From the NCBI GenBank assembly GCA_018267825.1, contig JAFDXR010000003.1, positions 390,952 to 454,951 of the forward strand: DNA of 64,000 nucleotides. The letters run 5' to 3'. The position numbers and the translations under genes were made by a program. Below, piece by piece: positions 1 to 64,000 of the stretch. Source of the stretch: Bacteroidota bacterium (GTDB lineage: Bacteria; Bacteroidota; Bacteroidia; B-17B0; Aurantibacillaceae). The notes under the pieces were generated by a model. The model saw nothing but the letters and a program-made list of their open reading frames with translations, did not search any database and was not told where the DNA came from. The first letter of the stretch is position 1; the number at the start of each line of letters is the position of its first letter.

Positions 1-1
1 C

Positions 2-271
2 TTCAAAGATGATGGCACCGTGCAGAATCAGAATTACTCTACCATCGGCTATATCAAAAATGATGGACGTGTTGAAAACAGTAATTATTCCACAATCGGT
101 TATATAAAACCCGACGGCACTGTTCAAAATCAGAACTACTCAACTATCGGTTACATAAAAAACGATGGCACCATTCAGAACCAGAACTACACGACTCTTG
201 GTTATGCCAAAAACACTGATAAAACAAGGGCTGCGGCAGCAGCTTTCTTTTTCTTCTTCCATTTGAACTAG
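2..271 (+). CDS. 17-residue tandem-repeat protein, 5' truncated
   Basis: The reading frame is open from base 2, so the true start lies outside the window; the GTG at 20 sits inside a repeat and is not a likely start. The visible 89 residues are four copies of a 17-residue unit with the core NYSTIGYIKNDG, plus part of a fifth at the edge. Most variation is in the two or three residues around the unit boundary (VQNQ, VENS, IQNQ). The last unit degrades and runs into a low-complexity tail of alanines and phenylalanines. The pattern resembles short Bacteroidota proteins that databases call 5-fold beta-flower proteins; that link is from memory. The S41 protease gene begins 3 bases after the stop, so the two are probably co-transcribed. 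Function unknown. Confidence 0.75.
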   Translation, partial: FKDDGTVQNQNYSTIGYIKNDGRVENSNYSTIGYIKPDGTVQNQNYSTIGYIKNDGTIQNQNYTTLGYAKNTDKTRAAAAAFFFFFHLN

Positions 272-274
272 ACT

Positions 275-1729
275 ATGCCCGGGCTGTTCTTACGTTTATG
301 GCTTGCTGTCCTTTTCGTTGGACCCCTCCTGTATTCAGGGCTCAGCGCACAGGAACCATACTCCATCAATAAAACCTTCAGCCCCGAAGAATTGCGCCAG
401 GATCTCGACCACCTGGCCCGTTACCTCCCGCATTTTCATCCGGATCCTTATCGCTATATCAGTAAAGACTCGCTGATGAAATTTGTTGAATTTCAGAAAG
501 CATCTATCACCACGCCGCTTACCGAGCGCGAATTCAGGGTTTATGTAAAACAGGTGGTTGCAAAAATAGGTTGCGGTCATACCGACATCAACGCCTCCAG
601 GGCCTATAACAAAGCCATTAAAGAAGTGGTGAGACCCTTGCTGCCGGTCAATGTTTTTATTACCGACAGCATGAAACTGATGATCCTGAATGACCTTTCG
701 GATACCGACGGCATTTTTCCGGGCGATGAAATTGTGAGTATTGATCATGTTCCGACACAGGCCATTCTTAACCGTATTTTTTCGACCTACACTGCCGACG
801 GCTATATCAATACTTCCAAGCGTCAGGGCCTTCGCTACGACTGGTTCAAATACTTTTACGGATTGTGTTATGGCTTTGCTTCCGAATATAAGCTTGGCAT
901 TAAACATCAGGGGCAGGTGACCAGCTATACGCTCAAAGCCCGCCCATCAACAAAGGATTCACTTTATATGTCGGCAAAACCCGCTCAGGATACTATTTAC
1001 AAAACAAAGACATGCCAGTTCTGGATGGATAAGCAGCACAACGATCTTGCCGTAATCCGCATACATTCGTTTGATGGCAGGCACTGGCGGAAATTTTATC
1101 GCAAAACATTTCATTACCTCCGCAAACACAAGGTACAGAACCTGGTTATTGATCTGCGTGACAATGGCGGCGGCGATATCGGAAAGGGCCTGGCATTTAT
1201 GTCGTACATTATTCCGAAGCCCTTTTGTGTATACTTTGACCGCAAGCCAAACCTGATCCCCTTGAGCAGGCATCTTCGCATGCCATTCTCTTCGAGGGTT
1301 ACACCTATCCTGTTTACACTATCGCCACTCGAATTTATACGCCATGGCCGCCTGAGGCATTATATGCCAGGTGTACCGAAGCACCGCAACCGCTATCGTA
1401 ACCAGGTGTATGTGATGGTGAACGGGAAAACTTTTTCAATGAGCAGCATTGCTGCTTCGTATTTAAAATACAAGGCCGGTGCCACCATTGTGGGAGAAGA
1501 AACCGGTGGATGTGCCATGGGAAGCAATGCCATTGTAAATGGAAAACTGTATTTACCGCATAGCGGCATCAATATCAGCATTCCGATATATCACATCTAT
1601 CATGATCTGCCGCTTGAAAATAACGGACGTGGCGTAATGCCCGATTACCCGGTACATTATACGGTTGATGACGTCTTCCTGGGCCGTGACCAGGACCTGG
1701 AAAAAGTAAGAGCACTGATCAGGAAATAG
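275..1729 (+). CDS. S41 family peptidase (C-terminal processing protease-like), exported
   Basis: A 484-residue serine protease of the tail-specific/tricorn-core S41 family. Residues 1-25 form a signal peptide ending near LSAQ. A region around 130-170 has the PDZ-like signature DGIFPGDEIVSID. The S41 core follows: NLVIDLRDNGGG near 290, then the nucleophile motif NGKTFSMSS at 383-391 with Ser388 as probable catalytic serine, and the EETGG loop near 407. The family cleaves unfolded or C-terminal protein segments; here the site is probably periplasmic or at the outer membrane. It follows the repeat protein by 3 bases and is closed by a strong hairpin terminator. Substrate unknown. Confidence 0.9.
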   Translation: MPGLFLRLWLAVLFVGPLLYSGLSAQEPYSINKTFSPEELRQDLDHLARYLPHFHPDPYRYISKDSLMKFVEFQKASITTPLTEREFRVYVKQVVAKIGCGHTDINASRAYNKAIKEVVRPLLPVNVFITDSMKLMILNDLSDTDGIFPGDEIVSIDHVPTQAILNRIFSTYTADGYINTSKRQGLRYDWFKYFYGLCYGFASEYKLGIKHQGQVTSYTLKARPSTKDSLYMSAKPAQDTIYKTKTCQFWMDKQHNDLAVIRIHSFDGRHWRKFYRKTFHYLRKHKVQNLVIDLRDNGGGDIGKGLAFMSYIIPKPFCVYFDRKPNLIPLSRHLRMPFSSRVTPILFTLSPLEFIRHGRLRHYMPGVPKHRNRYRNQVYVMVNGKTFSMSSIAASYLKYKAGATIVGEETGGCAMGSNAIVNGKLYLPHSGINISIPIYHIYHDLPLENNGRGVMPDYPVHYTVDDVFLGRDQDLEKVRALIRK

Positions 1730-1746
1730 ATCTCCGGTAAAATAAC

Positions 1747-1771
1747 AAAAGCCGGTTTTGTACCGGCTTTT
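1747..1771. terminator. Bidirectional rho-independent terminator
   Basis: A perfect 10-base-pair stem, AAAAGCCGGT pairing with ACCGGCTTTT, around a TTTGT loop. The A run on one arm and T run on the other let it act on both strands. It lies between the convergent S41 protease gene and the T9SS protein gene and fits termination of both. Confidence 0.85.
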
Positions 1772-1788
1772 GATTCAATTCATATATT

Positions 1789-2766
1789 CTATTTTACAAC
1801 ATGAATGGTACGTGAATACTTATCGTGTATCAATTTCACAATATAAACACCGGGCTCAAAACTTTCCGGGAGTATATATTCTTCTCCGGCTTTCAGGTTA
1901 ACCCCGGCAAGCTCCTCTCCGGATACATTCCAAACTGTAAGTGTATAATTGCCGTTCCCGCATAACTGTAATGAAGGGTTGCCCTGCCCGTTATTTATCA
2001 CCTTCACCTGCATATCCTGTTCCGGGGTATTGTGCACCGATGTGGTAAGATTACCATTGAAATATCCGATAGTTGTAGTACCGGCATTTGTATGATAATT
2101 CATCAGCATCATTCCGGATGATACGTCGTACCACCAGTAATCGTAAGCAGTGGGGCCAAGGCTATTGGTGCGCGATGAGGTGATAAGTGCTGTATTCGGG
2201 AAACTTCCCTGCGGCAGAATAAGGGTACCATAACCATTGTAATTTAAAGTACGAATGCCTGTCTGATAGCTACTTATTGTTGTGGCATTGCTGTAATTCG
2301 TCTTCGCATAATTATCAGTGAATGTTTGCCCGTAGGAAAAAGGAAACACAAGAAATTTCTCGGGGTTTTGAAAAATCTCATGCTGCCCCGAGGAAGGTTC
2401 GTATTCGCCAACATAGGTCATGCTATCTGTATTGAACTGGTAATATTCGTAATTCATCACCGAGGCCAATGCCGGATCGTATCTGGACATGTCGGCCATA
2501 GGGAACAGGGAAGCATAAGGTGTAGATGATACCGGATGATAGCCCAGATTGATAGACGGTGTAGATGGAGCCTGTAATAATCCACTGGCATTCCAGGTCA
2601 CACCATTACCCGTAGTAGTGAGCAATGCCGTGTTGAATGAACTGTTCTGCGCCAAATTACAGGTTATTGTTTGATTGGGGATGCCCGAGAAATTGGCATA
2701 GGTTAATGTTTGGGATTGTGCGGCCACTGCCAGCAATATAAATCCTCCGAATAGTTGTTTTTTCAT
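1789..2766 (-). CDS. Secreted T9SS type A sorting domain protein, function unknown
   Basis: A 325-residue exoprotein. It starts with MKKQLF and a short signal peptide ending at AQSQ. The body (about 20-245) is rich in N, T, S and Y and matches no enzyme I recognise. The last 75 residues look like a T9SS type A sorting domain: a PSLQLCGNGNYTLTVWN strand region, then PGVYIVKLI and a short basic tail. Such domains carry proteins through the PorV/PorU T9SS machinery to the surface or medium. The gene starts 11 bases after the stop of the propeller gene, so the two probably form one transcript. Confidence 0.85.
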   Translation of the reverse strand: MKKQLFGGFILLAVAAQSQTLTYANFSGIPNQTITCNLAQNSSFNTALLTTTGNGVTWNASGLLQAPSTPSINLGYHPVSSTPYASLFPMADMSRYDPALASVMNYEYYQFNTDSMTYVGEYEPSSGQHEIFQNPEKFLVFPFSYGQTFTDNYAKTNYSNATTISSYQTGIRTLNYNGYGTLILPQGSFPNTALITSSRTNSLGPTAYDYWWYDVSSGMMLMNYHTNAGTTTIGYFNGNLTTSVHNTPEQDMQVKVINNGQGNPSLQLCGNGNYTLTVWNVSGEELAGVNLKAGEEYILPESFEPGVYIVKLIHDKYSRTIHVVK

Positions 2767-2777
2767 AAGTATATTTA

Positions 2778-4343
2778 TTATCTGGTTTTATAACGGAACA
2801 TTTTCTGGTCGTCGAATTTCACGAACTCTTCTCCATCGGGTGTAAACCATGGACGGTGTGTATCCGATATTTTTCCAAGTATTTTCCCCGACTCCAGATC
2901 AAGCCGGATAAACCGGTTGCGTTCCTCCGGGCTTTTGCCAATCCAAACGAAATAAGCATCGCCTGCCATCTGCGAACCAAGAAATTTATCGGTATTTGTA
3001 GCATAACGCAGTTTACCTCCTGCCGTTTCGAAACCCGCCACACCTTCGTCGCCTTCCAGCACCAGATTTCCATTATACATGAATAATCCCTGTGCCCTGC
3101 CGATTTTCAATTTATCGATAGCTACTTTATAAATTACCTCTCCAGTGTGTGGTTCAAACGCAAATAGATTTTTATCGCTTGCAACAAACAGTTGAGTACC
3201 ATTGCTTTCAAAATTACTGATAGAAGATCCAAATTTATCGCCTAACTTATCTTTGAGTGCCGATGTTTCCCAGAGCAATTTACCGTTGGATATATCATAG
3301 GCTTTTACTCCGAAATCACCTTTCATTTTCGGCTCACTGATACAGCGTTCCGGAACGCTTGATGAGCCCTCGATATGTGTTTGCTGTTCTACAATACCGC
3401 CAAATCTTGCCAGCAGAGTATTACCAATTACTTTTAGTTCCGGTACGATCGCATCATCGGAGAAAGCCGGACTCTCCCACAGCAGATGTCCGTCGGCCAG
3501 GTCATATTTCTTAATTTTATAATTACCTTTCGACAGGTCGGCTACATACACTGCATTATCAGCTACCAAAGGCATGGCAGCACGACCCAGTGTTTGCCTT
3601 TGCTTCATAAGACCGAAATCGAACTCCGAGTTATCGAAGGTGGCTGTCCAGAGTAATTTTCCTGTTTTCAGATCAAGAACCGAAATACCTTCATACATTA
3701 CGAAAACCTTATCTCCTACAATGTCAATGTCAAGGTAGTCCCCGCCAAAGTTCGAGAAGCTGGCATTGGAGCAAATACTTCTTACAATCTGTCCTTCGAT
3801 CTCTGTGTTCCAGGTATAACCTCCACTGCTTTCAACAGTGATCTTCACTGTGCGCGCTTTCACCGAAGACACCACCAGTGGCATCTTATACCTCAGATTC
3901 AGAAGCGTTTTAGACCCGGCATCATAGGCCCAGCTTTTAAGGCTCTTTGTCTTTCTGTCGACTAGCAGTTTCTTTTTCTTTTCTGTTCCTTTCTCAACAA
4001 CTGTTCCTGTTTCATCGTTGAGCAGCACCACCTTCTCTTCGGTTTTATCCTCACCCTTGAATGTCAGTTTCACTACCTGCATATCTTCATCCCACGACCA
4101 CGACTGGCATTTTTTCTGATTGAATACTGTTTTGAAGTTTATCTTCCACAGGGTTGCACCGTTTTTACAATCTACCATAGCAATCTCAGTGAGATCACCG
4201 GTAAGCACCCGGGAGCGATCATCGTTAATGGTTTTCCAGCGCGCATCTACCGGAAGCTCTCCTTTGTATAACAGTGGGAAATCGGATTGCGCTTTGCATA
4301 GCATTACAGCGAACAGCGCAAGAATACAGGTTGTTTTTTTCAT
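2778..4343 (-). CDS. Exported PQQ-like beta-propeller repeat protein
   Basis: A 521-residue protein read from the ATG at 4343; an in-frame TTG at 4358 would add five residues, but the ATG gives a clean signal peptide (MKKTTCILALFAVMLCKAQ) and follows AGGA at a suitable distance. Recurrent blades contain TGKLLWT, DGHLLWE, NGKLLWE and TGEVIYK with hydrophobic strands between them, as in PQQ-like quinoprotein propellers. I see no dehydrogenase active-site motif, so a binding or scaffolding role is more likely than catalysis. It is periplasmic or surface located. A T9SS gene lies 11 bases downstream. A two-component system lies upstream on the same strand. Confidence 0.85.
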   Translation of the reverse strand: MKKTTCILALFAVMLCKAQSDFPLLYKGELPVDARWKTINDDRSRVLTGDLTEIAMVDCKNGATLWKINFKTVFNQKKCQSWSWDEDMQVVKLTFKGEDKTEEKVVLLNDETGTVVEKGTEKKKKLLVDRKTKSLKSWAYDAGSKTLLNLRYKMPLVVSSVKARTVKITVESSGGYTWNTEIEGQIVRSICSNASFSNFGGDYLDIDIVGDKVFVMYEGISVLDLKTGKLLWTATFDNSEFDFGLMKQRQTLGRAAMPLVADNAVYVADLSKGNYKIKKYDLADGHLLWESPAFSDDAIVPELKVIGNTLLARFGGIVEQQTHIEGSSSVPERCISEPKMKGDFGVKAYDISNGKLLWETSALKDKLGDKFGSSISNFESNGTQLFVASDKNLFAFEPHTGEVIYKVAIDKLKIGRAQGLFMYNGNLVLEGDEGVAGFETAGGKLRYATNTDKFLGSQMAGDAYFVWIGKSPEERNRFIRLDLESGKILGKISDTHRPWFTPDGEEFVKFDDQKMFRYKTR

Positions 4344-4403
4344 ACTTTTTTCCTGCAAATCTCCGTCAATCGGGGTAACGGTGAAATACGAAAAAAGTAG
4401 TAA

Positions 4404-5030
4404 TTATGGTCTGCGGAATACTTTGTTGATTGCTTCGGTCCTCGAATTTACCTGTAGTTTTTCATAGATATTGCGGATGTGTGTTCGTACTGTTTCGGTA
4501 CTGACACAAATACGGTCGGCGATCTCTTTATAGCGAAGTCCTTTTGAGAGGAGCTCCAGAACTTCCTGTTCGCGTCTGGAGAGCTTCTGTAATTCAGTAT
4601 TGTTTTCTGTCTCACGAAAAGACGCAACTACTTTACGGGCAATATGACTACTCATAGGGGATCCACCTTTATATACCTCCTCAATGGCGTCGAGCAGCCG
4701 TGATGGCTGAATGGTTTTGGTGAGGTAGCCTGTAGCACCAGCTTTGAGGGCCTTAAATACAGTGTCTGTATCTTCGAAAGACGTACACATTAAAAACTGG
4801 ACAGATGGGCAAAGCGGCTTCAACGCTTCCACACAATCAATTCCGGTACGGTTGGGCAGGTGTATGTCTGTGAGCACTACATCGAGATGCAACGAAGGAA
4901 TCTTAAGAATTGCTTCTTCCGCACTGGCAAATACATATTCGCACGAAAACCCTTCGCTTCCGTTAATAAGAATCCGCAGGCTTTCACGGATATCCTGTTC
5001 ATCTTCTATAATACCTACATGAATCATCAT
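4404..5030 (-). CDS. LuxR/NarL-family response regulator
   Basis: A 208-residue regulator. The receiver domain (1-120) has the acidic pocket EDEQD at 9-13 and the phospho-acceptor Asp55 in LTDIHLPNRTG, plus the conserved Thr/Lys positions (MCTS and YLTK). The C-terminal LuxR helix-turn-helix (about 145-205) has LSRREQEVLELLSKG and IADRICVSTETVRTHIRNI. The ATG at 5027 is an equally good start. It follows the histidine kinase gene by 50 bases in the same direction, so they are very probably cognate partners. Targets are unknown; the adjacent propeller/T9SS pair downstream is a candidate. Confidence 0.95.
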   Translation of the reverse strand: MMIHVGIIEDEQDIRESLRILINGSEGFSCEYVFASAEEAILKIPSLHLDVVLTDIHLPNRTGIDCVEALKPLCPSVQFLMCTSFEDTDTVFKALKAGATGYLTKTIQPSRLLDAIEEVYKGGSPMSSHIARKVVASFRETENNTELQKLSRREQEVLELLSKGLRYKEIADRICVSTETVRTHIRNIYEKLQVNSRTEAINKVFRRP

Positions 5031-5080
5031 GCGTCAAAATTAACCCGGTTTTTTATTATGACCTTCACACAAAAGTAGTA

Positions 5081-7027
5081 TTATGTGCGACAAATGCTGT
5101 ATCCCGGAAAAGCAAACACCGATCTCACCCCTTTACCAGGCTTAGCCTGAATATCCGAACGACCTCCTACTGCCGTTGCCCGGGTTTGAATATTGCGGAG
5201 CCCATTGCCTTTAGCCGTCAGGGACTGAAGATCCATACCAATACCATTATCTGTGATGATGATCTCAAGACCATGTTCATCTGCCTTTACAGACAAGTCT
5301 ACCCGTGTGGCTCGTGCATGCTTTACAATATTCTGAAGACTTTCTTTCACAATAAAAAAGATATTGCGGTAAGCCTCTTTAGTAAGGTTCAGAACAGGTA
5401 AATGCTCCGGGATTCTTGTTTCCAGTTCGAGTGGAAAATCACTAAGGTATTCCGTACTATATTCACGGATCCGTGACACAAGAGTATCAAGGGTTGTATT
5501 TTCAGGATTCAGCACCCAAATCAGGTCTCTCATATTATCTACCAACTGCGTGGCTGTTTCCGTCACCGACTGAATCTGGCGACTGGTTTCGGGTCCTACA
5601 TCTTTTTGCGAAGCGACAAGCTCTGCCATGAATTTTATCTTCGAGAGGCCGGAACCAAGGTCATCATGAATATCGCGGGCGATACGCATCCTTTCTTTTT
5701 CTTCGGCTTCCAGCGCAGCTGCCCGCCGCATGGCCTCGGCTTTGATTCGTTGACGGGAAATATAAAAATAACCTGTCAGGATTAACAATATGATGACAAT
5801 ACCGCTGATCAGGAGCCACACATTACGACGTCCGAGACGTAACTCCTGTTCTTTCATTTCCAGCATCCGGATTTGCTCCTTCTGTTTCAATAATTGAATT
5901 TCATTTTCCTTTTTCTCCACTTTATACTTTGCTTCCGTTTCCGTAATCAGTTCTTCCGTTTCCTGATTTTGCAGACTGTCTTTCAATGTTGTGTATTCGA
6001 GATGATTTTCGTAAGCCTGTTTATACTGTCCCAATGCATAGGATGTGGTGGCTATACCAAGGTAAGACTGACGTTGCCATTGAAGACTACCTGTTTCACG
6101 GGCAATGCTCAATGCCTGCATATACTCCTGTTGAGCTTCTTTATGTTGCCCTAACGCTTCGCTGATGGATGCAATATTGATGTAATTTACCAGATTACTG
6201 TTGCGGTTCCCGATCCTGTCATTTTCTTCAATCGACAACTTGATATGCTTCAAGGCTTCTCTTTCCCGCCCTGTATCTTTCAATAAAGCTGCATAATTGG
6301 CATGGAACTTAGCAATCAGGTAACTGTCGGCATTTATCCCGAGTAATTTTTCCGCTTCACGGAAATATTCCTCAGAACGTTTGTACTCTTTTTGCCAGTA
6401 CAACGTAGTACCGAGATTGATATAGCAGGAGATCTGCCCTTTGATGTCGTGTCTGGCCACACGGATGGCCAGTGATTTCAGGTTATAGGTTTCGGATTGC
6501 TTATATTGTTTCTGACGTAGAAACGCATCGGCGATATTATTGATAATCGCTGACTGGTACGCACTGTCCTTTATCTCCTCTGCGTATTTGAGCGCTTTGA
6601 AATAGCACTCTGTTTCGGCTTTGTAATCACCCAGTTCTTTTTTGGCACCACCAAGATTATTATAGGAGCTTACCAATCCACGTTTGTCGTTTAATTTCAG
6701 ACGAATGGCCAGTGACTTTTCGCAATAGATGATTGATGAATCGAAAGCCGAAGTAATGTAATAAAATACGCCGATTGTATTATAACTATCGCTCAGTGAA
6801 TATGGATTTTTCGTTCGACTGGCAATGGCGAGCGCCTGGCGTGCCCTACTCAGCGTAAGGTCCTGGTCGGAATACATGGTTTCCCAGGCTGCATCATTCA
6901 GCCACTTTACTTTCATAGAATCATCGTTGGTTGATTTCACCAACATGAGGAGGCTATCGGCAGCGCGCTGGCCATGCAGCATCGTAGAACAATAACACGC
7001 TGTCAGAAAGAGGCAAATATATCTCAT
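5081..7027 (-). CDS. TPR-containing sensor histidine kinase (HisKA_3 type)
   Basis: A 648-residue membrane sensor. After a signal peptide (1-19) come six or more TPR-like helical pairs (about 40-350), a coiled coil (355-400) and one membrane span (402-424). The DHp helix carries ERMRIARDIHDDLGSGLS with phospho-acceptor His454, and the HATPase domain has DNGIGMD at 593-599 and GNGL at 607-610. This layout, periplasmic TPRs with a HisKA_3 kinase and a LuxR-type partner, is common in Bacteroidota. The TPRs presumably bind a protein or peptide signal in the periplasm. An imperfect -7 element (TATCTTAG) lies upstream at 7046-7053. Confidence 0.95.
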   Translation of the reverse strand: MRYICLFLTACYCSTMLHGQRAADSLLMLVKSTNDDSMKVKWLNDAAWETMYSDQDLTLSRARQALAIASRTKNPYSLSDSYNTIGVFYYITSAFDSSIIYCEKSLAIRLKLNDKRGLVSSYNNLGGAKKELGDYKAETECYFKALKYAEEIKDSAYQSAIINNIADAFLRQKQYKQSETYNLKSLAIRVARHDIKGQISCYINLGTTLYWQKEYKRSEEYFREAEKLLGINADSYLIAKFHANYAALLKDTGREREALKHIKLSIEENDRIGNRNSNLVNYINIASISEALGQHKEAQQEYMQALSIARETGSLQWQRQSYLGIATTSYALGQYKQAYENHLEYTTLKDSLQNQETEELITETEAKYKVEKKENEIQLLKQKEQIRMLEMKEQELRLGRRNVWLLISGIVIILLILTGYFYISRQRIKAEAMRRAAALEAEEKERMRIARDIHDDLGSGLSKIKFMAELVASQKDVGPETSRQIQSVTETATQLVDNMRDLIWVLNPENTTLDTLVSRIREYSTEYLSDFPLELETRIPEHLPVLNLTKEAYRNIFFIVKESLQNIVKHARATRVDLSVKADEHGLEIIITDNGIGMDLQSLTAKGNGLRNIQTRATAVGGRSDIQAKPGKGVRSVFAFPGYSICRT

Positions 7028-7081
7028 AGGCTTTGGAAGTGTAGCCTAAGATATAAAAAATTTGAAAACGACAGAAACTGA

Positions 7082-7501
7082 TTAATGCGCCGGATGACGA
7101 CCGATGCTGATGTTGTAACGTATACAATCCCAATAGTCTTTGGAATAGTCAACAAAAATTTCTTCACCGGCTTTAATATCGCGCGTCGCTACAATAAAAC
7201 ATTTATCACCTTCGATTTCGTAATCGCTGTTGTTTTTAAATCCCTTAACCTGGCTTAAACCCTCTGCATCATTGGCATAACGGGCCTTGTACTGAGGCGT
7301 GGGATATGCATCGATGCAACGCTTCTTATTGATAAAAAACAGGTAGCCATCTTCATTACGCTCTACCCGGCGTGTATATTCTTTCCAGTCAATAATCTCT
7401 CCCCTGTATTCGATGATCTTTGCACCTTTTTTAATAGGTTTAGTAGTAAACAGGCCTTTGCCTGATTTTGGTAATTGCGATGTTTTAACGATTAATGCCA
7501 T
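7082..7501 (-). CDS. SET domain-containing protein (putative protein lysine methyltransferase)
   Basis: Read from the ATG at 7501 this is a compact 139-residue SET domain. An upstream in-frame start would overlap the divergent gene and adds residues unlike the family, and a TATCTTTG promoter element sits 6 bases before this ATG. Visible motifs are SGKGLFTTKPIKKG (13-26), YRGEIIDW, RYANDAEG (74-81, in place of the eukaryotic RFxNHS box) and GEEIFVDYS (112-120). SET enzymes transfer methyl groups from SAM to lysines; bacterial targets are mostly unknown. It lacks pre- and post-SET cysteine clusters. No signal peptide, so cytoplasmic. Confidence 0.9.
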   Translation of the reverse strand: MALIVKTSQLPKSGKGLFTTKPIKKGAKIIEYRGEIIDWKEYTRRVERNEDGYLFFINKKRCIDAYPTPQYKARYANDAEGLSQVKGFKNNSDYEIEGDKCFIVATRDIKAGEEIFVDYSKDYWDCIRYNISIGRHPAH

Positions 7502-7507
7502 GGGATG

Positions 7508-7515
7508 CAAAGATA
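7508..7515 (-). promoter_or_regulatory. -7 promoter element of the SET gene
   Basis: On the minus strand this reads TATCTTTG, an exact match to the Bacteroidota -7 consensus TAnnTTTG, and ends 6 bases before the ATG at 7501. Possible TTG -33 triplets lie 15 and 24 bases upstream, neither at ideal spacing. The position supports the ATG at 7501 as start and a very short or absent leader. Confidence 0.6.
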
Positions 7516-7523
7516 ACAGTCTG

Positions 7524-7557
7524 TTGCATACAAGAAAATCAAATTTTTTTATCTTTA
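7524..7557 (+). promoter_or_regulatory. Promoter of the xanthan-lyase-like T9SS gene
   Basis: TTG at 7524-7526, 23 bases, then TATCTTTA at 7550-7557, one base off TAnnTTTG. The ATG follows 4 bases later at 7562. It is interleaved with the divergent SET promoter within 60 bases, so the two promoters may interfere. Confidence 0.5.
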
Positions 7558-7561
7558 TATC

Positions 7562-9631
7562 ATGATTCGGATGATTCTCTGCCTGTGCATGCTGCATGGG
7601 CTTATCAGCGCACAAACCCTGAACCTCCCACCCCGTTCAGCCGGGGCCCTGAGCGGGAGCCAGTTTACTGCTGCCATTGCCCCGATGAGTTTCGCTGCCC
7701 GCGAAAATATGATCTACAATCAGGTAATCAGTGGCAATGTTCCGAATTTTTACAGAACCCTGGCCCCTGTCACCTCTACTGCCGTGATCGGCGGCATCAC
7801 ACAGAGCGTTACCTATTACGTCATTCCCGATTACCTGGCAGTAGGCCATGATACCGATTACTTTCTCTGTCCCATGTCGCCGATGGTAGCTACCAAAATT
7901 GCAGACAGTATTGGCTGTACGCTCCCCACCCGCAAAATGGTGAACGACATTTATGCACAGGCCACACTCACACTCACCCCGCTTACCATCCCTGCAAGCG
8001 GCACTATGACAACTGTACAGGCTATGGCACAGCATAACGGTATGGTATGGAACCAGCGCCATCCGCTGATGTCGACCTACCCCCCGGGAACCCTTACCGG
8101 CGGCGATAAAAAAGATGTCGTTATTTCAAATCTTATCTACTCAACGGCAAACCGTGTGGTTATTTATGGCTGGCACACCAGCGTGGGGAATCCCATACAA
8201 CCTTTGAGCAATGTACACGCCGATACCTATTACGATTACAGCCACGGCATACGCCTGATTCAAAACGCCGTTATGTACAACGGAAACCCTACTACGGTAA
8301 AAGCCATCCTTCAGTCATCTACCCTCAATCCACTGCTGAGCGATGAAGGCGTGATGTCGCAACCCTGGTATCCATACAACACGGTGGTGAGTTCACTGGC
8401 CACACCGCTTTCGTTTGCCGTGATCAATAAAGCCAACAACACCCTCGAAATAAAAGTAAAGAACGATGCCAATGCCACACACTATAAGGTGTATACGAGC
8501 ACCAATGGCACTACATTTTCCAGCCCTACCACCATCCTGAAATCAAACCTGATCCTGTCGTCGCTGACAAGTAACCAGATTTATTATGTAAAGATTGCCG
8601 CTTATAATGCTACCTACTCCATCACATCGGGCACCTCAGAAGTACTGGCTGCCGTGCCATGCAATTACCAGGACAGCATCTTATTGGTGAATGGCTTTGA
8701 CCGCGCGATAACCGGCAATACCTACGACTTTGTGCGGCAACATGGCAGTGCAGTGAAAGCATGCAACAAAAATTTCTCTTCGGCCACAAACGAAGCTATC
8801 CAGGATGCCCTGGTGAGTCTTGGTACTTATAAAGCAGTTGACTGGATATTGGGCAAGGAAAGTACAGCCGATGAAACCTTTAGCAACACAGAACAGACTC
8901 TGGTTTCGGCTTACCTGAAACAGGGTGGTTTTTTATTGACAAGTGGTTCCGAAATTGGCTGGGACCTGGATCACAGTGGTTCAACCAGTGATAAGAGTTT
9001 TTACAACAATTATCTCAAATCGGCTTATGTGGCCGACGCTCCAAATAGTCAGGCCTCTACCTGGTACACGTGTGTGAACATGAGCAGCAACAGTATTTTC
9101 AATTTCAATGACACCGTGTATTTCGACAATGGCAGCAATGGCACCTATAACGTAGACTACCCCGATGTGATCAGCGCCATGAACGGGGGCACCGAAACCA
9201 TGCGCTATACCAACAACAGCACGAGTTATTCGGCCGTTTATTTTTCGGGTTTATTCAGTGGCGGCAGTACCAATGGCAAACTGGTGTATATGGCTTATCC
9301 CTTCGAAACGATCTATAATACTGCGAAACGCAACAGCCTGATGAATGATATTCTTGTTTTCTTTTTTCCGCCGGCGATCACCACAAACATTGAAACGTTT
9401 ACAAAAGAAAACATCCGGCTTTATCCGAATCCGGTGCAAAATTACCTGTACATAAAAAGTGAAAACATACCGGAACATATTACCATTACGGATATGAAAG
9501 GCAATACGGTGATGCAGCTGGAATCGGCAAATGAAAAAACAATTCAGGTGGAAACACTATCCCCGGGCATGTATATGATTCAGGGATATATAAACGAGCG
9601 TCCGTTCAGTATCCGTTTTGTGAAAGAATAA
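7562..9631 (+). CDS. Xanthan lyase-like secreted protein with T9SS sorting domain
   Basis: A 689-residue exoprotein. Signal peptide 1-18 (ends ISAQ). Residues 20-270 hold a domain with conserved-looking HNGMVWNQRHP and YGWHTS blocks that I cannot assign. A fibronectin type III-like segment (about 285-365, QIYYVKIAAYN) follows. Residues 370-590 begin ILLVNGFDR and include VDWILGKESTADETFS and YLKQGGFLLTSGSEIGWD, the pattern of the C-terminal part of Bacteroidota proteins annotated as xanthan lyase or golvesin-like, a GATase-like fold. A T9SS type A domain (IRLYPNPVQNYLYI onward) ends the protein. The lyase name is inherited annotation; no polysaccharide lyase catalytic site is visible. Confidence 0.85.
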   Translation: MIRMILCLCMLHGLISAQTLNLPPRSAGALSGSQFTAAIAPMSFAARENMIYNQVISGNVPNFYRTLAPVTSTAVIGGITQSVTYYVIPDYLAVGHDTDYFLCPMSPMVATKIADSIGCTLPTRKMVNDIYAQATLTLTPLTIPASGTMTTVQAMAQHNGMVWNQRHPLMSTYPPGTLTGGDKKDVVISNLIYSTANRVVIYGWHTSVGNPIQPLSNVHADTYYDYSHGIRLIQNAVMYNGNPTTVKAILQSSTLNPLLSDEGVMSQPWYPYNTVVSSLATPLSFAVINKANNTLEIKVKNDANATHYKVYTSTNGTTFSSPTTILKSNLILSSLTSNQIYYVKIAAYNATYSITSGTSEVLAAVPCNYQDSILLVNGFDRAITGNTYDFVRQHGSAVKACNKNFSSATNEAIQDALVSLGTYKAVDWILGKESTADETFSNTEQTLVSAYLKQGGFLLTSGSEIGWDLDHSGSTSDKSFYNNYLKSAYVADAPNSQASTWYTCVNMSSNSIFNFNDTVYFDNGSNGTYNVDYPDVISAMNGGTETMRYTNNSTSYSAVYFSGLFSGGSTNGKLVYMAYPFETIYNTAKRNSLMNDILVFFFPPAITTNIETFTKENIRLYPNPVQNYLYIKSENIPEHITITDMKGNTVMQLESANEKTIQVETLSPGMYMIQGYINERPFSIRFVKE

Positions 9632-9646
9632 AACCCAACATGGCGC

Positions 9647-10057
9647 CTAATCAATAACCTTGAAACGAATATCCGGTAATGAAATCTGCTGTCCACTGAT
9701 CTCACTCTTCACCAGGATCTTCTCGATATAGAATCGCCCACCGACCGGCAGGGTCATTAATGCCTGCTTTGTTACAACAGACAACGAATCGCTTTCTGAA
9801 TTGATCTCAAATACAATTCTGTCCTTTACGACCGTATAAAGCTTATAGGATTTTATGGTATAACTGCATGGCCCTTTAACTTGAACTACTGCCAGCTTAG
9901 TGAGCTGAGTTCTGCCAATAGTGCCGCCGGAGCTTCCGAGAAGAGATGCCGTGCATTTTTCAGATGCAGGTTTACGAACCTTTATAACAGAAGGTTTCTG
10001 AGCAACAACTGCCGCCGCAGGGAAACACAAAAGAACAAAGAAGGCAAAACACTTCAT
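9647..10057 (-). CDS. Small secreted protein resembling the GldM C-terminal domain
   Basis: A 136-residue protein from the ATG at 10057, chosen because MKCFAFFVLLCFPAAAVVAQ is a good signal peptide. The mature part has LGSSGGTIGRTQL, a strand series through YTIKSYKLYT, and LPVGGRFYIEKILV. This follows the order seen in the last domain of the T9SS motor protein GldM (GGSIS..L, F.V.SF, G..vyIe.I). GldM proper is about 500 residues with an N-terminal membrane helix; only the distal domain is present here, and no gldK/L/N neighbours are near. It is tail-to-tail with the preceding T9SS gene (15-base gap). It may cap, mimic or bind a GldM partner; that is inference. Confidence 0.7.
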   Translation of the reverse strand: MKCFAFFVLLCFPAAAVVAQKPSVIKVRKPASEKCTASLLGSSGGTIGRTQLTKLAVVQVKGPCSYTIKSYKLYTVVKDRIVFEINSESDSLSVVTKQALMTLPVGGRFYIEKILVKSEISGQQISLPDIRFKVID

Positions 10058-10096
10058 GTCATCATTAAACAAAAACCGGCAAATTCACTGGTGCGC

Positions 10097-12856
10097 TTAC
10101 ACCAGCTTCGTTGCTTTCTCAAGTGCGGTATCCAACCCTTCGGGCTTAGAGCCACCGGCCTGCGCATAGAAAGGCTGTCCGCCACCACCACCATTGATTT
10201 CTTTAGCCAGTTCACGTACAATATTTCCGGCATTCCAGTTTTTCTCTTTCACGAGGTTATCGCTGATGATCACCGACAAACTTGGTTTGCCTTTCACTTC
10301 GGCACCAATCACACAGAATACATTATCCAGCTGGTTACGCACCTCGAATAATAAATTCTTAATTTCCTCGGCGCTGTCGAAACGGATTTTTTCAATGATC
10401 ACATTTACGCCGCCTTTATGCTGCACTTTGGTAAGCAGTTCTTTTTTAATCTCCTGGGCTTTTTCGCGAAGGAGCTCCTGTAATTGTTTGTTGAGGCTAT
10501 GATTTTCTTCAACCAGCGCCGTCAGGCTCTTCGCCACATCTTTACTGCCTTTCAGAATAGTTCTTACTTCATGCAATGTTTTCAGTTGTTCATCAAAATA
10601 GGCTTCTGCGCGCACTGCTGTAACAGCTTCCACGCGGCGTATACCCGCTGCAACTGCACTTTCTGAGATGATTTTAAAATAGCCTATCTGGCCGGTGGCT
10701 TTCACATGTGTGCCCCCGCATAATTCGACTGAATAGTTTTTATCGAAGGTTACCACGCGCACCACATCGCCGTATTTTTCGCCAAAGAGTGCCATTGCAC
10801 CTGTTTTCCTGGCTTCTTCAATAGCCATCAGTTGCGTATTGCCGGTAATGTTCTCGCGGATTTTTGTATTCACGATCTGCTCGATCTCGTGCAATTCTTC
10901 TTCTGTGATTTTTGCAAAATGCGAAAAGTCGAAGCGGAGGTACTCGTCATTTACCAAACTTCCTTTTTGTTCGACGTGTGTACCGAGTACCTGCCTCAAA
11001 GCCGCATGCAGCAAGTGTGTTGCGCTGTGGTTATTAGCTGTGTATAAACGCTTGTCAGCATCTACACGGGCCGTAAACGAGCCATCCATATTCACAGGTA
11101 ATTTCTCTGCATAATGTATGATCACACCGTTTTCTTTTTTAGTATCGGTAATAAGGATGGTTTCATTGGCATTTTCCAGCACGCCGGTATCGCCCACCTG
11201 TCCGCCACTTTCGGCATAGAAAGGAGTTTTATTAAGAACAAGATGAAACTGTTCTTTGTTTTTCGCTTTTACCTTGCGGTAACGTACTACCACGCACTTG
11301 CAGCTTAACTCATCGTAACCCACAAACTCGGTTTCTTTTTCACCCTGCATGCCTTTGCCTGCTTCGGTATACACCCAATCGTCGGTGTCGAGCGATGTGG
11401 CGGCGCGCGAGCGATTCTTCTGTTCTTCCAGGTATTTTTTAAATCCGGCTTCATCAATGCTCAGGTCGTATCCACGGGCAATGAGTGAGGTCAGATCCAC
11501 CGGGAAGCCGAAGGTATCGTACAATTCAAATACGATTTTTCCATCAATTACTTTTCCTTTCCCGTTTGTTGTCAGGTCGATACAAACCTGGTCGATGCGG
11601 CGCAGACCAACTTCCAGTGTTTTGTAAAAAGATTGCTCTTCTTCGCGGATTACTTTTTCGATAAGCACCTTCTGGGTATTGAGCTCAGGAAATGCCTGTC
11701 CCATCTGGTGTGCCAGCGTTGGCACCAGGCGGTACATAAATGGTTCTTTCAGGTTCAATGATTGATAGCCATAGCGGATGGCGCGACGTAAAATACGACG
11801 GATGACATAGCCGGCACCGGTATTACTTGGCAACTGCCCATCGGCAATGGAAAACGAAATGGTGCGGATATGGTCTGCAATAACACGGATAGCGATATTG
11901 ACGATCTGTTGTTTTTTATGATGCTCTTCATCCTCCGGTTTATAACGATGTCCGCTCAGCTCCTCAATTTTATTGATCAGCGGCATGAATACATCCGAAT
12001 CGTAATTACTGGTTTTCTTTTGCAACACACGAACCAGGCGTTCAAAACCCATGCCTGTATCTACGTGTTGCTTGGAAAGTTTTTCCAGTTTAGTCAATTC
12101 GACGCGTTTTGCTTCCCTTAGTCTAGATTTTTCTTTAGCATCAACACTCAATCCATCAATTTTAGCCAACTCCTGAGCGCCTCCATTTTGTTTCCACTTC
12201 CGTTCAAACTCCATGAATACATTATTCCAGATTTCGATCACCTGCGGATTATCGGCATTTACCAATGTAGCACCGTCAACAGCCTTGCGCTCCTCGTCGC
12301 TCCGGCCATCGTAGTGAATTTCGGAGCATGGCCCGCATGGCCCCACATCTCCCATTTCCCAGAAATTGTCTTTCTTGTTACCGTTCAGGATACGTTTCTC
12401 ATCAATGAATTGTTTCCAGGTATCGTATGCCTCCTGGTCAAATGCAAGCCCGTCGTCTTTGCTTCCTTCAAATACGGTAACGTACAAGCGGTCTTTGTCA
12501 ATTTTATAGACATCTGTCAGTAATTCCCAGGCCCAGGCAATGGCTTCTTTTTTGAAATAGTCGCCAAAACTCCAGTTACCAAGCATTTCGAACATGGTAT
12601 GATGGTATGTATCCACACCAACCTCTTCGAGGTCATTGTGTTTACCGCTCACACGGAGGCATTTCTGTGTATCGGCCACCCGCGGAAATTTAATAGGAGC
12701 ATTGCCCAGGAAAATATCTTTAAACGGGGCCATCCCGCTGTTGTTGAACATGAGTGTAGGGTCGCCCTTCACCACCATAGGTGCTGAAGGCACGATCTCG
12801 TGTCCTTTGCTCTTAAAAAAATCTAAAAATGTCTGGCGTACTTTATTTGATTCCAT
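10097..12856 (-). CDS. alaS: Alanine--tRNA ligase
   Basis: A 919-residue AlaRS charging tRNA-Ala. The class II catalytic core has [11 protein letters not shown] (37-47) and [14 protein letters not shown] (88-101). The editing domain has the zinc/deacylation motifs HSATH (His610, His614) and CGGTH (Cys713, His717), and the C-Ala region ends with GGGGGQP. It is longer than the typical 870-880 residues, partly from a charged segment at about 219-263 between the NNVFMEF and [11 protein letters not shown] motifs, where most homologues have a short linker. The reading frame is intact. It is divergent from the M23 peptidase gene, a neighbourhood I recall from other Bacteroidota. Confidence 0.98.
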
Positions 12857-12971
12857 AAACTGTTTGGTTTCGTTTTGTCTGCAAATTCACACCTGCTTTT
12901 GCCGGATTTTCCGGCCTTTCGCGCAGCTTTACAAATGTTCTAAAATTAGAGTTTCTGTACAATAATTAAGA

Positions 12972-13001
12972 TTGCGAATTTAAGGCATTTTCCTATCTTT
13001 G
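12972..13001 (+). promoter_or_regulatory. Promoter of the M23 peptidase gene (TTG-N19-TATCTTTG)
   Basis: TTG at 12972-12974, exactly 19 bases, then TATCTTTG at 12994-13001. This is a full match to the Bacteroidota sigma-ABfr promoter (-33 TTG, -7 TAnnTTTG). The start codon lies 32 bases downstream at 13034. It lies in the alaS/M23 divergent intergenic region. Confidence 0.75.
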
Positions 13002-13033
13002 CTACACTTTTTAAAAGCCTGTTTTTCAACAAA

Positions 13034-14005
13034 ATGTCTAAGGTTAAATATAGGTTTAACACCAAGAGTCTCACCTACGAAAAAGTAAAGGTAACCTTCC
13101 GCGAACGGATGTTGCGTTTGCTGTCGTACCTGGCCACAGGCTCGGTGTTTGCCGCCATTACCATTGCACTGGCTTATAAATTCCTGGATTCTCCCAAAGA
13201 AAAACAATTGAAACGCGAAATTGCAGCCCTGCAACTGCAATACGATCTGCTCAATAAAAAAATGACCAAGGTCGATTACGTTTTAGCCGACCTGCAGGAC
13301 CGCGATGACAATATTTACCGCGTTATTTTCGAGGCCGAACCGATTTCAAACAGCATCCGTAAAGCCGGATTTGGCGGCAGCGACCGCTATAGCAGCCTGG
13401 AAGGATTTGATAATAGCCAGTTGATGAAGGAAACTACCGAACGGCTGGACCGCATCACCAAACAATTATATATTCAATCCAAATCGTTTGACGAGGTGGT
13501 GAAAATGGCCAAAAACAAAAAACAGCTCCTGGCCTCAATTCCGGCTATTATGCCCCTCAACAATAAAGACCTGAAACACTTACCGAGTGGTTATGGCTGG
13601 CGGACACATCCGATTTATAAAACCCAGGAGTTTCACCCGGGGATGGACTTCACGGCAGAACAGGGCACACCTATTTATGCTACCGGCGATGGTACTGTAG
13701 AAGTGGCCGATGCTTCGGCACAGGGTTACGGAAACCACGTGGTGATCAACCACGGTTATGGTTACCAGACTTTATACGGCCACATGAGTAAAATTGCGAC
13801 CAAGCCCGGCAAGCAGGTAAAACGCGGGGAGCTGATCGGCTATGTAGGAAGCACCGGCATGAGTACAGGCCCGCACGTGCATTACGAAGTGATTAAGAAC
13901 GGGGAAAAAGTAAACCCGATCAACTTCTACTACAACGACCTGACACCGGAAGAATACCAGATCATGCTCGAGTTATCGTCGCGCTCAACACAATCATTCG
14001 ACTGA
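13034..14005 (+). CDS. M23 family peptidoglycan endopeptidase, membrane anchored
   Basis: A 323-residue LytM-type metallopeptidase. An N-terminal cytoplasmic stub (1-28) precedes one membrane span (29-49) and a coiled coil (about 53-80), then a linker, then the M23 domain (about 185-300). Zinc ligands are visible as HPGMD (His201, Asp205) and HVHYE (His283), with His250 (YGHMSK) as probable catalytic partner. The complete ligand set suggests an active enzyme cutting peptidoglycan cross-links, rather than an inactive EnvC-like activator. Its stop overlaps the next start by one base (TGATG), so the permease is co-translated. Confidence 0.95.
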   Translation: MSKVKYRFNTKSLTYEKVKVTFRERMLRLLSYLATGSVFAAITIALAYKFLDSPKEKQLKREIAALQLQYDLLNKKMTKVDYVLADLQDRDDNIYRVIFEAEPISNSIRKAGFGGSDRYSSLEGFDNSQLMKETTERLDRITKQLYIQSKSFDEVVKMAKNKKQLLASIPAIMPLNNKDLKHLPSGYGWRTHPIYKTQEFHPGMDFTAEQGTPIYATGDGTVEVADASAQGYGNHVVINHGYGYQTLYGHMSKIATKPGKQVKRGELIGYVGSTGMSTGPHVHYEVIKNGEKVNPINFYYNDLTPEEYQIMLELSSRSTQSFD

Positions 14006-15321
14006 TGAAATCCACTTACAAAATTGGGTTCTACACGGCTGTATCACTGGTTATTGCCAACATGATAGGCACCGGTGTGTTTACCAGCCTCGGATTTCAG
14101 CTCATTCACATTCATTCGGTTTTCAGCATTTTATTACTCTGGGTATTGGGCGGCATTATTTCTTATTGCGGGGCATTGGTGTACGGTGAGCTCGGAACAG
14201 CCATTCCCCGCAGTGGTGGCGAATATGTATACCTGTCGAAACTCATTCATCCGAGTATAGGCTTCCTTTCCGGCTGGGTTTCCAGCACGGTAGGTTTTGC
14301 GGCACCTGTAGGCCTGGCCAGTATTGCACTGGGCAGTTACGTTCATAAAATATTTCCGGGCATCAACACCACGGCCTGCGCCCTCAGTGTGGTGATCATC
14401 ATCACCATGATTCATGTTACCAATCTGAAACTGGGAAGCCGCTTTCAGAAGGTTGTTACCTTCTCAAAGGTGGCTATCATTGTATTGTTTATTACTGCAG
14501 GCTTCATACACCATCCGGCCGACCCGGGCATCAGTATTTTACCGCAATCGTTTTCATGGAGCGAAATTACATCGGGCTATTTTGCGGTATCGCTCATTTA
14601 TGTGTCTTATGCCTACAGTGGCTGGAATGCCGCAGCCTATATTGTTGGCGAGATGAACGAGCCCCGGAAAAATCTTCCGAAAGCCCTCCTGCTTGGAACA
14701 TTGATTGTTACTGTTATTTACGTGCTGCTTAATTTTGTTTTCCTGTATAGTAGTCCCATGCCGGAACTCAGCGGTGTGTTGGAAGTAGGACATGTGAGCG
14801 CCTCGCATATTTTCGGGGCGGCCTTCGGACAATTGATGAGCCTGGTGATTGCCTTCCTGCTTATTTCAACCATCAGTGCCATGATCATGGCGGGTCCGCG
14901 CATCATAAAAAGCATGGGCGAAGACCTGCCTATGCTGGGATTACTTTCCAAAACAAACAAAAACAATATTCCTTACATGGCGATCCTCTCGCAATCGTTC
15001 CTCACCATTGTGTTCATCCTTTTCTTCCCTTTCGAATCGCTGCTCACCTTTGTTGGTTTTAGTCTTACCATATTCACCTGCCTCACGGTTATTTCACTGT
15101 TTGTTTTAAGAGTGAAAGATAAAAACACCAGTGGTTATAAAACCTGGGGATATCCTGTAACACCCATTATCTTCCTGCTCTTTAATGGCTACATTCTTTA
15201 CAATGCTTTAACCGAAAAACCGATCGAGTCGCTCTATGGACTCTCTAATGTTCTGCTGGGCTTTGCGGTCTGGTTTATCGGCTATGCCTATTCGAAAAAG
15301 AAATTACAAACCGTATCATGA
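14005..15321 (+). CDS. APC family amino acid permease
   Basis: A 438-residue transporter with about 12 membrane spans. The first span carries the APC substrate and sodium-binding glycine motif (IANMIGTGVFTS, 18-29), and GGEYVYLSKL follows the second. Span 6 has a YSGWNAAAYIVGEMNEPRKNLPKA block typical of the amino acid-polyamine-organocation family. The exact substrate cannot be read from sequence. It overlaps the M23 gene by one base and the next lipoprotein gene by four (ATGA), so this is a tightly coupled transcript. A second, unrelated APC permease lies at 49977-51626. Confidence 0.92.
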   Translation: MKSTYKIGFYTAVSLVIANMIGTGVFTSLGFQLIHIHSVFSILLLWVLGGIISYCGALVYGELGTAIPRSGGEYVYLSKLIHPSIGFLSGWVSSTVGFAAPVGLASIALGSYVHKIFPGINTTACALSVVIIITMIHVTNLKLGSRFQKVVTFSKVAIIVLFITAGFIHHPADPGISILPQSFSWSEITSGYFAVSLIYVSYAYSGWNAAAYIVGEMNEPRKNLPKALLLGTLIVTVIYVLLNFVFLYSSPMPELSGVLEVGHVSASHIFGAAFGQLMSLVIAFLLISTISAMIMAGPRIIKSMGEDLPMLGLLSKTNKNNIPYMAILSQSFLTIVFILFFPFESLLTFVGFSLTIFTCLTVISLFVLRVKDKNTSGYKTWGYPVTPIIFLLFNGYILYNALTEKPIESLYGLSNVLLGFAVWFIGYAYSKKKLQTVS

Positions 15322-16526
15322 AAACGATTTTTTATAGTATTGCTGCCTGTGCGATGTTAAGTGCCTGTGGAGATCAGCATACAGACGTGCAGAAAACCAC
15401 CACTTCAAAAACAGATTCGGCAAAAACCGAAACAACCCTGGCAGATTCTGCCAGACCGGTTGAAACAACAAACATGCCGGTGAATGACACACTGGATGCA
15501 CTGGCTGGAATTATAGCCGGCATGAAACCGCAGAACAACATGTACGATTTTGTAACGGGCTCTTCCGACTTCATCAGCTACAGCAAAACAGCCGATAAAC
15601 GCTGGAATTCCTATGATTCGAGCCGTATCACGAAGCTCCGTGAATTTCGCAACAATGAGATCGGAAAAATTGTAAAACCGGAACAAACACTTTTCTATCC
15701 CTTCTCAGGGCCTGATATTCTTTATGCCTATACGTTTTTCCCGGATGTGCAGAACTATGTAATGGTAGGCCTGGAACCGGTCGGAAGTCTGCCCGAATTT
15801 AAAAAGGAATACAAAGATTCGCTCGATCCGTATTTCAATAAAATCAATACCTCGCTGAATGCCATTTTAAAATACAGTTTCTTCCGCACCGAAAGCATGA
15901 GCAAAGACCTGCGCAACGAAGAGGTGAATGGCACATTACACCTGCTTTTCCTGTTCCTGAAACGGACCGGAAATTCGATCTGCTCGGCAAAGCCAATCAC
16001 TGTAGATACAACCGGAACACTAAAATACCTCGGCTCGTTCGAGGAATTGAAAAAACTGAAAACGCCCACCCGTGGCGTGGAGATCAGTTTCCTGACCAAA
16101 GACAAAGTGCTGAAGACCCTTCGTTATTTCTCGCTCAATGCGGCCGACGGCGGATTGAAATCCAACAAAGGATTCAGCACATACCTGGCAGCAATGGGCA
16201 GGGTGAATTCCTACCTGAAAGGTGCTTCTTACCTGATGCATAAATCCTATTTCTCCATTGTCAGAAATACCATTCTCAACCAGAGTTCGTATGTGGTACA
16301 GGACGATAGCGGTATTGCTTTTCATTATTTTACAGACAGTGGCAAAAAATGGGATTATACCTTTTACGGAAAATACCTGAAACCGATTTCATTGTTCTCA
16401 CAGTTCTACCAGAAAGACCTTGACTCAACTTATAAAGCCCTTGGGAGTAAGGATATCGGATTTGGCATTGGTTATAACTTCAAGGATAAAAACAGTAATT
16501 TCATGATCGCCCGACGGGTGGATTAA
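15318..16526 (+). CDS. Uncharacterised lipoprotein
   Basis: A 402-residue exported lipoprotein. The lipobox LSAC puts the acylated cysteine at residue 17. A Thr/Ser/Lys-rich linker (20-60) is followed by a mixed alpha/beta domain with motifs FYPFSGPDILYAYTFFP and ISFLTKDKVLKTLRYFSLNAADGG. I recognise no catalytic motif and cannot assign a family. It overlaps the permease by four bases and is two bases from the archaemetzincin gene, so it belongs to the same operon. A periplasmic or outer-membrane location is inferred from the lipobox. Confidence 0.85.
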   Translation: MKTIFYSIAACAMLSACGDQHTDVQKTTTSKTDSAKTETTLADSARPVETTNMPVNDTLDALAGIIAGMKPQNNMYDFVTGSSDFISYSKTADKRWNSYDSSRITKLREFRNNEIGKIVKPEQTLFYPFSGPDILYAYTFFPDVQNYVMVGLEPVGSLPEFKKEYKDSLDPYFNKINTSLNAILKYSFFRTESMSKDLRNEEVNGTLHLLFLFLKRTGNSICSAKPITVDTTGTLKYLGSFEELKKLKTPTRGVEISFLTKDKVLKTLRYFSLNAADGGLKSNKGFSTYLAAMGRVNSYLKGASYLMHKSYFSIVRNTILNQSSYVVQDDSGIAFHYFTDSGKKWDYTFYGKYLKPISLFSQFYQKDLDSTYKALGSKDIGFGIGYNFKDKNSNFMIARRVD

Positions 16527-16527
16527 T

Positions 16528-17166
16528 TTGGGCTTACTGTCAAATAAGTGTTTCCGGCTCATTATAATTGCCGCTTGCCTTGGTTTATATGGATGCCATG
16601 AAAAACCTACAGCATCAATTCCTTTAGATTATAAAATACGACTGGTCTGTTTCGATTTTAATGACAGCATAGCTATTCATTATCTTCAAAGCGACCTCAG
16701 CAAATATTACCCCTGTCATATTGTGAAAATGGAAACCCGACCGATGCCGGAATCTGCCTATTATAAAGAACGGGATCGCTATCGCGCCGACACACTTCTG
16801 AATTATCTGAAACGAAACCATGACACGTTATCTGATATAATACTTGCCTTGACAACTCACGATATTTCGACAAGTAAAGGCAATATAAAAGACTACGGTA
16901 TTATGGGCCTGGGTTTCAACCCTGGTAATGTCTGCATTGTTTCCAGCTACAGGTTGTCGAAAGACACAAAGTCCCAAAAACAAATCAGTAACCGTTTTAT
17001 AAAAGTAGTGCTCCATGAACTCGGTCACAACTTTGGACTAACCCATTGCACCTATTCAAAAACATGTTACATGCAGGATGCAGAGGGAAGCATAAAAACC
17101 ATTGACCGGTCCGAAAAGTATTTATGCGAAAATTGCAGAAAACACCTTATATTAAACGAACAATAA
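16528..17166 (+). CDS. Archaemetzincin-family (M54) zinc metalloprotease, lipoprotein
   Basis: A 212-residue protein with a TTG start two bases after the previous stop; the lipobox LYGC (Cys23) supports this start. The catalytic motif HELGHNFGLTHC (163-174) has zinc ligands His163, His167, His173 and general base Glu164. A second zinc site follows, with Cys174, Cys180, then Met182 (the Met-turn) and the CENC pair (Cys200, Cys203) exactly 17 residues later. This is the archaemetzincin signature HExxHxxGx3Cx4CxMx17CxxC, except that five residues, not four, separate the first two cysteines. Most described archaemetzincins are cytoplasmic; an exported lipidated form is notable. Substrate unknown. 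Confidence 0.92.
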   Translation: MGLLSNKCFRLIIIAACLGLYGCHEKPTASIPLDYKIRLVCFDFNDSIAIHYLQSDLSKYYPCHIVKMETRPMPESAYYKERDRYRADTLLNYLKRNHDTLSDIILALTTHDISTSKGNIKDYGIMGLGFNPGNVCIVSSYRLSKDTKSQKQISNRFIKVVLHELGHNFGLTHCTYSKTCYMQDAEGSIKTIDRSEKYLCENCRKHLILNEQ

Positions 17167-17210
17167 ATTGGTCTGCTCGATATTTAAAAGAAGTTGTCTG
17201 CTAATTAACG

Positions 17211-18395
17211 ATGAAAAAAATAAGTGCAATATTCTTTATCATCCTTGCTTCAACGCTGAAGTCGCAATTCTCTTTTGAGTCTATCTTCAGAACAAGTCCT
17301 GTTCTTCAAAAAGCAGCCGAAAACCATGTTCCGTATCGTCTTCAGATCATTTACACGCAAATTGACCGCGACGAAAACGGAACCCCGCATTTCAAAAATT
17401 ATTATTACCATACAGACTCCAGCCTTTACTTTTATTGCGCCAGTCTCGTGAAGCTACCCACTTCTATTCTGGCTCTTGAAAGCCTTAATGAACTTGGCCT
17501 CGACAGAAATACCATCATGTTTACCGATAGTGCCAATGCCTGCCAGCATACCTGCAAAAAAGATACAAGCTCTGAAACCGGCTACCCGAGCCTGGCGCAT
17601 TACATCCGCAAAATGGCCCTGGTCAGCGATAACCTGGCCTTTGGCCGCGTCTACGAATTTGTAGGGGTCGACCACATGCACGATCGCCTGCAGGAACTCG
17701 GCTTTCCGAATATGCGCATCGTTCACAGGTTCGATGGTGGCTGCAAAGGCACGGAAAATATCACCACGAACCCCGTGTCGTTTTACAACAAAGATCTTAA
17801 ACTGATTATGCAACGCCCGCAACAGACCTCCACGCACGTATATACAAATCCCATCGGGCAGGTACTGGTGGGCAAAGCCTATTACAATGCGCAGAACAAA
17901 AAAATAAATCAGCCCAAAGATTTCACAAACATGAATTACATTGCCCTGAAAGATATTCATGAAATGCTGCGGCGACTGGTCTTTCAACCCTATACCGAAA
18001 AATCCAGGCAATATAACATCCGCGAAAGCGACCGTTTGTTTCTGCTCGACTACCTGACACGCTACCCCTCTCAAAGCGACTACCCACATTATGACCCCAA
18101 AACCTATTACGATAGTTATAAAAAGTATTTTATCTTCGGAGACAGTAAAAAGCCCATCACGGATTCTTCGTTAAGCATTACCAATATTGTAGGGCAGTCG
18201 TATGGTTTCATGAGCGATTGTGCTTATATCCGCAACAAAACGAAGCATGTCGAATTTATGCTCAGTGCGGTGATCTACGCCAATGCCGATGAGATCATCA
18301 ACGACGGTAAATACGAATACAATACGGTAGCACTGCCATTCCTGGCTGAACTCGGGCGCCGGATTTATGCCTATGAGCTGACCCGCAAACGTTAA
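17211..18395 (+). CDS. Serine hydrolase of the beta-lactamase/PBP fold, exported
   Basis: A 394-residue protein. Signal peptide 1-19 (ends LKSQ). The SxxK tetrad is at 78-81 (CASLVKLP) and the SDN motif at 139-141 (LVSDNLAFGR), both in class A beta-lactamase order. Where the third KTG motif is expected, the aligned region reads NIVGQSYGFMSD, so the lysine is missing. That makes a conventional beta-lactamase unlikely and favours a divergent periplasmic hydrolase acting on peptidoglycan or another ester or amide. Its gene lies 44 bases after the archaemetzincin, without a visible terminator, so it may extend that operon. Confidence 0.85.
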   Translation: MKKISAIFFIILASTLKSQFSFESIFRTSPVLQKAAENHVPYRLQIIYTQIDRDENGTPHFKNYYYHTDSSLYFYCASLVKLPTSILALESLNELGLDRNTIMFTDSANACQHTCKKDTSSETGYPSLAHYIRKMALVSDNLAFGRVYEFVGVDHMHDRLQELGFPNMRIVHRFDGGCKGTENITTNPVSFYNKDLKLIMQRPQQTSTHVYTNPIGQVLVGKAYYNAQNKKINQPKDFTNMNYIALKDIHEMLRRLVFQPYTEKSRQYNIRESDRLFLLDYLTRYPSQSDYPHYDPKTYYDSYKKYFIFGDSKKPITDSSLSITNIVGQSYGFMSDCAYIRNKTKHVEFMLSAVIYANADEIINDGKYEYNTVALPFLAELGRRIYAYELTRKR

Positions 18396-18459
18396 TTAAT
18401 TGGGGGGCATTGTTAACAAATCGCTACGTTCTCCGCATCCGAAACACTGAATTGAATTG

Positions 18460-18467
18460 TATTTTTG
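18460..18467 (+). promoter_or_regulatory. -7 promoter element of the MerR gene
   Basis: TATTTTTG matches TAnnTTTG exactly and ends 3 bases before the ATG at 18471. No TTG is found at the expected -33 distance. Such spacing would give a leaderless mRNA. Confidence 0.5.
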
Positions 18468-18470
18468 GCT

Positions 18471-18812
18471 ATGCCTGTTTTAGAGGAAAAAGACACCGAA
18501 AAATTATTTTACTCCATCGGCGAAGTTGCTGCCATGTTTGATGTAAATACCTCCCTGATCCGTTTTTGGGAAAAGGAATTTGATGTGATCTCCCCATCCA
18601 AAAACAAAAAGGGTAACAGGCTCTTCACCAAAAAAGACATCGACAACTTCAAGCTTATTTTTCACCTGGTGAAGGAAAAAGGCTATACGCTGCAGGGCGC
18701 CAAAGACAAGCTTAAAACAGGCATCAAAGAATCTGACCAGACTAAGGCCGAAGTGGTTGATAAGCTTAAAAAGATCAAGGATCAGCTTTTAGACATCAAA
18801 AATAAATTATAG
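18471..18812 (+). CDS. MerR family transcriptional regulator
   Basis: A 113-residue regulator from the ATG at 18471; a TTG six bases earlier overlaps the promoter element and is unlikely. The winged helix (about 12-82) has YSIGEVAAMFDVNTSLIRFWEKEF, a recognition helix and the GNRLFTKKDIDNF wing, followed by a lysine-rich dimerisation helix (84-113). There is no C-terminal effector or metal-binding domain, so it may respond to DNA structure or to a protein partner. In other Bacteroidota I recall such a gene directly after the alaS-adjacent M23 peptidase; here four genes separate them. Confidence 0.93.
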   Translation: MPVLEEKDTEKLFYSIGEVAAMFDVNTSLIRFWEKEFDVISPSKNKKGNRLFTKKDIDNFKLIFHLVKEKGYTLQGAKDKLKTGIKESDQTKAEVVDKLKKIKDQLLDIKNKL

Positions 18813-18902
18813 GTTTTCCAGTTTTTATTGTGTAAAACTTATCGCCTTTTCTCCCTTCTCAACCCGATCATTTTAGCAAATTAGGGAATTAAACTACACC
18901 TG

Positions 18903-20351
18903 GTGTTTAAACCATTGTATACCCTGCTTGTATTGTCGGCCACATTTATTTTGCTGGCTGGCATGACCTTTCTGTTTCCGAAGGATGGCTTGCATATCGG
19001 TGGCAGCTTCAAACTCCAGTACCCTCATTACACTTCATTCCTGGAGCCGGAAAAAAATCAAAAAGCCGATATATCAAAAATTATTGCACTGGCCGATGAA
19101 GAAGAAAAAATACTGGACAAGGATACGACTGCTGCCGAAATTGAGGCAGAGCTGAAAGATACAGCGCGCCCGGTCCTCATCACCACCATTCAATATAAAA
19201 ACAATACGCCCGGAGCACTTGAAAACTTTTTTGCATCATTGCAACATATCGCCGACGAACCCAAGAGCATACGTATTCTTCATTATGGCGACTCACAGAT
19301 CGAAGGCGACCGGATCAGCGACTACCTCCGCCTGAAACTCCAGAGTCAGTTTGGTGGCGAAGGTCCCGGACTCATCTCACTCATGCCGGTTGCTCCAAGT
19401 GTGGTCAATAAAATATCCTGGAGCCCGGGCTGGGACCGCTATCCTGTTTTCGCCGGAAAAGACAAGCGTGTAAAACACAGTAACTTCGGAGTCATGGCAC
19501 ATTTTTGCCGCTTCAATAATTACAAAACGCTCAGTGATACATCTTCTTATATCTCTTCCTGGGTGAAAATTGTGACTTCAAAAAACGGCGGAAAAAATGC
19601 GGCCTCATACAAAAAACTGAAATTATTCTACGGAGGCGCGCAGACAAAAACCTATACCGAACTCTATGAAAACGGCTCGCTTACCAAAACAGACAGCCTC
19701 AATGCCGGCGGAGTATTCAATATCAAAGAGTTTGCCCTGAACCAGGGACCCCTTTTACAGGAATTCCGCTTCAAAGGAAAAGACAGCCCTGATTTCTATG
19801 GCCTTTCGCTCGAAAGCGACAAAGGAGTGATGGTTGATAATATGGGGCTTCGTGGGAGTTCCGGCACATTCTTCAACCAGATTAACTTCGCACAGCTGAA
19901 ACAATTCTACGATTACCTCAATGTAAAATTCATCATCCTCCAGTTCGGTGGTAATACATTGCCCTACATCAAAGACAAATCACAGGCCGATAATTTCGGA
20001 AAATACTTAAGTGCCCAGATCGTTACTATCAAAAAACTGGCACCGAATGCGAGCATCCTTGTTATCGGGCCTGCCGACATGAGTGTGAAAGACGGCGCCG
20101 ACTATGTAACACACCCGCAACTCGAAGACCTGCGCGATGCCATCCGTAAAGCAGCCTTTGACAACAACTGTGCTTTTTTCGATATGTATGATTGCATGGG
20201 TGGCCGCAACAGCATGGTAAGCTGGGTTGATCAGAAAATTGCCGCCACAGATTATATTCACTTCAGTCCGGTAGGAGCCCGGAAAATAGCCACCCTTCTC
20301 TACTCGGCCCTGATGAATGATTATGCTACTTACACTAAAACAAAAAAATAA
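18903..20351 (+). CDS. SGNH/GDSL hydrolase-like protein, envelope O-acylation partner
   Basis: A 482-residue protein with a GTG start. Residues 5-24 form an N-terminal membrane anchor, followed by a charged linker (45-95). The SGNH fold has block I LHYGDSQIEGDR with Ser131, a block II glycine (MGLRGSSG), block III FGGN and block V TDYIHFS with Asp450 and His453, so the catalytic set is complete. Next to an MBOAT gene, such proteins (AlgJ/AlgX or PatB type) accept or move acetyl groups onto envelope polysaccharides. The second SGNH gene starts immediately after its stop. Acceptor polymer unknown. Confidence 0.88.
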   Translation: MFKPLYTLLVLSATFILLAGMTFLFPKDGLHIGGSFKLQYPHYTSFLEPEKNQKADISKIIALADEEEKILDKDTTAAEIEAELKDTARPVLITTIQYKNNTPGALENFFASLQHIADEPKSIRILHYGDSQIEGDRISDYLRLKLQSQFGGEGPGLISLMPVAPSVVNKISWSPGWDRYPVFAGKDKRVKHSNFGVMAHFCRFNNYKTLSDTSSYISSWVKIVTSKNGGKNAASYKKLKLFYGGAQTKTYTELYENGSLTKTDSLNAGGVFNIKEFALNQGPLLQEFRFKGKDSPDFYGLSLESDKGVMVDNMGLRGSSGTFFNQINFAQLKQFYDYLNVKFIILQFGGNTLPYIKDKSQADNFGKYLSAQIVTIKKLAPNASILVIGPADMSVKDGADYVTHPQLEDLRDAIRKAAFDNNCAFFDMYDCMGGRNSMVSWVDQKIAATDYIHFSPVGARKIATLLYSALMNDYATYTKTKK

Positions 20352-21605
20352 TTGAACCTGCTATCCTCATATAAAACGACCTGTAACATTCGTCCCCGGC
20401 ACTTTACAATTCTCTGCCTGCTTGTGCTGTGCCTCCTGGTCATCAAAACAAAGGCTCAGTATAATTTCATTCGTTACGATTCAAGCCGCGTCGTATTTGG
20501 CAAAGACAGCTCTGCCTTTATGAAATTATATGGCAAAATGGACGATCTGAAAAACGGCAAACGTGATCGCGTAACCATTGTGCATTACGGAGGCTCCCAT
20601 ATCCAGGCCGGTTTCTGGAGCGAAAAACTCATTGATAATTTTCAGGCACTCGGAAATTTTGAAGGTGGAGGCGTGTGGGCCTTTCCATACAAAATAGCAA
20701 AAACAAACGGTCCTCCGTTTTACCGCTCATTTTCGGATGGCCGCTGGAAACGCTGCCGTTGTGCACTGGCCAAAGAAATGTGCCCGAACCTGGGCATGAA
20801 TGGAATTGCGGCTGTAACAAACGATAGCGCCACAAACTTTGGAGTAAAAATAACTACCAATAACCATCACAAAAATTTCAACACCGTAAAAGTCTACCAC
20901 AATTTCAATGCTTCGTTCGAGATAAGCCTGGGCGAACAGGCCGGACTACCCAGCAAACGGAGCGATGATAAAAGCAAGGGTTATACAGAGTTTACTTTTG
21001 AAAACTATATCGACAGTATTAATTTTCAGCTCATCCGTAAAGATACGCTCCAGCGCGACTTCATGCTTTATGGCATCAGCCTCGAAAACAACAAGCCCGG
21101 ATATTACTATGCCGGATTCGGAGTCAATGGTGCCTCCAGCAGCTCTTTCCTGCGTTGTCCCCTGCTTGTTGATCAGCTCAAAACACTTAAACCCGACCTG
21201 GTTATTTTCTCTCTTGGGGTGAACGATACCCAGGGTAAAGATTTTACAAAAGCGGATTTCATCGCTCACTACGATAGCCTTATTGCTCTCATCAAAAAAG
21301 CTTCACCCGACTGCGCTATACTTTTTACAACCACGAGCGATAATTATATTGCACGCAAAACACCCAACAAGAGACCGATCCGTGCCGAAGAGGCTATGTA
21401 CGACCTGATGCAGAAACACAAAGCAGCTGTATGGGATTTGTATGAAGTGATGGGAGGATATCGTTCTATTTACAAATGGTATAAATCAGGGCTGGCAGCG
21501 AAAGATAAAGTGCACTTCAATTCCCGCGGCTATTATATTGTAGGGCAACTGATGTTTGAAGCGTTGGAACGAAGCTACAGATATAACTCAAAGGTCGGAA
21601 AGTAA
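20352..21605 (+). CDS. Second SGNH hydrolase-like protein with GDS-to-GGS change
   Basis: A 417-residue protein starting at a TTG directly abutting the previous stop. A signal peptide/anchor spans 17-36 and ends near KTKAQ. Block I reads VHYGGSHIQAG: the usual GDS aspartate is Gly81 while the nucleophile Ser82 is kept. Block II is GVNGASSSS, block III LGVNDTQ, and block V DKVHFNSRG with Asp385 and His388. The protein is similar in plan to its upstream neighbour and probably arose by duplication. The pair likely divides work in O-acylation (transfer and esterase, or two acceptors). Three cysteines in the CRCALAKEMC region (around 134-142) might form a disulfide. Confidence 0.86.
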   Translation: MNLLSSYKTTCNIRPRHFTILCLLVLCLLVIKTKAQYNFIRYDSSRVVFGKDSSAFMKLYGKMDDLKNGKRDRVTIVHYGGSHIQAGFWSEKLIDNFQALGNFEGGGVWAFPYKIAKTNGPPFYRSFSDGRWKRCRCALAKEMCPNLGMNGIAAVTNDSATNFGVKITTNNHHKNFNTVKVYHNFNASFEISLGEQAGLPSKRSDDKSKGYTEFTFENYIDSINFQLIRKDTLQRDFMLYGISLENNKPGYYYAGFGVNGASSSSFLRCPLLVDQLKTLKPDLVIFSLGVNDTQGKDFTKADFIAHYDSLIALIKKASPDCAILFTTTSDNYIARKTPNKRPIRAEEAMYDLMQKHKAAVWDLYEVMGGYRSIYKWYKSGLAAKDKVHFNSRGYYIVGQLMFEALERSYRYNSKVGK

Positions 21606-21691
21606 CTGAAGGCTTCTGCAAATGCCCGGCTGACATAAATAAAAGTGCGACAGGAAAAGCTTTGGGTTGGCGTTCGTTCCTGATTTTTTTG

Positions 21692-21719
21692 TTTCTTTTT
21701 TCATCAGGGAAAAAAGAAA
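21692..21719. repeat. Perfect 11-bp hairpin (TTTCTTTTTTC/GAAAAAAGAAA)
   Basis: Arms 21692-21702 and 21709-21719 pair perfectly around the loop ATCAGG. It sits in the 133-base gap between the second SGNH gene and the probable MBOAT start. I recall similar T-run/ATCAGG/A-run elements scattered in Bacteroidota intergenic regions, so it may be one copy of a dispersed repeat. An attenuating role is possible but unsupported. Confidence 0.6.
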
Positions 21720-21738
21720 ACATAATAACATAAAAACT

Positions 21739-23400
21739 TTGAACACCCTTAACTACATAAAAGAACTCTTCTCCTTTTCCGAAGGAAAACCCCTCATTTT
21801 CACCCAGCTTTTCTTCTGGGCTTTCTTCGCAGTGGTCCTGGTTTTTTATGCATTGGTTTACAAAAAAATTGCGTTACGAAACATATACCTGCTCCTGGTG
21901 AGCTTTTTCTTCTATTACAAAACCAGCGGCGTTTTCCTCATCCTTCTGCTCTTCACGATCAGCAGCGACTATTGCTGGGGCCTGCTCATATACAGAGCCC
22001 GATCTATCACACATAAAAAAATATTCCTCACCATCAGTGTTTTATTGAACCTCACCCTTCTTTGTTATTTCAAATACGCTTATTTCTTTACCGAAAGCTG
22101 CAACCAGCTCTTCCATACCAACATTGCATTCTTCAACCATTTCTCGCAATTCAGCAACACCTTTTTCGGCACACATTTCAGCGTCGACAAACTCATACTT
22201 CCTATTGGTATTTCTTTCTTTACGTTTCAGTCTCTGTCATACACCATCGATATGTACCGTGGGAAGGTCACGCCGGTCAAAAACATTTTCGATTATGGCT
22301 TTTTTGTTTGTTTCTTTCCGCACCTCGTAGCAGGTCCCATTGTAAAGGCACATGAGTTTCTTTACCAGGTATATCAACCTTATTCGCTTAGCCGGAAAGA
22401 ATTCGGCCTGGCTGCATTCTGGATCATGAACGGCCTGGGTAAAAAAATCATCGCCGATTATATTGCGGTCAATTTTGTGGATCGGATCTTCGATAATCCC
22501 AATTACTACAGCGGCGTCGAAACCATCCTGGGGATCTTCGGTTACTCCATGCAAATTTATGCCGATTTCTCAGGCTATACCGACATTGCCATTGGCATTG
22601 CGCTCCTGCTGGGCTTCCGGTTACGCACCAATTTCAAATCGCCATACAAGGCCCAAAGTACCAGTGAGTTCTGGAAGCGCTGGCACATTTCCTTATCCTC
22701 CTGGCTCCAGGAATACCTCTACATTCCCTTAGGTGGAAACCGCCAGGGAACACCCGGATCCTATATTGCCATCAGCATCCTGGCCATTGTACTGGTAATG
22801 CTCACCGGGCACCTGTGGCTATTGCTGGTGTTGCTCGGACTCACAGCACTCTTTGTTTTGCTCGCTTATTTTATTCCATCAGTTCGCCGCTCCATCAATA
22901 CCAATATCAACCTCATGGTAACCATGCTCCTTGGCGGGTTGTGGCACGGCAGCAGCTGGCTCTTCATCATCTGGGGTGGGCTCAACGGGCTTGGCCTTGT
23001 TGTGCATAAACTATGGCTGAAAGTATCGCCTTTCAAGAACAGCACAAATATCGCCGTCAAAATTACAGCCATGCTGTTCACCTTAACCTTTATCAGTTTC
23101 ACCCGTATTTTTTTCAGAAGCGATAGCATGGATACCGTTTCTCTGATCTTCGACCGCATCACCAATCACCTGGGGCTTTCACTTACATTCGGTATTATAA
23201 AAGGATATGCTCTCGTACTTTCGGTTATTGCCATCATGTACCTCATTCACTGGATCCCGGAACGCTGGAAGGAAAAATACCGTCTTTTCTTTGCTTCATT
23301 GCCTTTACCCTTGATGATTCCCTGCATGGTCGTTCTTGTTTTTACCCTCTACCAGTTTATCAGCGGCGATATGCAACCGTTTATATACTTCCAGTTCTGA
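21739..23400 (+). CDS. MBOAT family membrane-bound O-acyltransferase
   Basis: A 553-residue integral membrane protein from a TTG at 21739. A longer frame from 21667 would translate through the hairpin into a low-complexity stretch, and the family normally starts close to NYIKELFSFSEGKPLIF. About 11-13 spans are visible. Family hallmarks are the PIGISFFTFQSLSYTIDMYRG block, FPHLVAGPIV, WKRWHISLSSWLQEYLYIPLGGNR and the catalytic histidine in LGGLWHGSSW. AlgI/PatA-type MBOATs move acyl groups across the inner membrane to a periplasmic SGNH partner. With two SGNH genes directly upstream, this is a complete O-acylation cassette. Confidence 0.93.
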   Translation: MNTLNYIKELFSFSEGKPLIFTQLFFWAFFAVVLVFYALVYKKIALRNIYLLLVSFFFYYKTSGVFLILLLFTISSDYCWGLLIYRARSITHKKIFLTISVLLNLTLLCYFKYAYFFTESCNQLFHTNIAFFNHFSQFSNTFFGTHFSVDKLILPIGISFFTFQSLSYTIDMYRGKVTPVKNIFDYGFFVCFFPHLVAGPIVKAHEFLYQVYQPYSLSRKEFGLAAFWIMNGLGKKIIADYIAVNFVDRIFDNPNYYSGVETILGIFGYSMQIYADFSGYTDIAIGIALLLGFRLRTNFKSPYKAQSTSEFWKRWHISLSSWLQEYLYIPLGGNRQGTPGSYIAISILAIVLVMLTGHLWLLLVLLGLTALFVLLAYFIPSVRRSINTNINLMVTMLLGGLWHGSSWLFIIWGGLNGLGLVVHKLWLKVSPFKNSTNIAVKITAMLFTLTFISFTRIFFRSDSMDTVSLIFDRITNHLGLSLTFGIIKGYALVLSVIAIMYLIHWIPERWKEKYRLFFASLPLPLMIPCMVVLVFTLYQFISGDMQPFIYFQF

Positions 23401-23585
23401 TCGCTGAGACATTTTATGTCAGAAATCCCGGGCCTGGATAATAAAAAATAACCAATTTCTTAAAACAAAAAAACGCTTTTTGTCGTTTTCTTTACTGTTT
23501 TTTAGCCTTATTTTTGAATGAATTAATTATTTAATAATCAAGCTCCTCTATTGTATATACAAGGAAACGGGAGATTTTATGAATC

Positions 23586-25313
23586 ATGAAAACTGAACTG
23601 ATTACCAAAGTGGAAGAATTGCTCGGTCAACCCGAAGCAAGTGCTGTTGCTCACCAAATGCGCACTCTGCAAAAAGAGTATCAACAGGTATGGACAGCCG
23701 AATTTGAAAAAGCCAAACAGGAATTTATCGATGAGGGTGGCAAAGCCAAAGAATTTGAATATGCCAAAAGTCCGGAAGACCTGAAAATTACGCAACTGTT
23801 TGATCGCTTCGAGAAAAAGAAAAAAGAAGAAGAATCGCGGCTCGCTGCCGAACAGGGCAAGAATCTCGAAATCCGCAAAGAAATCATTGCCAAAATAAAC
23901 GACCTCAGCCAGGTGAGTGAAAACGTGGGCTCTGCCATCAAAAAACTTATTGAGCTGCAGGCTCAGTGGAAAGCCACCGGCGCGGTGTCTCCGCATAAAT
24001 ACAAAGATATCCAGGGTGAGTATAGCAAAGCCATTGAAGAGTTCAATTACAAACTGAGCATCTCCAAACAGTTGCAGGACCATGACCTGAAACGTAATTT
24101 CGAACTGAAAACCGAGTTGCTCGAAAAACTGAAAGCCGTACAGAACCTCGAAAACATCAAGGAAGCTGAGCGCCTCATAAAAGTATACCGCAACGATTGG
24201 GAAGACATCGGCCCGGTTCCGAACGACAAATGGGATGAACTGAAAGGTGCATATCGTGCGGCGCTTGAAGAAGTATATGGCAAACTCAAAGCACACTATA
24301 ACTCTGTAGAAGAACAGAAAGAACAGAACCTTAATCTGAAAAAGGAACTGCTCGACAAAACAAAAGATATTCTTGCACGCAGTGAAACAGCCGCAGGCGC
24401 TATGTGGAACACACTTACCAATGAACTGCTCGCTATTCAGAACGAATGGAAGAACATTGGCCGTGCAGCACAAAAAGATAACGACAAAGTATGGTCAGAA
24501 TTCAGAAGCCTGTGCGATACATTTTTCGATAAGAAAAAAGCATTCTTTGCCGTGGTGAATGAAAAAATGGGCGAGATCCGCGCTCAGAAAAAGAAACTCA
24601 TTGAAAAAGCCGAGGCAATCAAGAATGATACCGACTGGTCTAAAACAGGTCTGGCATTAATCCGCCTGCAGGACGACTGGAAAAAAATACCGCATGCCGG
24701 TGGCGATGAAAACAGCCTGTTTCAGCGTTTCCGCGCAGCCTGCAACCATTTCTTTGAAGCCAAAAAAGCACACTTCGAAGGTATCGAAGCTTCTTATACA
24801 GATAACCTGAAGGCCAAAGAAGATCTTCTTGAAAAGCTGAACGCCTTTACCCTGGGCGATGATAATAATGCAAACCGTGAACAGCTGAAACAACTCACCG
24901 CCGAGTGGAATGCCGCCGGTATGGTTCCCATGAAGGAAAAGAAACGTGTGAACGATGCATTTTACAACAAACTGGATGAACTGTATGACAAAATGAGCAT
25001 GAGCCATTCCGAAAAAATGATGATGCAGTTCAAAACAAAACTCGAACGTTTTGCTTCCAGCGACAATGCACTCGAGCTGCTTCGCAAGGAAAATGATTTC
25101 CTGAAAAAACACATGGATGAAATCAATAACACCATCCGCACCTATGAAAACAATCTTGGGTTCTTCAAAAACAGCAAAGGCAAAAACGATCTGCTGAAAG
25201 ATGTAGAACAGAAAATTGAAAACGAAAAACAAAAATTACAGGACTTCAACGAAAAAAGAAAAATGGTTTCTTCTGAAATGAACAAACTCAGAGAGCAAAC
25301 ACAGAAAGCTTAA
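23586..25313 (+). CDS. DUF349 five-repeat coiled protein
   Basis: A 575-residue soluble, highly charged helical protein with no signal peptide. Five DUF349 units are visible, each with a conserved tryptophan at 128, 205, 288, 365 and 441 in contexts such as QWKATG, DWEDIGPVP, EWKNIG, DWKKIP and EWNAAG; spacing is close to 77 residues. A C-terminal coiled coil (490-575) ends the protein. The function of DUF349 proteins is not established. A TATTTTTG element at 23509-23516 could be its -7 box, 69 bases before the ATG, without a good -33. A strong terminator follows the stop. Confidence 0.92.
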   Translation: MKTELITKVEELLGQPEASAVAHQMRTLQKEYQQVWTAEFEKAKQEFIDEGGKAKEFEYAKSPEDLKITQLFDRFEKKKKEEESRLAAEQGKNLEIRKEIIAKINDLSQVSENVGSAIKKLIELQAQWKATGAVSPHKYKDIQGEYSKAIEEFNYKLSISKQLQDHDLKRNFELKTELLEKLKAVQNLENIKEAERLIKVYRNDWEDIGPVPNDKWDELKGAYRAALEEVYGKLKAHYNSVEEQKEQNLNLKKELLDKTKDILARSETAAGAMWNTLTNELLAIQNEWKNIGRAAQKDNDKVWSEFRSLCDTFFDKKKAFFAVVNEKMGEIRAQKKKLIEKAEAIKNDTDWSKTGLALIRLQDDWKKIPHAGGDENSLFQRFRAACNHFFEAKKAHFEGIEASYTDNLKAKEDLLEKLNAFTLGDDNNANREQLKQLTAEWNAAGMVPMKEKKRVNDAFYNKLDELYDKMSMSHSEKMMMQFKTKLERFASSDNALELLRKENDFLKKHMDEINNTIRTYENNLGFFKNSKGKNDLLKDVEQKIENEKQKLQDFNEKRKMVSSEMNKLREQTQKA

Positions 25314-25331
25314 TCGCAAAAAGCATACACT

Positions 25332-25361
25332 GAGCCCGGATCTCTTGATCCGGGCTCTTTT
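25332..25361 (+). terminator. Rho-independent terminator of the DUF349 gene
   Basis: An 11-base-pair GC-rich stem, GAGCCCGGATC with GATCCGGGCTC, around a TCTT loop, followed by TTTTA. It starts 18 bases after the stop codon. Confidence 0.9.
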
Positions 25362-25384
25362 ATATCCGGTATCTTTACCTTTAT

Positions 25385-25705
25385 GCCAGTGTTGGTGTTC
25401 TCACCAACACTAATCCGCACATCATCACACCCCCTTAATCCAACACATATTCCAAAAAACTGTTATGCCGATGTTGGTGTTCTCACCAACATAAATCCGA
25501 ACATCACTACAATCCTTATGCCGGTGTTGGTGTTCTCACCAACACCCATCTGAACTTCATCGCAACCCTTATCTCAACGCATATTCCAAAAACTGTTTTA
25601 TGCCGGTGTTGATGTTCTCATTTATGCCGGTGTTGGTGTTCTCACCAACACCCATCTGAACTTCATCACAACCCTTATCTCAACGCATATTCCAAAAAAC
25701 TGTTA
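25385..25705. repeat. Five-copy palindrome array (GTGTTGGTG-TTCT-CACCAACAC)
   Basis: Four intact palindromes at 25389-25410, 25471-25492, 25523-25546 and 25629-25652, plus a broken copy at 25605-25620. Each intact copy is a 9-10 base-pair stem with an invariant TTCT loop, usually preceded by ATGCC. Copy 2 has ATGTTGGTG paired with CACCAACAT, so both ends of the first pair changed and pairing is kept. Spacers after copies 1, 3 and 5 share a longer sequence containing CAACGCATATTCCAAAAA or a variant; copy 2 has a short spacer. Spacing is about 82, 53, 82 and 24 bases. It fills most of the 450-base gap between the DUF349 gene and the next gene, which has no ORF. Confidence 0.92.
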
Positions 25706-25728
25706 ACAACAACTATTTGGCACGGCCA

Positions 25729-25761
25729 TTGAAAAAGACATCATAACGTTAAATACATTCG
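25729..25761 (+). promoter_or_regulatory. Promoter of the Asn/Gly/Tyr-rich secreted protein gene
   Basis: TTG at 25729-25731, 22 bases, then TACATTCG at 25754-25761, one base off TAnnTTTG. The ATG follows 2 bases later, implying a leaderless transcript. Confidence 0.45.
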
Positions 25762-25763
25762 TT

Positions 25764-26603
25764 ATGAAAACCTTAAGTATCCTCACCGCAGCCATCTGTC
25801 TCATTACGGCTTCGATCCATGCGCAAACCGTGGTTTATGGAGGCAACCCAAACCATCATCCCAAAGACAACGGCTATAACCAGCCTAACACGCAGAACAA
25901 CGATCATCCATCCAAAAAAATGGGATATGGCAATAATGGCTGGTACAACAACGGCCCGGGCTGGGGAGGCAATGTCAATATATCTTTCGGCAACAACCCC
26001 TCTTACGGCTATCCGCAATATGGCTACAACAATTATTATGGTAATGGTTATTACAGCATGAGAAAAGCAGCGCGCTATGCCATCAATAAAAGTGGTGCCA
26101 TGCTCAACAATGCCACCTGGTACGAGAGCTGGGACAATATGTATTCGCCTATGCTTGCCAAAGCCATAAGGCATCAGCAATATGCTCGACAATTATATTA
26201 CTGGGGCGATTACGCAGGTGCCTACAATCATGCTGAACGCGCAGCCTACCTGGCCGGTTACGTCATATCGTTTTACAATAATCCCGGCGCATATAATAAT
26301 GGCCCTTATAACGGCGGCCCTGTAAACAACTACCCGAATCCTTACAGCGATCCATACAACCCATACTACAAACAAAGCAACCCGGATGCTACCAACGATC
26401 CGGCTTATCAACCCGGCGATGATGCTGGATTCAAAAAACAAAAAGAAACAACAGAGCCCTCCGGCCAGGATACAAACAAACCTGCAGAGCTTAGCATAAA
26501 ACGTACAGGAAACAGTGAGCTCGATTCCAGATTACCGGCATCGACCCAGGATGATAAAACCCTTTTGAAATCTATCAAAACAAACGAGCTCCTGGTTGAA
26601 TAA
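25764..26603 (+). CDS. Asn/Gly/Tyr-rich secreted protein, function unknown
   Basis: A 279-residue exported protein with signal peptide 1-20 (ends IHAQ). Two low-complexity regions (about 25-98 and 172-205), rich in Asn, Gly, Tyr, Pro and His, flank a helical block (98-170). The helical block includes RKAARYAINKSG, LAKAIRHQQYARQLYYWGDY and AYNHAERAAYLAGYVI, which looks like paired TPR-like helices. The tail (205-279) is charged and probably disordered. I recognise no family. It stands alone between the palindrome array and its own terminator. Confidence 0.82.
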   Translation: MKTLSILTAAICLITASIHAQTVVYGGNPNHHPKDNGYNQPNTQNNDHPSKKMGYGNNGWYNNGPGWGGNVNISFGNNPSYGYPQYGYNNYYGNGYYSMRKAARYAINKSGAMLNNATWYESWDNMYSPMLAKAIRHQQYARQLYYWGDYAGAYNHAERAAYLAGYVISFYNNPGAYNNGPYNGGPVNNYPNPYSDPYNPYYKQSNPDATNDPAYQPGDDAGFKKQKETTEPSGQDTNKPAELSIKRTGNSELDSRLPASTQDDKTLLKSIKTNELLVE

Positions 26604-26620
26604 GCGCCTGTTTCCCAATT

Positions 26621-26650
26621 AAAAGCCCGGTTATAACAAGCCGGGCTTTT
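26621..26650 (+). terminator. Rho-independent terminator
   Basis: AAAAGCCCGG pairs perfectly with CCGGGCTTTT across a 10-base loop, followed by further T-rich sequence. It closes the Asn/Gly/Tyr-rich protein gene just before the lnt promoter element. Confidence 0.85.
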
Positions 26651-26655
26651 TCTTT

Positions 26656-26663
26656 TATATTTG
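26656..26663 (+). promoter_or_regulatory. -7 promoter element of lnt
   Basis: TATATTTG matches TAnnTTTG and ends 4 bases before the GTG start at 26668. The -33 position falls in the preceding terminator and has no TTG. Confidence 0.5.
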
Positions 26664-26667
26664 CTAT

Positions 26668-28266
26668 GTGCTAAAAAAGCCCCATAACCTTCTGCTGGCC
26701 TTATTCAGTGGTCTGCTGCTCAGTCTGGCCTGGTTCAGTCCATTCACAGGCTTTATCTTCATTGCCCTGGTGCCATTGCTGATCATCGAAGATCGTTTTG
26801 CCTCTTCACCTGAAATGAAACGGCGTAAGCTGAAACTAACGGGCCTTTCTTACCTCGTGTTTTTTATCTGGAACCTTTGTGTTACCTGGTGGGTTTACTT
26901 TGCATCGCTGGGTGGAGCCTGCCTGGCTATTATTGTAAACGCCCTGCTTATGTGCGGTGTGTTTATGATCTTTCATAACATCCGCTTGCGGATCAACAAA
27001 CCCTGGACCATCTGGCTGCTTATTCCGGTATGGCTGGCGTGGGAATTCGGACACACCTTATGGGATCTTTCCTGGACCTGGCTCACGCTGGGCAATGTAT
27101 TTGCCTTTCAGCATAACTGGGTTCAATGGTATGAATATACAGGGGTTTCGGGAGGAAGCCTCTGGGTACTGACCGTGAATATTCTTTTATTCAGGCTCAT
27201 CAAAAATGAAACACTTCGCCTAACAAAAATTTCCTTACCGCTTGCTGTTGTTGCGCTTCCAATAATCCTGTCGTATGGCATTAAAGGACTTGCCGACATA
27301 AACATCACCTTACCGAAAAAGCCCGTTAACATTGTGATTGTGCAACCCAATGTGGACCCCTACAATGAAAAGTTTTTTGTAGAGCCTGAGATCCAGCTCA
27401 ACAACCTGCTCAAACTGATCGATGGAAAAGTAGATAGTCAGACCGATTACCTGGTGCTGCCGGAAACCTTTCTCACGGAGAACATCTGGGAAAACGAACT
27501 CAACGAATCGCTCTCCATCCGTTTTCTGCGTGAAAACATTCTGCGTAAATTTCCGCAACTGCGTATTATTACCGGGGCATCAACCATGCGTTTATTCAAA
27601 CCCGGCGAAGTTGTCTCATCTACTGCCAGAAAATTTACCGATGCCAATGCCTATTACGATTTTTTCAATACAGCCCTGCAGCTTGACACCTCGCAGGTAA
27701 TCGGCATTTATCACAAATCCAAACTGGTACCCGGTGTAGAACGTATGCCTTTCCCGGCCTTGCTGAAACCGCTTGAAAAGCTCGCCATCGATATGGGCGG
27801 CACCATGGGAAGCCTGGGTACTCAGGAGGAACGTACTGTGTTTTTCAACACCGACAAATCGCATGGTATAGCACCTGTTGTATGCTACGAAAGTGTTTAT
27901 GGCGACTATGTATCGGAATATGTCCGGAATGGCGCCAACCTTATTTTTATTATCACCAACGATGGCTGGTGGGAAGATACCCCGGGTTATAAACAACACC
28001 TGGCCTATGGCACGCTGCGTGCTATCGAAACCCGCTGTCCCATTGCCCGGAGTGCCAACACAGGCATCTCCTGTTTTATCGATCAGTTCGGCGACATATC
28101 GCAGCCAACAGCTTGGTGGGAACCTGCTGTTATCAAAGGATCCCTGGTGCCTGCCCATGAAAAAACCCTGTTTGTAAAGGTTGGCGATCTTATTTCCCGG
28201 ATTTCTGTAATTATAGCCCTTCTGGCCGCTATTTTCTCCCAATATTTACGCTTTAAAAAACGCTAA
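26668..28266 (+). CDS. lnt: Apolipoprotein N-acyltransferase
   Basis: A 532-residue inner-membrane enzyme adding the third acyl chain to lipoproteins. The start is GTG; an overlapping ATG at 26666 meets a stop at once. About six spans (10-40, 58-80, 84-103, 113-130, 160-176, 188-203) precede the nitrilase-like periplasmic domain. The catalytic triad is visible as Glu266 (LVLPETF), Lys350 (IYHKSKLVP) and Cys406 (VVCYESVYGD), and one last C-terminal span follows. At least four lipoproteins in this window would be substrates. The GTG start and promoter element are nearly adjacent. Confidence 0.96.
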   Translation: MLKKPHNLLLALFSGLLLSLAWFSPFTGFIFIALVPLLIIEDRFASSPEMKRRKLKLTGLSYLVFFIWNLCVTWWVYFASLGGACLAIIVNALLMCGVFMIFHNIRLRINKPWTIWLLIPVWLAWEFGHTLWDLSWTWLTLGNVFAFQHNWVQWYEYTGVSGGSLWVLTVNILLFRLIKNETLRLTKISLPLAVVALPIILSYGIKGLADINITLPKKPVNIVIVQPNVDPYNEKFFVEPEIQLNNLLKLIDGKVDSQTDYLVLPETFLTENIWENELNESLSIRFLRENILRKFPQLRIITGASTMRLFKPGEVVSSTARKFTDANAYYDFFNTALQLDTSQVIGIYHKSKLVPGVERMPFPALLKPLEKLAIDMGGTMGSLGTQEERTVFFNTDKSHGIAPVVCYESVYGDYVSEYVRNGANLIFIITNDGWWEDTPGYKQHLAYGTLRAIETRCPIARSANTGISCFIDQFGDISQPTAWWEPAVIKGSLVPAHEKTLFVKVGDLISRISVIIALLAAIFSQYLRFKKR

Positions 28267-28322
28267 AAAAACGTACCTTTACCCCCGTTATTTTAGTTTG
28301 AGACACTTTAAAATCCCTATAT

Positions 28323-29729
28323 ATGGAAAAATTTGATGTTACTGTAATTGGCTCCGGCCCGGGCGGGTATGTGGCAGCCATCCGCTGTGCCCAGCTTGGT
28401 ATGAAAACGGCTCTTATCGAACGTTATGCCACCCTTGGCGGAACCTGCCTGAATGTAGGCTGTATTCCATCCAAAGCCATGCTCGATTCGTCTGAGCATT
28501 ATTACAATGCGGTGCATCATTTTGAAGAACATGGGATCGAAGTAAAAAACCCGAAAGTAAACATCAAACAGATGGTTGAACGTAAACGCGGTGTTGTAAA
28601 AATGACCTGCGACGGTATCAACTTTCTGATGAAAAAAAATAAAATCACCGTATTTACCGGTCATGGAAGTTTTGTAAATAAAACGACCATCGAAATTGCA
28701 AAAGCCGACGGCACCAAAGAGCAGATCGAATCGGTGAAAACCATCATTGCGACCGGGTCCAAACCATCTTCGTTACCCGGCATTGAAATTGACAAAAAAC
28801 GTGTCATTACATCTACCGAAGCCCTTGAACTTTCTGAGGTTCCGAAACACATGATCGTGATCGGCGGTGGTGTTATTGGCCTGGAGCTGGGTAGTGTATA
28901 TGCACGCCTTGGCGCTAAAGTTTCTGTAGTTGAATTTATGGATGGCCTCATTCCGACTATGGATAAAGGACTTGGAAAAGAACTTCAGCGTGTATTAAAG
29001 AAAAACCTCGGCTTTGAATTCTATTTCAACCACAAAGTGACCGGCGTTACCAGCAAAGGAAAAGAAGTAACTGTAAATGCTGATAATAAAAACGGCGAGA
29101 AAATTGAAATCAAAGGCGATTACTGCCTCGTGGCAGTTGGTCGTCGCCCGTATACAGAAAATTTAGGCCTGGATAAAGCCGGTGTAAAGCTGGATAACCG
29201 CGGCCGTATTGAAACAGATGATCACCTGAAAACCAACGTGGATAATATTTACGCCATCGGTGATGTTGTGAAAGGCGCTATGCTTGCACACAAAGCCGAA
29301 GAAGAAGGTGTATATGTGGCCGAGTTACTGGCCGGACAAAAACCACACATGAACTACAACCTCATTCCGGGTGTTGTATATACATGGCCTGAAGTGGCCG
29401 CTGTTGGCTTCACCGAAGAACAACTGAAAGAACAGGGCAAAAAATATAAAGTCGGATCCTTCCCGTTCAAAGCCAGTGGCCGCGCGCGCGCATCCATGGA
29501 TACAGACGGTTTTGTAAAAGTACTTGCCGATGAAGCCACAGATGAAGTACTCGGTGTTCACATGATCGGTCCGCGCACAGCGGATATGATCGCCGAAGCA
29601 GTTGTGGCTATGGAGTACAGAGCCAGCGCAGAAGACATCGCCCGTATCTGCCATGCCCACCCAACATTTACAGAAAGCTTAAAAGAAGCAGCACTCGATG
29701 CTACTGCCAAACGAGCTATTCATATCTAA
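28323..29729 (+). CDS. lpdA: Dihydrolipoyl dehydrogenase
   Basis: A 468-residue FAD flavoprotein (E3) reoxidising dihydrolipoamide in 2-oxoacid dehydrogenase or glycine cleavage complexes. The N-terminal FAD site is VIGSGPGGYVAA (8-19), the redox disulfide is Cys42/Cys47 in GGTCLNVGCIPSK, the NAD site is VIGGGVIGLELGS, and a second FAD motif is NIYAIGDV. The catalytic dyad His446-Glu451 is in HPTFTE near the C terminus. Length and motifs are complete. No E1/E2 genes are nearby, so the partner complex cannot be told. An element close to the -7 consensus (TACCTTTA) lies at 28274-28281. Confidence 0.97.
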   Translation: MEKFDVTVIGSGPGGYVAAIRCAQLGMKTALIERYATLGGTCLNVGCIPSKAMLDSSEHYYNAVHHFEEHGIEVKNPKVNIKQMVERKRGVVKMTCDGINFLMKKNKITVFTGHGSFVNKTTIEIAKADGTKEQIESVKTIIATGSKPSSLPGIEIDKKRVITSTEALELSEVPKHMIVIGGGVIGLELGSVYARLGAKVSVVEFMDGLIPTMDKGLGKELQRVLKKNLGFEFYFNHKVTGVTSKGKEVTVNADNKNGEKIEIKGDYCLVAVGRRPYTENLGLDKAGVKLDNRGRIETDDHLKTNVDNIYAIGDVVKGAMLAHKAEEEGVYVAELLAGQKPHMNYNLIPGVVYTWPEVAAVGFTEEQLKEQGKKYKVGSFPFKASGRARASMDTDGFVKVLADEATDEVLGVHMIGPRTADMIAEAVVAMEYRASAEDIARICHAHPTFTESLKEAALDATAKRAIHI

Positions 29730-29741
29730 CTCTAAACTGAA

Positions 29742-29778
29742 GCGCAGGATTTTGTATCATCAATATAAAGTCCTGCGC
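29742..29778. repeat. 12-bp inverted repeat between lpdA and hemH
   Basis: GCGCAGGATTTT (29742-29753) pairs with AAAGTCCTGCGC (29767-29778) with a single T-G wobble and a 13-base loop. No T run follows on the plus strand, so it is not a standard terminator. It ends 11 bases before the hemH ATG and could sequester or shape the start region. Confidence 0.65.
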
Positions 29779-29789
29779 CTGAAGCGTAC

Positions 29790-30803
29790 ATGAAAACAGC
29801 CATTTTACTCATCAACCTTGGAACACCGGACAGTCCCGGTACAACCAACGTCAGAAAATACCTTACCCAGTTTCTTAATGATCCGCGTGTAATCGACATT
29901 TCTGCTGCTGGCAGAGCGGTGCTGGTAAATGGCATTATTGTTCCTTTTCGCGCACCGAAATCGGCAAAGCTTTATCAGAAAATATGGACTGAAGAAGGAT
30001 CGCCTTTACTGATCTATACACGCGACCTGGCTAAAAAACTCCAGGAGCAGGTTGGTGCCAATTACATTGTTGACTTTGCGATGCGCTATCAGAAACCAAG
30101 TATCGAAAGCGTACTCAATAAACTGCGTGGCGAAAAACCCTCTAAAATAATTATTGTACCCCTCTATCCTCAGTACGCCTCTTCATCTACCGGCTCTACC
30201 ATTGAAGCGGTGATGAAAGAACTGGCAGGCTGGGAAGTGATTCCCGATATCAGCATCAAGAGTAAATTCTTTGACAGCGAACATTACATCGATGCCCTCG
30301 TTGATTCGGCCAAGGATTACGACCTGCAGGCCTACGACCATATTCTGTTCAGCTACCATGGTTTGCCGGAACGCCAGATCCGGAAAGCATCGGCACACTA
30401 TGGCTCTGACACCTGCCAGATGGGATCCTGCTGCGATAAGATCACAAAAAACAATCAGTTCTGCTACCGCGCCAATTGCTTTGAAACATCACGCCAATTG
30501 GTAAAACGCTTGCAGATTCCGGAAGGAAAATACACCAGCACATTTCAATCACGTCTCGACGATAAATGGCTGAAACCTTATTCCGATAAGGTTATTGAAG
30601 ATCTTGCAAAGAAAGGTGTTAAAAAATTATTGGTGTTCTCACCTGCTTTTGTGGCCGATTGCCTTGAAACCATTTATGAAATCGGAACGGAATACAATGA
30701 GATATTCAAAGAGCACGGTGGTGAAAGTGTTACACTTGTGAAGAGCCTCAATACAAACGACGCCTGGGTAAAAGCCCTTGAAAAAATTGCACTGAACGAT
30801 TAA
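29790..30803 (+). CDS. hemH: Ferrochelatase
   Basis: A 337-residue enzyme inserting iron into protoporphyrin IX, the last step of heme synthesis. LLINLGTPD (7-14), PLYPQYASSSTGST (124-137), the catalytic His190 in SYHGLPERQ and Glu293 in ADCLETIYEIG are all present. Residues 209-230 hold five cysteines (209, 214, 215, 225, 230) in a segment that could bind an iron-sulfur cluster, as some bacterial ferrochelatases do; that is inference. No other heme genes are nearby. The gene is convergent with the next T9SS gene, with a 43-base gap lacking a clear terminator. Confidence 0.97.
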   Translation: MKTAILLINLGTPDSPGTTNVRKYLTQFLNDPRVIDISAAGRAVLVNGIIVPFRAPKSAKLYQKIWTEEGSPLLIYTRDLAKKLQEQVGANYIVDFAMRYQKPSIESVLNKLRGEKPSKIIIVPLYPQYASSSTGSTIEAVMKELAGWEVIPDISIKSKFFDSEHYIDALVDSAKDYDLQAYDHILFSYHGLPERQIRKASAHYGSDTCQMGSCCDKITKNNQFCYRANCFETSRQLVKRLQIPEGKYTSTFQSRLDDKWLKPYSDKVIEDLAKKGVKKLLVFSPAFVADCLETIYEIGTEYNEIFKEHGGESVTLVKSLNTNDAWVKALEKIALND

Positions 30804-30846
30804 GCTTCCTTCTTTCCTGAAATAACATCAGCGGGCCCTTATCGGG

Positions 30847-32406
30847 TTATTGGCCTATATACACTTTTTGATTTACCTGCTCCGAACTTCCCTGCAAATG
30901 CAACATGTACCAGCCCTGCGAAAGTGTACCTACGGGCAATTTAATTGTACTGGCGCCTTTCACGGCATGCACATCATCTGAAATAATCCGGCGACCGAGC
31001 ATATCATAAACAGTCCAGGTAAAATCATCATCGTGATTCAGGATTGTCTGCATATACAAACTGCCATCTGCTGTGTTGTATACATGAACCTGGTCGCGGG
31101 TTTCACCGCATCCGCTAATCGATATTGTTTTGAGAACCTTGCTGATTCCTGTATTATCCGTCTGCGAAATTCTGTAATACAGAACTCCATCCGTATTAGA
31201 CCCTGGGTCGGTATAATTATAATGCATGGTGCTTCCGCTGTTTCCACTACCATTCACTGTAGCAATGCCGGTATAATGTATACCGTCTCTGCTGCGTTCG
31301 ATCGTAAACAAAAGATTGTTTTTCTCAGAGGCCGTGCTCCAGGTTATAAACACATCATTGCCCATACAGGTTGCTTCAAAAGAGGTGAGTTCCACAGGCA
31401 GTGGGGCCAGTAACGACGATAATACCCAGGGCGAAAATGTATTTAATCCGTTTGCTGTAACAGAGCCTACACCACTGGTCACTGCGGCCGCCGATCCTAC
31501 CGGTGGTTCCCATGCTGTGCCGTTCCAGTGCTGTGCTCCCAACTGACCGGTCTGATAAGGAGAAGTCAATGTATTTTCGGAACCACGGTAGCTGAAAGTA
31601 ACATTCGCCGTGACAGCACTGCTCGATGTAATATTCCACCAACGATCTATAACCACCTGAACAGATCCGTCTGCCCCGATAATCGGACTATACATATGAG
31701 TCACAGCACCTACATTACTGGCGCCTGCCCAGGGGGTATTACTGGCATTGGATGTAGCGCGGGTCGATACCTCCACATAATCTGAGGCGCCCATGGCCGA
31801 TGTGATATTGAATGTAAATGGAATCTGTGTTCCGGATACGCCAAACGGGTAAACGTGAGAGCCCGTGCTTGTGCGTGTATACCAGCGTACAAGACTTGGA
31901 TTTACGGCAACATTCGTTTCACTGATGATATAACCCGTGGAACTGGTAATAGCACTTGCCGCACTATTTGTAACATCCAGCCTGTTGCCGTTCAGGTCGA
32001 GCGGCAATGCTCCCAGTGCCAATACACCGTTGTATACCGATTGTCCGCCAACCGTTGTATTGAGCAGCAATGTTTTGGTACCACTACCGCTTAAGGTGAG
32101 GTTATTGAACTTGGTGGAATTGCTTCCGCCAATGCTCTGTGATGCACCGGCCAGAACCACACCGCCGCCATCCACGGTAAAACCGACATTTGCGGCATTG
32201 TTGATCCAGTTGCCCAATAACGTTATACTGGATGTAGCGCTTGGTGTAATGCTACCTCCCGACTGGCTGGTATAATGCCCCGTGGAGCCATCGATATAAA
32301 CCTGGCCACCTCCCGAAAACACAATGCTCGCTCCGTTATTCAACAGACCTTGTGCCCATGTCAAAGCCGGGCTCATTAACAGAACCGATAACGTATAGCG
32401 TTTCAT
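30847..32406 (-). CDS. Secreted T9SS type A sorting domain protein with beta-rich repeats
   Basis: A 519-residue exoprotein with signal peptide 1-18 (ends TWAQ). Residues 20-330 are Gly/Ser/Thr/Asn rich, with short strands such as NNLTLSGSGTKTLLLN, suggesting a beta-solenoid or adhesin-like body; no catalytic motif is seen. The segment LPVELTSFEATCMGNDVFITWSTAS (about 336-360) is the junction common in Bacteroidota exoproteins just before an Ig/FN3-like domain. The T9SS sorting region is at the C terminus (YDMLGRRII, QGWYMLHLQG). Its ATG overlaps the stop of the upstream gene by four bases, so the pair is translationally coupled. Confidence 0.85.
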   Translation of the reverse strand: MKRYTLSVLLMSPALTWAQGLLNNGASIVFSGGGQVYIDGSTGHYTSQSGGSITPSATSSITLLGNWINNAANVGFTVDGGGVVLAGASQSIGGSNSTKFNNLTLSGSGTKTLLLNTTVGGQSVYNGVLALGALPLDLNGNRLDVTNSAASAITSSTGYIISETNVAVNPSLVRWYTRTSTGSHVYPFGVSGTQIPFTFNITSAMGASDYVEVSTRATSNASNTPWAGASNVGAVTHMYSPIIGADGSVQVVIDRWWNITSSSAVTANVTFSYRGSENTLTSPYQTGQLGAQHWNGTAWEPPVGSAAAVTSGVGSVTANGLNTFSPWVLSSLLAPLPVELTSFEATCMGNDVFITWSTASEKNNLLFTIERSRDGIHYTGIATVNGSGNSGSTMHYNYTDPGSNTDGVLYYRISQTDNTGISKVLKTISISGCGETRDQVHVYNTADGSLYMQTILNHDDDFTWTVYDMLGRRIISDDVHAVKGASTIKLPVGTLSQGWYMLHLQGSSEQVNQKVYIGQ

Positions 32407-33680
32407 CGTTTCTCTGTTTTTTGGATTGTTTTCATTTCCATTGGACCCGGGCCTTCCGGGAAGCGCAGATCCTGGTTCAGTGAGCCTTCGCCATTCGCAT
32501 CAACTTCATCTTTACGGTTCGCGGTAATATTCCAGTAAAATTCGACATTTGACGTACCACCCTGTAACTCCACAACATCAAAGCCTGTGGCCGTTTCATT
32601 AGTGACGTATACTCCTTTGCAATCGCCGCGAAGCTGAATAAATACACGAAGCGGATGTTTATCGTTCACCGCAATATTTTTTGAAAATGTGGGATCAATA
32701 TCAATATGCACCCTGCCATTCACAAGTTTGCCGGTACCATAATCCTGGAACAGTACTTCCGGCGCTTCCGGGCAAAACATAATGGCACGTTTCCCTTTGG
32801 CATCAATCACTGATGTTGATACATTTCCGTTTCCATAGATTTTATAAGTTGTTCCCCCGATTCGGGCAGCGACATAAGCATATGGTGTAGAAGAACCACC
32901 GGTGCCGGTACCACTGTATGCGGTACCGAAATACCCTCCTGAAGCGGTTGTTCCTCCGGCGGTAGTGGCAGCATAACCGTATACCCCTGTGGTAAGACCT
33001 GTACCTGCAACGCCTGAACCATTGACAAGCGTACTAACGGTCGAGTTATTGGTGAACCCGCCACCAGTACCGGAGGTAGAGCTATTGGTACCCCAAACGG
33101 CGATACCTGTTGCACTGTTGGAAGTTGCATAAACACCGGCACTCCCCGTACCTGAACCATAGCCATTTATGGCGTATGTGCCGTAGGCTGAAAACACATC
33201 ACCACTGAATGGTGTGGTAGATCCGACAACAAATTCGCCGGTGGCTGCAATCCTGGCACGTTCTGTATTGTTGGCACGAAATGCCAAGGCATTGGCATCT
33301 GTTGTTCCGAGAAAATTGCTGGCAACTGTAGTTCCGGCATTACCCGTCAGTGACCAGTCCTTACCGTTTGTACCTCCAAAAGAAACCCACTTGGCGCCAT
33401 CCCAGTAATAATAACCGGGCGAAACCGCTGTACTGCCGGTTCCGGCTGTGGCTGTATTATAAACAAGTAAAGATGTGGCCGGTGAGGTAACAGGACCAGC
33501 TGAGTTAATTGCCGTTAAGGCAACCCTGGGGATTAATAATCCACTGCTTGAAGATGCTATATCAAGCATGGCACTGGCTGCAGGAGCAGCACCTGACGAG
33601 TTAATAGCAACGTTTTGAGAAAATACCATTTGCAGAAAAGCACAACTGGCAATAAAACTCAGGAGTATTTGTTTTATCAT
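32403..33680 (-). CDS. Secreted repeat-rich tail-fibre/adhesin-like protein
   Basis: A 425-residue exported protein with signal peptide 1-21 (ends VFSQ). An N-terminal segment (NVAINSSGAAPAASAMLDI, then GLLIPRVAL and YYYWDGAKW) is typical of Bacteroidota proteins with phage-tail-fibre-like heads. Residues 150-290 are Gly/Thr/Ser/Ala-rich repeats (GYGSGTGSAGVYA, GGYFGTAYSGTGTGG) suggestive of a beta-helix. The C-terminal domain (300-425) includes HIDIDPTFSKNI and VYVTNETATGFDVVEL. I see no T9SS sorting domain, so export beyond the periplasm may depend on its coupled partner or another route. Function unknown. Confidence 0.83.
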   Translation of the reverse strand: MIKQILLSFIASCAFLQMVFSQNVAINSSGAAPAASAMLDIASSSSGLLIPRVALTAINSAGPVTSPATSLLVYNTATAGTGSTAVSPGYYYWDGAKWVSFGGTNGKDWSLTGNAGTTVASNFLGTTDANALAFRANNTERARIAATGEFVVGSTTPFSGDVFSAYGTYAINGYGSGTGSAGVYATSNSATGIAVWGTNSSTSGTGGGFTNNSTVSTLVNGSGVAGTGLTTGVYGYAATTAGGTTASGGYFGTAYSGTGTGGSSTPYAYVAARIGGTTYKIYGNGNVSTSVIDAKGKRAIMFCPEAPEVLFQDYGTGKLVNGRVHIDIDPTFSKNIAVNDKHPLRVFIQLRGDCKGVYVTNETATGFDVVELQGGTSNVEFYWNITANRKDEVDANGEGSLNQDLRFPEGPGPMEMKTIQKTEKR

Positions 33681-34060
33681 GACAGATTTGTTTTTACGGG
33701 TTTATACAAAATCTTACATACGCAAGAAAAAGCAAGAACTAATTATATTATACGTTTCAGAATACAAAGATGTTTAAAAAATGGTCATTTTTTTTATCCA
33801 ACGGTGAAAGTTAATGTCAAAAATCGTGAAACCCCACCGATAAAGGAACTATATCTTTTTAGTTCTTGCTGTTTTTTGTCACTAAATTGATTTAATTAAC
33901 TTCCCAACATTTGCCGGATTATTAAAATCCTAAAATATAAAAGACAAATTGATGCTTCGGAAAACACCCTTGTTCCTGATCTACAGCTCATCAGCCATCT
34001 CAATCCGCTTGTAGTCCTGTTACCCGCTGCTTCTCGATGAAATTGTATTATTTTTGCGCC
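33681..34060. other. Divergent intergenic region with an 11-bp spaced inverted repeat
   Basis: An AT-rich 380-base gap between divergent secreted-protein genes, without a convincing ORF. It holds a perfect inverted repeat, AGCAAGAACTA at 33731-33741 and TAGTTCTTGCT at 33860-33870, 118 bases apart. TATTTTTG at 34049-34056 matches the -7 consensus and ends 4 bases before the ATG at 34061. No clear promoter was found for the minus-strand gene. Confidence 0.6.
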
Positions 34061-35782
34061 ATGAAAACTCCATCTTATTTGCTACTAGCTTTTATTTTAT
34101 GCTTGTCCGGTGCGAATGGACAAAATGACTCACTTACAACAAGAAAAACAGGTGTTAAATTTCCGGAAAACAAAAAGGAGTATAAAGCCGATTTGAACGA
34201 ATCAAATGGAAGTTATAATCAAGGCGACTCTAAGAAAACAGCCCAGGTGATGGCTCCTTCCAACGATAATTGTTCCGGTGCTACCGTACTTACGATTAAC
34301 GGTGGTTGTACGGCAGGAACAACATCGGCGGCTACAGCCTATGAAACCAACGAATGCACGGATTATTTCACCTATAACTATGGCAAGTCCTATCGAACCA
34401 CATGGTATCGTTTCAATACAGGTTCCAATACCTCTTTGAACCTGGCATGGATTTATACAAATTCTCCAAGTTGTCCTCCCTCTATTTCCATTTTCGGCCC
34501 CTTTAATGCGGGATCGGGTTGTGTACCAAACTGTACGGTACTTTATGGCTACGCAGATCCTCAAACCGGAGACCCCGGATTTCACGCTGCACTTACCGGC
34601 TTAACGGCTAATAAAGATTATCTGATCCAGATCGGTTCACCTATTGGAAATGGCTTTGGCTGGTCATGCGGCGCTACTGCCTCAGATCTGACCTATTGTG
34701 TGGGTATTTATACAAAAACAGCAAACGATGATCCAAGCACACCCACCATCTTATCGTCGTGCGGGGCGGCATTCAACGGTTCCAACATAGGATATGTGCA
34801 ATACAACCCGTCTGCTCCTGGCAACCTGGATAATAACGCATCCACTACCTGCTCGGGTTGTACCTCCGGTTACGATGTACCTTACGCTGTAAATAACGAC
34901 TCCTGGTTTCAGTTCTGCCCGGCTAATGCCAGCACATGGAACATCACCCTGAATAATATAAACAGCTGTGTATTGCCTAATACGGTAGTAGCCGGCCAGC
35001 AGCAAAATGGCGTACAAATGAGCCTTTTAACCGGTTCGATCACTGCTTTAACCAATCTGCAAAATGCTACCTATGGCGGTTTTAATAATATTCCACAGGG
35101 TCAGTCATGGACTTCCTCTAACTTTTCGGCCACGGCAGGACAATGTTTCTACCTCATTGTAGATGGCTTTGCCGGCGATCAGTGTAACTACAGTTTCACG
35201 CTGAATAACGTATCAGGCGGTTGTGTAATCCTTCCGATTGAGCTTGTTAAATTCAACGCCGATTTCGAGGGCACGCAGGTAAAGCTGAGCTGGCAGACAG
35301 CTACTGAAACAAACAGTGACTTCTTCACCGTTCAGAAAAGCACCGACGGCACCAATTTCAGCAACATAGGCCTTGTGAAGGCTGCAGGCAATAGTAATGT
35401 ACCAATCGATTACTCGCTTATAGACACTCAACCGGTTCATGGCGTGAATTATTACCGCCTGCTCACGACCGATAAAAACGGGAAACTGCACGAATCAAGC
35501 ATTGTTTATGCTGTGTATCGTTCCGATAATAAACCTGGCATCGAACTGTTCCCCAACCCTGCCAGCGAATCTGTAAAACTGAAATTCACTGATTTTACAG
35601 CGCGTTTTGTGCAAGGCGAAATTTATGATCACACCGGCCACCTGCTTCAGACCAGTAGTTTCGACCTGCTGCAGGGGTCAGAGCAGAATGTAGATATATC
35701 AGCGCTTCAAAGCGGTATTTATTTTATAAAAGTATCTGACGGAAAATCAGTTTATAAAACAACTTTTGTAAAATCTGAGTAG
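34061..35782 (+). CDS. Secreted T9SS type A sorting domain protein, cysteine-rich
   Basis: A 573-residue exoprotein from the ATG at 34061, chosen because MKTPSYLLLAFILCLSG starts the signal peptide and a -7 element lies directly before; an ATG at 34037 would add eight residues. After a linker come two domains of about 150 residues, each opening with a small-residue/Cys motif (DNCSGATVLTINGGC and STPTILSSCGAAF) and containing a SWFQF- or TWYRFN-like strand, as in repeated adhesive domains of Bacteroidota exoproteins. A segment with LPIELVKFNADFEG starts an Ig-like domain, and a T9SS domain (IELFPNPASESVKLKF onward) ends the protein. The many cysteines suggest disulfides. Confidence 0.86.
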   Translation: MKTPSYLLLAFILCLSGANGQNDSLTTRKTGVKFPENKKEYKADLNESNGSYNQGDSKKTAQVMAPSNDNCSGATVLTINGGCTAGTTSAATAYETNECTDYFTYNYGKSYRTTWYRFNTGSNTSLNLAWIYTNSPSCPPSISIFGPFNAGSGCVPNCTVLYGYADPQTGDPGFHAALTGLTANKDYLIQIGSPIGNGFGWSCGATASDLTYCVGIYTKTANDDPSTPTILSSCGAAFNGSNIGYVQYNPSAPGNLDNNASTTCSGCTSGYDVPYAVNNDSWFQFCPANASTWNITLNNINSCVLPNTVVAGQQQNGVQMSLLTGSITALTNLQNATYGGFNNIPQGQSWTSSNFSATAGQCFYLIVDGFAGDQCNYSFTLNNVSGGCVILPIELVKFNADFEGTQVKLSWQTATETNSDFFTVQKSTDGTNFSNIGLVKAAGNSNVPIDYSLIDTQPVHGVNYYRLLTTDKNGKLHESSIVYAVYRSDNKPGIELFPNPASESVKLKFTDFTARFVQGEIYDHTGHLLQTSSFDLLQGSEQNVDISALQSGIYFIKVSDGKSVYKTTFVKSE

Positions 35783-35787
35783 ATTTG
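35780..35787 (+). promoter_or_regulatory. -7 element of pabB overlapping the upstream stop codon
   Basis: TAGATTTG matches TAnnTTTG, with its TAG being the stop of the T9SS gene. It ends 4 bases before the pabB ATG at 35792. No TTG at -33 distance is seen. Confidence 0.4.
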
Positions 35788-35791
35788 CAGG

Positions 35792-36919
35792 ATGCCATCG
35801 CTTCTGCAGGACACTATACATACGGCTCCCTTTTTTTTTCTCTTTCATGGTAATCATCAGCCGGGATTTGACTCATTTTATTTTTCCGGTGAAGTTGTCC
35901 CGGAGCCAATACCGGGTGAAACCTATGGCATTATTGTTCGCTACCCGGCCCATGAAACAGATGCTGCCAACCGACTGAAATTATTCCGCCCGGAGCTTTG
36001 TACTTATATAAAAGCGAATACCCTTCATTGTTTCACTTCATTGCCCGAAACAGACGCCAGTCAAACCGCAGCCCCCATTGTATTAAAGCCTGCCTTAAGC
36101 AAGGCAGCTTATATTGAAAAAGTGGAGGCGCTCAAAAAACACATCCACCTGGGAGACATTTACGAGGTAAACTTCTGCATGGAATTTTCTTCTGAACAGG
36201 TGGAGTTGAATCCCCTGGAGTTGTATAAAACGCTAAACAGTATGTCAGAAGCGCCTTTCTCGGCACTTGTAAAGCTTGGTAGTACTTACATGATCTGCAG
36301 TAGTCCTGAACGCTTTCTGAAAAAAGAAGGCGCGCACCTGTTTTCCCAACCCATTAAAGGCACAGCAAAACGTGGTCGGAATGAAACTGAAGATAAAACA
36401 CTGCAAGAACAGCTTCGCAACAGCCTGAAAGAACAAACCGAAAATGTGATGATCGTCGATGTAGTCAGGAATGACCTGTCGAAACTGGCAACCAAAGGAA
36501 GTGTAAAGGTTGATGAACTTTTTGGAATCTATTCATACAAACAGGTTCACCAAATGGTAAGTACTGTTTCGTGTACACTGAAAACCGGTACATCCTTTAC
36601 CGATATTATGCAGGCGACATTCCCGATGGCCAGCATGACCGGTGCACCAAAGCAAAGAGCCTGCGACCTGATCCGTCAATACGAAGTCAGTGACCGCGAT
36701 TTATATTCGGGCGCTCTTGGTTTTATGAATGCCAACGGTGACTTCGATCTGAATGTGGTGATCCGTACTATCATTTATAACAGCGAAACGAAGCGGGTAT
36801 CCTTTCATGTAGGCAGTGCAATTACTGCCATGTGCGATGCTACCGAAGAATACGATGAATGTATGCTGAAGGCCGCGGCCATGGTGAAGGCATTAGGTGC
36901 ATCGTTTACACAGCTTTAA
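35792..36919 (+). CDS. pabB: Aminodeoxychorismate synthase component I (chorismate-binding)
   Basis: A 375-residue chorismate-utilising enzyme, shorter than E. coli PabB. The PIKGT motif at 187-191 puts Lys189 where ADC synthases have their covalent lysine (anthranilate synthases usually have PIAGT), so PabB is favoured over TrpE. Other family blocks are GDIYEVNF (121-128), NVMIVDVVRNDLS and FPMASMTGAPK. It makes 4-amino-4-deoxychorismate for folate synthesis with a PabA glutaminase, which is not in the window. The gene starts 9 bases after the T9SS gene and its stop overlaps the stop of the convergent gene. Confidence 0.92.
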   Translation: MPSLLQDTIHTAPFFFLFHGNHQPGFDSFYFSGEVVPEPIPGETYGIIVRYPAHETDAANRLKLFRPELCTYIKANTLHCFTSLPETDASQTAAPIVLKPALSKAAYIEKVEALKKHIHLGDIYEVNFCMEFSSEQVELNPLELYKTLNSMSEAPFSALVKLGSTYMICSSPERFLKKEGAHLFSQPIKGTAKRGRNETEDKTLQEQLRNSLKEQTENVMIVDVVRNDLSKLATKGSVKVDELFGIYSYKQVHQMVSTVSCTLKTGTSFTDIMQATFPMASMTGAPKQRACDLIRQYEVSDRDLYSGALGFMNANGDFDLNVVIRTIIYNSETKRVSFHVGSAITAMCDATEEYDECMLKAAAMVKALGASFTQL

Positions 36920-37293
36920 TTAATAAGTTCCCAATAAAGATCCCGGAATCTCTTCTTATTTGCCGCCAGACCAGTCCCGCAACCGGGCAATGTAGCGTTT
37001 TCGCACTGACCGTTTTTATAATAGAATATTTCTCCGGAAGCATTCAACCATTTGCCATAATTTATACCGTGCCTGCACTTTCCTATCATCACCGGGTGAC
37101 CCAAAGTATCAAAAGAAACACTTAAATTTTTATACCCTGGTTTTATACTATACCGAAGTGCCTCTATCTTTCCGGATGAATACAATGTATACTCCTTAAA
37201 CCGCCCAATCAAATCACTGCTCCCCCACTGCAACTGCGCAAAGGAAACAACAGGCATAAGCAAAAAAAAGAAATATATACTTCGTCTACTCAA
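36916..37293 (-). CDS. Small secreted protein with MORN-like motif
   Basis: A 125-residue exported protein starting at a TTG that overlaps the M1 peptidase stop region by eight bases; the signal peptide MSRRSIYFFFLLMPVVSFAQ supports this start. The mature part has GINYGKWLNASGEIFYYKNGQ, similar to toxin-antitoxin or MORN-like G-x-W-x-x-Y-x-x-G repeats, in one clear copy and weaker ones before (YTLYSSGKIEALRY). Three cysteines lie in the last third. Function unknown. The gene is coupled to the M1 peptidase and convergent with pabB, sharing the stop codons, with no room for a terminator. Confidence 0.75.
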   Translation of the reverse strand: MSRRSIYFFFLLMPVVSFAQLQWGSSDLIGRFKEYTLYSSGKIEALRYSIKPGYKNLSVSFDTLGHPVMIGKCRHGINYGKWLNASGEIFYYKNGQCENATLPGCGTGLAANKKRFRDLYWELIN

Positions 37294-39700
37294 TTACAAT
37301 CTTCTGTGAAGTCACTACCTGGCTGTTTTCTCTCACTGTAAGCGTATATACACCAGCGGCAAGTCCTTTCAATGGTAGTGTATTTTCCTTGGACGGTAAA
37401 GTCTGGCTATACACCAGTTTACCATCGGTGCTCTGAATTTCAGCTGTCATGTTCTTTGGGCTTTGCACGTTTTTCAGTACAATATGTATTTCATCATTAG
37501 CAGGATTCGGAAAAACCTGGATACTTTCTTTGTCTTTTTGTTTTTCATTGATGCCAATCAGTACATCACTTTTACCATTGGCAAATACATACTCTCCGAA
37601 TTTCAATGTATCCAGAGTGAAAAAGCCTGTTTTCGAACTTATTTTATAGCGTGTGTAATTTTTCACTTCATGCCAGTCGTCTGCAGTATTGCGGCGATAT
37701 AACACGATCATACTATCGGCATTGGCAGCCACCAGGCAGGTATCCAAGTTTGGCAGGCCGGATGTTTTTCCGCCATCATAATTCAAACGTAGCTTGCTCA
37801 CAAATCCGGTTGAAAGTATACCATCTATTTTCCAGTAATGCTGTGTATTAAGCCGGTAATTTTTTGTATTCACTTTGACAGGATCGGGTGCAGCAAAATT
37901 GTGCTCCACGCGGATGAATGATGAGTCCAGGCCTTTATCGGAAACCATGAGCAAAACCTTTCCGAAGGTATACGTTACATTGGATACTGTTTTAATGATT
38001 TTGTATTCCGATGAGATCGCATCGCTTATTTTATTATCGACATTGATGCCTGCGTATTTCGGAAGACCATTTGTCTGGATTGTAAAAGACTTCGTAGTGC
38101 CATTCATCACTATCGGCTTCACTTCAGGAGTCCACTGGCTGTTCATGAATGTTATTTCGAGCGGAACGTTAGAATATAATGCAGGAGCTCCGAATAATTT
38201 CTGCTTCACATAGACCACCGAAGTATAAGGCGCCGATGTACCGCTTGTCTTCACTGAATCTATCGAAAAATGCGGCCAGCCACCTGTAAGTACCCAGTTA
38301 TTGAAAAAATCAGTCAGGTTCTGACCTGATGATGTCATGAGCAAATCGCGGAACTCCAGGCTGTTCATATTCTTATATGCTTTCTGTTGCTGTACATAAT
38401 GCAAGCCGGCAAAAAAAGCAGCATCGCCCATGTAGCCTCTCAGCGTATGAGCTACATCCGCTCCTTTTTTATACACATGGTCGCCATAGGTGTATTCATG
38501 CGGCACACCGGAGATGGCACGAAAGCCTTTCTCGGAAAGGTGGGCGTGTTTTACCATATCGTCATGCACAGTGCGCACTTCATCAATATATTTCTGGTGA
38601 TTGTAGGTGAATTCAAGAAAAAGTTTTTCGCTGTAGGAGGCCATACCCTCGTTGAGCCACATATCTTCCTGTGTTTCGCAGGTTACGAGATCGCCCCACC
38701 AGTGATGTGATAACTCGTGAGCCATCAGGTCATGCTCATAAGCCAGATTGCCGATAGCAATTTGCGGATAGGCAATATTCGTAGCATGTTCCATAGCGCC
38801 GTTATTAAAAGGCACAAGGCAATAGCCAACCCGGTTCCACACATACGGACCATAATGGCTTTCGAAACCAAGAATAGCATTACTCAGGTGTACGAAACCG
38901 CTTTTCATAGAGGTGGTATCGCTTGGGCGGGCCGTCAGAATAACCGGAATATTGCCGCTGCTCACATTAATGTTCCAGTTTACCTGCGTGTAATCAGCCA
39001 CGGCCACCGATGCCAGGTAAGAAGGTATTTCCTTGTTCATGACCCAGGAACGGAGCCTGTAATTGCCGACACGAGTATCGCTCATCAGCTGCCCGTTACA
39101 ATAAGCCGGCCTGAGTGTATCTGTGATGATATTGAATTCGTATTTCGACTTCTCCACAAAATTATCGAAGCACGGAAACCATACGCGCCCATAGCAATGG
39201 GGGTCGGCACCGAAACCAACTCCGAGGTTGTAGGCGTAATTTCCGTTGAACGAAAAGCCCCCCCAGCCCGCAGGATCACCTTGCGGATGGCCATGGTAAT
39301 AAACCGTTACTGTATTTGTATCGGTTGTATTGAGTGCTGCCGGGAAGTTAACCCGCAACAAGGTATCGTTATAGGCATAAGCCAGGGCCGAGTTATTCAT
39401 CCGGATACTATCAATGGTCATTTTCAGAAGATCCAGGCGCAGGTAGGTCTGCCCGTTTATTTTCGGGGCAAAACGCACCTGTGTATTTCCTTTAAAGGTT
39501 TGTCCTGCAAAGTCTGTAATATCGAGGTTGATGGTGTATTTCAGAATATCGATGGTATCACTGCGGTGATTGGCCTGAGAATAGTAGAGCGTATAGGTTT
39601 GCGCGGCTTTTTTGGCCGACTGGCATGTATTTACCTGGGCAAAGAAAGCAACTTGCGAGGTTAGGAATACGATAAGCCAGAACTTTTTAAACAGTTTCAT
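37286..39700 (-). CDS. M1 family zinc aminopeptidase with T9SS sorting domain
   Basis: An 804-residue secreted metallopeptidase. Signal peptide 1-21. The M1 N-terminal beta domain is followed by the exopeptidase motif GAMEH at 301-305 (GAMEN in most) and the zinc site HELSHHWWG at 328-336 with Glu351 (WLNEG) as third ligand and Glu329 as base. The Asn-to-His change in GAMEN is a variation to note. A beta domain and a T9SS type A domain (VFPNPANDEIHIVL to the end) complete it. It would cleave N-terminal residues of peptides at the surface or outside the cell. A small secreted-protein gene is coupled downstream. Confidence 0.95.
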   Translation of the reverse strand: MKLFKKFWLIVFLTSQVAFFAQVNTCQSAKKAAQTYTLYYSQANHRSDTIDILKYTINLDITDFAGQTFKGNTQVRFAPKINGQTYLRLDLLKMTIDSIRMNNSALAYAYNDTLLRVNFPAALNTTDTNTVTVYYHGHPQGDPAGWGGFSFNGNYAYNLGVGFGADPHCYGRVWFPCFDNFVEKSKYEFNIITDTLRPAYCNGQLMSDTRVGNYRLRSWVMNKEIPSYLASVAVADYTQVNWNINVSSGNIPVILTARPSDTTSMKSGFVHLSNAILGFESHYGPYVWNRVGYCLVPFNNGAMEHATNIAYPQIAIGNLAYEHDLMAHELSHHWWGDLVTCETQEDMWLNEGMASYSEKLFLEFTYNHQKYIDEVRTVHDDMVKHAHLSEKGFRAISGVPHEYTYGDHVYKKGADVAHTLRGYMGDAAFFAGLHYVQQQKAYKNMNSLEFRDLLMTSSGQNLTDFFNNWVLTGGWPHFSIDSVKTSGTSAPYTSVVYVKQKLFGAPALYSNVPLEITFMNSQWTPEVKPIVMNGTTKSFTIQTNGLPKYAGINVDNKISDAISSEYKIIKTVSNVTYTFGKVLLMVSDKGLDSSFIRVEHNFAAPDPVKVNTKNYRLNTQHYWKIDGILSTGFVSKLRLNYDGGKTSGLPNLDTCLVAANADSMIVLYRRNTADDWHEVKNYTRYKISSKTGFFTLDTLKFGEYVFANGKSDVLIGINEKQKDKESIQVFPNPANDEIHIVLKNVQSPKNMTAEIQSTDGKLVYSQTLPSKENTLPLKGLAAGVYTLTVRENSQVVTSQKIVIE

Positions 39701-39797
39701 TCGACGGTTATTTAAATAAAATTAATGAAAATTTGCGTACTTCGATAGAGTAAATATTAGAATTACAATAGTATTTAATTAAAAAAGGAATCCTAAA

Positions 39798-41357
39798 ATG
39801 AACCTGATAACCAACAAAGACCTGTTTGACCTGGTAAAGTCCCTGTCCAAGTCGGAGAAGCGGTTTCTGAAACTGAATGCTGCGGCTACCAATCAACAGA
39901 AGGTTCTGATCCAGTTCTTTGACGAACTGGAAAAAGAGAAGGAATATAATGAAGAGCTTTTTATAAAACCTCACAAATCCAAACACGGTCTTTTCCAGGC
40001 TCAAAGCCAGCTTTCAGAAAGTCTTTACGACCTGATTCTGCAATGCTTACGTGGGTTTTACGCCGAAAGCAGTGCCTCCTTTACCATTAAGGATGAGATT
40101 ACCGATATTCTGAACCTTTTCGATAAGGCCCAATATAAACAATGCCGGAAGGTGCTCAATAAGTTAAAACAGGAAGCCTATAAATACGAGCGTTTTCACT
40201 TCATCCTGGAGATTATCAGTCTCGAAAAAATGCTCATTGCCGTTGAAAATCAGTTTGGCATTGTGCATACAACGATTGAAAGACTGATCACGGAAGAAAA
40301 AGCACTGATTCAGAAGGCTAAAAACCTGGGAGATTATACCATTCTGTTTTCGAAAATAAACATGATGACCCGGCAGAGCAGCAAAGCCAAAAACAAAACG
40401 GATGTTATTGCCCTCGATGATCTGCTGAATTCACCCCTGCTCAAAGACGAGGGTCTGGCACAATCCAAAAGGGCTCAGGTTATCTACCACGATTGCCGTT
40501 CAGCCCTTTTCGCCAAAAAACAGGAAAACGAGAAACGCCGTAAAGAATGCGAAGCTCTGATCCGGATCATGGATAAACATCCGGAGCTGATGGAAGAGAT
40601 GCCAAAGCGCTACCTTTCGGCGATCAATAACCTCATTGCAATTTCTTATGAAAACAGGCACTTTAAAGCCTGCCATGAATACATCAAACTGCTTCGCGAT
40701 AAAGCCGAACTGAAGGCATTCAACACAACCGATCTGCAGCTGAAAATATTCACATCGACTTACAATGCTGAGCTGATAACCTATACAGACAGTGGCAAAT
40801 ACGAAAATGCCTTACAGGCTATCAACAACATTGAAGAGGGGCTTGCCCGTTTCAAGGGAAAAATAAACAAGGAAGAAGTTTTAATCTTCTATTATAACAT
40901 TGCGCTGCTTCATGCCTATGCCGGTGAATACAGTAAAGCGCTGGATTACATCAACCTGATCCTGAGCCAGGGCGACAAGCTCCTGAGACAGGATTTGCAG
41001 TGTTTTGCGCGCATCATTAACATTGGCTTACATTATGAACTGGGCCGACTGAAACCGCTCCGCTATATTATTTCATCGGTAAAGGAATATTACAAAACGC
41101 AGCCATCACTGTTTAAAACAGAAATGCTGATTCTGAGTTATTTTGAAAAGCTGGCGGCAGAAGGGGTTACAGCCAAACAGGATGAAATTGCTTTTTTCAA
41201 AAGCTTCTATAAAGATCTGAAAGAAGTAATGAAAGATAAGCACGAACAAAGTGTGAAACTCTATTTTGACATTGAAACATACACGGAAAGCAAGCTAACC
41301 GGTAAGTCTATCAATACCCTGTTGAACGAAAAATATGAAAAGGCCTGGGTAAACTAA
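39798..41357 (+). CDS. Uncharacterised helical repeat protein, paralogue 1 of tandem pair
   Basis: A 519-residue cytoplasmic protein with no signal peptide or membrane segment. It is almost entirely helical, rich in Lys, Glu and Leu, with TPR-like helix pairs, most clearly in the last third (YYNIALLHAYAGEYSKALDYINLIL, 364-388). An N-terminal block reads DLVKSLSKSEKRFLKLN. The next gene, 21 bases downstream, encodes a paralogue with the same motifs (FILEIISLEKMLI against SILEIIELEKLLI; EYSKALDYIN against EYSKALHWIN). I know no function for this family; a regulatory or scaffold role through TPR contacts is a guess. The M1 peptidase gene is divergent. Confidence 0.85.
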   Translation: MNLITNKDLFDLVKSLSKSEKRFLKLNAAATNQQKVLIQFFDELEKEKEYNEELFIKPHKSKHGLFQAQSQLSESLYDLILQCLRGFYAESSASFTIKDEITDILNLFDKAQYKQCRKVLNKLKQEAYKYERFHFILEIISLEKMLIAVENQFGIVHTTIERLITEEKALIQKAKNLGDYTILFSKINMMTRQSSKAKNKTDVIALDDLLNSPLLKDEGLAQSKRAQVIYHDCRSALFAKKQENEKRRKECEALIRIMDKHPELMEEMPKRYLSAINNLIAISYENRHFKACHEYIKLLRDKAELKAFNTTDLQLKIFTSTYNAELITYTDSGKYENALQAINNIEEGLARFKGKINKEEVLIFYYNIALLHAYAGEYSKALDYINLILSQGDKLLRQDLQCFARIINIGLHYELGRLKPLRYIISSVKEYYKTQPSLFKTEMLILSYFEKLAAEGVTAKQDEIAFFKSFYKDLKEVMKDKHEQSVKLYFDIETYTESKLTGKSINTLLNEKYEKAWVN

Positions 41358-41378
41358 TAACGCCAAAGTATTGACACC

Positions 41379-42920
41379 ATGAAACCATCCAATCAACTAT
41401 ACGATCTTATTGTTTCCCTGACTCCAGAGGAAGAGAAAAACTTCAATACGCTTTCATCGCTGCAACAGGGTGATAAAAACTATCTGAAGCTCTTCAATTA
41501 CATTAAGCAGATGGATGCCTATGATGAGGACCTGGTGAAGGAGCATTTCAAAAAGGAAACATTTATAAAGCACCTGGCATCTGAAAAAAATCAGTTGCTG
41601 CATCACATCCTGCGCAGTTTACGCCTGCAGCGTCAGGAAACCATTGCCAGCGCCAATATCGACGAACGCATCAAAAACATCCGGATCCTTTTCAGTAAGT
41701 CGCTGTACAAACAATCGCGCAAACAACTCAGTATTGTAAAAAAAATGGCTTATGATCATGAGTTGTTTTATTCAATCCTTGAAATTATTGAGCTGGAAAA
41801 GCTACTCATTGATATGGAAGCACATTTTGGCGAGATCAATTATAAAACCATTGATGAGCTGATTGATGAGGAGAACAGCATTTTCAACAAGATCGAAAAT
41901 TACGCGGCGTATGAGGTGCTGATGGCTAAGCTTACCGGTATTTCGGCCAAGCTGATGATCGCCCGTAATAAAGAGGATATTGACGATGTGACGCGGGTGA
42001 TGAACGAAACCAAAAAAGTAACCGGGGGCAAAACACTTTCTGCCAAAGCCAGGATTCTTTCGCTTTACACAATAGGGTTATCAAGCCGGCTGCAGAATGA
42101 TATTGAGAACATGTATGAGGCCTTTACCGAAATGGTGGTGGAACTGGAAAACAAGCCGGAGCTCATATCAGAAGTACCGAAGTATTATATTGCAGCGCAT
42201 GGTTTTATTATCCGCTATTTTGCCATCAAAAAACAATATAACGACGGTTTCAAAATGATCGACAAACTGAAATCGCTTAGTCTGAATGAGATGTTCAAGG
42301 CCACCGATTTGCAGATCTCGATCTTCACGCACTCCTACATTACCGAAATGCTGCTCTATGCTTACATCGGTCAGCACGATAAAGCCAAGAACATTATCCC
42401 GATTGTTATTAAAGGACTCGATAAACATGAATCGAAAATAAACAATGAGGATCTTGTGAGGATCTACCATACGATTACGATGGTGTACTTTGGTGTGGAT
42501 GAATACAGTAAAGCCCTGCACTGGATCAACCGGATCATCAACACCAATTATGATGAGCTGAGACAGGATACAATCCGCATCTCCAAACTCATGAACCTCA
42601 TTATCCACTTTGAACTCGGTAACGAAGATTTACTGCCTTACATTTTCAAGTCGACGGTTCGTTTCATTTCAAACCAGGAAAAACAATACAAGTTTGAATC
42701 GGTATTCCTCGATTATTTCAAGAAAATTGCACTTTCCAAACGCGACAGTAAACAGAAGGAAACCTATATCAAATTTAAAGATGAATTGCAGAAGGTATTT
42801 TCCGATAAGTACGAAAAAAATGCGCTCGAATTCTTCAACTTCTATGCCTGGCTCGATTCTAAAATACACAACATCACCTTTGCAGATGCGATTAAGATCC
42901 GGAAGCAAAACATGTATTGA
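41379..42920 (+). CDS. Uncharacterised helical repeat protein, paralogue 2 of tandem pair
   Basis: A 513-residue soluble helical protein in tandem with its paralogue. The order of motifs is the same: LYDLIVSLTPEEEKNFNTL at the start, RKQLSIVKKMAYDHELFYS, LEIIELEKLLIDMEAHFGEI, ATDLQISIFTHSY and EYSKALHWIN. Similarity covers the full length but is clearly below that of a recent duplicate, so the duplication is old and both copies are kept, which suggests separate roles or a heterodimer. There is no DNA-binding or enzyme motif. It ends one base before the stop of the convergent CAP/OmpA-like gene. Confidence 0.85.
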   Translation: MKPSNQLYDLIVSLTPEEEKNFNTLSSLQQGDKNYLKLFNYIKQMDAYDEDLVKEHFKKETFIKHLASEKNQLLHHILRSLRLQRQETIASANIDERIKNIRILFSKSLYKQSRKQLSIVKKMAYDHELFYSILEIIELEKLLIDMEAHFGEINYKTIDELIDEENSIFNKIENYAAYEVLMAKLTGISAKLMIARNKEDIDDVTRVMNETKKVTGGKTLSAKARILSLYTIGLSSRLQNDIENMYEAFTEMVVELENKPELISEVPKYYIAAHGFIIRYFAIKKQYNDGFKMIDKLKSLSLNEMFKATDLQISIFTHSYITEMLLYAYIGQHDKAKNIIPIVIKGLDKHESKINNEDLVRIYHTITMVYFGVDEYSKALHWINRIINTNYDELRQDTIRISKLMNLIIHFELGNEDLLPYIFKSTVRFISNQEKQYKFESVFLDYFKKIALSKRDSKQKETYIKFKDELQKVFSDKYEKNALEFFNFYAWLDSKIHNITFADAIKIRKQNMY

Positions 42921-42921
42921 T

Positions 42922-45600
42922 CTATTTCTTTTTTAGCTGCTGCTCGCGATACCAGGTGGCATAATTCGGGTAACCGGTACAGGTCTGGCACCATTGTGTA
43001 CGGATGGTCTCATTGTCGAGCACCTGAAAACTGATGTTGCAGGGGCCGGTAAAGAGATGGCAATATTCATCCTGCGACAGAATTCCCGGTGCTTTTTTCA
43101 TGAGTTTATAAAACCTACCGTTTTTCTTATACATATCCTGCAGGTATGCCATTTTCAGGTATAGTATAAAAACTTCGTGATTTGGTTTAGGGGCCAGTGC
43201 AAAAGGAGCCAGGATCCTGTAGGCGTATTCATCCTTATAATAGTAAATAAAATAGCGCGCCATTTTATAAGCTACCGAATCGTTGTAATGCCTGGTTTTA
43301 TAAACATAAAACAGGTTATTCATGGCTTTGGCCTGGAATGCCGCGTCTGGTTTCGTTTTATAAAACCAGTCGGCGGCCTTGAAGTAAAAATTCATTTTTA
43401 ACTGATCGAGGGTGTCTTTTGGAATAGCCTTACCACCCAGGCGACCAAGCAATCCGAATACTTTCTCGGGAGTAATTTTCTCATCGTGATCGTAATAATG
43501 CAAACTGTCCCATTGATTGATCAGGATACTTAAAAAATTATAGCGTTGCACCTGGGTGGCCTGCTTCGACATGGCATCTTCTTTAAAAGAATGATAGAGT
43601 TTGGTAATGTCCCGGTTAGCAGTGCTATCAAACAGATGATTAAAAATAACTTCGTTGCGGTGAATTCTCGCATAGGGTTTCGAATCCGGAAATTTCACCG
43701 TGTAAAGATCAGTTGCTGCTACTTTTTTGGCCACAACACTTTTGTAGAGATAGGTTTGAATATTGTATAATTTCTGCAGGTCTTTGGCTGTTATTTTCTT
43801 TTTGTCGGCCTCACCGCTGAATTGCCGGTACTGAAGCAGTGCATTGTGAATCCGCGCAGAATCAGTACTGCGGAGCATGAGCCACAGTTTCACTTCGGCC
43901 TTGCGTTCCTGGCTGAAAATATCTTCCAGATCTTTGCTGATTTCATGATTCTCCAGTTCTTTTTTCACCCGGGCATGATCCATGTTTTTGAGGTAGGCAT
44001 ATTTCGTTTCTCCCACCCTGGCATAAAAATGCTCCCAGTCTTCGCGGGTGTCTATATCGTGTATCAGCGTATCTACACGCATGGAATCAAGTACTTTGCG
44101 TATAGACATGGTCCGTTTCAGTGTCAGGGCCTTATTCACTTCCTCACTGCCTTCTACAGAAGCACTTGCATTTATGTGCAGTTTTACGATGTTATAATTC
44201 TCCAGGCGAATGGTGTCGAGCAGTGGCTTTATATCGGCATAGTTATAACTTGCTTTGCCCTGCTTGAAATTGACGGTAAAATCATAGCGGATGGTATCTT
44301 CCGGGAAACGGTACTCAAACTCACTGAGTTCGGGCAAGAGTGGCGTAGGCTTAATGTTCTGAAAATGTTCACCGCAATAATCGGTGTAGTGAACGACGCT
44401 ACAGACACGCTTTTTACGAAGGAAAAGAATATTGACCTCATAAAAATCCTTTTCATCTGCCGGGAGCTTACCAATGATCTCGTCCATCGGGCAGCCCGGA
44501 AAACGTTTCGGAATCAGAGCAAATGCATCGGGGTATTGCCGGAAGCGGAATCCAAGAATGATGTTGCGGATTGTTCCCCATTTATTGAGTTTCCAGATAA
44601 AGCGCACTTTACGATAAGTGCGACGGAGCCTCCATTTATAGACGGGTTTCTCTACAGTACCATTGGCTATACACTGCCCGTTGCGCCGGCTTGGCTTGAG
44701 GAAAAAATTCTTATTGGTGCATTCATAATCCCCATAGTGCACAATCTCAACGGCAAGTCCGTCGCGGCGCCTTTTGGTAAACTGTTTAAAGAAAGCGCCA
44801 TTAGTTATTACGCCATGAATATTGTTGAGGGAGTCGACGTAAAATCCGGCACCTACACCGGCAAGAGCATCGCATTGCCGGCAACGCCGGTATTTTTTCC
44901 GGGGCTTTAATCCCCAGCGATGGCGGCCCTTATGCATGGTATGTGCTACCTGTTTCAGTTCTGTGAGGTCATACTCTACCGTGTTGGGATCTTCGAACGG
45001 AAAGAGGCTCAGATTTTCTTCAAAAACAAATTTACTCTTTACCTCGGCGATCTTTTGGGTGACATAAATCCTTCGCGTCGCCTTATCATAAGCAATACTC
45101 ACGCCGGTAATCTGGCACTCTTTCTTTGTTATATTCTTGAGTTGCGCACGTGACTTCGTCCATCCTTTCACAATTTTAGCGGCCAGTTCACCATAGCTGT
45201 AATACACATTCAGATCAGGCGTTTTTATATAGAATTTCTTATAGGGCGTACATACAGCTACATTTTCGCCAACAAAATAATTTACGGCGCCAAATGTCTC
45301 TGCCCGTTTCTGCGGCGTTTTATATTTTGCACCGTTTTCAAAATGGCTGAGGACATGCGTTTTCGCCATCTGCCGCGAATGATATGAAGCGGCCATATAC
45401 AGCACACTGTCATTCACAAACACATGCATCCCTTTACGTTCGCGGATGCTGTCGATTTTAAATTTGATAAGGTGTTCGAGGTATTGGGTATTGATATTGT
45501 CGGGATCTACTTCCTCTTCGGGTGATTGAGCAGAACCACAAAGCGGGCCAACGATAAATAACAGCAGGTACACCAGTGTTTTTATCGGGGCTTTTATCAT
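42922..45600 (-). CDS. Exported CAP (SCP)-domain and OmpA-like fusion protein
   Basis: An 892-residue protein with signal peptide 1-25 (ends GSAQ). Residues 38-175 look like a CAP/SCP domain: MAASYHSRQMA, LSHFENG, GENVAV and GWTKSRAQLKNI, although the second CAP histidine is Gln. A basic region with a CRQC pair near 238 follows, then an OmpA/Pal-like segment (about 443-510: DFTVNFKQGKASYNYADIKPLL, HINASASVEG). A long helical region (550-840) and a Cys-bearing tail (QWCQTCTG near 871) complete it. The fusion suggests peptidoglycan or envelope binding combined with CAP-type ligand binding. hldD lies 9 bases upstream on the same strand. Confidence 0.85.
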   Translation of the reverse strand: MIKAPIKTLVYLLLFIVGPLCGSAQSPEEEVDPDNINTQYLEHLIKFKIDSIRERKGMHVFVNDSVLYMAASYHSRQMAKTHVLSHFENGAKYKTPQKRAETFGAVNYFVGENVAVCTPYKKFYIKTPDLNVYYSYGELAAKIVKGWTKSRAQLKNITKKECQITGVSIAYDKATRRIYVTQKIAEVKSKFVFEENLSLFPFEDPNTVEYDLTELKQVAHTMHKGRHRWGLKPRKKYRRCRQCDALAGVGAGFYVDSLNNIHGVITNGAFFKQFTKRRRDGLAVEIVHYGDYECTNKNFFLKPSRRNGQCIANGTVEKPVYKWRLRRTYRKVRFIWKLNKWGTIRNIILGFRFRQYPDAFALIPKRFPGCPMDEIIGKLPADEKDFYEVNILFLRKKRVCSVVHYTDYCGEHFQNIKPTPLLPELSEFEYRFPEDTIRYDFTVNFKQGKASYNYADIKPLLDTIRLENYNIVKLHINASASVEGSEEVNKALTLKRTMSIRKVLDSMRVDTLIHDIDTREDWEHFYARVGETKYAYLKNMDHARVKKELENHEISKDLEDIFSQERKAEVKLWLMLRSTDSARIHNALLQYRQFSGEADKKKITAKDLQKLYNIQTYLYKSVVAKKVAATDLYTVKFPDSKPYARIHRNEVIFNHLFDSTANRDITKLYHSFKEDAMSKQATQVQRYNFLSILINQWDSLHYYDHDEKITPEKVFGLLGRLGGKAIPKDTLDQLKMNFYFKAADWFYKTKPDAAFQAKAMNNLFYVYKTRHYNDSVAYKMARYFIYYYKDEYAYRILAPFALAPKPNHEVFILYLKMAYLQDMYKKNGRFYKLMKKAPGILSQDEYCHLFTGPCNISFQVLDNETIRTQWCQTCTGYPNYATWYREQQLKKK

Positions 45601-45609
45601 AAAAACAAA

Positions 45610-46575
45610 TCAATAATAGGATTTCGTCAGCAGGTAATGTTTCACATAATCGTCAACACCATCTTCCAGGCTGGTGAAATGTTTCTCATAACCCTGGCCG
45701 ATCAGCTTCTTCATATTTGCCTCTGTAAAGTACTGATATTTATCGCGAATATCAACAGGTGTATCTATAAATTCGATCACGGGTTCTTTACCCAGTGCCC
45801 TGAAGGTCGCCTTGGCCAGGTCGGCAAACGTACGTGCCCTGCCGCTTCCAAGGTTATAAATACCATTTTTAATTTTATGGGTATACGGAAAATAAAGTAC
45901 CTCTACCACATCCTTTACATATACAAAGTCGCGGAGCTGCCCGCCATCCTGGTATAAAGGATTATGACTTCTGAACAGTTTCACAAAACCATTTTGCTGA
46001 ATCTGATGAAAGGCGTGGAATATCACGGATGCCATACGCCCCTTATGAAACTCATTGGGTCCATAGACATTGAAGAACTTGAATCCCAGCCATAGAGGTG
46101 GCTGCTGTTTTTGCTGAAGCGCCCACTTGTCAAAATCGTTTTTACTGTCGCCATAAGGATTCAAAGGTTTCAGAGAAGGAATGAGTGATTCATCGTCATC
46201 GTAACCATATTCGCCCAAACCATAGGTTGCTGCTGAAGACGCATAAACGAGCGGAATATTATTCTCAGCACACACCTCCCAGATAGCTTTGGTGTAATTG
46301 ACATTCAGTTCATCAAAAATAGCTTTATTGAATTCTGTTGTGTCGGTACGTGCGCCAATGTGATATACAAAACTCACTTCGCCCGCATGCTCTTTAAACC
46401 AAACGGGAAATTCGGAGCGTTCCATTTTCCGGAGAAATTTTTTCCCCTCATAGTTTGATTGTTTATCTGTTTTCTGAAAATCGTCGACAATTAAAATATC
46501 GCTGATGCCTTCTTTATTAAAGCGACTCAAAAGACAACTCCCGATAAAACCCGCTGCACCTGTTATAACTATCAT
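45610..46575 (-). CDS. hldD: ADP-L-glycero-D-manno-heptose 6-epimerase
   Basis: A 321-residue extended SDR epimerase making the L,D-heptose nucleotide for LPS inner core. The N-terminal nucleotide site is VITGAAGFIGS (3-13), the active site includes SSAATYG and NPYGDSKNDFD (Tyr and Lys of YxxxK), and FFNVYGPNEFHKGRMASV is the family-specific substrate loop. Length is as expected for HldD. The CAP/OmpA-like gene starts 9 bases downstream, so it is co-transcribed. A short palindrome (TAGTAAAATTACTA, 46592-46605) lies upstream and could be an operator, but support is weak. Confidence 0.95.
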   Translation of the reverse strand: MIVITGAAGFIGSCLLSRFNKEGISDILIVDDFQKTDKQSNYEGKKFLRKMERSEFPVWFKEHAGEVSFVYHIGARTDTTEFNKAIFDELNVNYTKAIWEVCAENNIPLVYASSAATYGLGEYGYDDDESLIPSLKPLNPYGDSKNDFDKWALQQKQQPPLWLGFKFFNVYGPNEFHKGRMASVIFHAFHQIQQNGFVKLFRSHNPLYQDGGQLRDFVYVKDVVEVLYFPYTHKIKNGIYNLGSGRARTFADLAKATFRALGKEPVIEFIDTPVDIRDKYQYFTEANMKKLIGQGYEKHFTSLEDGVDDYVKHYLLTKSYY

Positions 46576-46624
46576 GATACTGAATTTAAAGTAGTAAAAT
46601 TACTAAATCTCCGCCAGCTTCATT

Positions 46625-46653
46625 TTGAAAATCCAAACATTTATTTACATTTG
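46625..46653 (+). promoter_or_regulatory. Promoter of the acyl-CoA ligase gene (TTG-N18-TACATTTG)
   Basis: TTG at 46625-46627 and TACATTTG at 46646-46653, 18 bases apart, a full match to the Bacteroidota consensus. The ATG at 46672 lies 18 bases downstream. Confidence 0.7.
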
Positions 46654-46671
46654 AGATAAAGTAAAATTAAC

Positions 46672-48447
46672 ATGAGTATTACCAGGGTTTTTGACATCTT
46701 AGACCTTTACAAAAGCACGTATAAAAAAGAAGATCTGTTATGCGGAAAGCAAAACAGGCAGTGGCGAAAATACAGCAGCGACGAATGTCTTGACATCATT
46801 AACCAGGTAAGCTACGGACTCAGTGCCCTCGGCCTGAACGACCAGGATCGTGTAGCCATCATTTCGAACAACCGGCCCGAATGGTGTTTTGCCGACTACG
46901 GTTGTCAGCAGTTGGGCATTGTAACGGTGCCTGTTTTTCCAACAATCAGTTCACACGATCTCCTCTATATTCTCAAACATGCCGAAGTCAGCGCCATTTT
47001 TATTTCGGATAAGACTTTGTTTTCAAAGCTTGCTGCTATAGAGAATGAAATCCCGCATGTGAAATATGTCATCAGTTTTAATGAAGTAGATGGTGTGATG
47101 CATTTCAATGACCTGGTACAAAAGGGCCGGGAAAATCCTGTACCGGAAAAAATTGCCGCCATAAAGGCCGGCATTAAACCGGATCAGTTGCTCACTATTC
47201 TGTACACATCCGGCACGTCGGGAACCCCGAAGGGAGTTATGCTTTCGCACAACAACCTGGTGCAAAACGTATTGAACTGCCAGACGCTGGCTCCGCTCGA
47301 TTCGTGGTGGAAAGCCCTGAGTTTCCTCCCCCTGAACCATGTATATGAACGCATGCTCATAACCCTCTATTTATTTAAGGGCATCTCGGTTTATTTTGCA
47401 GAGGGCTTTGAAACCATTGGCGACAACCTCAAAGAAGTGCAACCGCAGATTTTTGTTTCTGTACCGCGCCTGATTGAACGCGTGTATGAAAAAATAACCG
47501 CAGCCGGTGAAAAACTGAGTGGTATGAAACGCCGCATCTTCGACTGGAGTATTCGTATTGCCGAAGCCTATGAAGTGAACGGTGCGAATGGCCCGGTGTA
47601 TGAACTGAAACGAAAAATAGCCGATAAACTTATCTACAGCAAATGGAGAGAGGCCGTTGGCGGAAAACTCGTATGCCTGGCTTCGGGTGGTGCTGCATTA
47701 AATCCAAAGCTCGAACGTATTTTTCTTTGCGCAAAAATTGTGGTGCTCCAGGGTTATGGTCTTACCGAAACAGCGGTGGTTGTTGCAGTAAACCGCTTTG
47801 GCAAAGACAATATCCGCATTGGTACCGTAGGACCGGTTATTGATAATACCGAAGTAAAAATTGCCCCGGAAGATGGTGAAATCCTGATTAAAGGGCCGTC
47901 TGTGATGATGGGCTATTACAAGAACCCGGAAGCTACAGCGGAGGCCATTGACCAGGATGGCTGGTTTCATACCGGTGATGTGGGAACATTTGTGGAAGGC
48001 CGTTTTTTGAAAATCACCGACCGCAAAAAAGAAATATTCAAAACGAGTGCCGGCAAATACATTACGCCACTGGCCATTGAGAACAAACTCAAAGAGAGCC
48101 GTTACATTGAACAGTGCATGGTGATCGGCGAAAACCAGAAGTTTGCTTCGGCCCTGCTCGTGCCCAATTTCGATAACTTCAAAGAATACTGCAAGGCCAA
48201 TGGGATTGCCTGGGAAGACCACACCATTATGAGCCAGCATGCCGACCTGAAGCGCATGATTCATGAGCATGTGAAAGCTGTAAATAAAACACTGGCTCCA
48301 TACGAACAGCTGAAACGCACCGAGATATTACCAAAACAATGGGGGATTGATACAGGTGAGCTGACTCCGAAACTGAGTCTGAAACGTAAAGTGATAAAAG
48401 AAAAATACGAAGACGCTATTCAAAAGATTTTCTCGGTAGACGAATAG
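46672..48447 (+). CDS. Long-chain fatty acyl-CoA ligase (AMP-forming)
   Basis: A 591-residue ANL-superfamily enzyme activating fatty acids to acyl-AMP and then acyl-CoA. The P-loop reads YTSGTSGTPKGVMLSH (about 177-192), the adenine loop is GYGLTETAVV, the hinge region is WFHTGDVG, and LKITDRKKEIFKTSAGKYITP and LSLKRKVI are the A8/A10-type motifs. The size and motif spacing fit the FadD15/FACL group. It is cytoplasmic or membrane associated. It stands alone with its own promoter and is tail-to-tail (5 bases) with the beta-barrel gene. Confidence 0.95.
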   Translation: MSITRVFDILDLYKSTYKKEDLLCGKQNRQWRKYSSDECLDIINQVSYGLSALGLNDQDRVAIISNNRPEWCFADYGCQQLGIVTVPVFPTISSHDLLYILKHAEVSAIFISDKTLFSKLAAIENEIPHVKYVISFNEVDGVMHFNDLVQKGRENPVPEKIAAIKAGIKPDQLLTILYTSGTSGTPKGVMLSHNNLVQNVLNCQTLAPLDSWWKALSFLPLNHVYERMLITLYLFKGISVYFAEGFETIGDNLKEVQPQIFVSVPRLIERVYEKITAAGEKLSGMKRRIFDWSIRIAEAYEVNGANGPVYELKRKIADKLIYSKWREAVGGKLVCLASGGAALNPKLERIFLCAKIVVLQGYGLTETAVVVAVNRFGKDNIRIGTVGPVIDNTEVKIAPEDGEILIKGPSVMMGYYKNPEATAEAIDQDGWFHTGDVGTFVEGRFLKITDRKKEIFKTSAGKYITPLAIENKLKESRYIEQCMVIGENQKFASALLVPNFDNFKEYCKANGIAWEDHTIMSQHADLKRMIHEHVKAVNKTLAPYEQLKRTEILPKQWGIDTGELTPKLSLKRKVIKEKYEDAIQKIFSVDE

Positions 48448-48452
48448 ACTTT

Positions 48453-49208
48453 CTAAAATTTCAGACCGAGTGTCAGGAAAATATGGCTCCCGCTGATATA
48501 CATGCTGCTGGGCGCAAAACTCTCATTAAAATAAAAGGGAGATAAGCCATAACGGAACTGCAGCTCTACAAAAAAAGCATTTTGTTTCATGGGTGTGTTT
48601 TTCTGCATACCCAGGCCCACATTCATAAACGCATTGTTCACCGGGTTGAATGCCGGGTTTTTGAATTTAAGTTTCTCGTGCTGAAAATCGACTTCCTGTC
48701 CGCTCTGGGTAACCTGTAGGTCTGAGGCCACCAGCCAGCGATAGCAATAGCCTGCAAAAATATAATGAGACCAGATGCTGTTATTTTCACGCCTGAAAGA
48801 ATATTTCAATTGCAGTGGAAAATCCAATTCATGAATCAGCAGGCTGTAGCGGTAATCCATGTGACCATTGTACAGCTGAATGCTGTCGGGATAGAAATAG
48901 TATGAGTTAAAGCTTAGCCCGTGAAGCATGTACTCCGCCCCAACCATCAGGAAACATTTATTTTGCTTATCCAGGCGGATCTCTTCTTTGAGCGAACCGC
49001 AAAACGCCATCTTCTGCCGGGGAGACGATGTATGATGCGCGTTTGTCTTATACAGACCAATCACCGGCGAAACACTCAGCCTGGTTTTCACACGGGCATT
49101 TTTCCGTTTGGCACGTAGTTTCCGTCCACCATCTTCCTGGGCATGACCCGAAACCGTGCAAATGATCAGTAAACAAAAACATGCATATTTTAGCAGCCGA
49201 TGTGTCAA
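48453..49208 (-). CDS. Outer-membrane beta-barrel protein (PorT-like size), uncharacterised
   Basis: A 251-residue exported protein with a TTG start that overlaps the SDR stop by four bases (TTGA); no in-frame ATG lies near. The signal peptide ends at GHAQ (about residue 24). A basic linker (DGGRKLRAKRKNARVKTR) precedes alternating aromatic strands such as SFNSYYFYPDS and SHYIFAGYCYRW, and the chain ends ...HIFLTLGLKF with a terminal phenylalanine, as in outer-membrane barrels. Probably eight strands. Function unknown. It is the last gene of an APC permease/SDR/barrel operon. Confidence 0.8.
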   Translation of the reverse strand: MTHRLLKYACFCLLIICTVSGHAQEDGGRKLRAKRKNARVKTRLSVSPVIGLYKTNAHHTSSPRQKMAFCGSLKEEIRLDKQNKCFLMVGAEYMLHGLSFNSYYFYPDSIQLYNGHMDYRYSLLIHELDFPLQLKYSFRRENNSIWSHYIFAGYCYRWLVASDLQVTQSGQEVDFQHEKLKFKNPAFNPVNNAFMNVGLGMQKNTPMKQNAFFVELQFRYGLSPFYFNESFAPSSMYISGSHIFLTLGLKF

Positions 49209-49960
49209 TTTTGCCGGAGTACTGTTGTTGCATTGGCCTGCACGGCAGGCATGATCACGATATCATTAATATTGACATGAGCCGGTCGCGAAGCGATCCA
49301 GAAAACAGTCTCTGCAATATCATCAGGAGTCAGCGGTTGAATTCCGGCATAAACCTGTTTGGCACGTTGCTCATCACCATGAAAACGTACAAGGCTGAAT
49401 TCTGTTTCAACCATACCCGGGTTAACTGCAGAAACGCGGATATGATGTGGTAGCAGATCGATGCGCATGCCTTTATTTAAAGCATCTACAGCGTGCTTGG
49501 TTGCGCAGTATACATTGCCGTTGGCATATACTTCCTTACCCGCGATAGAGCCAACATTAATAATGTGACCTCTTTTACGGGCAATCATCAGCTGACTCAC
49601 TGCTTTTGTCATATACAACAAGCCTTTCACATTGGTATCGATCATACGCTCCCAGTCGTCGGTTTCCCCGTCCTGGATAGGTGCCAGTCCGGCCGCGAGT
49701 CCGGCGTTGTTCACAAGCACATCGATGTTTCTGTAATCATCCAGTAAGGATGCAACCGCTGCATCCACTTCAGTTTGTTTACGAACATCAAAGCATAAGG
49801 TCAATACCTTTATTTTATACGTTTCTTCAAGTTCCTTCTTCAGATCATTCAAGCGATCCTGGCGGCGCCCTGTAACAACCAGGTTATAGGCGTGCCGGGC
49901 AAATATATGTGCGCAGCTTTTCCCGATACCGGATGTTGCGCCTGTGATGAGTGCTAACAT
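49205..49960 (-). CDS. SDR family NADP(H)-dependent oxidoreductase (YdfG-like)
   Basis: A 251-residue classical short-chain dehydrogenase from the ATG at 49960; upstream in-frame codons run into the permease gene. The cofactor site is ITGATSGIGKS (4-14), then NNAG, the catalytic serine region NVGSIAGKEVY and the YCATK motif (Tyr and Lys). VNPGMVETEF and DIAETVFWIASRPAHVNINDIVIMP match YdfG-type enzymes that oxidise L-allo-threonine, serine or 3-hydroxy acids, but the substrate is not settled. It is 16 bases after the APC permease and overlaps the next gene, hinting at amino acid metabolism after uptake. Confidence 0.94.
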   Translation of the reverse strand: MLALITGATSGIGKSCAHIFARHAYNLVVTGRRQDRLNDLKKELEETYKIKVLTLCFDVRKQTEVDAAVASLLDDYRNIDVLVNNAGLAAGLAPIQDGETDDWERMIDTNVKGLLYMTKAVSQLMIARKRGHIINVGSIAGKEVYANGNVYCATKHAVDALNKGMRIDLLPHHIRVSAVNPGMVETEFSLVRFHGDEQRAKQVYAGIQPLTPDDIAETVFWIASRPAHVNINDIVIMPAVQANATTVLRQN

Positions 49961-49976
49961 AGTTATTTCTTTAGGT

Positions 49977-51626
49977 TTAAACAGATGGCTCTTCAGTAGT
50001 GGCCAGTTTACTTTTACGGTAGCCGTAGAGGAAATAAACCACCAGACCAATGACCAGCCATACAGAGAACATGACCCAGTTTTTCCAGCCCATACCCGTA
50101 AGCAGGTAACAACAGGAAAGTAATCCGAGAACAGGGATCAGGGAGTATTCTTTGATAAAACTCAATACGGCAATCACTGCCCAGAAAGCAAAGAAAATGA
50201 ATATGGGATAATTGTATGTTGTATGCTCTTTCTCATTGAAAAAAATATCAGTGCCTTTCAGGCCTATCAAAATGAAAGCGAGCAATGACACGATAGGTAC
50301 GATCCATTTGGAATTGACATAAGGCATTTTGAACTTTCCTTTTGCGTGGGCATTCTGATCGTGTGGCAATGTAAGAACGCCACCACATACCAGCACAAAT
50401 GCAAACAAAGTACCGATACTCGTGAAATCAAGCACGAAATTTTCGTCGGTAAAGAAAATCGGGATCCCGACAACCAGGCCTGTAACGATGGTAGAGAAGC
50501 CCGGCGTTTTGAACCGGGGATGTATGGATGCAAATCGTTTCGGAAGCAATCCATCGCGGCTCATGCTCATCCATATCCGGGGTTGTCCCATCTGGAATAC
50601 GAGCAAAACACTGGTCATAGCGACCACGGCTGCTATAGACACAATAAAAAGCATCCACTTCATTCCTTTAATCTTGAATATTTCTGCCAGCGGATCTGTA
50701 ACGCCCAGTACAGTATATGAAGCCATACCCGTGAGAACCAGTGCCAGAATAATATAAATTACGGTACAGATAACCAACGAATAAATCATACCACGTGGCA
50801 GATCCCGCTGGGGGTCTTTGCTTTCCTCGGCCAGTGTTGAAACAGCATCAAAACCAATATATGCAAAGAATACAGCCGAAACACCAGCCATAACCCCCTT
50901 GAAGCCATTTGGCATAAACGGACTCCAGTTATCAATATCTATTTGAAAAATTCCAACACCTACGACCAATGTTATAATAAGCAGCTTCACCACTACCATT
51001 GCATTACTGAAATGCTTGGATTCTTTTGTGCCGACAAATACCAGGGCTGTGATCAATGCATTGATAACAACCGCCGGTAAATCGAAAATGATGCGGAGTC
51101 CAAAAAGCTGCGGCGCTGTGGTCCAGGCCGTATAGCCCTCGCCGATCCTATTATTCAGAAAGTCGTTGTGCGCTGCCGTATAATTGATGGTGAGGTATTC
51201 AGGAAGGCCGTGTACAAGATTCGTAAAATAGCCGCTCCATGAAAAGGCAATATAAATGTTGCCGATGGAATATTCCATCAGCAGGGCCCAGCCAATGATC
51301 CAGGCAAACAATTCACCAAAGGAAACATAGGCATAGGTATAAGCACTTCCGGAAACAGGTACACGCGATGCAAATTCGGCATAACACATGGCAGTGAATC
51401 CGCAGGCAATAGCACAAATAATGTAAAGAATAACAACACCCGGTCCGGCCGCGAAACAGGCATTCCCTATGGCACTGAAAGTCCCGCCGCCAATAATGGC
51501 TGCCACACCGAAGAAGGTCAGGTCGCGAACATTCAGCACCTTGTGCAGGCCGGCGCCATGTCCTTCTGCCTCATCAGGTCTGACTGCTGAAAGCGATTTT
51601 TTTCTGAATAATGACTGTAAACTCAT
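49977..51626 (-). CDS. APC family amino acid permease (CAT-like)
   Basis: A 549-residue transporter with about 14 spans. The first span has the glycine motif GVAAIIGGGTFSAIGNA, and family blocks include VSGSAYTYAYVSFGE, FFAYIGFDAVSTLAEESKDPQRDLPRGMI and QMGQPRIWMSMSRDGLLP, the pattern of cationic amino acid transporter-like proteins such as YfnA. Predicted inner membrane. It is first in an operon with the SDR and beta-barrel genes and has its own promoter. Substrate cannot be set beyond amino acids. Confidence 0.94.
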   Translation of the reverse strand: MSLQSLFRKKSLSAVRPDEAEGHGAGLHKVLNVRDLTFFGVAAIIGGGTFSAIGNACFAAGPGVVILYIICAIACGFTAMCYAEFASRVPVSGSAYTYAYVSFGELFAWIIGWALLMEYSIGNIYIAFSWSGYFTNLVHGLPEYLTINYTAAHNDFLNNRIGEGYTAWTTAPQLFGLRIIFDLPAVVINALITALVFVGTKESKHFSNAMVVVKLLIITLVVGVGIFQIDIDNWSPFMPNGFKGVMAGVSAVFFAYIGFDAVSTLAEESKDPQRDLPRGMIYSLVICTVIYIILALVLTGMASYTVLGVTDPLAEIFKIKGMKWMLFIVSIAAVVAMTSVLLVFQMGQPRIWMSMSRDGLLPKRFASIHPRFKTPGFSTIVTGLVVGIPIFFTDENFVLDFTSIGTLFAFVLVCGGVLTLPHDQNAHAKGKFKMPYVNSKWIVPIVSLLAFILIGLKGTDIFFNEKEHTTYNYPIFIFFAFWAVIAVLSFIKEYSLIPVLGLLSCCYLLTGMGWKNWVMFSVWLVIGLVVYFLYGYRKSKLATTEEPSV

Positions 51627-51640
51627 AGTATTTAACCAAA

Positions 51641-51669
51641 CAAAGATAAAACTATTGTCCGTTAAGCAA
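51641..51669 (-). promoter_or_regulatory. Promoter of the CAT-like permease operon (TTG-N18-TATCTTTG)
   Basis: On the minus strand, TTG (51669-51667), 18 bases, then TATCTTTG (51648-51641), 14 bases before the ATG at 51626. The -33 element lies inside the 3' end of the upstream membrane protein gene. A full consensus match. Confidence 0.7.
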
Positions 51670-53178
51670 ACGTTTTAAAAACGGGATTTTCTGCAGCACC
51701 GAATCCTTCATCAGGAGCAGTGGAATCATAAGCAGAAAGGGCAGGAAAAGGGCTTTATAACGCACAATAGCCCCACTCACGGTAGTGGTTAGCCCAATAA
51801 GCAGAAAGGCTGATAATACGACATACAGAAGAAACCAGAACAGGTTTTTCTTTTCGGGAGCCCAGGCCATAAACACACACCCCAGGGCGATAAACAAAAG
51901 GATCAATACATTTTCTACAGAGGCAAACAGCTCCGTGGGCGATTCGCCGGGTGCAAACAAAGGAACCAGAAACAGATTACGGTATGCATAAGGTACCATT
52001 TTCAATACGGATGAAACAGAATAGTCGAGCCGTTCAAAATAAATACCGGAACCGGCCGGTGCAATGATCGACAGGCCCTGGTAAAGCGACGTATCTGTAT
52101 TATCCTGTACATAAACAGTATCATTAATAGCATCCAGGTTCCAATACATATAGCGTGCATGCGGTTTAAAACGGTACATCAATGGTGTATCGCTCACCTT
52201 TTGGAGCATATTGCTATCGGCATATTCAAACCGAACGTATTTTTCCTTATTCAGCATAAAACGTCCGCCATAGCTCAAGTTCACAAAGTCGTTCTGCCGG
52301 CGCACAATAGTTGCAATAACATCCTTGTGCATCAAGAATTTAAGTCCTGCCCATGAAATACCCATCAGCAGAAAAAAAGAAAATGCATAAAACAATCCAA
52401 CACGTTTTATATTTCTGTGATAAACCACCGTGTATATCAGCAAGGGGATGAGGAGCAGCACAAACACGTATGGTTTCATAACCAGGAACATGGCTACAGC
52501 CAGGCCAATGAATACATAATGTCTGAAAAAAGCACGCTGCCAGATACATATTTCAAAAAAACAGTAGAGAAACAGCCCCATCAGAAAAAGTGTAATCGGT
52601 TCCTTGAGCACACCGGATGTCCAGAAAAACAAGGATGGCGCAAAGAATATGACCACTAAAAGAAATGGCAATTTATTCTCAAAGAAAGCCCTGAAGGTTT
52701 TATATAGCAATAACTGTCCGGCAAATGAAATTACAACCATGCACAAGGCATGTACGGGATATTGACCGAAAGAAAAAAGCATGAGAAAAGCGTTCAGGCG
52801 CGTCATGGTGCGATTATCATTCAGAAAAAATTCAAAATCCTCGCGCCTGTGCCATTTATCCATCAGGTGGAAATAGGATTTATACAAGCTATCGGTTTCT
52901 ACTTCGGTATGAATCCCGAACAACATTTTCAGATAATCACCCGGGTGAGATGGTAATGCACTGTAAATAACAGATGCATCGTGCATGGTCGATTTGGTGT
53001 CGCACATGAATGTGCCGGGATAATACACATAGTAAATCCAATAATACACAAAACCGCCGAGGCATTTAACGGTGAAGAGAAAAAGCAAGGTCTGCCGGGA
53101 TACACCGCTGTTCCTGAAAAATTTGCCGTACCAGATCAGGACGCAAAACAGAATAAAATATATAAGTGCTAAAATCAA
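51652..53178 (-). CDS. Polytopic membrane protein, uncharacterised (GT-C-like topology)
   Basis: A 508-residue integral membrane protein with about 10-12 spans and a TTG start that overlaps the stop of the GNAT gene (TTGA). An early CDTKSTMHDASVIY loop carries acidic residues after the second span. A large exported loop lies at about 285-385 (YGGRFMLNKEKYVRFEYADS). This layout, multi-span with an acidic first loop and a soluble loop, is like GT-C glycosyltransferases, but I see no diagnostic motif, so this is only a suggestion. It is last in an operon with PAP2, TolB-like and GNAT genes; a PAP2 partner would suit lipid-carrier chemistry. Confidence 0.75.
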   Translation of the reverse strand: MILALIYFILFCVLIWYGKFFRNSGVSRQTLLFLFTVKCLGGFVYYWIYYVYYPGTFMCDTKSTMHDASVIYSALPSHPGDYLKMLFGIHTEVETDSLYKSYFHLMDKWHRREDFEFFLNDNRTMTRLNAFLMLFSFGQYPVHALCMVVISFAGQLLLYKTFRAFFENKLPFLLVVIFFAPSLFFWTSGVLKEPITLFLMGLFLYCFFEICIWQRAFFRHYVFIGLAVAMFLVMKPYVFVLLLIPLLIYTVVYHRNIKRVGLFYAFSFFLLMGISWAGLKFLMHKDVIATIVRRQNDFVNLSYGGRFMLNKEKYVRFEYADSNMLQKVSDTPLMYRFKPHARYMYWNLDAINDTVYVQDNTDTSLYQGLSIIAPAGSGIYFERLDYSVSSVLKMVPYAYRNLFLVPLFAPGESPTELFASVENVLILLFIALGCVFMAWAPEKKNLFWFLLYVVLSAFLLIGLTTTVSGAIVRYKALFLPFLLMIPLLLMKDSVLQKIPFLKRLLNGQ

Positions 53179-53612
53179 TAGCGTTCGAATGGTTTAATTT
53201 CCATGAATCGGCCAGGCTCTTTCAGTGGCTTAAACCCAAAACCGGCATACAGGCCATGCGCATCTTTTGTGGCCAGCATGAAGCGGCGTATTTTCGACAT
53301 AGCCGGATAATCCATTATATATTGCATGAGCTGTTTGGAAATTCCACGGCCCCGATACGCTTCTTCCACAAATACATCGGCCAGGTAAGCAAATGTTGCT
53401 TCATCGGTAATCACGCGTGCAAAGCCGATTTGCGCCTGACCATCGTAGACGGCAAAACACATGCTGCCGGCAATGGCCTGTTTCACAATTTCCATGGGGA
53501 TGTTCTGTGCCCAATAACTTCTTTGCGACAGAAATGCATGTATGACTTCGGGTTGCAGTTTCGACTTGTCGGCCGAATATAAAAACCCTTCTATCTGTTT
53601 TTCCGGATACAT
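53175..53612 (-). CDS. GNAT family N-acetyltransferase
   Basis: A 145-residue cytoplasmic acetyltransferase. The acetyl-CoA pyrophosphate loop is VEEAYRGRGISKQLM (Q/RxxGxG/A form), preceded by ITDEATFAYLADVFV, and MLATKDAHGLYAGFGFKPL is the C-terminal block. It resembles the YjaB/ElaA-like GNATs found in many genomes that acetylate small amines or protein N-termini; the substrate is unknown. It starts 3 bases after the TolB-like gene and overlaps the membrane protein start, so it is part of the four-gene operon. Confidence 0.93.
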   Translation of the reverse strand: MYPEKQIEGFLYSADKSKLQPEVIHAFLSQRSYWAQNIPMEIVKQAIAGSMCFAVYDGQAQIGFARVITDEATFAYLADVFVEEAYRGRGISKQLMQYIMDYPAMSKIRRFMLATKDAHGLYAGFGFKPLKEPGRFMEIKPFERY

Positions 53613-53615
53613 CGT

Positions 53616-54497
53616 TTATTTATTACTCACTAAAACCAATTGTTTGTTTTTACTGTCAAACATGAAACGTGTTATTTTCTGAATACCCTGTGTACTGAAA
53701 TCAAATAAAGGAATCCAAAGTGCCTGGCGCTCATCATACCGCAAAAGTGCAGCGCCTTCGGAACGTACCAGGCCCCACTCTGCATTCCATATAAAGTCTT
53801 CACTTTGTGTTGCAGCGCGGGCATAATCCATGCTCTTCTTCAGTACCGGATCATATTTGCGATACACAACACCGGCCGTGTCTTTTACTCCATAAATAAA
53901 ATAATGGGTACCCGGAATTGTTTTGAAAGCCCTGCAGGGTTTCTCACAGATTTTTACATCGTTGCCGGTTATGAGATTTTGTATGTGCAGCGAGTGGGGT
54001 TCCGTGAGTTTGTAATACAACATGCTATCGGCATTGTACCAGGTGTGATATCCCACTGAATCTTCGGGGCTCACCGTGTAACAACGGCGATGTCCATCCA
54101 GTGAATAGCACTGGATACGCTGTGCCGAATCTGCCTCAACCACCACCACGGAGAACATCAGTCCGTCGGGTGTTATGGTCGGCGAATATTCACTCTCCGG
54201 TGTATTGGTGAGTCGGTTTGTTTTTTTGGATCCGATCCGGTAGCCATAAATATCAGCTTGCTTATCGGCTCTCACACTCGAATAAAGCACCGTTTTATTA
54301 TCCGGAGAGAAAGCGGGCTGGTTATCATACCCGGGCCGGTTGGTTATATTGATTCCGTTTTTGCAAACAGATTCTTTTTCCTGCTTTTCGATCTGAAACA
54401 GCCATATATCCGTTTCCGGCAGCTGGGCCATGGCGCCATCAAGCATCACAACGATGCAGCAAAAGCATAGTATGTAACTAATTCGCAGACTCATCAT
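53616..54497 (-). CDS. TolB/PD40-like beta-propeller protein, exported
   Basis: A 293-residue exported protein from the ATG at 54497 (in-frame ATGs also at 54494 and 54506; all overlap the PAP2 gene end). The signal peptide reaches AMAQ. Blades with DNQPAFSPDNKTVLYSS, ADIYGYRI and SPTITPDG match the PD40/TolB WD40-like family. Propellers of this kind bind proteins or ligands in the periplasm and are mostly non-enzymatic. The coupled PAP2, GNAT and membrane genes suggest a shared envelope pathway not identified here. Confidence 0.88.
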   Translation of the reverse strand: MMSLRISYILCFCCIVVMLDGAMAQLPETDIWLFQIEKQEKESVCKNGINITNRPGYDNQPAFSPDNKTVLYSSVRADKQADIYGYRIGSKKTNRLTNTPESEYSPTITPDGLMFSVVVVEADSAQRIQCYSLDGHRRCYTVSPEDSVGYHTWYNADSMLYYKLTEPHSLHIQNLITGNDVKICEKPCRAFKTIPGTHYFIYGVKDTAGVVYRKYDPVLKKSMDYARAATQSEDFIWNAEWGLVRSEGAALLRYDERQALWIPLFDFSTQGIQKITRFMFDSKNKQLVLVSNK

Positions 54498-55065
54498 TTC
54501 CAACATATTTAACGGTAAGCCAGTCGGCCAGCCTGTACATTAAAAACCCCCACAGCAGGCCGGTACACATACCCACAAAAATATCGGAAGGATAATGCAC
54601 GCCGAGGTAAATCCGGCTGTATGAGGTGAGGATCGCCCATATAAACGGGATCATACGGAAAATACGCTTCTTACCTTTAAACATCAGGTATACAAACATC
54701 GCTATGCCAAAGGTATTGGCTGCATGCCCGGAAAAAAAGCCGTATTGTCCGCCTTTGTAACCGTTCACAATATGCACCTGAGGCCCTATTTCAATATTAT
54801 GAGTCGGACGGTAGCGCTGCACAGCATGTTTTACACGGTTTGAGCTCTGGTCTGCCAGAACAATCACAAGGCCCATCATCACAATCATCACAAACAACTT
54901 ACGGGCATTCATAAGTTTGTAGGCCTCATAGAACCACCAGATAAACAAGGGTGTAAATATAAAAATGGCCGACACATAATACATGCATACATCCAGCGCG
55001 GGTGCATGTTTCCCGTTGAGCCATAAAAACAGGGAGCGGTCAATTTGTTCGAGTTTCTCTATCAC
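54478..55065 (-). CDS. PAP2 family phosphatase
   Basis: A 195-residue membrane phosphatase from a GTG at 55065, chosen because a -7 promoter element (TATCTTTA) ends 6 bases upstream and VIEKLEQIDRSLFLWLNG is the normal family start. Longer starts would add residues encoded upstream of the promoter element. All three PAP2 motifs are visible: KHAVQRYRP, FSGHAAN and YSRIYLGVHYPSD. Five or so spans are likely. PAP2 enzymes remove phosphate from lipid phosphates such as undecaprenyl pyrophosphate, phosphatidate or PGP. It heads a four-gene operon. Confidence 0.9.
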   Translation of the reverse strand: MIEKLEQIDRSLFLWLNGKHAPALDVCMYYVSAIFIFTPLFIWWFYEAYKLMNARKLFVMIVMMGLVIVLADQSSNRVKHAVQRYRPTHNIEIGPQVHIVNGYKGGQYGFFSGHAANTFGIAMFVYLMFKGKKRIFRMIPFIWAILTSYSRIYLGVHYPSDIFVGMCTGLLWGFLMYRLADWLTVKYVGNDESAN

Positions 55066-55071
55066 GAATGG

Positions 55072-55079
55072 TAAAGATA
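55072..55079 (-). promoter_or_regulatory. -7 promoter element of the PAP2 operon
   Basis: TATCTTTA on the minus strand, one base off TAnnTTTG, 6 bases before the GTG at 55065. No TTG at -33 distance. Confidence 0.5.
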
Positions 55080-55149
55080 AAAAGAAAAATGAACCATGCT
55101 TACAGCGGCCTATGGCAATAAACAACACATTGCTGCGTTATTCACAAAA

Positions 55150-55908
55150 ATGAAACTAAATTGTCTTTTTCTCCTGTTTGGACTTTATCTATCCGGTGGT
55201 CTTATTGCCCAGGATACACTTGTAAAAAAGAATGGTGAAATACTTGTAGTTAAGCTTATCGAAGTAAACATTTCACAGGTGCTTTATAAGCCATTTGATT
55301 ACCCGGTAAGTCCAACCAAAAAAATAGACAAAAAGGAATTAAAAGCGATTAAATATAAAAACGGGATCACTGAGCAGGTTGCATCGCCAGAAGCCAGCGA
55401 AACAAGGGTGACTGTTTTTAGAGATACAGCAGTTTTTAGCAAACCCGTGCCAAAAGCTGCGAAAAATGTCATTTTCTTTGAAATGGGTGGCAATGGCGGT
55501 TTCTATTCACTGAACTATGAGCGGCTGTTTCCTCTCAAATCCGGTTTTGCCCTGGCTGCCCGGATTGGTGGTTCCGCGGTTCCACAGAAGTATTCAGCCG
55601 GTGGAAAATCTTCTTACAGTTTCGGATGGACGGAGTATGGCATTAATACGCTACCCGTATCGGTTTCGGCGCTTTATGGAAAAGACCATAGGGTTGAATT
55701 TGGTATAGGATACACACCTCTGTTTAAAACAAACGGCAATCTGCTTTACGATTTTAATAATTATATCGGAGCCATGATGGGATATCGCTTTCAACGCAGT
55801 GTAAAGGATATGTTTTTTAAATGCGGTTTCATCTTTGCTCAGAATATCGATCAGTATAAGGGTAATTCATTTCCATCAACCTATATAGCTTTAGGCGTTC
55901 CGTTCTAA
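55150..55908 (+). CDS. Secreted/outer-membrane protein, uncharacterised
   Basis: A 252-residue exported protein from the ATG at 55150 (MKLNCLFLLFGLYLSGGLIAQ is the signal peptide; an earlier start at 55096 only adds 18 residues). The N-terminal third (22-90) has DTLVKKNGEILVVKLIEVNISQV, a strand pair seen in other Bacteroidota surface proteins. Residues 110-252 alternate aromatic and polar residues (FFEMGGNGGFYSLNY to YIALGVPF) like an outer-membrane barrel. Function unknown. It is followed after 9 bases by a small lipoprotein gene. Confidence 0.78.
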   Translation: MKLNCLFLLFGLYLSGGLIAQDTLVKKNGEILVVKLIEVNISQVLYKPFDYPVSPTKKIDKKELKAIKYKNGITEQVASPEASETRVTVFRDTAVFSKPVPKAAKNVIFFEMGGNGGFYSLNYERLFPLKSGFALAARIGGSAVPQKYSAGGKSSYSFGWTEYGINTLPVSVSALYGKDHRVEFGIGYTPLFKTNGNLLYDFNNYIGAMMGYRFQRSVKDMFFKCGFIFAQNIDQYKGNSFPSTYIALGVPF

Positions 55909-55917
55909 ACCCAAAAC

Positions 55918-56295
55918 ATGAAAAAATATCTCATTATTTCAATCAGTATTTGCTTCTTTCTGACAGGTTGTAAGAAAGATTATCCGGACGACATCCCTCC
56001 CTGGGTAAAAAACATGATCAGAGAATTTAAACGGTCCGGAAAAAGCCACCAGGCGACAGCCTGCGGCGATTGCCCTGTTCTGATCCTGGAATACAAGGAA
56101 ACAAGTATCAACCAGAAACTATACAGCATTCAACTATGCGATCCTACATACGATTATTTATACAACGATAAAGGAGATCCCATCTGCAACATAGAACTAT
56201 GGAATTGCAATGGCCCCAACGGTTGCAATTGCGGCCCATATAACAGTAAAAACATTGTTTTTGTCCGGAAAATCTGGCAGGCCCATTGCCAGTAA
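55918..56295 (+). CDS. Small cysteine-rich lipoprotein
   Basis: A 125-residue exported lipoprotein with lipobox FLTGC (Cys18). Besides the acylated cysteine, nine cysteines (ATACGDC, LCDP, NCNGPNGCNCGPY, HC) suggest disulfides or metal binding. I know no family. It is 9 bases downstream of the barrel-like gene and probably co-transcribed. Confidence 0.78.
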   Translation: MKKYLIISISICFFLTGCKKDYPDDIPPWVKNMIREFKRSGKSHQATACGDCPVLILEYKETSINQKLYSIQLCDPTYDYLYNDKGDPICNIELWNCNGPNGCNCGPYNSKNIVFVRKIWQAHCQ

Positions 56296-56378
56296 AATCT
56301 CATAAATTCGCCCCGATTTTGATTTTTTTAGCTTCCCCGGCACACCGGAAATCCGTATATTAGCATCTTAAATTTTTT

Positions 56379-57011
56379 ATGCGCGGGTTTATCGATTATT
56401 TAAAATCCAGGCAGTTTTGGAAACATCTCGGACTGGCCATCCTGAGCTTGGCTATTGTCTTGTGGATTCTCTTCAAATTGCTGGATATATACACCGATCA
56501 TGGTGAAACAGTAACTGTTCCTGATTTCAGGAACAAGACTATTACAGAACTGGATCAGTTCGTATCCGGCAAGGATGTGCGTTACCTCATTATCGACAGT
56601 ATCTATGACCCAAAAGAAAAACCGGGTATTGTTTTAAAACAGGACCCTGAAGCTAATTCGAGCGTAAAACACAATAGAACCATCTACCTGTACGTTACTA
56701 GTATGTTGCCTCCCCAAATCGCCATGCCGAAGCTGGTCGACCGGAGCTTACGCCAGGCCGTTTTCATGATCGAAAGCTATGGCCTCAAAGTCGGTAAACA
56801 AACACAGGTAAACGGCGATTGTAATGGATGCATCCTGAAACAATTTTATAAAGGAAAAGAAATTGCTCCCGGCACTCCTATTAAAAAAGGCAGTGTCATT
56901 GATCTGAATGTAGGCGTTAAACAATTCGGAGGCATTATTGCTCCTTCCGATTCACTGGGCTTACCCGGAGACGATGACACAGACGACGATGCCGGAACGG
57001 CCGGAAATTAA
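56379..57011 (+). CDS. PASTA domain membrane protein
   Basis: A 210-residue protein. Residues 1-16 are cytoplasmic, then a span (17-38), then two PASTA-like domains: VTVPDFRNKTITELDQF with GIVLKQDPEANSSVKHN (46-107) and IAMPKLVDRSLRQAVFMIESYGL (114-180). A Pro/Asp/Gly tail (190-210) ends it. PASTA domains bind peptidoglycan or beta-lactams, but without a kinase or PBP domain here the role is unclear. In other Bacteroidota I recall a PASTA protein next to the RluA-family gene; here a T9SS gene lies between them. Its stop overlaps the next start by one base. Confidence 0.88.
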   Translation: MRGFIDYLKSRQFWKHLGLAILSLAIVLWILFKLLDIYTDHGETVTVPDFRNKTITELDQFVSGKDVRYLIIDSIYDPKEKPGIVLKQDPEANSSVKHNRTIYLYVTSMLPPQIAMPKLVDRSLRQAVFMIESYGLKVGKQTQVNGDCNGCILKQFYKGKEIAPGTPIKKGSVIDLNVGVKQFGGIIAPSDSLGLPGDDDTDDDAGTAGN

Positions 57012-58942
57012 TGAAACACATGAACCGACACATAAACACATTTATCATTCTGATAGCTTCATGGGTATTTTCACTCACGGGAAATGCACAGGAGCAACTC
57101 AGGCCTTTGAGTGGTAACATCCAATTGCAACACATCAAACGGGATGTGCCGGCTAATAACAGCATAAAAAAAGTACAAACTGTTACCCCACTCGACCTGC
57201 CTTTTTTTGAAGATTTTTCCTACGCTTATAAAAACCCCTATCCTAAGTCTAAATACTGGAAAGACTCTTCGGTATATGTAAATACCGGTTTCCCCATTGC
57301 CCCGCCAAGCCTCGGCGTAGCCACCTTCGATGGATTAAACAAATACGGTTATCCATATAATCCCAGTGCTTCCTCCACTGTATCGGGGAGTGCTGATACG
57401 CTCACCTCCCAACCCATTAACCTGCAGCTAACAACAACACACAGCTATACACTTTTCGACAGTTTACGTTTCAGTTTCTTTTACCAGGCCAGGGGCCAGG
57501 GCGATCCTCCTGAATCCGGCGACTCATTGTGCCTGGATTTTTTCAAACCGAATCAGAAAACATGGGTAAATGTATGGGGCCGCAAAGGCTATAATCCATC
57601 CGGCAGCGACACATTGTTTCACTTTGTGATGATTGCCATCAACGATACGGCATACCTTGATAGTTTATTTACCTTTCGCTTCAGAAACAAAGGATCACAA
57701 ACCGGAAGCCTGGATCACTGGAACCTCGACTATGTTTACCTGAATAAAAACAGGAACATGAGCGACACTATTTTTGATGACATTGCTTTTGGCATGATGC
57801 CGAGCAGTTACCTCAAAAATTATAGTGCCATGCCTTCCAAGCAATTCCAGCCTACAGAGATGGCCACCAATGTGCACAACTGGATCAGGAATAATAACAG
57901 TACATTCAAAAATGTTAACTACTGGGATACTATTTATACAAAAAATGACGTTATGCTAATTGCATCTAACATAACTGCATCAGATAACTGCTACCCGTTT
58001 CCCTCCGCCGGATGGCTTCAATCCTCTGGTTTAGCCTACCCATCTATAGGATATACATTCCCGGTAGGACCCGATACAACTTTTTACAAAATCAGGCATA
58101 TTGTACACAATGCCACTGATATTGAACGGCGAAACGATACCATCACGCAAATTCAGCGCCTCAGTAACTATTATGCCTACGACGATTGCTCTGCAGAAGT
58201 AGGATACTACCTGAACGCATACGGGGCCCGGTTTGCGCAACGTTTTACGCTCAATGTGCAGGATACCCTGCAGGCACTCGATATTTATTTTGATCCTGTG
58301 CTAAATGTACCGACAATAGGGAACCTGGCGCTCACCACTGCGTTTATGTGTGTGTGGACCGATAGCGGCAATGGTCCCAGCACAAACAGATTGCTCAAAG
58401 ACAGCATTGGCACTCCGGTTTATCTGAAAGAAAGTTATTACAATGTCATGCCACGCTTTGCACTTTCTTCACCATTGGTTATGTCACCCGGCACCTATTA
58501 CATAGGGCTTCAGCAGGTTACCAATACAGGGCTCAACATTGGCTTTGACAAAAACACCGATCATCATGATGTTTTATATTATGACATTGGTAATGGCTGG
58601 ACCCAGTCTGCCATTAAGGGATCCGTGATGGTGCATCCGGTTTTTGGTCGTCATGATTATGCTACAGGCATTGAGGAGAAAAAACCTATAACCACTCGCA
58701 AAGCATTTGACCTCTATCCGAATCCGGCTCAAAACGAAATTTACATCAGTTGTTCTCATCAGCATGTTTCCTATACCGAGGTCGAAGTTGTTTCATCGCT
58801 CGGGCAGAACATTTTAAAACAGCCTTACCACGGATCCTCTGAAGCTATTGATGTATCAGGGCTTGAAAGCGGTATCTACTTTATATACCTCACGTCTTCC
58901 GACAGCAAATCGGCGCCCGAAAAATTAATCATCTCCCGCTAA
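57011..58942 (+). CDS. Secreted T9SS type A sorting domain protein
   Basis: A 643-residue exoprotein with a signal peptide to about residue 26 (ends GNAQ); ATG at 57020 is an alternative start. The N-terminal half starts with LDLPFFEDFSYAYKNPYPKSKYWKDSSVYVNTGFPIAPPSLG, split by me as a typical cleaved-adhesin-like opening (FFEDF), and holds further jelly-roll-like strands. A central block (about 385-550) has YYAYDDCSAEVGYYLNAYG and PGTYYIGLQQV. The T9SS domain begins at FDLYPNPAQNEIYI. It is translationally coupled both to the PASTA gene (TAATG) and to the RluA-family gene by one-base overlaps. Confidence 0.86.
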   Translation: MKHMNRHINTFIILIASWVFSLTGNAQEQLRPLSGNIQLQHIKRDVPANNSIKKVQTVTPLDLPFFEDFSYAYKNPYPKSKYWKDSSVYVNTGFPIAPPSLGVATFDGLNKYGYPYNPSASSTVSGSADTLTSQPINLQLTTTHSYTLFDSLRFSFFYQARGQGDPPESGDSLCLDFFKPNQKTWVNVWGRKGYNPSGSDTLFHFVMIAINDTAYLDSLFTFRFRNKGSQTGSLDHWNLDYVYLNKNRNMSDTIFDDIAFGMMPSSYLKNYSAMPSKQFQPTEMATNVHNWIRNNNSTFKNVNYWDTIYTKNDVMLIASNITASDNCYPFPSAGWLQSSGLAYPSIGYTFPVGPDTTFYKIRHIVHNATDIERRNDTITQIQRLSNYYAYDDCSAEVGYYLNAYGARFAQRFTLNVQDTLQALDIYFDPVLNVPTIGNLALTTAFMCVWTDSGNGPSTNRLLKDSIGTPVYLKESYYNVMPRFALSSPLVMSPGTYYIGLQQVTNTGLNIGFDKNTDHHDVLYYDIGNGWTQSAIKGSVMVHPVFGRHDYATGIEEKKPITTRKAFDLYPNPAQNEIYISCSHQHVSYTEVEVVSSLGQNILKQPYHGSSEAIDVSGLESGIYFIYLTSSDSKSAPEKLIISR

Positions 58943-60006
58943 TGGCTATTGATATTGATCTGAACGAAAGTCCGGATGAAGAAAAAGAACTCTACGAACA
59001 TTTCAGCCTGAAGGTCGATAAAGGCCAGGTGATGATGCGTATTGATAAATTTCTGATGATACGCATTGAAAATGCTACTCGTACAAAAATTCAAAACTCC
59101 TGCGATTCGGGAAGTGTGCTTGTAAACGGCAAACCTGTAAAATCGAACTACAAGGTAAAACCACTCGACCAGATTTCGATTGTACTTTCTGTTCCTCCCA
59201 AAGATGTAGATATAATTCCGGAAGATCTGCCCATTAATATTGTGTACGAAGATGATTACATCGTTGTCGTCAATAAAGAGCCTGGCATGGTGGTTCATCC
59301 TGCCTATGGGCATTACACGGGCACACTGGTAAATGCGCTGGCATATCGTTTTCAGCACCTGCCCACTTCAAAAACAAAACTCACCGATGAGTTGTCGATC
59401 CAGCGCCCGGGACTTGTTCACCGTATTGATAAAAACACATCGGGAATTATTCTGGTAGCCAAAACCGAGCTGGCCATGGTTCGCCTGGCCAAGGATTTTT
59501 TCGACAGAAATCTGGATCGCAAATACATTGCCCTGGTATGGGGTGATGTAAAAGAAGATGCTGGCACCATTACCGTTAATGTGGGGCGTGATCTGAAAAA
59601 CCGTAAGGTGATGGCCACCTTTACCGATGGCGAACACGGAAAGCATGCCGTGACCCATTACAAAGTACTGGAGCGCTTCGGCTATGTAACACTTATTGAA
59701 TGTAAGCTGGAAACCGGCCGCACGCATCAGATCCGGGTACACATGAAACATATCGGGCATCCGCTGTTCAATGACAATGAATATGGAGGTGATCGCATTC
59801 TGAAAGGCACCACAAGTAATAAATACAAGCAGTTTATCGAAAACTGTTTTGAAATTCTGCCGCGGCAGGCCCTTCACGCCAAAACACTTGGCATTACGCA
59901 TCCCATCACAAAAGAGCCCATCTTTTTTGATAGCGAGCTCCCTGAAGATATGCAGCGCGTTATTGAAAAATGGCGCCGTTATGCTTCAAATAAGGAGTTG
60001 GAATAA
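58942..60006 (+). CDS. rluD: RluA-family 23S rRNA pseudouridine synthase (RluD-like)
   Basis: A 354-residue pseudouridine synthase. An S4 RNA-binding domain (about 32-88: RIDKFLMIRIENATRTKIQNSC, GSVLVNGKPVK) precedes the catalytic domain. Catalytic Asp163 is in GLVHRIDKNTSGIILVAKT, and ETGRTHQIRVHMKHIGHPLFND is the second family block. The S4 plus RluA order and length fit the RluC/RluD group; RluD is the usual name in Bacteroidota but RluC cannot be ruled out. Its start overlaps the T9SS gene stop by one base, so the housekeeping gene is translated from a T9SS operon. Confidence 0.92.
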   Translation: MAIDIDLNESPDEEKELYEHFSLKVDKGQVMMRIDKFLMIRIENATRTKIQNSCDSGSVLVNGKPVKSNYKVKPLDQISIVLSVPPKDVDIIPEDLPINIVYEDDYIVVVNKEPGMVVHPAYGHYTGTLVNALAYRFQHLPTSKTKLTDELSIQRPGLVHRIDKNTSGIILVAKTELAMVRLAKDFFDRNLDRKYIALVWGDVKEDAGTITVNVGRDLKNRKVMATFTDGEHGKHAVTHYKVLERFGYVTLIECKLETGRTHQIRVHMKHIGHPLFNDNEYGGDRILKGTTSNKYKQFIENCFEILPRQALHAKTLGITHPITKEPIFFDSELPEDMQRVIEKWRRYASNKELE

Positions 60007-60027
60007 TATTTACACCGTTTATTCTTT

Positions 60028-60035
60028 TATCTTTG
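60028..60035 (+). promoter_or_regulatory. -7 promoter element of the small membrane protein gene
   Basis: TATCTTTG matches the consensus, 16 bases before the ATG at 60052. The nearest upstream TTG (59998-60000) is 27 bases away, too far for a good -33. Confidence 0.45.
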
Positions 60036-60051
60036 CCAAAATTTTAGTCGC

Positions 60052-60597
60052 ATGCAGGTTATAGGTGAACGTTCCAGCATTCTGAAAAAAGAAAATCTTT
60101 TAAGCCTGGTGATCCTTCCTACTTCTGAGAAGCGTAAAGTGAACCTGATGTTCCTGTGGCTGTTTCTCTGGACTGTCAGTGGTTTCATCATCTTTGCCAA
60201 TTACTTTAAACTCACCAATGTCAACGCAAAATTATTTGTGATTATATGGCTGGGTTTCTGGGCTTATTTTGAGTTTAAGATTGCCCGTGTATTTCTTTGG
60301 AAGCGTTTTGGTAAGGAAAAATTATGGATCAAAGACGGGACAGTTTTTTATCAGCGTGAAATTTCAGGCCGTGGAAAAATCAAAAAATATGATCTTAACC
60401 TGATTGAGACCATAGATTATCTCCCGCTCGAAAAGGGAAATTTTGCGGATGTATTCAATCAAAGTTTCTGGGTAAAAGGTGGTGAACGTCTTGAGTTTAT
60501 CTGCCAGTCGAAACGCATCCGATTTGGCATGCAACTAAAGGATGATGAGGCCAAAACCATCCAGAAAGAACTCAACAAGTTTATCAAATCGAAGTAA
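60052..60597 (+). CDS. Small membrane protein with PH-like domain, uncharacterised
   Basis: A 181-residue protein. Two spans (about 32-50 and 60-80: LMFLWLFLWTVSGFIIFANYF, LFVIIWLGFWAYFEFKIA) follow a 30-residue cytoplasmic head. The remaining 95 residues are a strand-rich soluble domain (EKLWIKDGTVFYQREISGRGKIKKYDLNLI, ERLEFICQSKRIRFGMQLKD), ending with a helix (DEAKTIQKELNKFI). This is the form of bacterial PH-like domain proteins on the inner membrane. Function unknown. Confidence 0.8.
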   Translation: MQVIGERSSILKKENLLSLVILPTSEKRKVNLMFLWLFLWTVSGFIIFANYFKLTNVNAKLFVIIWLGFWAYFEFKIARVFLWKRFGKEKLWIKDGTVFYQREISGRGKIKKYDLNLIETIDYLPLEKGNFADVFNQSFWVKGGERLEFICQSKRIRFGMQLKDDEAKTIQKELNKFIKSK

Positions 60598-60621
60598 TTT
60601 CCTTCTTTTTCAGTTGGAGTA

Positions 60622-60687
60622 AAAGGCGCCGTATCAATCACACTCCCGAGTTGTAAGGAACTACAACAGTAATTGAACGACGCCTTT
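60622..60687. terminator. Nested hairpin, probable bidirectional terminator
   Basis: Outer arms AAAGGCGCCGT (60622-60632) and ACGACGCCTTT (60677-60687) pair with one mismatch. Inside lies a second perfect stem, GTTGTA/TACAAC at 60650-60655 and 60662-60667. T-rich sequence flanks both ends. It lies between convergent genes, which suits termination on both strands, though the loop is larger than usual. Confidence 0.55.
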
Positions 60688-60703
60688 GTTTGGTTATCAG
60701 ATC

Positions 60704-61036
60704 TTATTCTTTCACGATTTCGACCTGATGTATTTCATTTTCTTTGGAGCATTTGAGGATATAGTTGCCAGGTTCAAAGTCTTTGATCACGAGTGTGGTG
60801 CTGGTATAGGATGAGGCATTCATGGACAGGATAACGCGTTGATTATGATCCTTGAGTTCGATGAAGAATTTATCATCACCGCCGTTTTTAATATGCAATT
60901 CCTGTTTCACGCGCAGGGGATATACCAGCAGTTTGGCAAAGAAGCTGAAATTGGCTTTGCTTGTTGCTTCCGGTGGTCCTGCCTGGGAACCCGCACAAAC
61001 GATGAGCAGAAGAATGGTGGTGAAAAATGCTTTCAT
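60704..61036 (-). CDS. Small secreted protein with T9SS-CTD-like strand pattern
   Basis: A 110-residue exported protein from the ATG at 61036; MKAFFTTILLLIVCAGSQA is the signal peptide. The mature 90 residues form one beta-sandwich-like domain: LRVKQELHIKNG, FFIELKDHNQRVILSMNAS, LVIKDFEPGNYILKCSKENEIHQVEIVKE. That strand order, with a G-x-Y-x-L turn and a short tail, is like a T9SS type A domain or a DUF3244-like small domain, here without a cargo body. Function unknown. The 150-base gap to the OmpA-like gene has no ORF. Confidence 0.75.
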   Translation of the reverse strand: MKAFFTTILLLIVCAGSQAGPPEATSKANFSFFAKLLVYPLRVKQELHIKNGGDDKFFIELKDHNQRVILSMNASSYTSTTLVIKDFEPGNYILKCSKENEIHQVEIVKE

Positions 61037-61186
61037 ATTCGTAACTGGTGTTTGGTACATGGTAGTTAGTAGTTAGTGTTTTGTATTTAGTATTTGTTAT
61101 ATTGATATTTTCATTTTGTATTCCTCGCTCGCTACTGTATACCTTCTACTTTCTACTCAGCAGTTTCTACCCTGTACGATATACTT

Positions 61187-63478
61187 CTATAGCTTTCCCT
61201 TATTAAGTTTATTATCTATTTTGTAGTTTGTAACCCTGAAGGATGATTTACGATTGAGCTGATGTTGTTCTTCAGAGCAGCCGGATTCATTGGTTGGCTC
61301 ACACGGACAGTTTGTACTCAGCTGTGACTCCCCGGTCCATTTGAGTTTGAGACGGCCAGCGCTGATTCCTTTGGATTTAAGATAATCGGCCGTAGCCTGA
61401 GCTCTTCGTTGCGAGAGAGCCATGTTATAGGATTCAGAAGCACGGCAATCGGTTGATGAAGATATTTCTATCTTGATATCTTTTCTGTTTTTAAGTACTT
61501 CGACAAACTTATCGAGCTCGGCCATGGCATCCGGACGAATGTCAGATTTATCAAGATCAAAATAAATAACAGGTAATTCCAGATCGGCAAGCGGTGCATC
61601 GTCTGAAGGTGTGGTACCGTTTTCAGGCTCGAGTTTCTCAATAAGTTTAATGAGAGGCTCATCCATAAACTCCAGATGCGATTTTTCGATGGTAATATTT
61701 TTTGGCTTAAACCCCGGCTTTTCAATATGGATCACGTACCTGATCTTATCAGCATCTTTCTTATCATCCAGGCTTATCATATAGGTTCCGGTTTTATCGG
61801 TGAGCTTCATATAAGCATCGCGATTGGTGGTCGCATCCAGGATGGATACCTGTGCTCCCTCCAGAGGCTCATTCGTGGAAGCACTCAATACCAGGCCATC
61901 AAGCCTGAACACTTTTTTATTCAGAAGAATATCAAGCGGCTCTTTGGGGATATCCTTATAAGCAATGGGCTGGGTCGTTTTTTTCATGTAATCGTCCTTG
62001 GAAGCCTGCATCTGAATCGTTTTGTCTTTTGGAGCCAGGGCACTGAAGTAGCCTTTATTGTCCGCTTTGAGCTCTTCTATAACATTTCCCCCGTCATCCG
62101 TGATTTTCACGCTGGCAAAAGGAATGGGATCGCCCGTTTTCTCATCCCTGACAATACCCTGAATCACTTTCTTTTCAAGGAAAGGATCCCGGATCTTTAC
62201 CGCATAGATGTCATCCTTACCACTTCCCTTAGGCCGGTTGGAAGAGAAATATCCTTTTAAAGTAGCCGGATCATAAATAAAGGCAAAGTCATCGAAATTG
62301 GTATTCATCGGGTAACCGGCATTGGCAATATAAACGGCCTCATTAGGCAGTAACTGAGCGATGTGTATATCCAGGCCTCCAAGTCCCACATGCCCATCGG
62401 AAGCGAAAAACATCAGGTCATCTTCATCCACAAAGGGAAACATTTCTCTTCCCTCGGTATTGATTTCCTGTCCCAGGTTCTGAGGTTGCGTAAAAGAACC
62501 CTGCTCCTTATTGAAGTCTGATTTCCAGATATCGGTATTACCATACGTACCGGGCATGTCGCTGATAAAGTATATGGTTTTCCCATCAGCAGAAAAACAA
62601 CCATGCCCCACCGAATAATCCTTATTGTTGTATGGGAAGGCCTTTAATTCAGACCAGGCCACATTGGTAGCCGTACGGGTCGCATAATACATTTCCACGT
62701 TCACGGTATTGGCACTTGACTTTTCAATCTTATCATCAAAGTAATTACTGCGTGTAATAAGCATAGCAAGACCATCTGCACTGAGGCTTACAGGTCCGTC
62801 GTGATAGGATGTTTTGAATGCTCTATCAAAACGCCTGGGTTCAGAAGCTTCCTGTTTGGATGAGTCAATTTTGGCAGTATACAAATCCAGGAAAGAGGTG
62901 TTATCCCAGGCAAACTGTCTGTTGTTGGCCCCGTGATTTTCTTTATTGGAGGTATAGATGAGTTCTGTTTTACTCATATAAGAAGGCGCAAAGTCACTTT
63001 CCGGAGTATTGATATGATCGAGGTGTTTGATACTGAATTTGAGAGAGTCTCTTTTAATCTGGGTGGTGTAATCGACCGGAACGCCGTAATAACGTTTGGC
63101 AACACTGTTGGAGGCTTTCTGATCATAAAATTTTTTCATCTCCGCCTCGCCCTCTTTATACTTGCCGTTCATGAACAGTATCTGGGCATAGTTGTAATGA
63201 TCCTGGGGCTGAACATCTGTTTTAGATGACAATACACTGTACCATTTCTCGGACTCAGATGGCATATTCAGAAAACGATAACTATCTGCAGCCCTTCGGA
63301 TATTTTCGGTTTTGGCCTCTTTCTTTTTGCTCAGTTCGGCGTACATCGGTGCAGCCTTCTCATAGGCCATGGTCCTATAGTACTTATCGGCAAGGTTCTC
63401 CTTAATGCCCTGGGCTCTCAATGATAGTGAGCTTAGCAAGCAAAGAATAATGAATGGGAGTAGAATGTTTTTTTTCAT
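61187..63478 (-). CDS. OmpA/PD40/TPR envelope protein (PorE-like)
   Basis: A 763-residue protein with signal peptide 1-23 (ends LRAQ). Order of domains: TPR-like helices (25-130); a PD40 propeller (about 160-410: PESDFAPSYMSKTELIYTS, SADGKTIYFISDMPG, YFSSNRPKG); two carboxypeptidase-regulatory-like folds (430-610: GIVRDEKTGDPIPFASVKI, GLVLSASTNEPLEGAQVSI); and an OmpA domain (630-750: PVIYFDLDKSDIRPDAMAELDKF, NMALSQRRAQATADYL). The OmpA Asp/Arg pair that holds diaminopimelate is visible. This is the layout of PorE-type T9SS-linked proteins that tie peptidoglycan to outer-membrane complexes; PorP/SprF partners would be expected outside the window. Confidence 0.9.
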   Translation of the reverse strand: MKKNILLPFIILCLLSSLSLRAQGIKENLADKYYRTMAYEKAAPMYAELSKKKEAKTENIRRAADSYRFLNMPSESEKWYSVLSSKTDVQPQDHYNYAQILFMNGKYKEGEAEMKKFYDQKASNSVAKRYYGVPVDYTTQIKRDSLKFSIKHLDHINTPESDFAPSYMSKTELIYTSNKENHGANNRQFAWDNTSFLDLYTAKIDSSKQEASEPRRFDRAFKTSYHDGPVSLSADGLAMLITRSNYFDDKIEKSSANTVNVEMYYATRTATNVAWSELKAFPYNNKDYSVGHGCFSADGKTIYFISDMPGTYGNTDIWKSDFNKEQGSFTQPQNLGQEINTEGREMFPFVDEDDLMFFASDGHVGLGGLDIHIAQLLPNEAVYIANAGYPMNTNFDDFAFIYDPATLKGYFSSNRPKGSGKDDIYAVKIRDPFLEKKVIQGIVRDEKTGDPIPFASVKITDDGGNVIEELKADNKGYFSALAPKDKTIQMQASKDDYMKKTTQPIAYKDIPKEPLDILLNKKVFRLDGLVLSASTNEPLEGAQVSILDATTNRDAYMKLTDKTGTYMISLDDKKDADKIRYVIHIEKPGFKPKNITIEKSHLEFMDEPLIKLIEKLEPENGTTPSDDAPLADLELPVIYFDLDKSDIRPDAMAELDKFVEVLKNRKDIKIEISSSTDCRASESYNMALSQRRAQATADYLKSKGISAGRLKLKWTGESQLSTNCPCEPTNESGCSEEQHQLNRKSSFRVTNYKIDNKLNKGKL

Positions 63479-63929
63479 AGCAGTGAATCGTCTATATTAT
63501 TTATTAGTGTTTAGTTATTCGTTTTGATATTTAAGATTTAGTTATTGGCAATAAGCAGTTAGTGCGTGATGATACCTGATATTTGGTTTCAGCCTCCCTG
63601 ATCATCATTCTTATATTTCAGTCTCAGAGAGCATATCCCGAAAACAATAACTCCAAACCCGCCTGGAAGATATTCTCCGCACCAGTTTTCTTTTTTGGTT
63701 TAGTGCAGAAAACGCCAGAGTACTCTTCTCATAGTAGTTTATTCTGTCATACATGCAAGCCTGGCTCTCTTTCAGACCAAAGACTGCAAGATATAGACCA
63801 TGCACAGATACACGTATGGCAAACTGATATAGCAGCTCCATGGTCTCATGAACTGATATCGGGTTTTGCATTTCAGCAGATAAGCATTCTCTTGTATATT
63901 TAAAATCCTGCGGAGTTCTGCCATCACAT
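63479..63929. other. Intergenic region, no gene seen
   Basis: About 450 bases between the partial gene at the right edge and the OmpA/PD40 gene. Overlapping frames of about 105-110 codons exist on both strands (63583-63903 and 63611-63940), but they lack a family, signal peptide, composition or promoter to support them. The first 70 bases are AT-rich TTAGT/TTATT sequence. No terminator or promoter could be supported. Confidence 0.6.
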
Positions 63930-64000
63930 CTATTGTTCATTTACAATAACTTTAACTGTCTTTTTGATTTTTCCAGAATGGTACGTTAATAAAAAAACAC
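63930..64000 (-). CDS. 3' end of a probable T9SS sorting-domain protein, truncated by window
   Basis: Minus-strand frame open from the right edge to a TAG at 63930-63932. The 22 residues are VFLLTYHSGKIKKTVKVIV and a final NEQ, which has the strand-turn-strand and basic tail typical of the last residues of T9SS type A sorting domains (compare PGVYIVKLIHDKYSRTIHVVK in this window). The body of the gene lies beyond the window. Confidence 0.55.
   Translation of the reverse strand, partial: VFLLTYHSGKIKKTVKVIVNEQ

Follow-up and report, generated by a model that had tools for sequence, protein, structure and literature searches.

The window analysed here, a stretch of 64 kb (positions 390952-454951 of contig C27) from a 4.82-Mb Bacteroidota assembly (G000), holds between two of its genes a run of short palindromes, which raises two questions: what these repeats are, and how they came to be lined up in tandem. 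Little is understood of the way in which REPs spread, and evidence that RAYTs process them comes mainly from in vitro work on GTAG systems. As argued below, the run is a genuine array of REPs that belong to a RAYT-associated lineage and whose recognition features differ from those of canonical REPs. We consider it highly likely that it is a REP cluster of a Bacteroidota lineage mobilised by its own RAYT (a Y1 HuH enzyme), new units being joined 3' of a TT and direct arrays building up as a result.

A tandem array of hairpins

The array consists of five head-to-tail units on the plus strand, starting at 25381, 25463, 25516, 25598 and 25622 (82, 53, 82, 24 and 82 nt), and its true period is set by the TTATGCC tag that opens each of them. 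In unit 1 (25381..25462) the tag leads into a 10-bp hairpin (25388-25411) and a 3' spacer; unit 2 (25463..25515) has a 9-bp hairpin (25471-25492) and a shorter spacer; units 3 (25516..25597) and 5 (25622..25703) again carry 10-bp hairpins (25523-25546 and 25629-25652) followed by spacers, the two copies being 99% identical across 77 nt. Unit 4 (25598..25621) is broken: its tag is followed by a left arm with GTTGATG and the loop TTCT (palindrome 25605-25620), and the unit is cut after CTCA. The preliminary description had reported four intact palindromes with a TTCT loop, a broken copy, partly repeated spacers and repeated tandem growth, and all of this holds: the intact palindromes measure 24, 22, 24 and 24 nt with stems of 9-10 bp, the units tile head to tail, and the core TGGTGTTCTCACCA has five matches in the window at up to two mismatches, against 0.49 expected from shuffles. 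Folded as single-stranded DNA, the intact copies reach -9.0 to -11.4 kcal/mol (z -6.5 to -7.1) and the broken one a z of -0.3. The compensatory A-T for G-C that had been noted in copy 2 is correct for the ninth stem pair (G-C in copies 1, 3 and 5), and a second exchange is found at the tenth (A-T in copy 1, G-C in copies 3 and 5).

Upstream of the array lies a gene for a 575-aa DUF349 protein (23586..25313, plus strand), with a terminator-like hairpin of its own at 25332..25357 (plus strand) that is separate from the array; downstream lies a gene for a 279-aa protein without Pfam match (25764..26603, plus strand). The array hairpins themselves were considered as terminators and rejected, the sole terminator-like site being that of the upstream gene; no T-run follows them, they have no match in Rfam, and a plasmid search gave no match. 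Such hairpins were absent downstream of DUF349 genes in 13 other Bacteroidota MAGs, which are too distant to count as empty sites. Elsewhere in the window, positions 18903-23400 encode two SGNH-hydrolase-like proteins and then an MBOAT-like acyltransferase, by inspection probably a polysaccharide acetylation operon.

A dispersed family and its RAYT

Reading the array as a REP or BIME-like element, as the preliminary description did, depends on further copies in the genome. These exist: the exact stem GTTGGTG-N4-CACCAAC occurs 44 times in G000 and the reversed-pattern control not at all, and relaxed matching yields 52 copies in 27 clusters. The TTCT loop is private to the window array within G000, the loop elsewhere being nearly always TTAT. 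With one copy taken per cluster, the conserved part reads T(T/C)N(Y)GCC followed by the stem, and information drops to background level immediately before the TT. The foot tag is GCC/NSCC in 26 clusters of G000 and in 42 RAYT-flanking hairpins; the GT[AG]G tetranucleotide that defines canonical GTAG REPs is not found 5' of the hairpin foot. Most copies (47 of 52) are located outside ORFs of 100 aa or more; of the remaining five, four fall within an ORF created by the array on contig C6 itself. The family occurs in mixed gene contexts and in mixed orientations. As a short multicopy palindrome that is mainly intergenic and whose hairpin is kept by compensatory change, the family is a REP in the broad sense. 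The REP half of the early reading therefore stands, also in view of the RAYT described below, whereas the BIME half does not: neighbouring copies of the main type within 400 bp share the same orientation in 23 of 23 pairs.

Inverted pairs are found elsewhere in G000 with a second hairpin type (stem GCAGGTG, 12 exact copies), and also in the relatives G004 and G012. At C6:8431-9047 and C4:58-242 (loci L131 and L184), GTTGGTG is followed by a reversed GCAGGTG some 70-90 nt away with the tags pointing outward, a REPIN-like arrangement that matches the two ends of the RAYT gene. On contigs C11, C20, C21, C22, C30, C31 and C32 (L129, L170, L172, L175, L179, L180), a dispersed repeat of more than 100 nt, AAGTAAAAACATGTATCC..., has extra GGCTCC/GGAGCC hairpins and a GTTGGTG REP on the 5' edge of every copy read, bearing in mind that the copies were located via the REP and that REP-less ones would be missed. 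Contigs C1, C4, C18, C22 and C24 of G004 have an inverted GTTGGTG pair no more than 40 nt from their start, which suggests that this pair sits inside a longer repeat that broke the assembly.

No RAYT gene lies in the 64-kb window, as the preliminary description had stated, and a Pfam Y1_Tnp search of G000 recovered none. In the relatives G004 and G026, Y1 genes are flanked on both sides by the same palindromes, and the G004 RAYT used as a query identified an intact homologue in G000 (C27:378447-378953, 57% identity). This gene (C27:378429-378965, encoding 178 aa) is on the same contig, 12.5 kb upstream of the window, with one GCAGGTG/CACCTGC hairpin on its 5' side and two GTTGGTG hairpins on its 3' side, the second of them past a duplicated copy of the last part of the gene. 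The catalytic residues H57 and H59 (HuH) and Y133 are intact in G000 and invariant across the alignment. The protein matches the NCBIfam model for REP-associated tyrosine transposases (REP_Tyr_transpos, NF047646) at E 4.8e-20, its scores falling below the cut-offs (71.9 against 80 bits for NCBIfam, 17.3 against 23 for Pfam), and a profile built from 28 sequences of the clade and its sister genes matches the structure of E. coli TnpA-REP (4ER8) at E 1.3e-8. A RAYT flanked by its own hairpin within the same genome, as in a REPtron, is present in G000, G004, G026, G020 and most clade members. The transposase that the preliminary description proposed to look for is thus found, and the repeat family has very probably been spread by this REP-type enzyme just outside the window. 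Rearranged 3' ends of RAYT genes were also seen: the RAYT 3' end and its REP are duplicated in tandem in G000 (L166:3468-3641), and in the distant genome G362 the gene has a second fragment of a RAYT 3' end next to it (C24:1149-1403).

Profile searches of 395 genomes of the phylum identified 12 further genomes with close members of this RAYT. In the RAYT tree the clade has a support of 99/95 and a long branch. The HuH-Tyr spacing is 74 in 15 of its 16 members and 72 in one; in sister genes it is mostly 79-83, with 75-76 in four. Perfect hairpins with a 4-nt loop lie within 400 bp of 12 of the 16 members, where about 0.02 would be expected, and nine of these have them on both sides; such hairpins are also near 5 of 31 other Y1 genes; L189, L190 and L198 are without one, L198 having hairpins with a 3-nt loop, and L168 is cut by a contig end. 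The flanking hairpins point outward from the gene in 34 of 42 cases and have a C at the second base before the stem in 39. Mapping any 4-nt-loop hairpin on the tree gives nine label changes, a noisy picture in which some sister genes also carry hairpins. Sister RAYTs of the subclass 2.6 type (L124, L125, L148, L149; G012, G021, G010) have a different flanking hairpin with a 3-nt loop, like CCGCAGGATT-TGT-AATCCTGCGG.

The stems vary by genome (GTTGGTG, GTCGGTG, GTCTGTG, GTGAGTG, GGCGGTG, GCAGGTG). When stems from 12 genomes are aligned, 98.4% of cells are paired, a percentage biased upward by the preselection of hairpins with perfect stems of at least 8 bp, which leaves the sequence changes unbiased; double changes occur at 7 of 10 pairs. 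Shuffled stems are 70.8% paired and never reached the observed covariation score. The covariation first proposed from the array is therefore strong within as well as between genomes. Counting from the foot, the fourth pair (G-C) is invariant, and so is the GT at the eighth and ninth pairs, which lie two and three pairs away from the loop; on sequence conservation, these are candidate recognition sites. The stems GTGAGTG and GGTCTGTG were seen solely in genomes with a RAYT that carries them and in relatives of the same genus.

Sharp 5' ends, joints and array growth

Among pairs of copies at different loci of G000, 73 share only the 3' flank and 6 only the 5' flank, and in the 73 pairs identity falls from 1.0 at the TT to about 0.4 or less immediately before it. 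This polarity and the drop at the TT mean that the repeated unit has one base-sharp end, on the hairpin side, identity between copies ending at the TT seven bases before the stem. The same polarity is seen in G020 (nine pairs sharing only the 3' flank, none only the 5'), where joints are too few for a comparison of TT; the upstream TT is clear in G000 and weak in other or distant families. At 18 joints for which a sister sequence is available, taken as uninserted although it could be derived, TT is exactly at the joint in 13 and a T in three more; composition predicts TT at about 8%, and 13 of 18 corresponds to about 5e-11 (binomial count by hand). Three joints are located inside other REPs. 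Beyond the insertion, a further TT marks the return to native sequence, and the spacer is duplicated. Within the array, the joint between units 1 and 2, CTG-TTA, falls at a TTA that is also present in the uninserted sister sequence and that in unit 5 continues as TTAACAAC; the unit 3/unit 2 joint, read directly, is a TTAT carried within the spacers of units 3 and 5. The TT joints, together with the TT at which sequence resumes past the inserted unit, fit a process in which TT is cut on either side of the hairpin and the unit is joined 3' of a TT. Such TT cutting would be much like that of GTAG enzymes, whose cuts on either side are at CT (PMC8266576); under the guide rule of GTAG RAYTs (PMC8266576), TT is not obviously predicted from the GCC foot.

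We infer that the RAYT itself does the cutting and joining. The REP element of this lineage is NYGCC, a perfect stem of 9-10 bp and a 4-nt loop that begins with T; the enzyme would recognise the hairpin and its NYGCC foot on single-stranded DNA, cutting at a TT at fixed distance 5' of the hairpin and at variable TTs on its 3' side. The unit cut out would be joined 3' of a TT, often next to a copy already present or within it, and repeated rounds would lead to arrays whose units all point the same way and have constant 5' ends, with spacers that vary and now and then a broken copy.

Arrays may also grow without the enzyme, some of them by slippage or recombination between copies, and the RAYT could merely have founded the family, the present array then having grown by slippage or unequal recombination of neighbouring copies. 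The near-identity of units 3 and 5 invites this explanation, as does the local homogeneity of arrays at each locus (one array in G020, for instance, has four copies with a TTTT loop), and REP-REP recombination would also keep 3' spacers together with their REPs. We nevertheless regard it as rather unlikely, a possibility to be kept in second place, because 3' flanks common to different loci and a base-sharp 5' end need more than local recombination, and joints at TT, three of them inside other REPs, also speak against it. It is improbable that the hairpins are RNA elements (mRNA stabilisers, a small RNA or attenuators) selected as transcript structures: strong covariation and a position between a terminator and the next gene would suit such a role, but the hairpins lack an Rfam match and a following T-run, their copies are mixed in gene context and orientation, and stem changes go along with the RAYT lineage, as would not be expected of a host RNA role. 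Sites for an unrelated DNA-binding protein, or integron or phage attachment sites, could likewise appear as palindromes in multiple intergenic copies; this idea is hardly credible given that RAYT genes in many genomes are flanked by hairpins with matched stems.

Mobilisation by the RAYT is therefore the reading that we prefer. The chances seem to us evenly balanced that it also defines a distinct RAYT lineage, with a GCC-type foot tag, cutting at TT rather than CT, and a hairpin-led unit with a fixed end and a variable 3' passenger; REPs would then grow into direct arrays and bring adjacent DNA, the RAYT gene's 3' end included, to new sites. Joints with a readable uninserted sister sequence allow base-level predictions of tag, hairpin, fixed distance to the TT and polarity. 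The REP/RAYT concept now also covers a Bacteroidota clade whose recognition features differ, which should be useful for studying the co-evolution of enzyme and hairpin.

Relation to known systems

The system has much in common with E. coli REP/BIME elements and TnpA-REP (RAYT group 2, 4ER8): a Y1 HuH enzyme, inverted short hairpins flanking its gene, intergenic multicopy dispersal, a foot tag and tandem clusters. It differs in that the tag is NYGCC/CC and not GTAG, the stems are perfect with no bulge, the arrays in G000 are direct and the joint is at TT, whereas the E. coli enzyme cuts at CT. TnpA-Y1 subclass 2.6 (RAYT group 5; PMC6006769) is also of Bacteroidota and shares the NH[LIV]H and YIH[QN]NP motifs, a C-terminal SS and atypical flanking hairpins without GT[AG]G; its median HuH-Tyr spacing is 82 (PMC6006769), against 74 here, and the present enzymes form a separate clade (99/95, long branch) with perfect 10-bp hairpins and 4-nt loops, those of sister genes having mostly 3-nt loops. 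This clade may either belong to the group 5 enzymes reported in 2018 or be their sister group. In IS200/IS605 elements (IS608, ISDra2), a foot-tagged hairpin, a fixed 5' cleavage distance and insertion 3' of a short T-rich target resemble what we propose here, but most of our units have no paired right-end hairpin, the elements are not autonomous, and most copies are gene-free. Finally, the inverted REP pairs with outward tags on C4 and C6, built from two hairpin types, and those of G004 and G012 resemble the REPINs of Pseudomonas (PMC3116915), whereas the window array has no inverted partner and consists of direct units.

Follow-up and report, generated by a model that had tools for sequence, protein, structure and literature searches.

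The locus and its neighbours

The window, a stretch of 64,000 nucleotides from the genome of a Bacteroidota bacterium, carries two adjacent genes, here called A and B, which are preceded by an oppositely oriented aminopeptidase gene. The genes and the region from which they diverge are as follows:

37286 to 39700, minus strand: M1-family aminopeptidase with a T9SS sorting tail, divergent from A and its probable target (Peptidase_M1, 5e-27; Peptidase_M1_N, 2e-8; Por_Secre_tail, 2.7e-12)
39701 to 39797, no strand: intergenic, divergent promoter region between M1 and A, 97 bp
39798 to 41357, plus strand: gene A, ORF for a RusR-like protein of 519 aa (NF058569, E 1.3e-38, 133 of 550 bits; AlphaFold model)
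41379 to 42920, plus strand: gene B, ORF for a paralogue of A of 513 aa (NF058569, E 3.5e-46, 158 of 550 bits)

As described in the sequence-only reading, two tandem ORFs of about 515 residues lie 21 bp apart and their products are homologous yet well diverged, sharing 153 of 495 residues (31%, BLASTP E 1e-63) over nearly the whole length. Given the 21 bp gap, B is probably carried on the same transcript as A. The idea that these are ancient, retained tandem paralogues agrees with the tree, where the A clade and the B clade each stand at 100/100 and comprise the same three subgroups; the two clades do not agree on how these subgroups branch with respect to the outgroup. We found both genes together in 19 of the 20 window-clade loci (window counted), which indicates that the pairing is not due to chance, and in all 19 uncut loci, the twentieth (L107) being cut short by the end of the contig behind A. 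Mean identity within the clade is 70% for B vs 59% for A, pointing to greater constraint on B. A third, unlinked paralogue with 25% identity to A is encoded at G000:C17:17726-19255. PADLOC assigned neither A nor B to a defence family, and sequence searches for solved relatives yielded none for A up to an E value of 1 and one irrelevant match for B (E 0.11).

The recurring neighbour of the pair is on its left side. The divergent M1 aminopeptidase gene (same BLAST cluster) adjoins A in at least 45 of 81 loci, this being a lower bound as gene A is hidden by ORF calling in L132, L140, L147 and L175; 25 of these M1-adjoining loci fall outside the window clade, at about 30–38% protein identity. In turn, the gene read as CAP/OmpA-like, beside which the pair had been placed, is indeed the right neighbour (42922-45600, 892 aa), but it is convergent and does not recur beside the pair in the loci compared. 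Standing divergent from a neighbour seems to be a wider tendency of the family: it applies to 31 of 39 family genes and, among the remaining genes of these loci, to 143 of 373 (Fisher p 8e-7), in a set hand-picked from the upper part of the class-sample match list, one locus per genome, in which several loci share a genus or hold already-seen M1-adjacent genes. In genome G029, all 29 family copies considered are divergent, as compared to 43 of 113 other genes, while the tendency is slight in G006 (7/11 vs 35/97) and G036 (5/11 vs 23/83). Among the divergent partners scanned in the class sample, rus locus aside, 7 of 15 carry Por_Secre_tail, and SprB repeats are present in all three scanned from G029. 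In other branches the partners are cytoplasmic or membrane proteins, namely a PfkB kinase, pirin, DeoC aldolase, glutamyl-tRNA reductase, Na/H exchanger and FabH. Neither the divergent M1 gene, nor the operator-like sites between it and A, nor the family's habit of standing divergent to one gene had been remarked upon in the sequence-only reading.

Family assignment and fold

Both proteins match the NCBIfam family BT_2802 (NF058569, "ribose utilization protein") over their full length, with 133.3 and 158.3 bits, far below the curated cut-off of 550 bits. Based on this whole-length match and low score, A and B are distant relatives of the BT_2802 family. A clear match to a described family of known function, which the sequence-only reading had named as evidence against it, was thus found by half: the homology stands, the scores of 133 and 158 bits against 550 do not reach membership. 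BT2802 itself we take to be RusR, the ribose regulator of Bacteroides (Bacteroides thetaiotaomicron ribose locus), the original paper on which is reportedly that of Glowacki from 2020. In the available text of PMC12596196, where BT2802 is not named, RusR is described as a regulator of ribose scavenging through BT2803-2809, and the accessible part of PMC11697453 cites the RusR paper and adds nothing further on RusR. Among the papers searched, the one mention of BT2802 not off topic by title is an entry with base-editing efficiency, and none of these papers joins type IX secretion with a tetratricopeptide, divergently transcribed transcriptional regulator.

Of 295 genomes sampled from the class, 132 contain homologues of the family and only one a member above the cut-off. 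The latter gene is divergent, at a distance of 59 bp (ORF limits), from genes for a PfkB kinase, an ADP-ribosylglycohydrolase, a nucleoside hydrolase and a permease. Copy numbers can be high, with at least 36 in G029 and at least 29 in G006, both lower bounds as scoring covered 36 of 102 candidates in the former and 36 of 53 in the latter. The group of Bacteroidota proteins to which A and B belong is thus large; it has received little study, and its best-known member is the one linked to control of ribose use.

The AlphaFold model of A (pLDDT 87.2, pTM 0.78) shows an N-terminal helical domain (about residues 1-95) followed by a TPR superhelix (about 96-519), with limits read off the model. The model and the VIA matches support the TPR-type helices proposed earlier; no Pfam family exceeded its cut-off in A or B, and a sub-threshold TPR_1 match at A 365-385 lies inside the previously noted EYSKAL region. 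For the TPR part, the nine best VIA matches are Rap/NprR proteins (Z 18.6-20.2, 264-314 residues aligned, rmsd 3.5-5.4), but the next TPR proteins score only about one Z unit lower or less (Rpn6 18.0-18.1, LGN 17.8). The N-terminal part, modelled separately (residues 1-112, pLDDT 79.6), gave no significant Foldseek match and no clear PDB match. Among the VIA matches listed for it, the best Z does not exceed 7.5 (viral VP30), the MarR family reaches about 3, and no HTH or winged-helix family has a convincing score. The earlier statement that the proteins lack a DNA-binding motif therefore holds for the profile and fold searches made. The net charge of the N-terminal domain is 0 in A and B of the window, on average +0.9 and +1.1 in the window clade and +4.8 outside it.

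Operator-like sites upstream of A

The 97 bp between A and M1 harbour a conserved site of the TTAGGAATCCAA type, often in two copies 26-29 bp apart; the sites of the window, with a possible third one inside M1, are:

39661 to 39672, plus strand: possible third site, TTAGGAATACGA, within the first codons of M1, score 10.2
39757 to 39769, plus strand: operator-like site 1, TTAGAATTACAAT, score 12.3 (PWM from loci outside the window clade only)
39785 to 39796, minus strand: operator-like site 2, AAGGAATCCTAA (inverted), one base short of the A start codon, score 8.5-9.1

The best scores of 654 control regions set the thresholds at 9.3 (95th percentile) and 11.7 (99th percentile); site 1 exceeds the latter, while site 2 remains below the former and is weak alone. 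In the window clade, a site is present at the place of site 1 in 15 of 20 loci, at that of site 2 in 13 and at both in nine. The third place is occupied nearby in 16 of 20, which could reflect coding conservation.

The motif was recovered de novo as tTAGgAtTcCAA from regions outside the window clade, where 61 loci provided 55 usable upstream regions and 50 after removal of near-copies. Its LLR is 187.6, as compared to 48-56 in four control draws (from a set to which the M1 side of these intergenic stretches still belonged; thresholds and spacing counts use the cleaned set) and 35-44 in eight dinucleotide shuffles; this and all other LLR and p values given here, that for the divergent tendency included, overstate significance, as upstream regions and loci from related genomes are non-independent. 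Regions adjacent to M1 (24) and not adjacent (26) give the same motif with LLRs of 90.9 and 106.2 (five controls, 34-45), and the window clade alone yields TAGGAATACAAT, so the same site was found in three disjoint sets of relatives. With the PWM from outside, 17 of 20 window-clade regions surpass the 95th percentile of the 654 controls (Mann-Whitney p 3e-13), or 15 of 20 if restricted to the intergenic part, the remaining five lacking the motif at the 9.3 threshold. A spacing of 26-29 bp is seen in 11 of 50 site pairs outside the clade and 10 of 36 within it vs 2 of 22 in the controls. An early palindrome consensus, in the wrong register and with weak excess only, was superseded by this motif.

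A two-site pattern fitted to these sites has a single match in the 4.8-Mb own genome, the A/M1 promoter. It matches twice in G013, at one palindromic place in the A promoter, and nowhere in five other pair-bearing genomes; the pattern is too strict for relatives. Scanning the own genome with the single site, we obtained 48 one-mismatch matches (reversed control, 33), the bulk of which are chance occurrences.

The site is also above threshold in all 16 loci of genomes with no M1 match at E 1e-60 (14 of them in the training set and two near-copies); of the 17 genomes searched for M1, the remaining one has an unlinked M1, and that gene lacks the motif. Elsewhere in the family it surpasses the threshold in 1 of 16 FabH-branch regions, 0 of 21 of the RusR branch and 2 of 29 G029 copies, so the motif is specific to the A branch. 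RusR genes have another motif, ATAAACCcAAA (LLR 72.9 vs 26-40 in shuffles). The A-branch motif is absent from the deepest A-B pairs (L044, L045, L046) and from L047. An apparent FabH-branch motif (LLR 58.1, shuffles 30-38) was read as the FabH coding start and discounted.

Candidate role of the pair and comparison with known systems

The divergent M1 gene, the operator-like sites and the family's habit of diverging from a single gene argue for transcription control over a generic peptide-binding scaffold, which as a complete account we set aside because it would leave both the habit and the sites unexplained. We consider it fairly probable that A and B form a heteromeric RusR-type transcription regulator of their own operon and of M1. 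As two subunits of one such regulator, they would bind DNA at TTAGGAATCCAA-type sites through the helical N-terminal domain of about 95 residues, while the state of the regulator would be set by a small ligand or peptide bound to the C-terminal TPR superhelix. The complex would act on the divergent A/M1 promoter to control its own operon and, most likely, M1, and the position of site 2 next to the A start codon is as expected for autorepression. The case for M1 as the target comes from adjacency, because the motif goes with A and not with M1. The regulator reading is weakened by the lack of a recognised DNA-binding fold in the N-terminal domain and by its net charge of 0, as DNA binders are usually strongly positive. 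Further points against it are the missing motif in L044-L047, in 5 of 20 window-clade regions and at the unlinked M1, the weakness of site 2, the slight divergent tendency in G006 and G036 and the differing subgroup order.

As for the heteromer, we determined that in residues 1-95 six positions are kept by A only (18, 19, 21, 22, 23 and 77) and 18 by B only (3-5 and 28-74). These form four runs, a number as low as in 29 of 20,000 shuffles, and residues 96-519 exhibit no such clustering. Together with the joint presence of both genes in 19 of 19 uncut loci, this complementary block loss favours, at the level of sequence, an A/B complex. After tandem duplication of a regulator, single-copy relatives of which are found in Flavobacteriales, A and B would each have kept a different block of a shared N-terminal surface and now probably work as a complex. 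The named isolates Cryomorpha ignava (L119) and Crocinitomix catalasitica (L150) carry the regulator gene with no M1 beside it. That they are instead independent regulators of different ligands, their complementary loss being ordinary post-duplication divergence, would fit their 31% identity, the greater constraint on B and the different subgroup order by which the two clades join the outgroup; we regard it as unlikely, though worth keeping in view, as the loss is block-wise, complementary and confined to the N-terminal domain, and the genes always occur together in uncut loci.

It is also rather doubtful that the sites are promoter elements or belong to another regulator, with A and B acting downstream, e.g., by a Rap-like binding of a response regulator or sigma factor. 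The lack of a known DNA-binding fold, the uncharged N-terminal domain and the presence of Rap, which acts through protein binding, among the best fold matches speak for this. Yet the motif is branch-specific and rare upstream of other genes, unlike a general promoter element, and a third party would have to track A across many lineages, even where M1 was not found. A role of A and B as cytoplasmic adaptors or chaperones that hold T9SS cargo (M1 peptidase, SprB-type proteins) on the TPR surface before export seems improbable, for although TPR folds are common chaperone scaffolds and the secretion tails and SprB repeats of the scanned partners fit it, other branches stand divergent from cytoplasmic or membrane proteins, cargo chaperones are usually co-transcribed with their cargo rather than divergent, and the branch-specific sites are left unexplained.

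Under the heteromeric regulator reading, the family becomes testable, with a predicted role (regulator), target (divergent gene), site (the TTAGGAATCCAA pair) and partner (A with B), and the block-wise complementary loss offers a clean case of how a homomeric regulator may turn into a heteromer. Regulation of T9SS-exported enzymes and of SprB-type surface proteins would be tied to a class now named for ribose use only. On a broader and speculative scale, which we hold to be rather unlikely as a whole, RusR-like proteins might be widespread Bacteroidota TPR switches that correspond, in Gram-negatives, to the RRNPP regulators, bind DNA through a novel type of domain and each serve a single divergent gene. 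The switch would then have split, in the lineage of the window, into an obligate A/B heteromer that may sense peptides released by the M1 peptidase under its control; elsewhere it would have been copied into dozens of cassettes of a regulator plus a surface protein, which could select the surface protein made.

Among known systems, domain III of MalT, the TPR sensor of a sugar-responsive activator, resembles A in its sensor fold (Z 16.1), but no ATPase or LuxR-type HTH family matched either A or B in Pfam. The C-terminal TPR superhelix of A is likewise similar to that of the RRNPP proteins Rap, NprR and AimR (AimR Z about 16). However, identity in the Rap/NprR matches is 9-14%, RRNPP proteins come from Firmicutes and A and B from Bacteroidota, and no known HTH was found with a convincing score among the fold matches listed for residues 1-112. 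The RRNPP criteria, as given in the available text of PMC10075063, include an adjoining small secreted propeptide gene; the 21 bp between A and B and the 1 bp between B and 42922 leave no room for one, and none was identified there. The BT_2802/RusR family differs in that A adjoins a T9SS-exported M1 peptidase and not ribose genes, the window has a tandem A/B pair, and the A site is of the TTAGGAATCCAA type in contrast to ATAAACCcAAA of RusR genes. Yet it is this family with which A and B share homology over the whole length of about 510 aa, conserved upstream sites and a position divergent from an adjoining operon, A lying 97 bp from M1, its presumed target, on the opposite strand.

Gene pair A/B and its family

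The tandem genes A and B lie beside a divergently transcribed aminopeptidase gene (M1):

37286-39700, divergent from A: M1 aminopeptidase with a T9SS sorting tail, 97-bp gap to A
39798-41357, + strand: gene A, ORF of 519 aa
41379-42920, + strand: gene B, ORF of 513 aa, 21 bp from A

The two proteins are identical at 153 of 495 aligned positions (31%, E 1e-63). For both, a Pfam scan gave no family above the cut-off, PADLOC returned zero matches and a PDB sequence search found no useful relative. Their sole full-length NCBIfam match is NF058569, "BT2802 family ribose utilization protein" (A: E 1.3e-38, 133 bits; B: E 3.5e-46, 158 bits); as this match spans the full length, yet lies far under the cut-off of 550, we regard A and B as distant BT2802 homologues. 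BT2802 is presumably RusR. RusR is reported to regulate ribose scavenging, its gene set being BT2803-2809, in a text that does not name BT2802 (PMC12596196, 2025). Homologues detected with the NF058569 model occur in 132 of 295 genomes sampled from the class (E 1e-20); one of the 295 passes the cut-off, and all 14 control genomes were negative. A match to A was found in 26 of 41 genomes (the window's own plus family and class relatives). Listed copy numbers range from 1 to at least 36 per genome, the latter in G029, where 36 out of 102 candidates were scored. The window genome carries a third homologue unlinked to A/B (G000:C17:17726-19255). An 892-aa gene (42922-45600, - strand) is convergent with B at a 1-bp gap and does not recur beside A/B among the loci fetched.

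In the tree, A and B each form one clade (100/100) with the same three subgroups inside, whose branching order relative to the outgroup differs between the two clades. Outside single-copy genes fall into another clade in 14 of 15 cases, L047 standing apart. When positions conserved across 80% or more of the 56 outside proteins are considered, the stretch 1-95 has six kept in A only (K18 S19 K21 R22 F23, Y77), 18 in B only (M3 K4 P5, then 28-74), 10 in both, five in neither and 21 mixed. These losses form four runs along the chain, as few as in 29 of 20,000 shuffles, a figure serving as a guide only, given that the outside state is assumed ancestral and the rows are related; clustering is absent from residues 96-519 (18 runs; 15,414 of 20,000 shuffles). 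A and B occur together in 19/19 uncut loci. Block-wise complementary loss with retained pairing is the pattern expected of two proteins that carry out a single task together as a complex.

Divergent neighbours of family genes

Divergence from the upstream neighbour is a tendency of the whole family, and the identity of the partner varies with the branch, as seen from neighbour counts and Pfam scans of the partners. In loci chosen by us from among the higher-ranking class hits, one per genome, 31 of 39 family genes were divergent versus 143 of 373 other genes in the same loci (Fisher p 8e-7). In a first set (the window and 61 loci), with tandem B genes scored as not divergent, the counts were 62/84 versus 232/636. 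The habit is weak in G006 (7/11 versus 35/97) and G036 (5/11 versus 23/83). Leaving the rus locus aside, the 39-locus sample has 30 divergent partners, of which 15 were scanned with Pfam: Por_Secre_tail was present in seven, others were pirin, DeoC aldolase, Peptidase_S74, beta-eliminating lyase, glutamyl-tRNA reductase and a Na/H exchanger, and two had no family. In the above-cut-off genome the divergent partners are a PfkB kinase, an ADP-ribosylglycohydrolase, a nucleoside hydrolase and a ureide-type permease, with 59 bp between the family gene and its divergent neighbour (ORF limits).

Genome G029 holds at least 36 RusR-like copies (L058-L077). Where the upstream neighbour falls within the fetched stretches, 29/29 of its family genes are divergent, versus 43/113 other genes. 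Their partners belong to one loose BLAST cluster in 21 of 29 cases and share a C-terminal YKN.LCPG stretch in 14; DUF7948, SBBP and SprB repeats were found in the three scanned. The copies and their partners look like a set of regulator and surface-protein cassettes.

At L004:9715-12410 (contig C17 of the own genome) the third paralogue and a gene for a FabH-type ketoacyl synthase III face away from each other. Among the relatives (L240-L257), several share this arrangement, and others have the paralogue co-directional with FabH or divergent from different genes. The next-highest scorers under the RusR cut-off (G115, G177, G206) are divergent from pirin (a Pfam match in L199, a look-alike protein in L200) or a DeoC-type aldolase (L201).

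As for the A clade, a divergent adjoining M1 gene of the same BLAST cluster is present in at least 45 of 81 loci (the window and 80 fetched with the A-clade profile): 20 in the window clade, to which the window itself belongs, and 25 outside, where the gene is about 30-38% identical to A. Of 17 genomes devoid of an adjoining M1, a single one carries the gene elsewhere; the other 16 gave no match to it at E 1e-60.

Operator-like sites between A and M1

The 97-bp A/M1 region contains blocks conserved across the window clade. De novo search of 50 deduplicated upstream regions from outside this clade gave tTAGgAtTcCAA (LLR 187.6, against 48-56 in four control draws and 35-44 in eight dinucleotide shuffles), and the window clade alone gave TAGGAATACAAT, the same site. 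It was recovered again from the 24 M1-adjacent and 26 non-adjacent outside regions separately (LLR 90.9 and 106.2, respectively; five controls of 28 regions each, 34-45). In the window, the following sites were located:

39757-39769: site 1, 12.3 bits
39785-39796: site 2, 8.5-9.1 bits, weak alone
39661-39672: possible third site, inside M1

At a threshold of 9.3, the 95th percentile of best scores in 654 clean control upstream regions, the outside matrix marks 21/24 M1-adjacent and 23/26 non-adjacent regions of its own training set. It marks 17/20 window-clade regions, and 15/20 when the intergenic part alone is scored, since some of the best matches fall within the M1 5' end. Both sites were found together in 9/20 window-clade loci; spacing of 26-29 bp was seen in 11/50 site pairs outside, 10/36 in the window clade and 2/22 in controls. 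A two-site pattern that was fitted to them has a single match in the entire own genome, at the A/M1 promoter.

The A-type site is rare in other branches (above threshold in FabH 1/16, RusR 0/21, G029 copies 2/29). As counter-evidence, it is missing at L044-L046, the A-B pairs that branch deepest, and at L047, a single gene. RusR-type genes have a distinct upstream site, ATAAACCcAAA (LLR 72.9; shuffles 26-40). Upstream of two of them (L265, L267), inverted repeats around ATAAACCCAAA and GTGGATAAATCC were noted by eye as candidate rus operators. Because the A-type site is kept in 16/16 loci from genomes with no M1 match and absent at the one unlinked M1, this candidate site goes with gene A, pointing to autoregulation, and the case for control of M1 rests on position.

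Predicted structure and a proposed regulator model

The AlphaFold model of A (95 sequences; pLDDT 87.2, pTM 0.78) has 28 helices. The best nine fold matches of its TPR part (from about residue 132) are Rap and NprR (Z 18.6-20.2), followed by Rpn6 and LGN (about 18, level with the last Rap/NprR matches) and MalT domain III (16.1); Foldseek reached E 3e-3 at best, with NprR on top. Judging by the model, this part may work like a TPR sensor; as TPR folds are common, we do not read the match as Rap/NprR membership. The N-terminal 112 residues (pLDDT 79.6) gave no significant fold match; any DNA binding by this domain would imply a fold that is new or poorly modelled. Its net charge is 0 in both window proteins, an argument against a lone subunit simply binding DNA.

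We consider it most likely, with moderate confidence, that A/B is a heteromeric RusR-type regulator with a TPR sensor, predicted to bind the site pair in the A/M1 gap; our confidence is slightly reduced by the window-clade sites in M1 coding sequence and the partial agreement of the A and B trees. Site 2, ending beside the A start codon, would suit autorepression, and site 1 lies on the M1 side. Between site 1 and M1 lies a TTAnnTTTA-like block, which we take to resemble the Bacteroidota -7 element; if it is one, site 1 would, speculatively, occupy an activator position upstream of the M1 promoter. By analogy, the Rap/NprR-like fold and the peptidase neighbour make a peptide an attractive candidate ligand of A/B.
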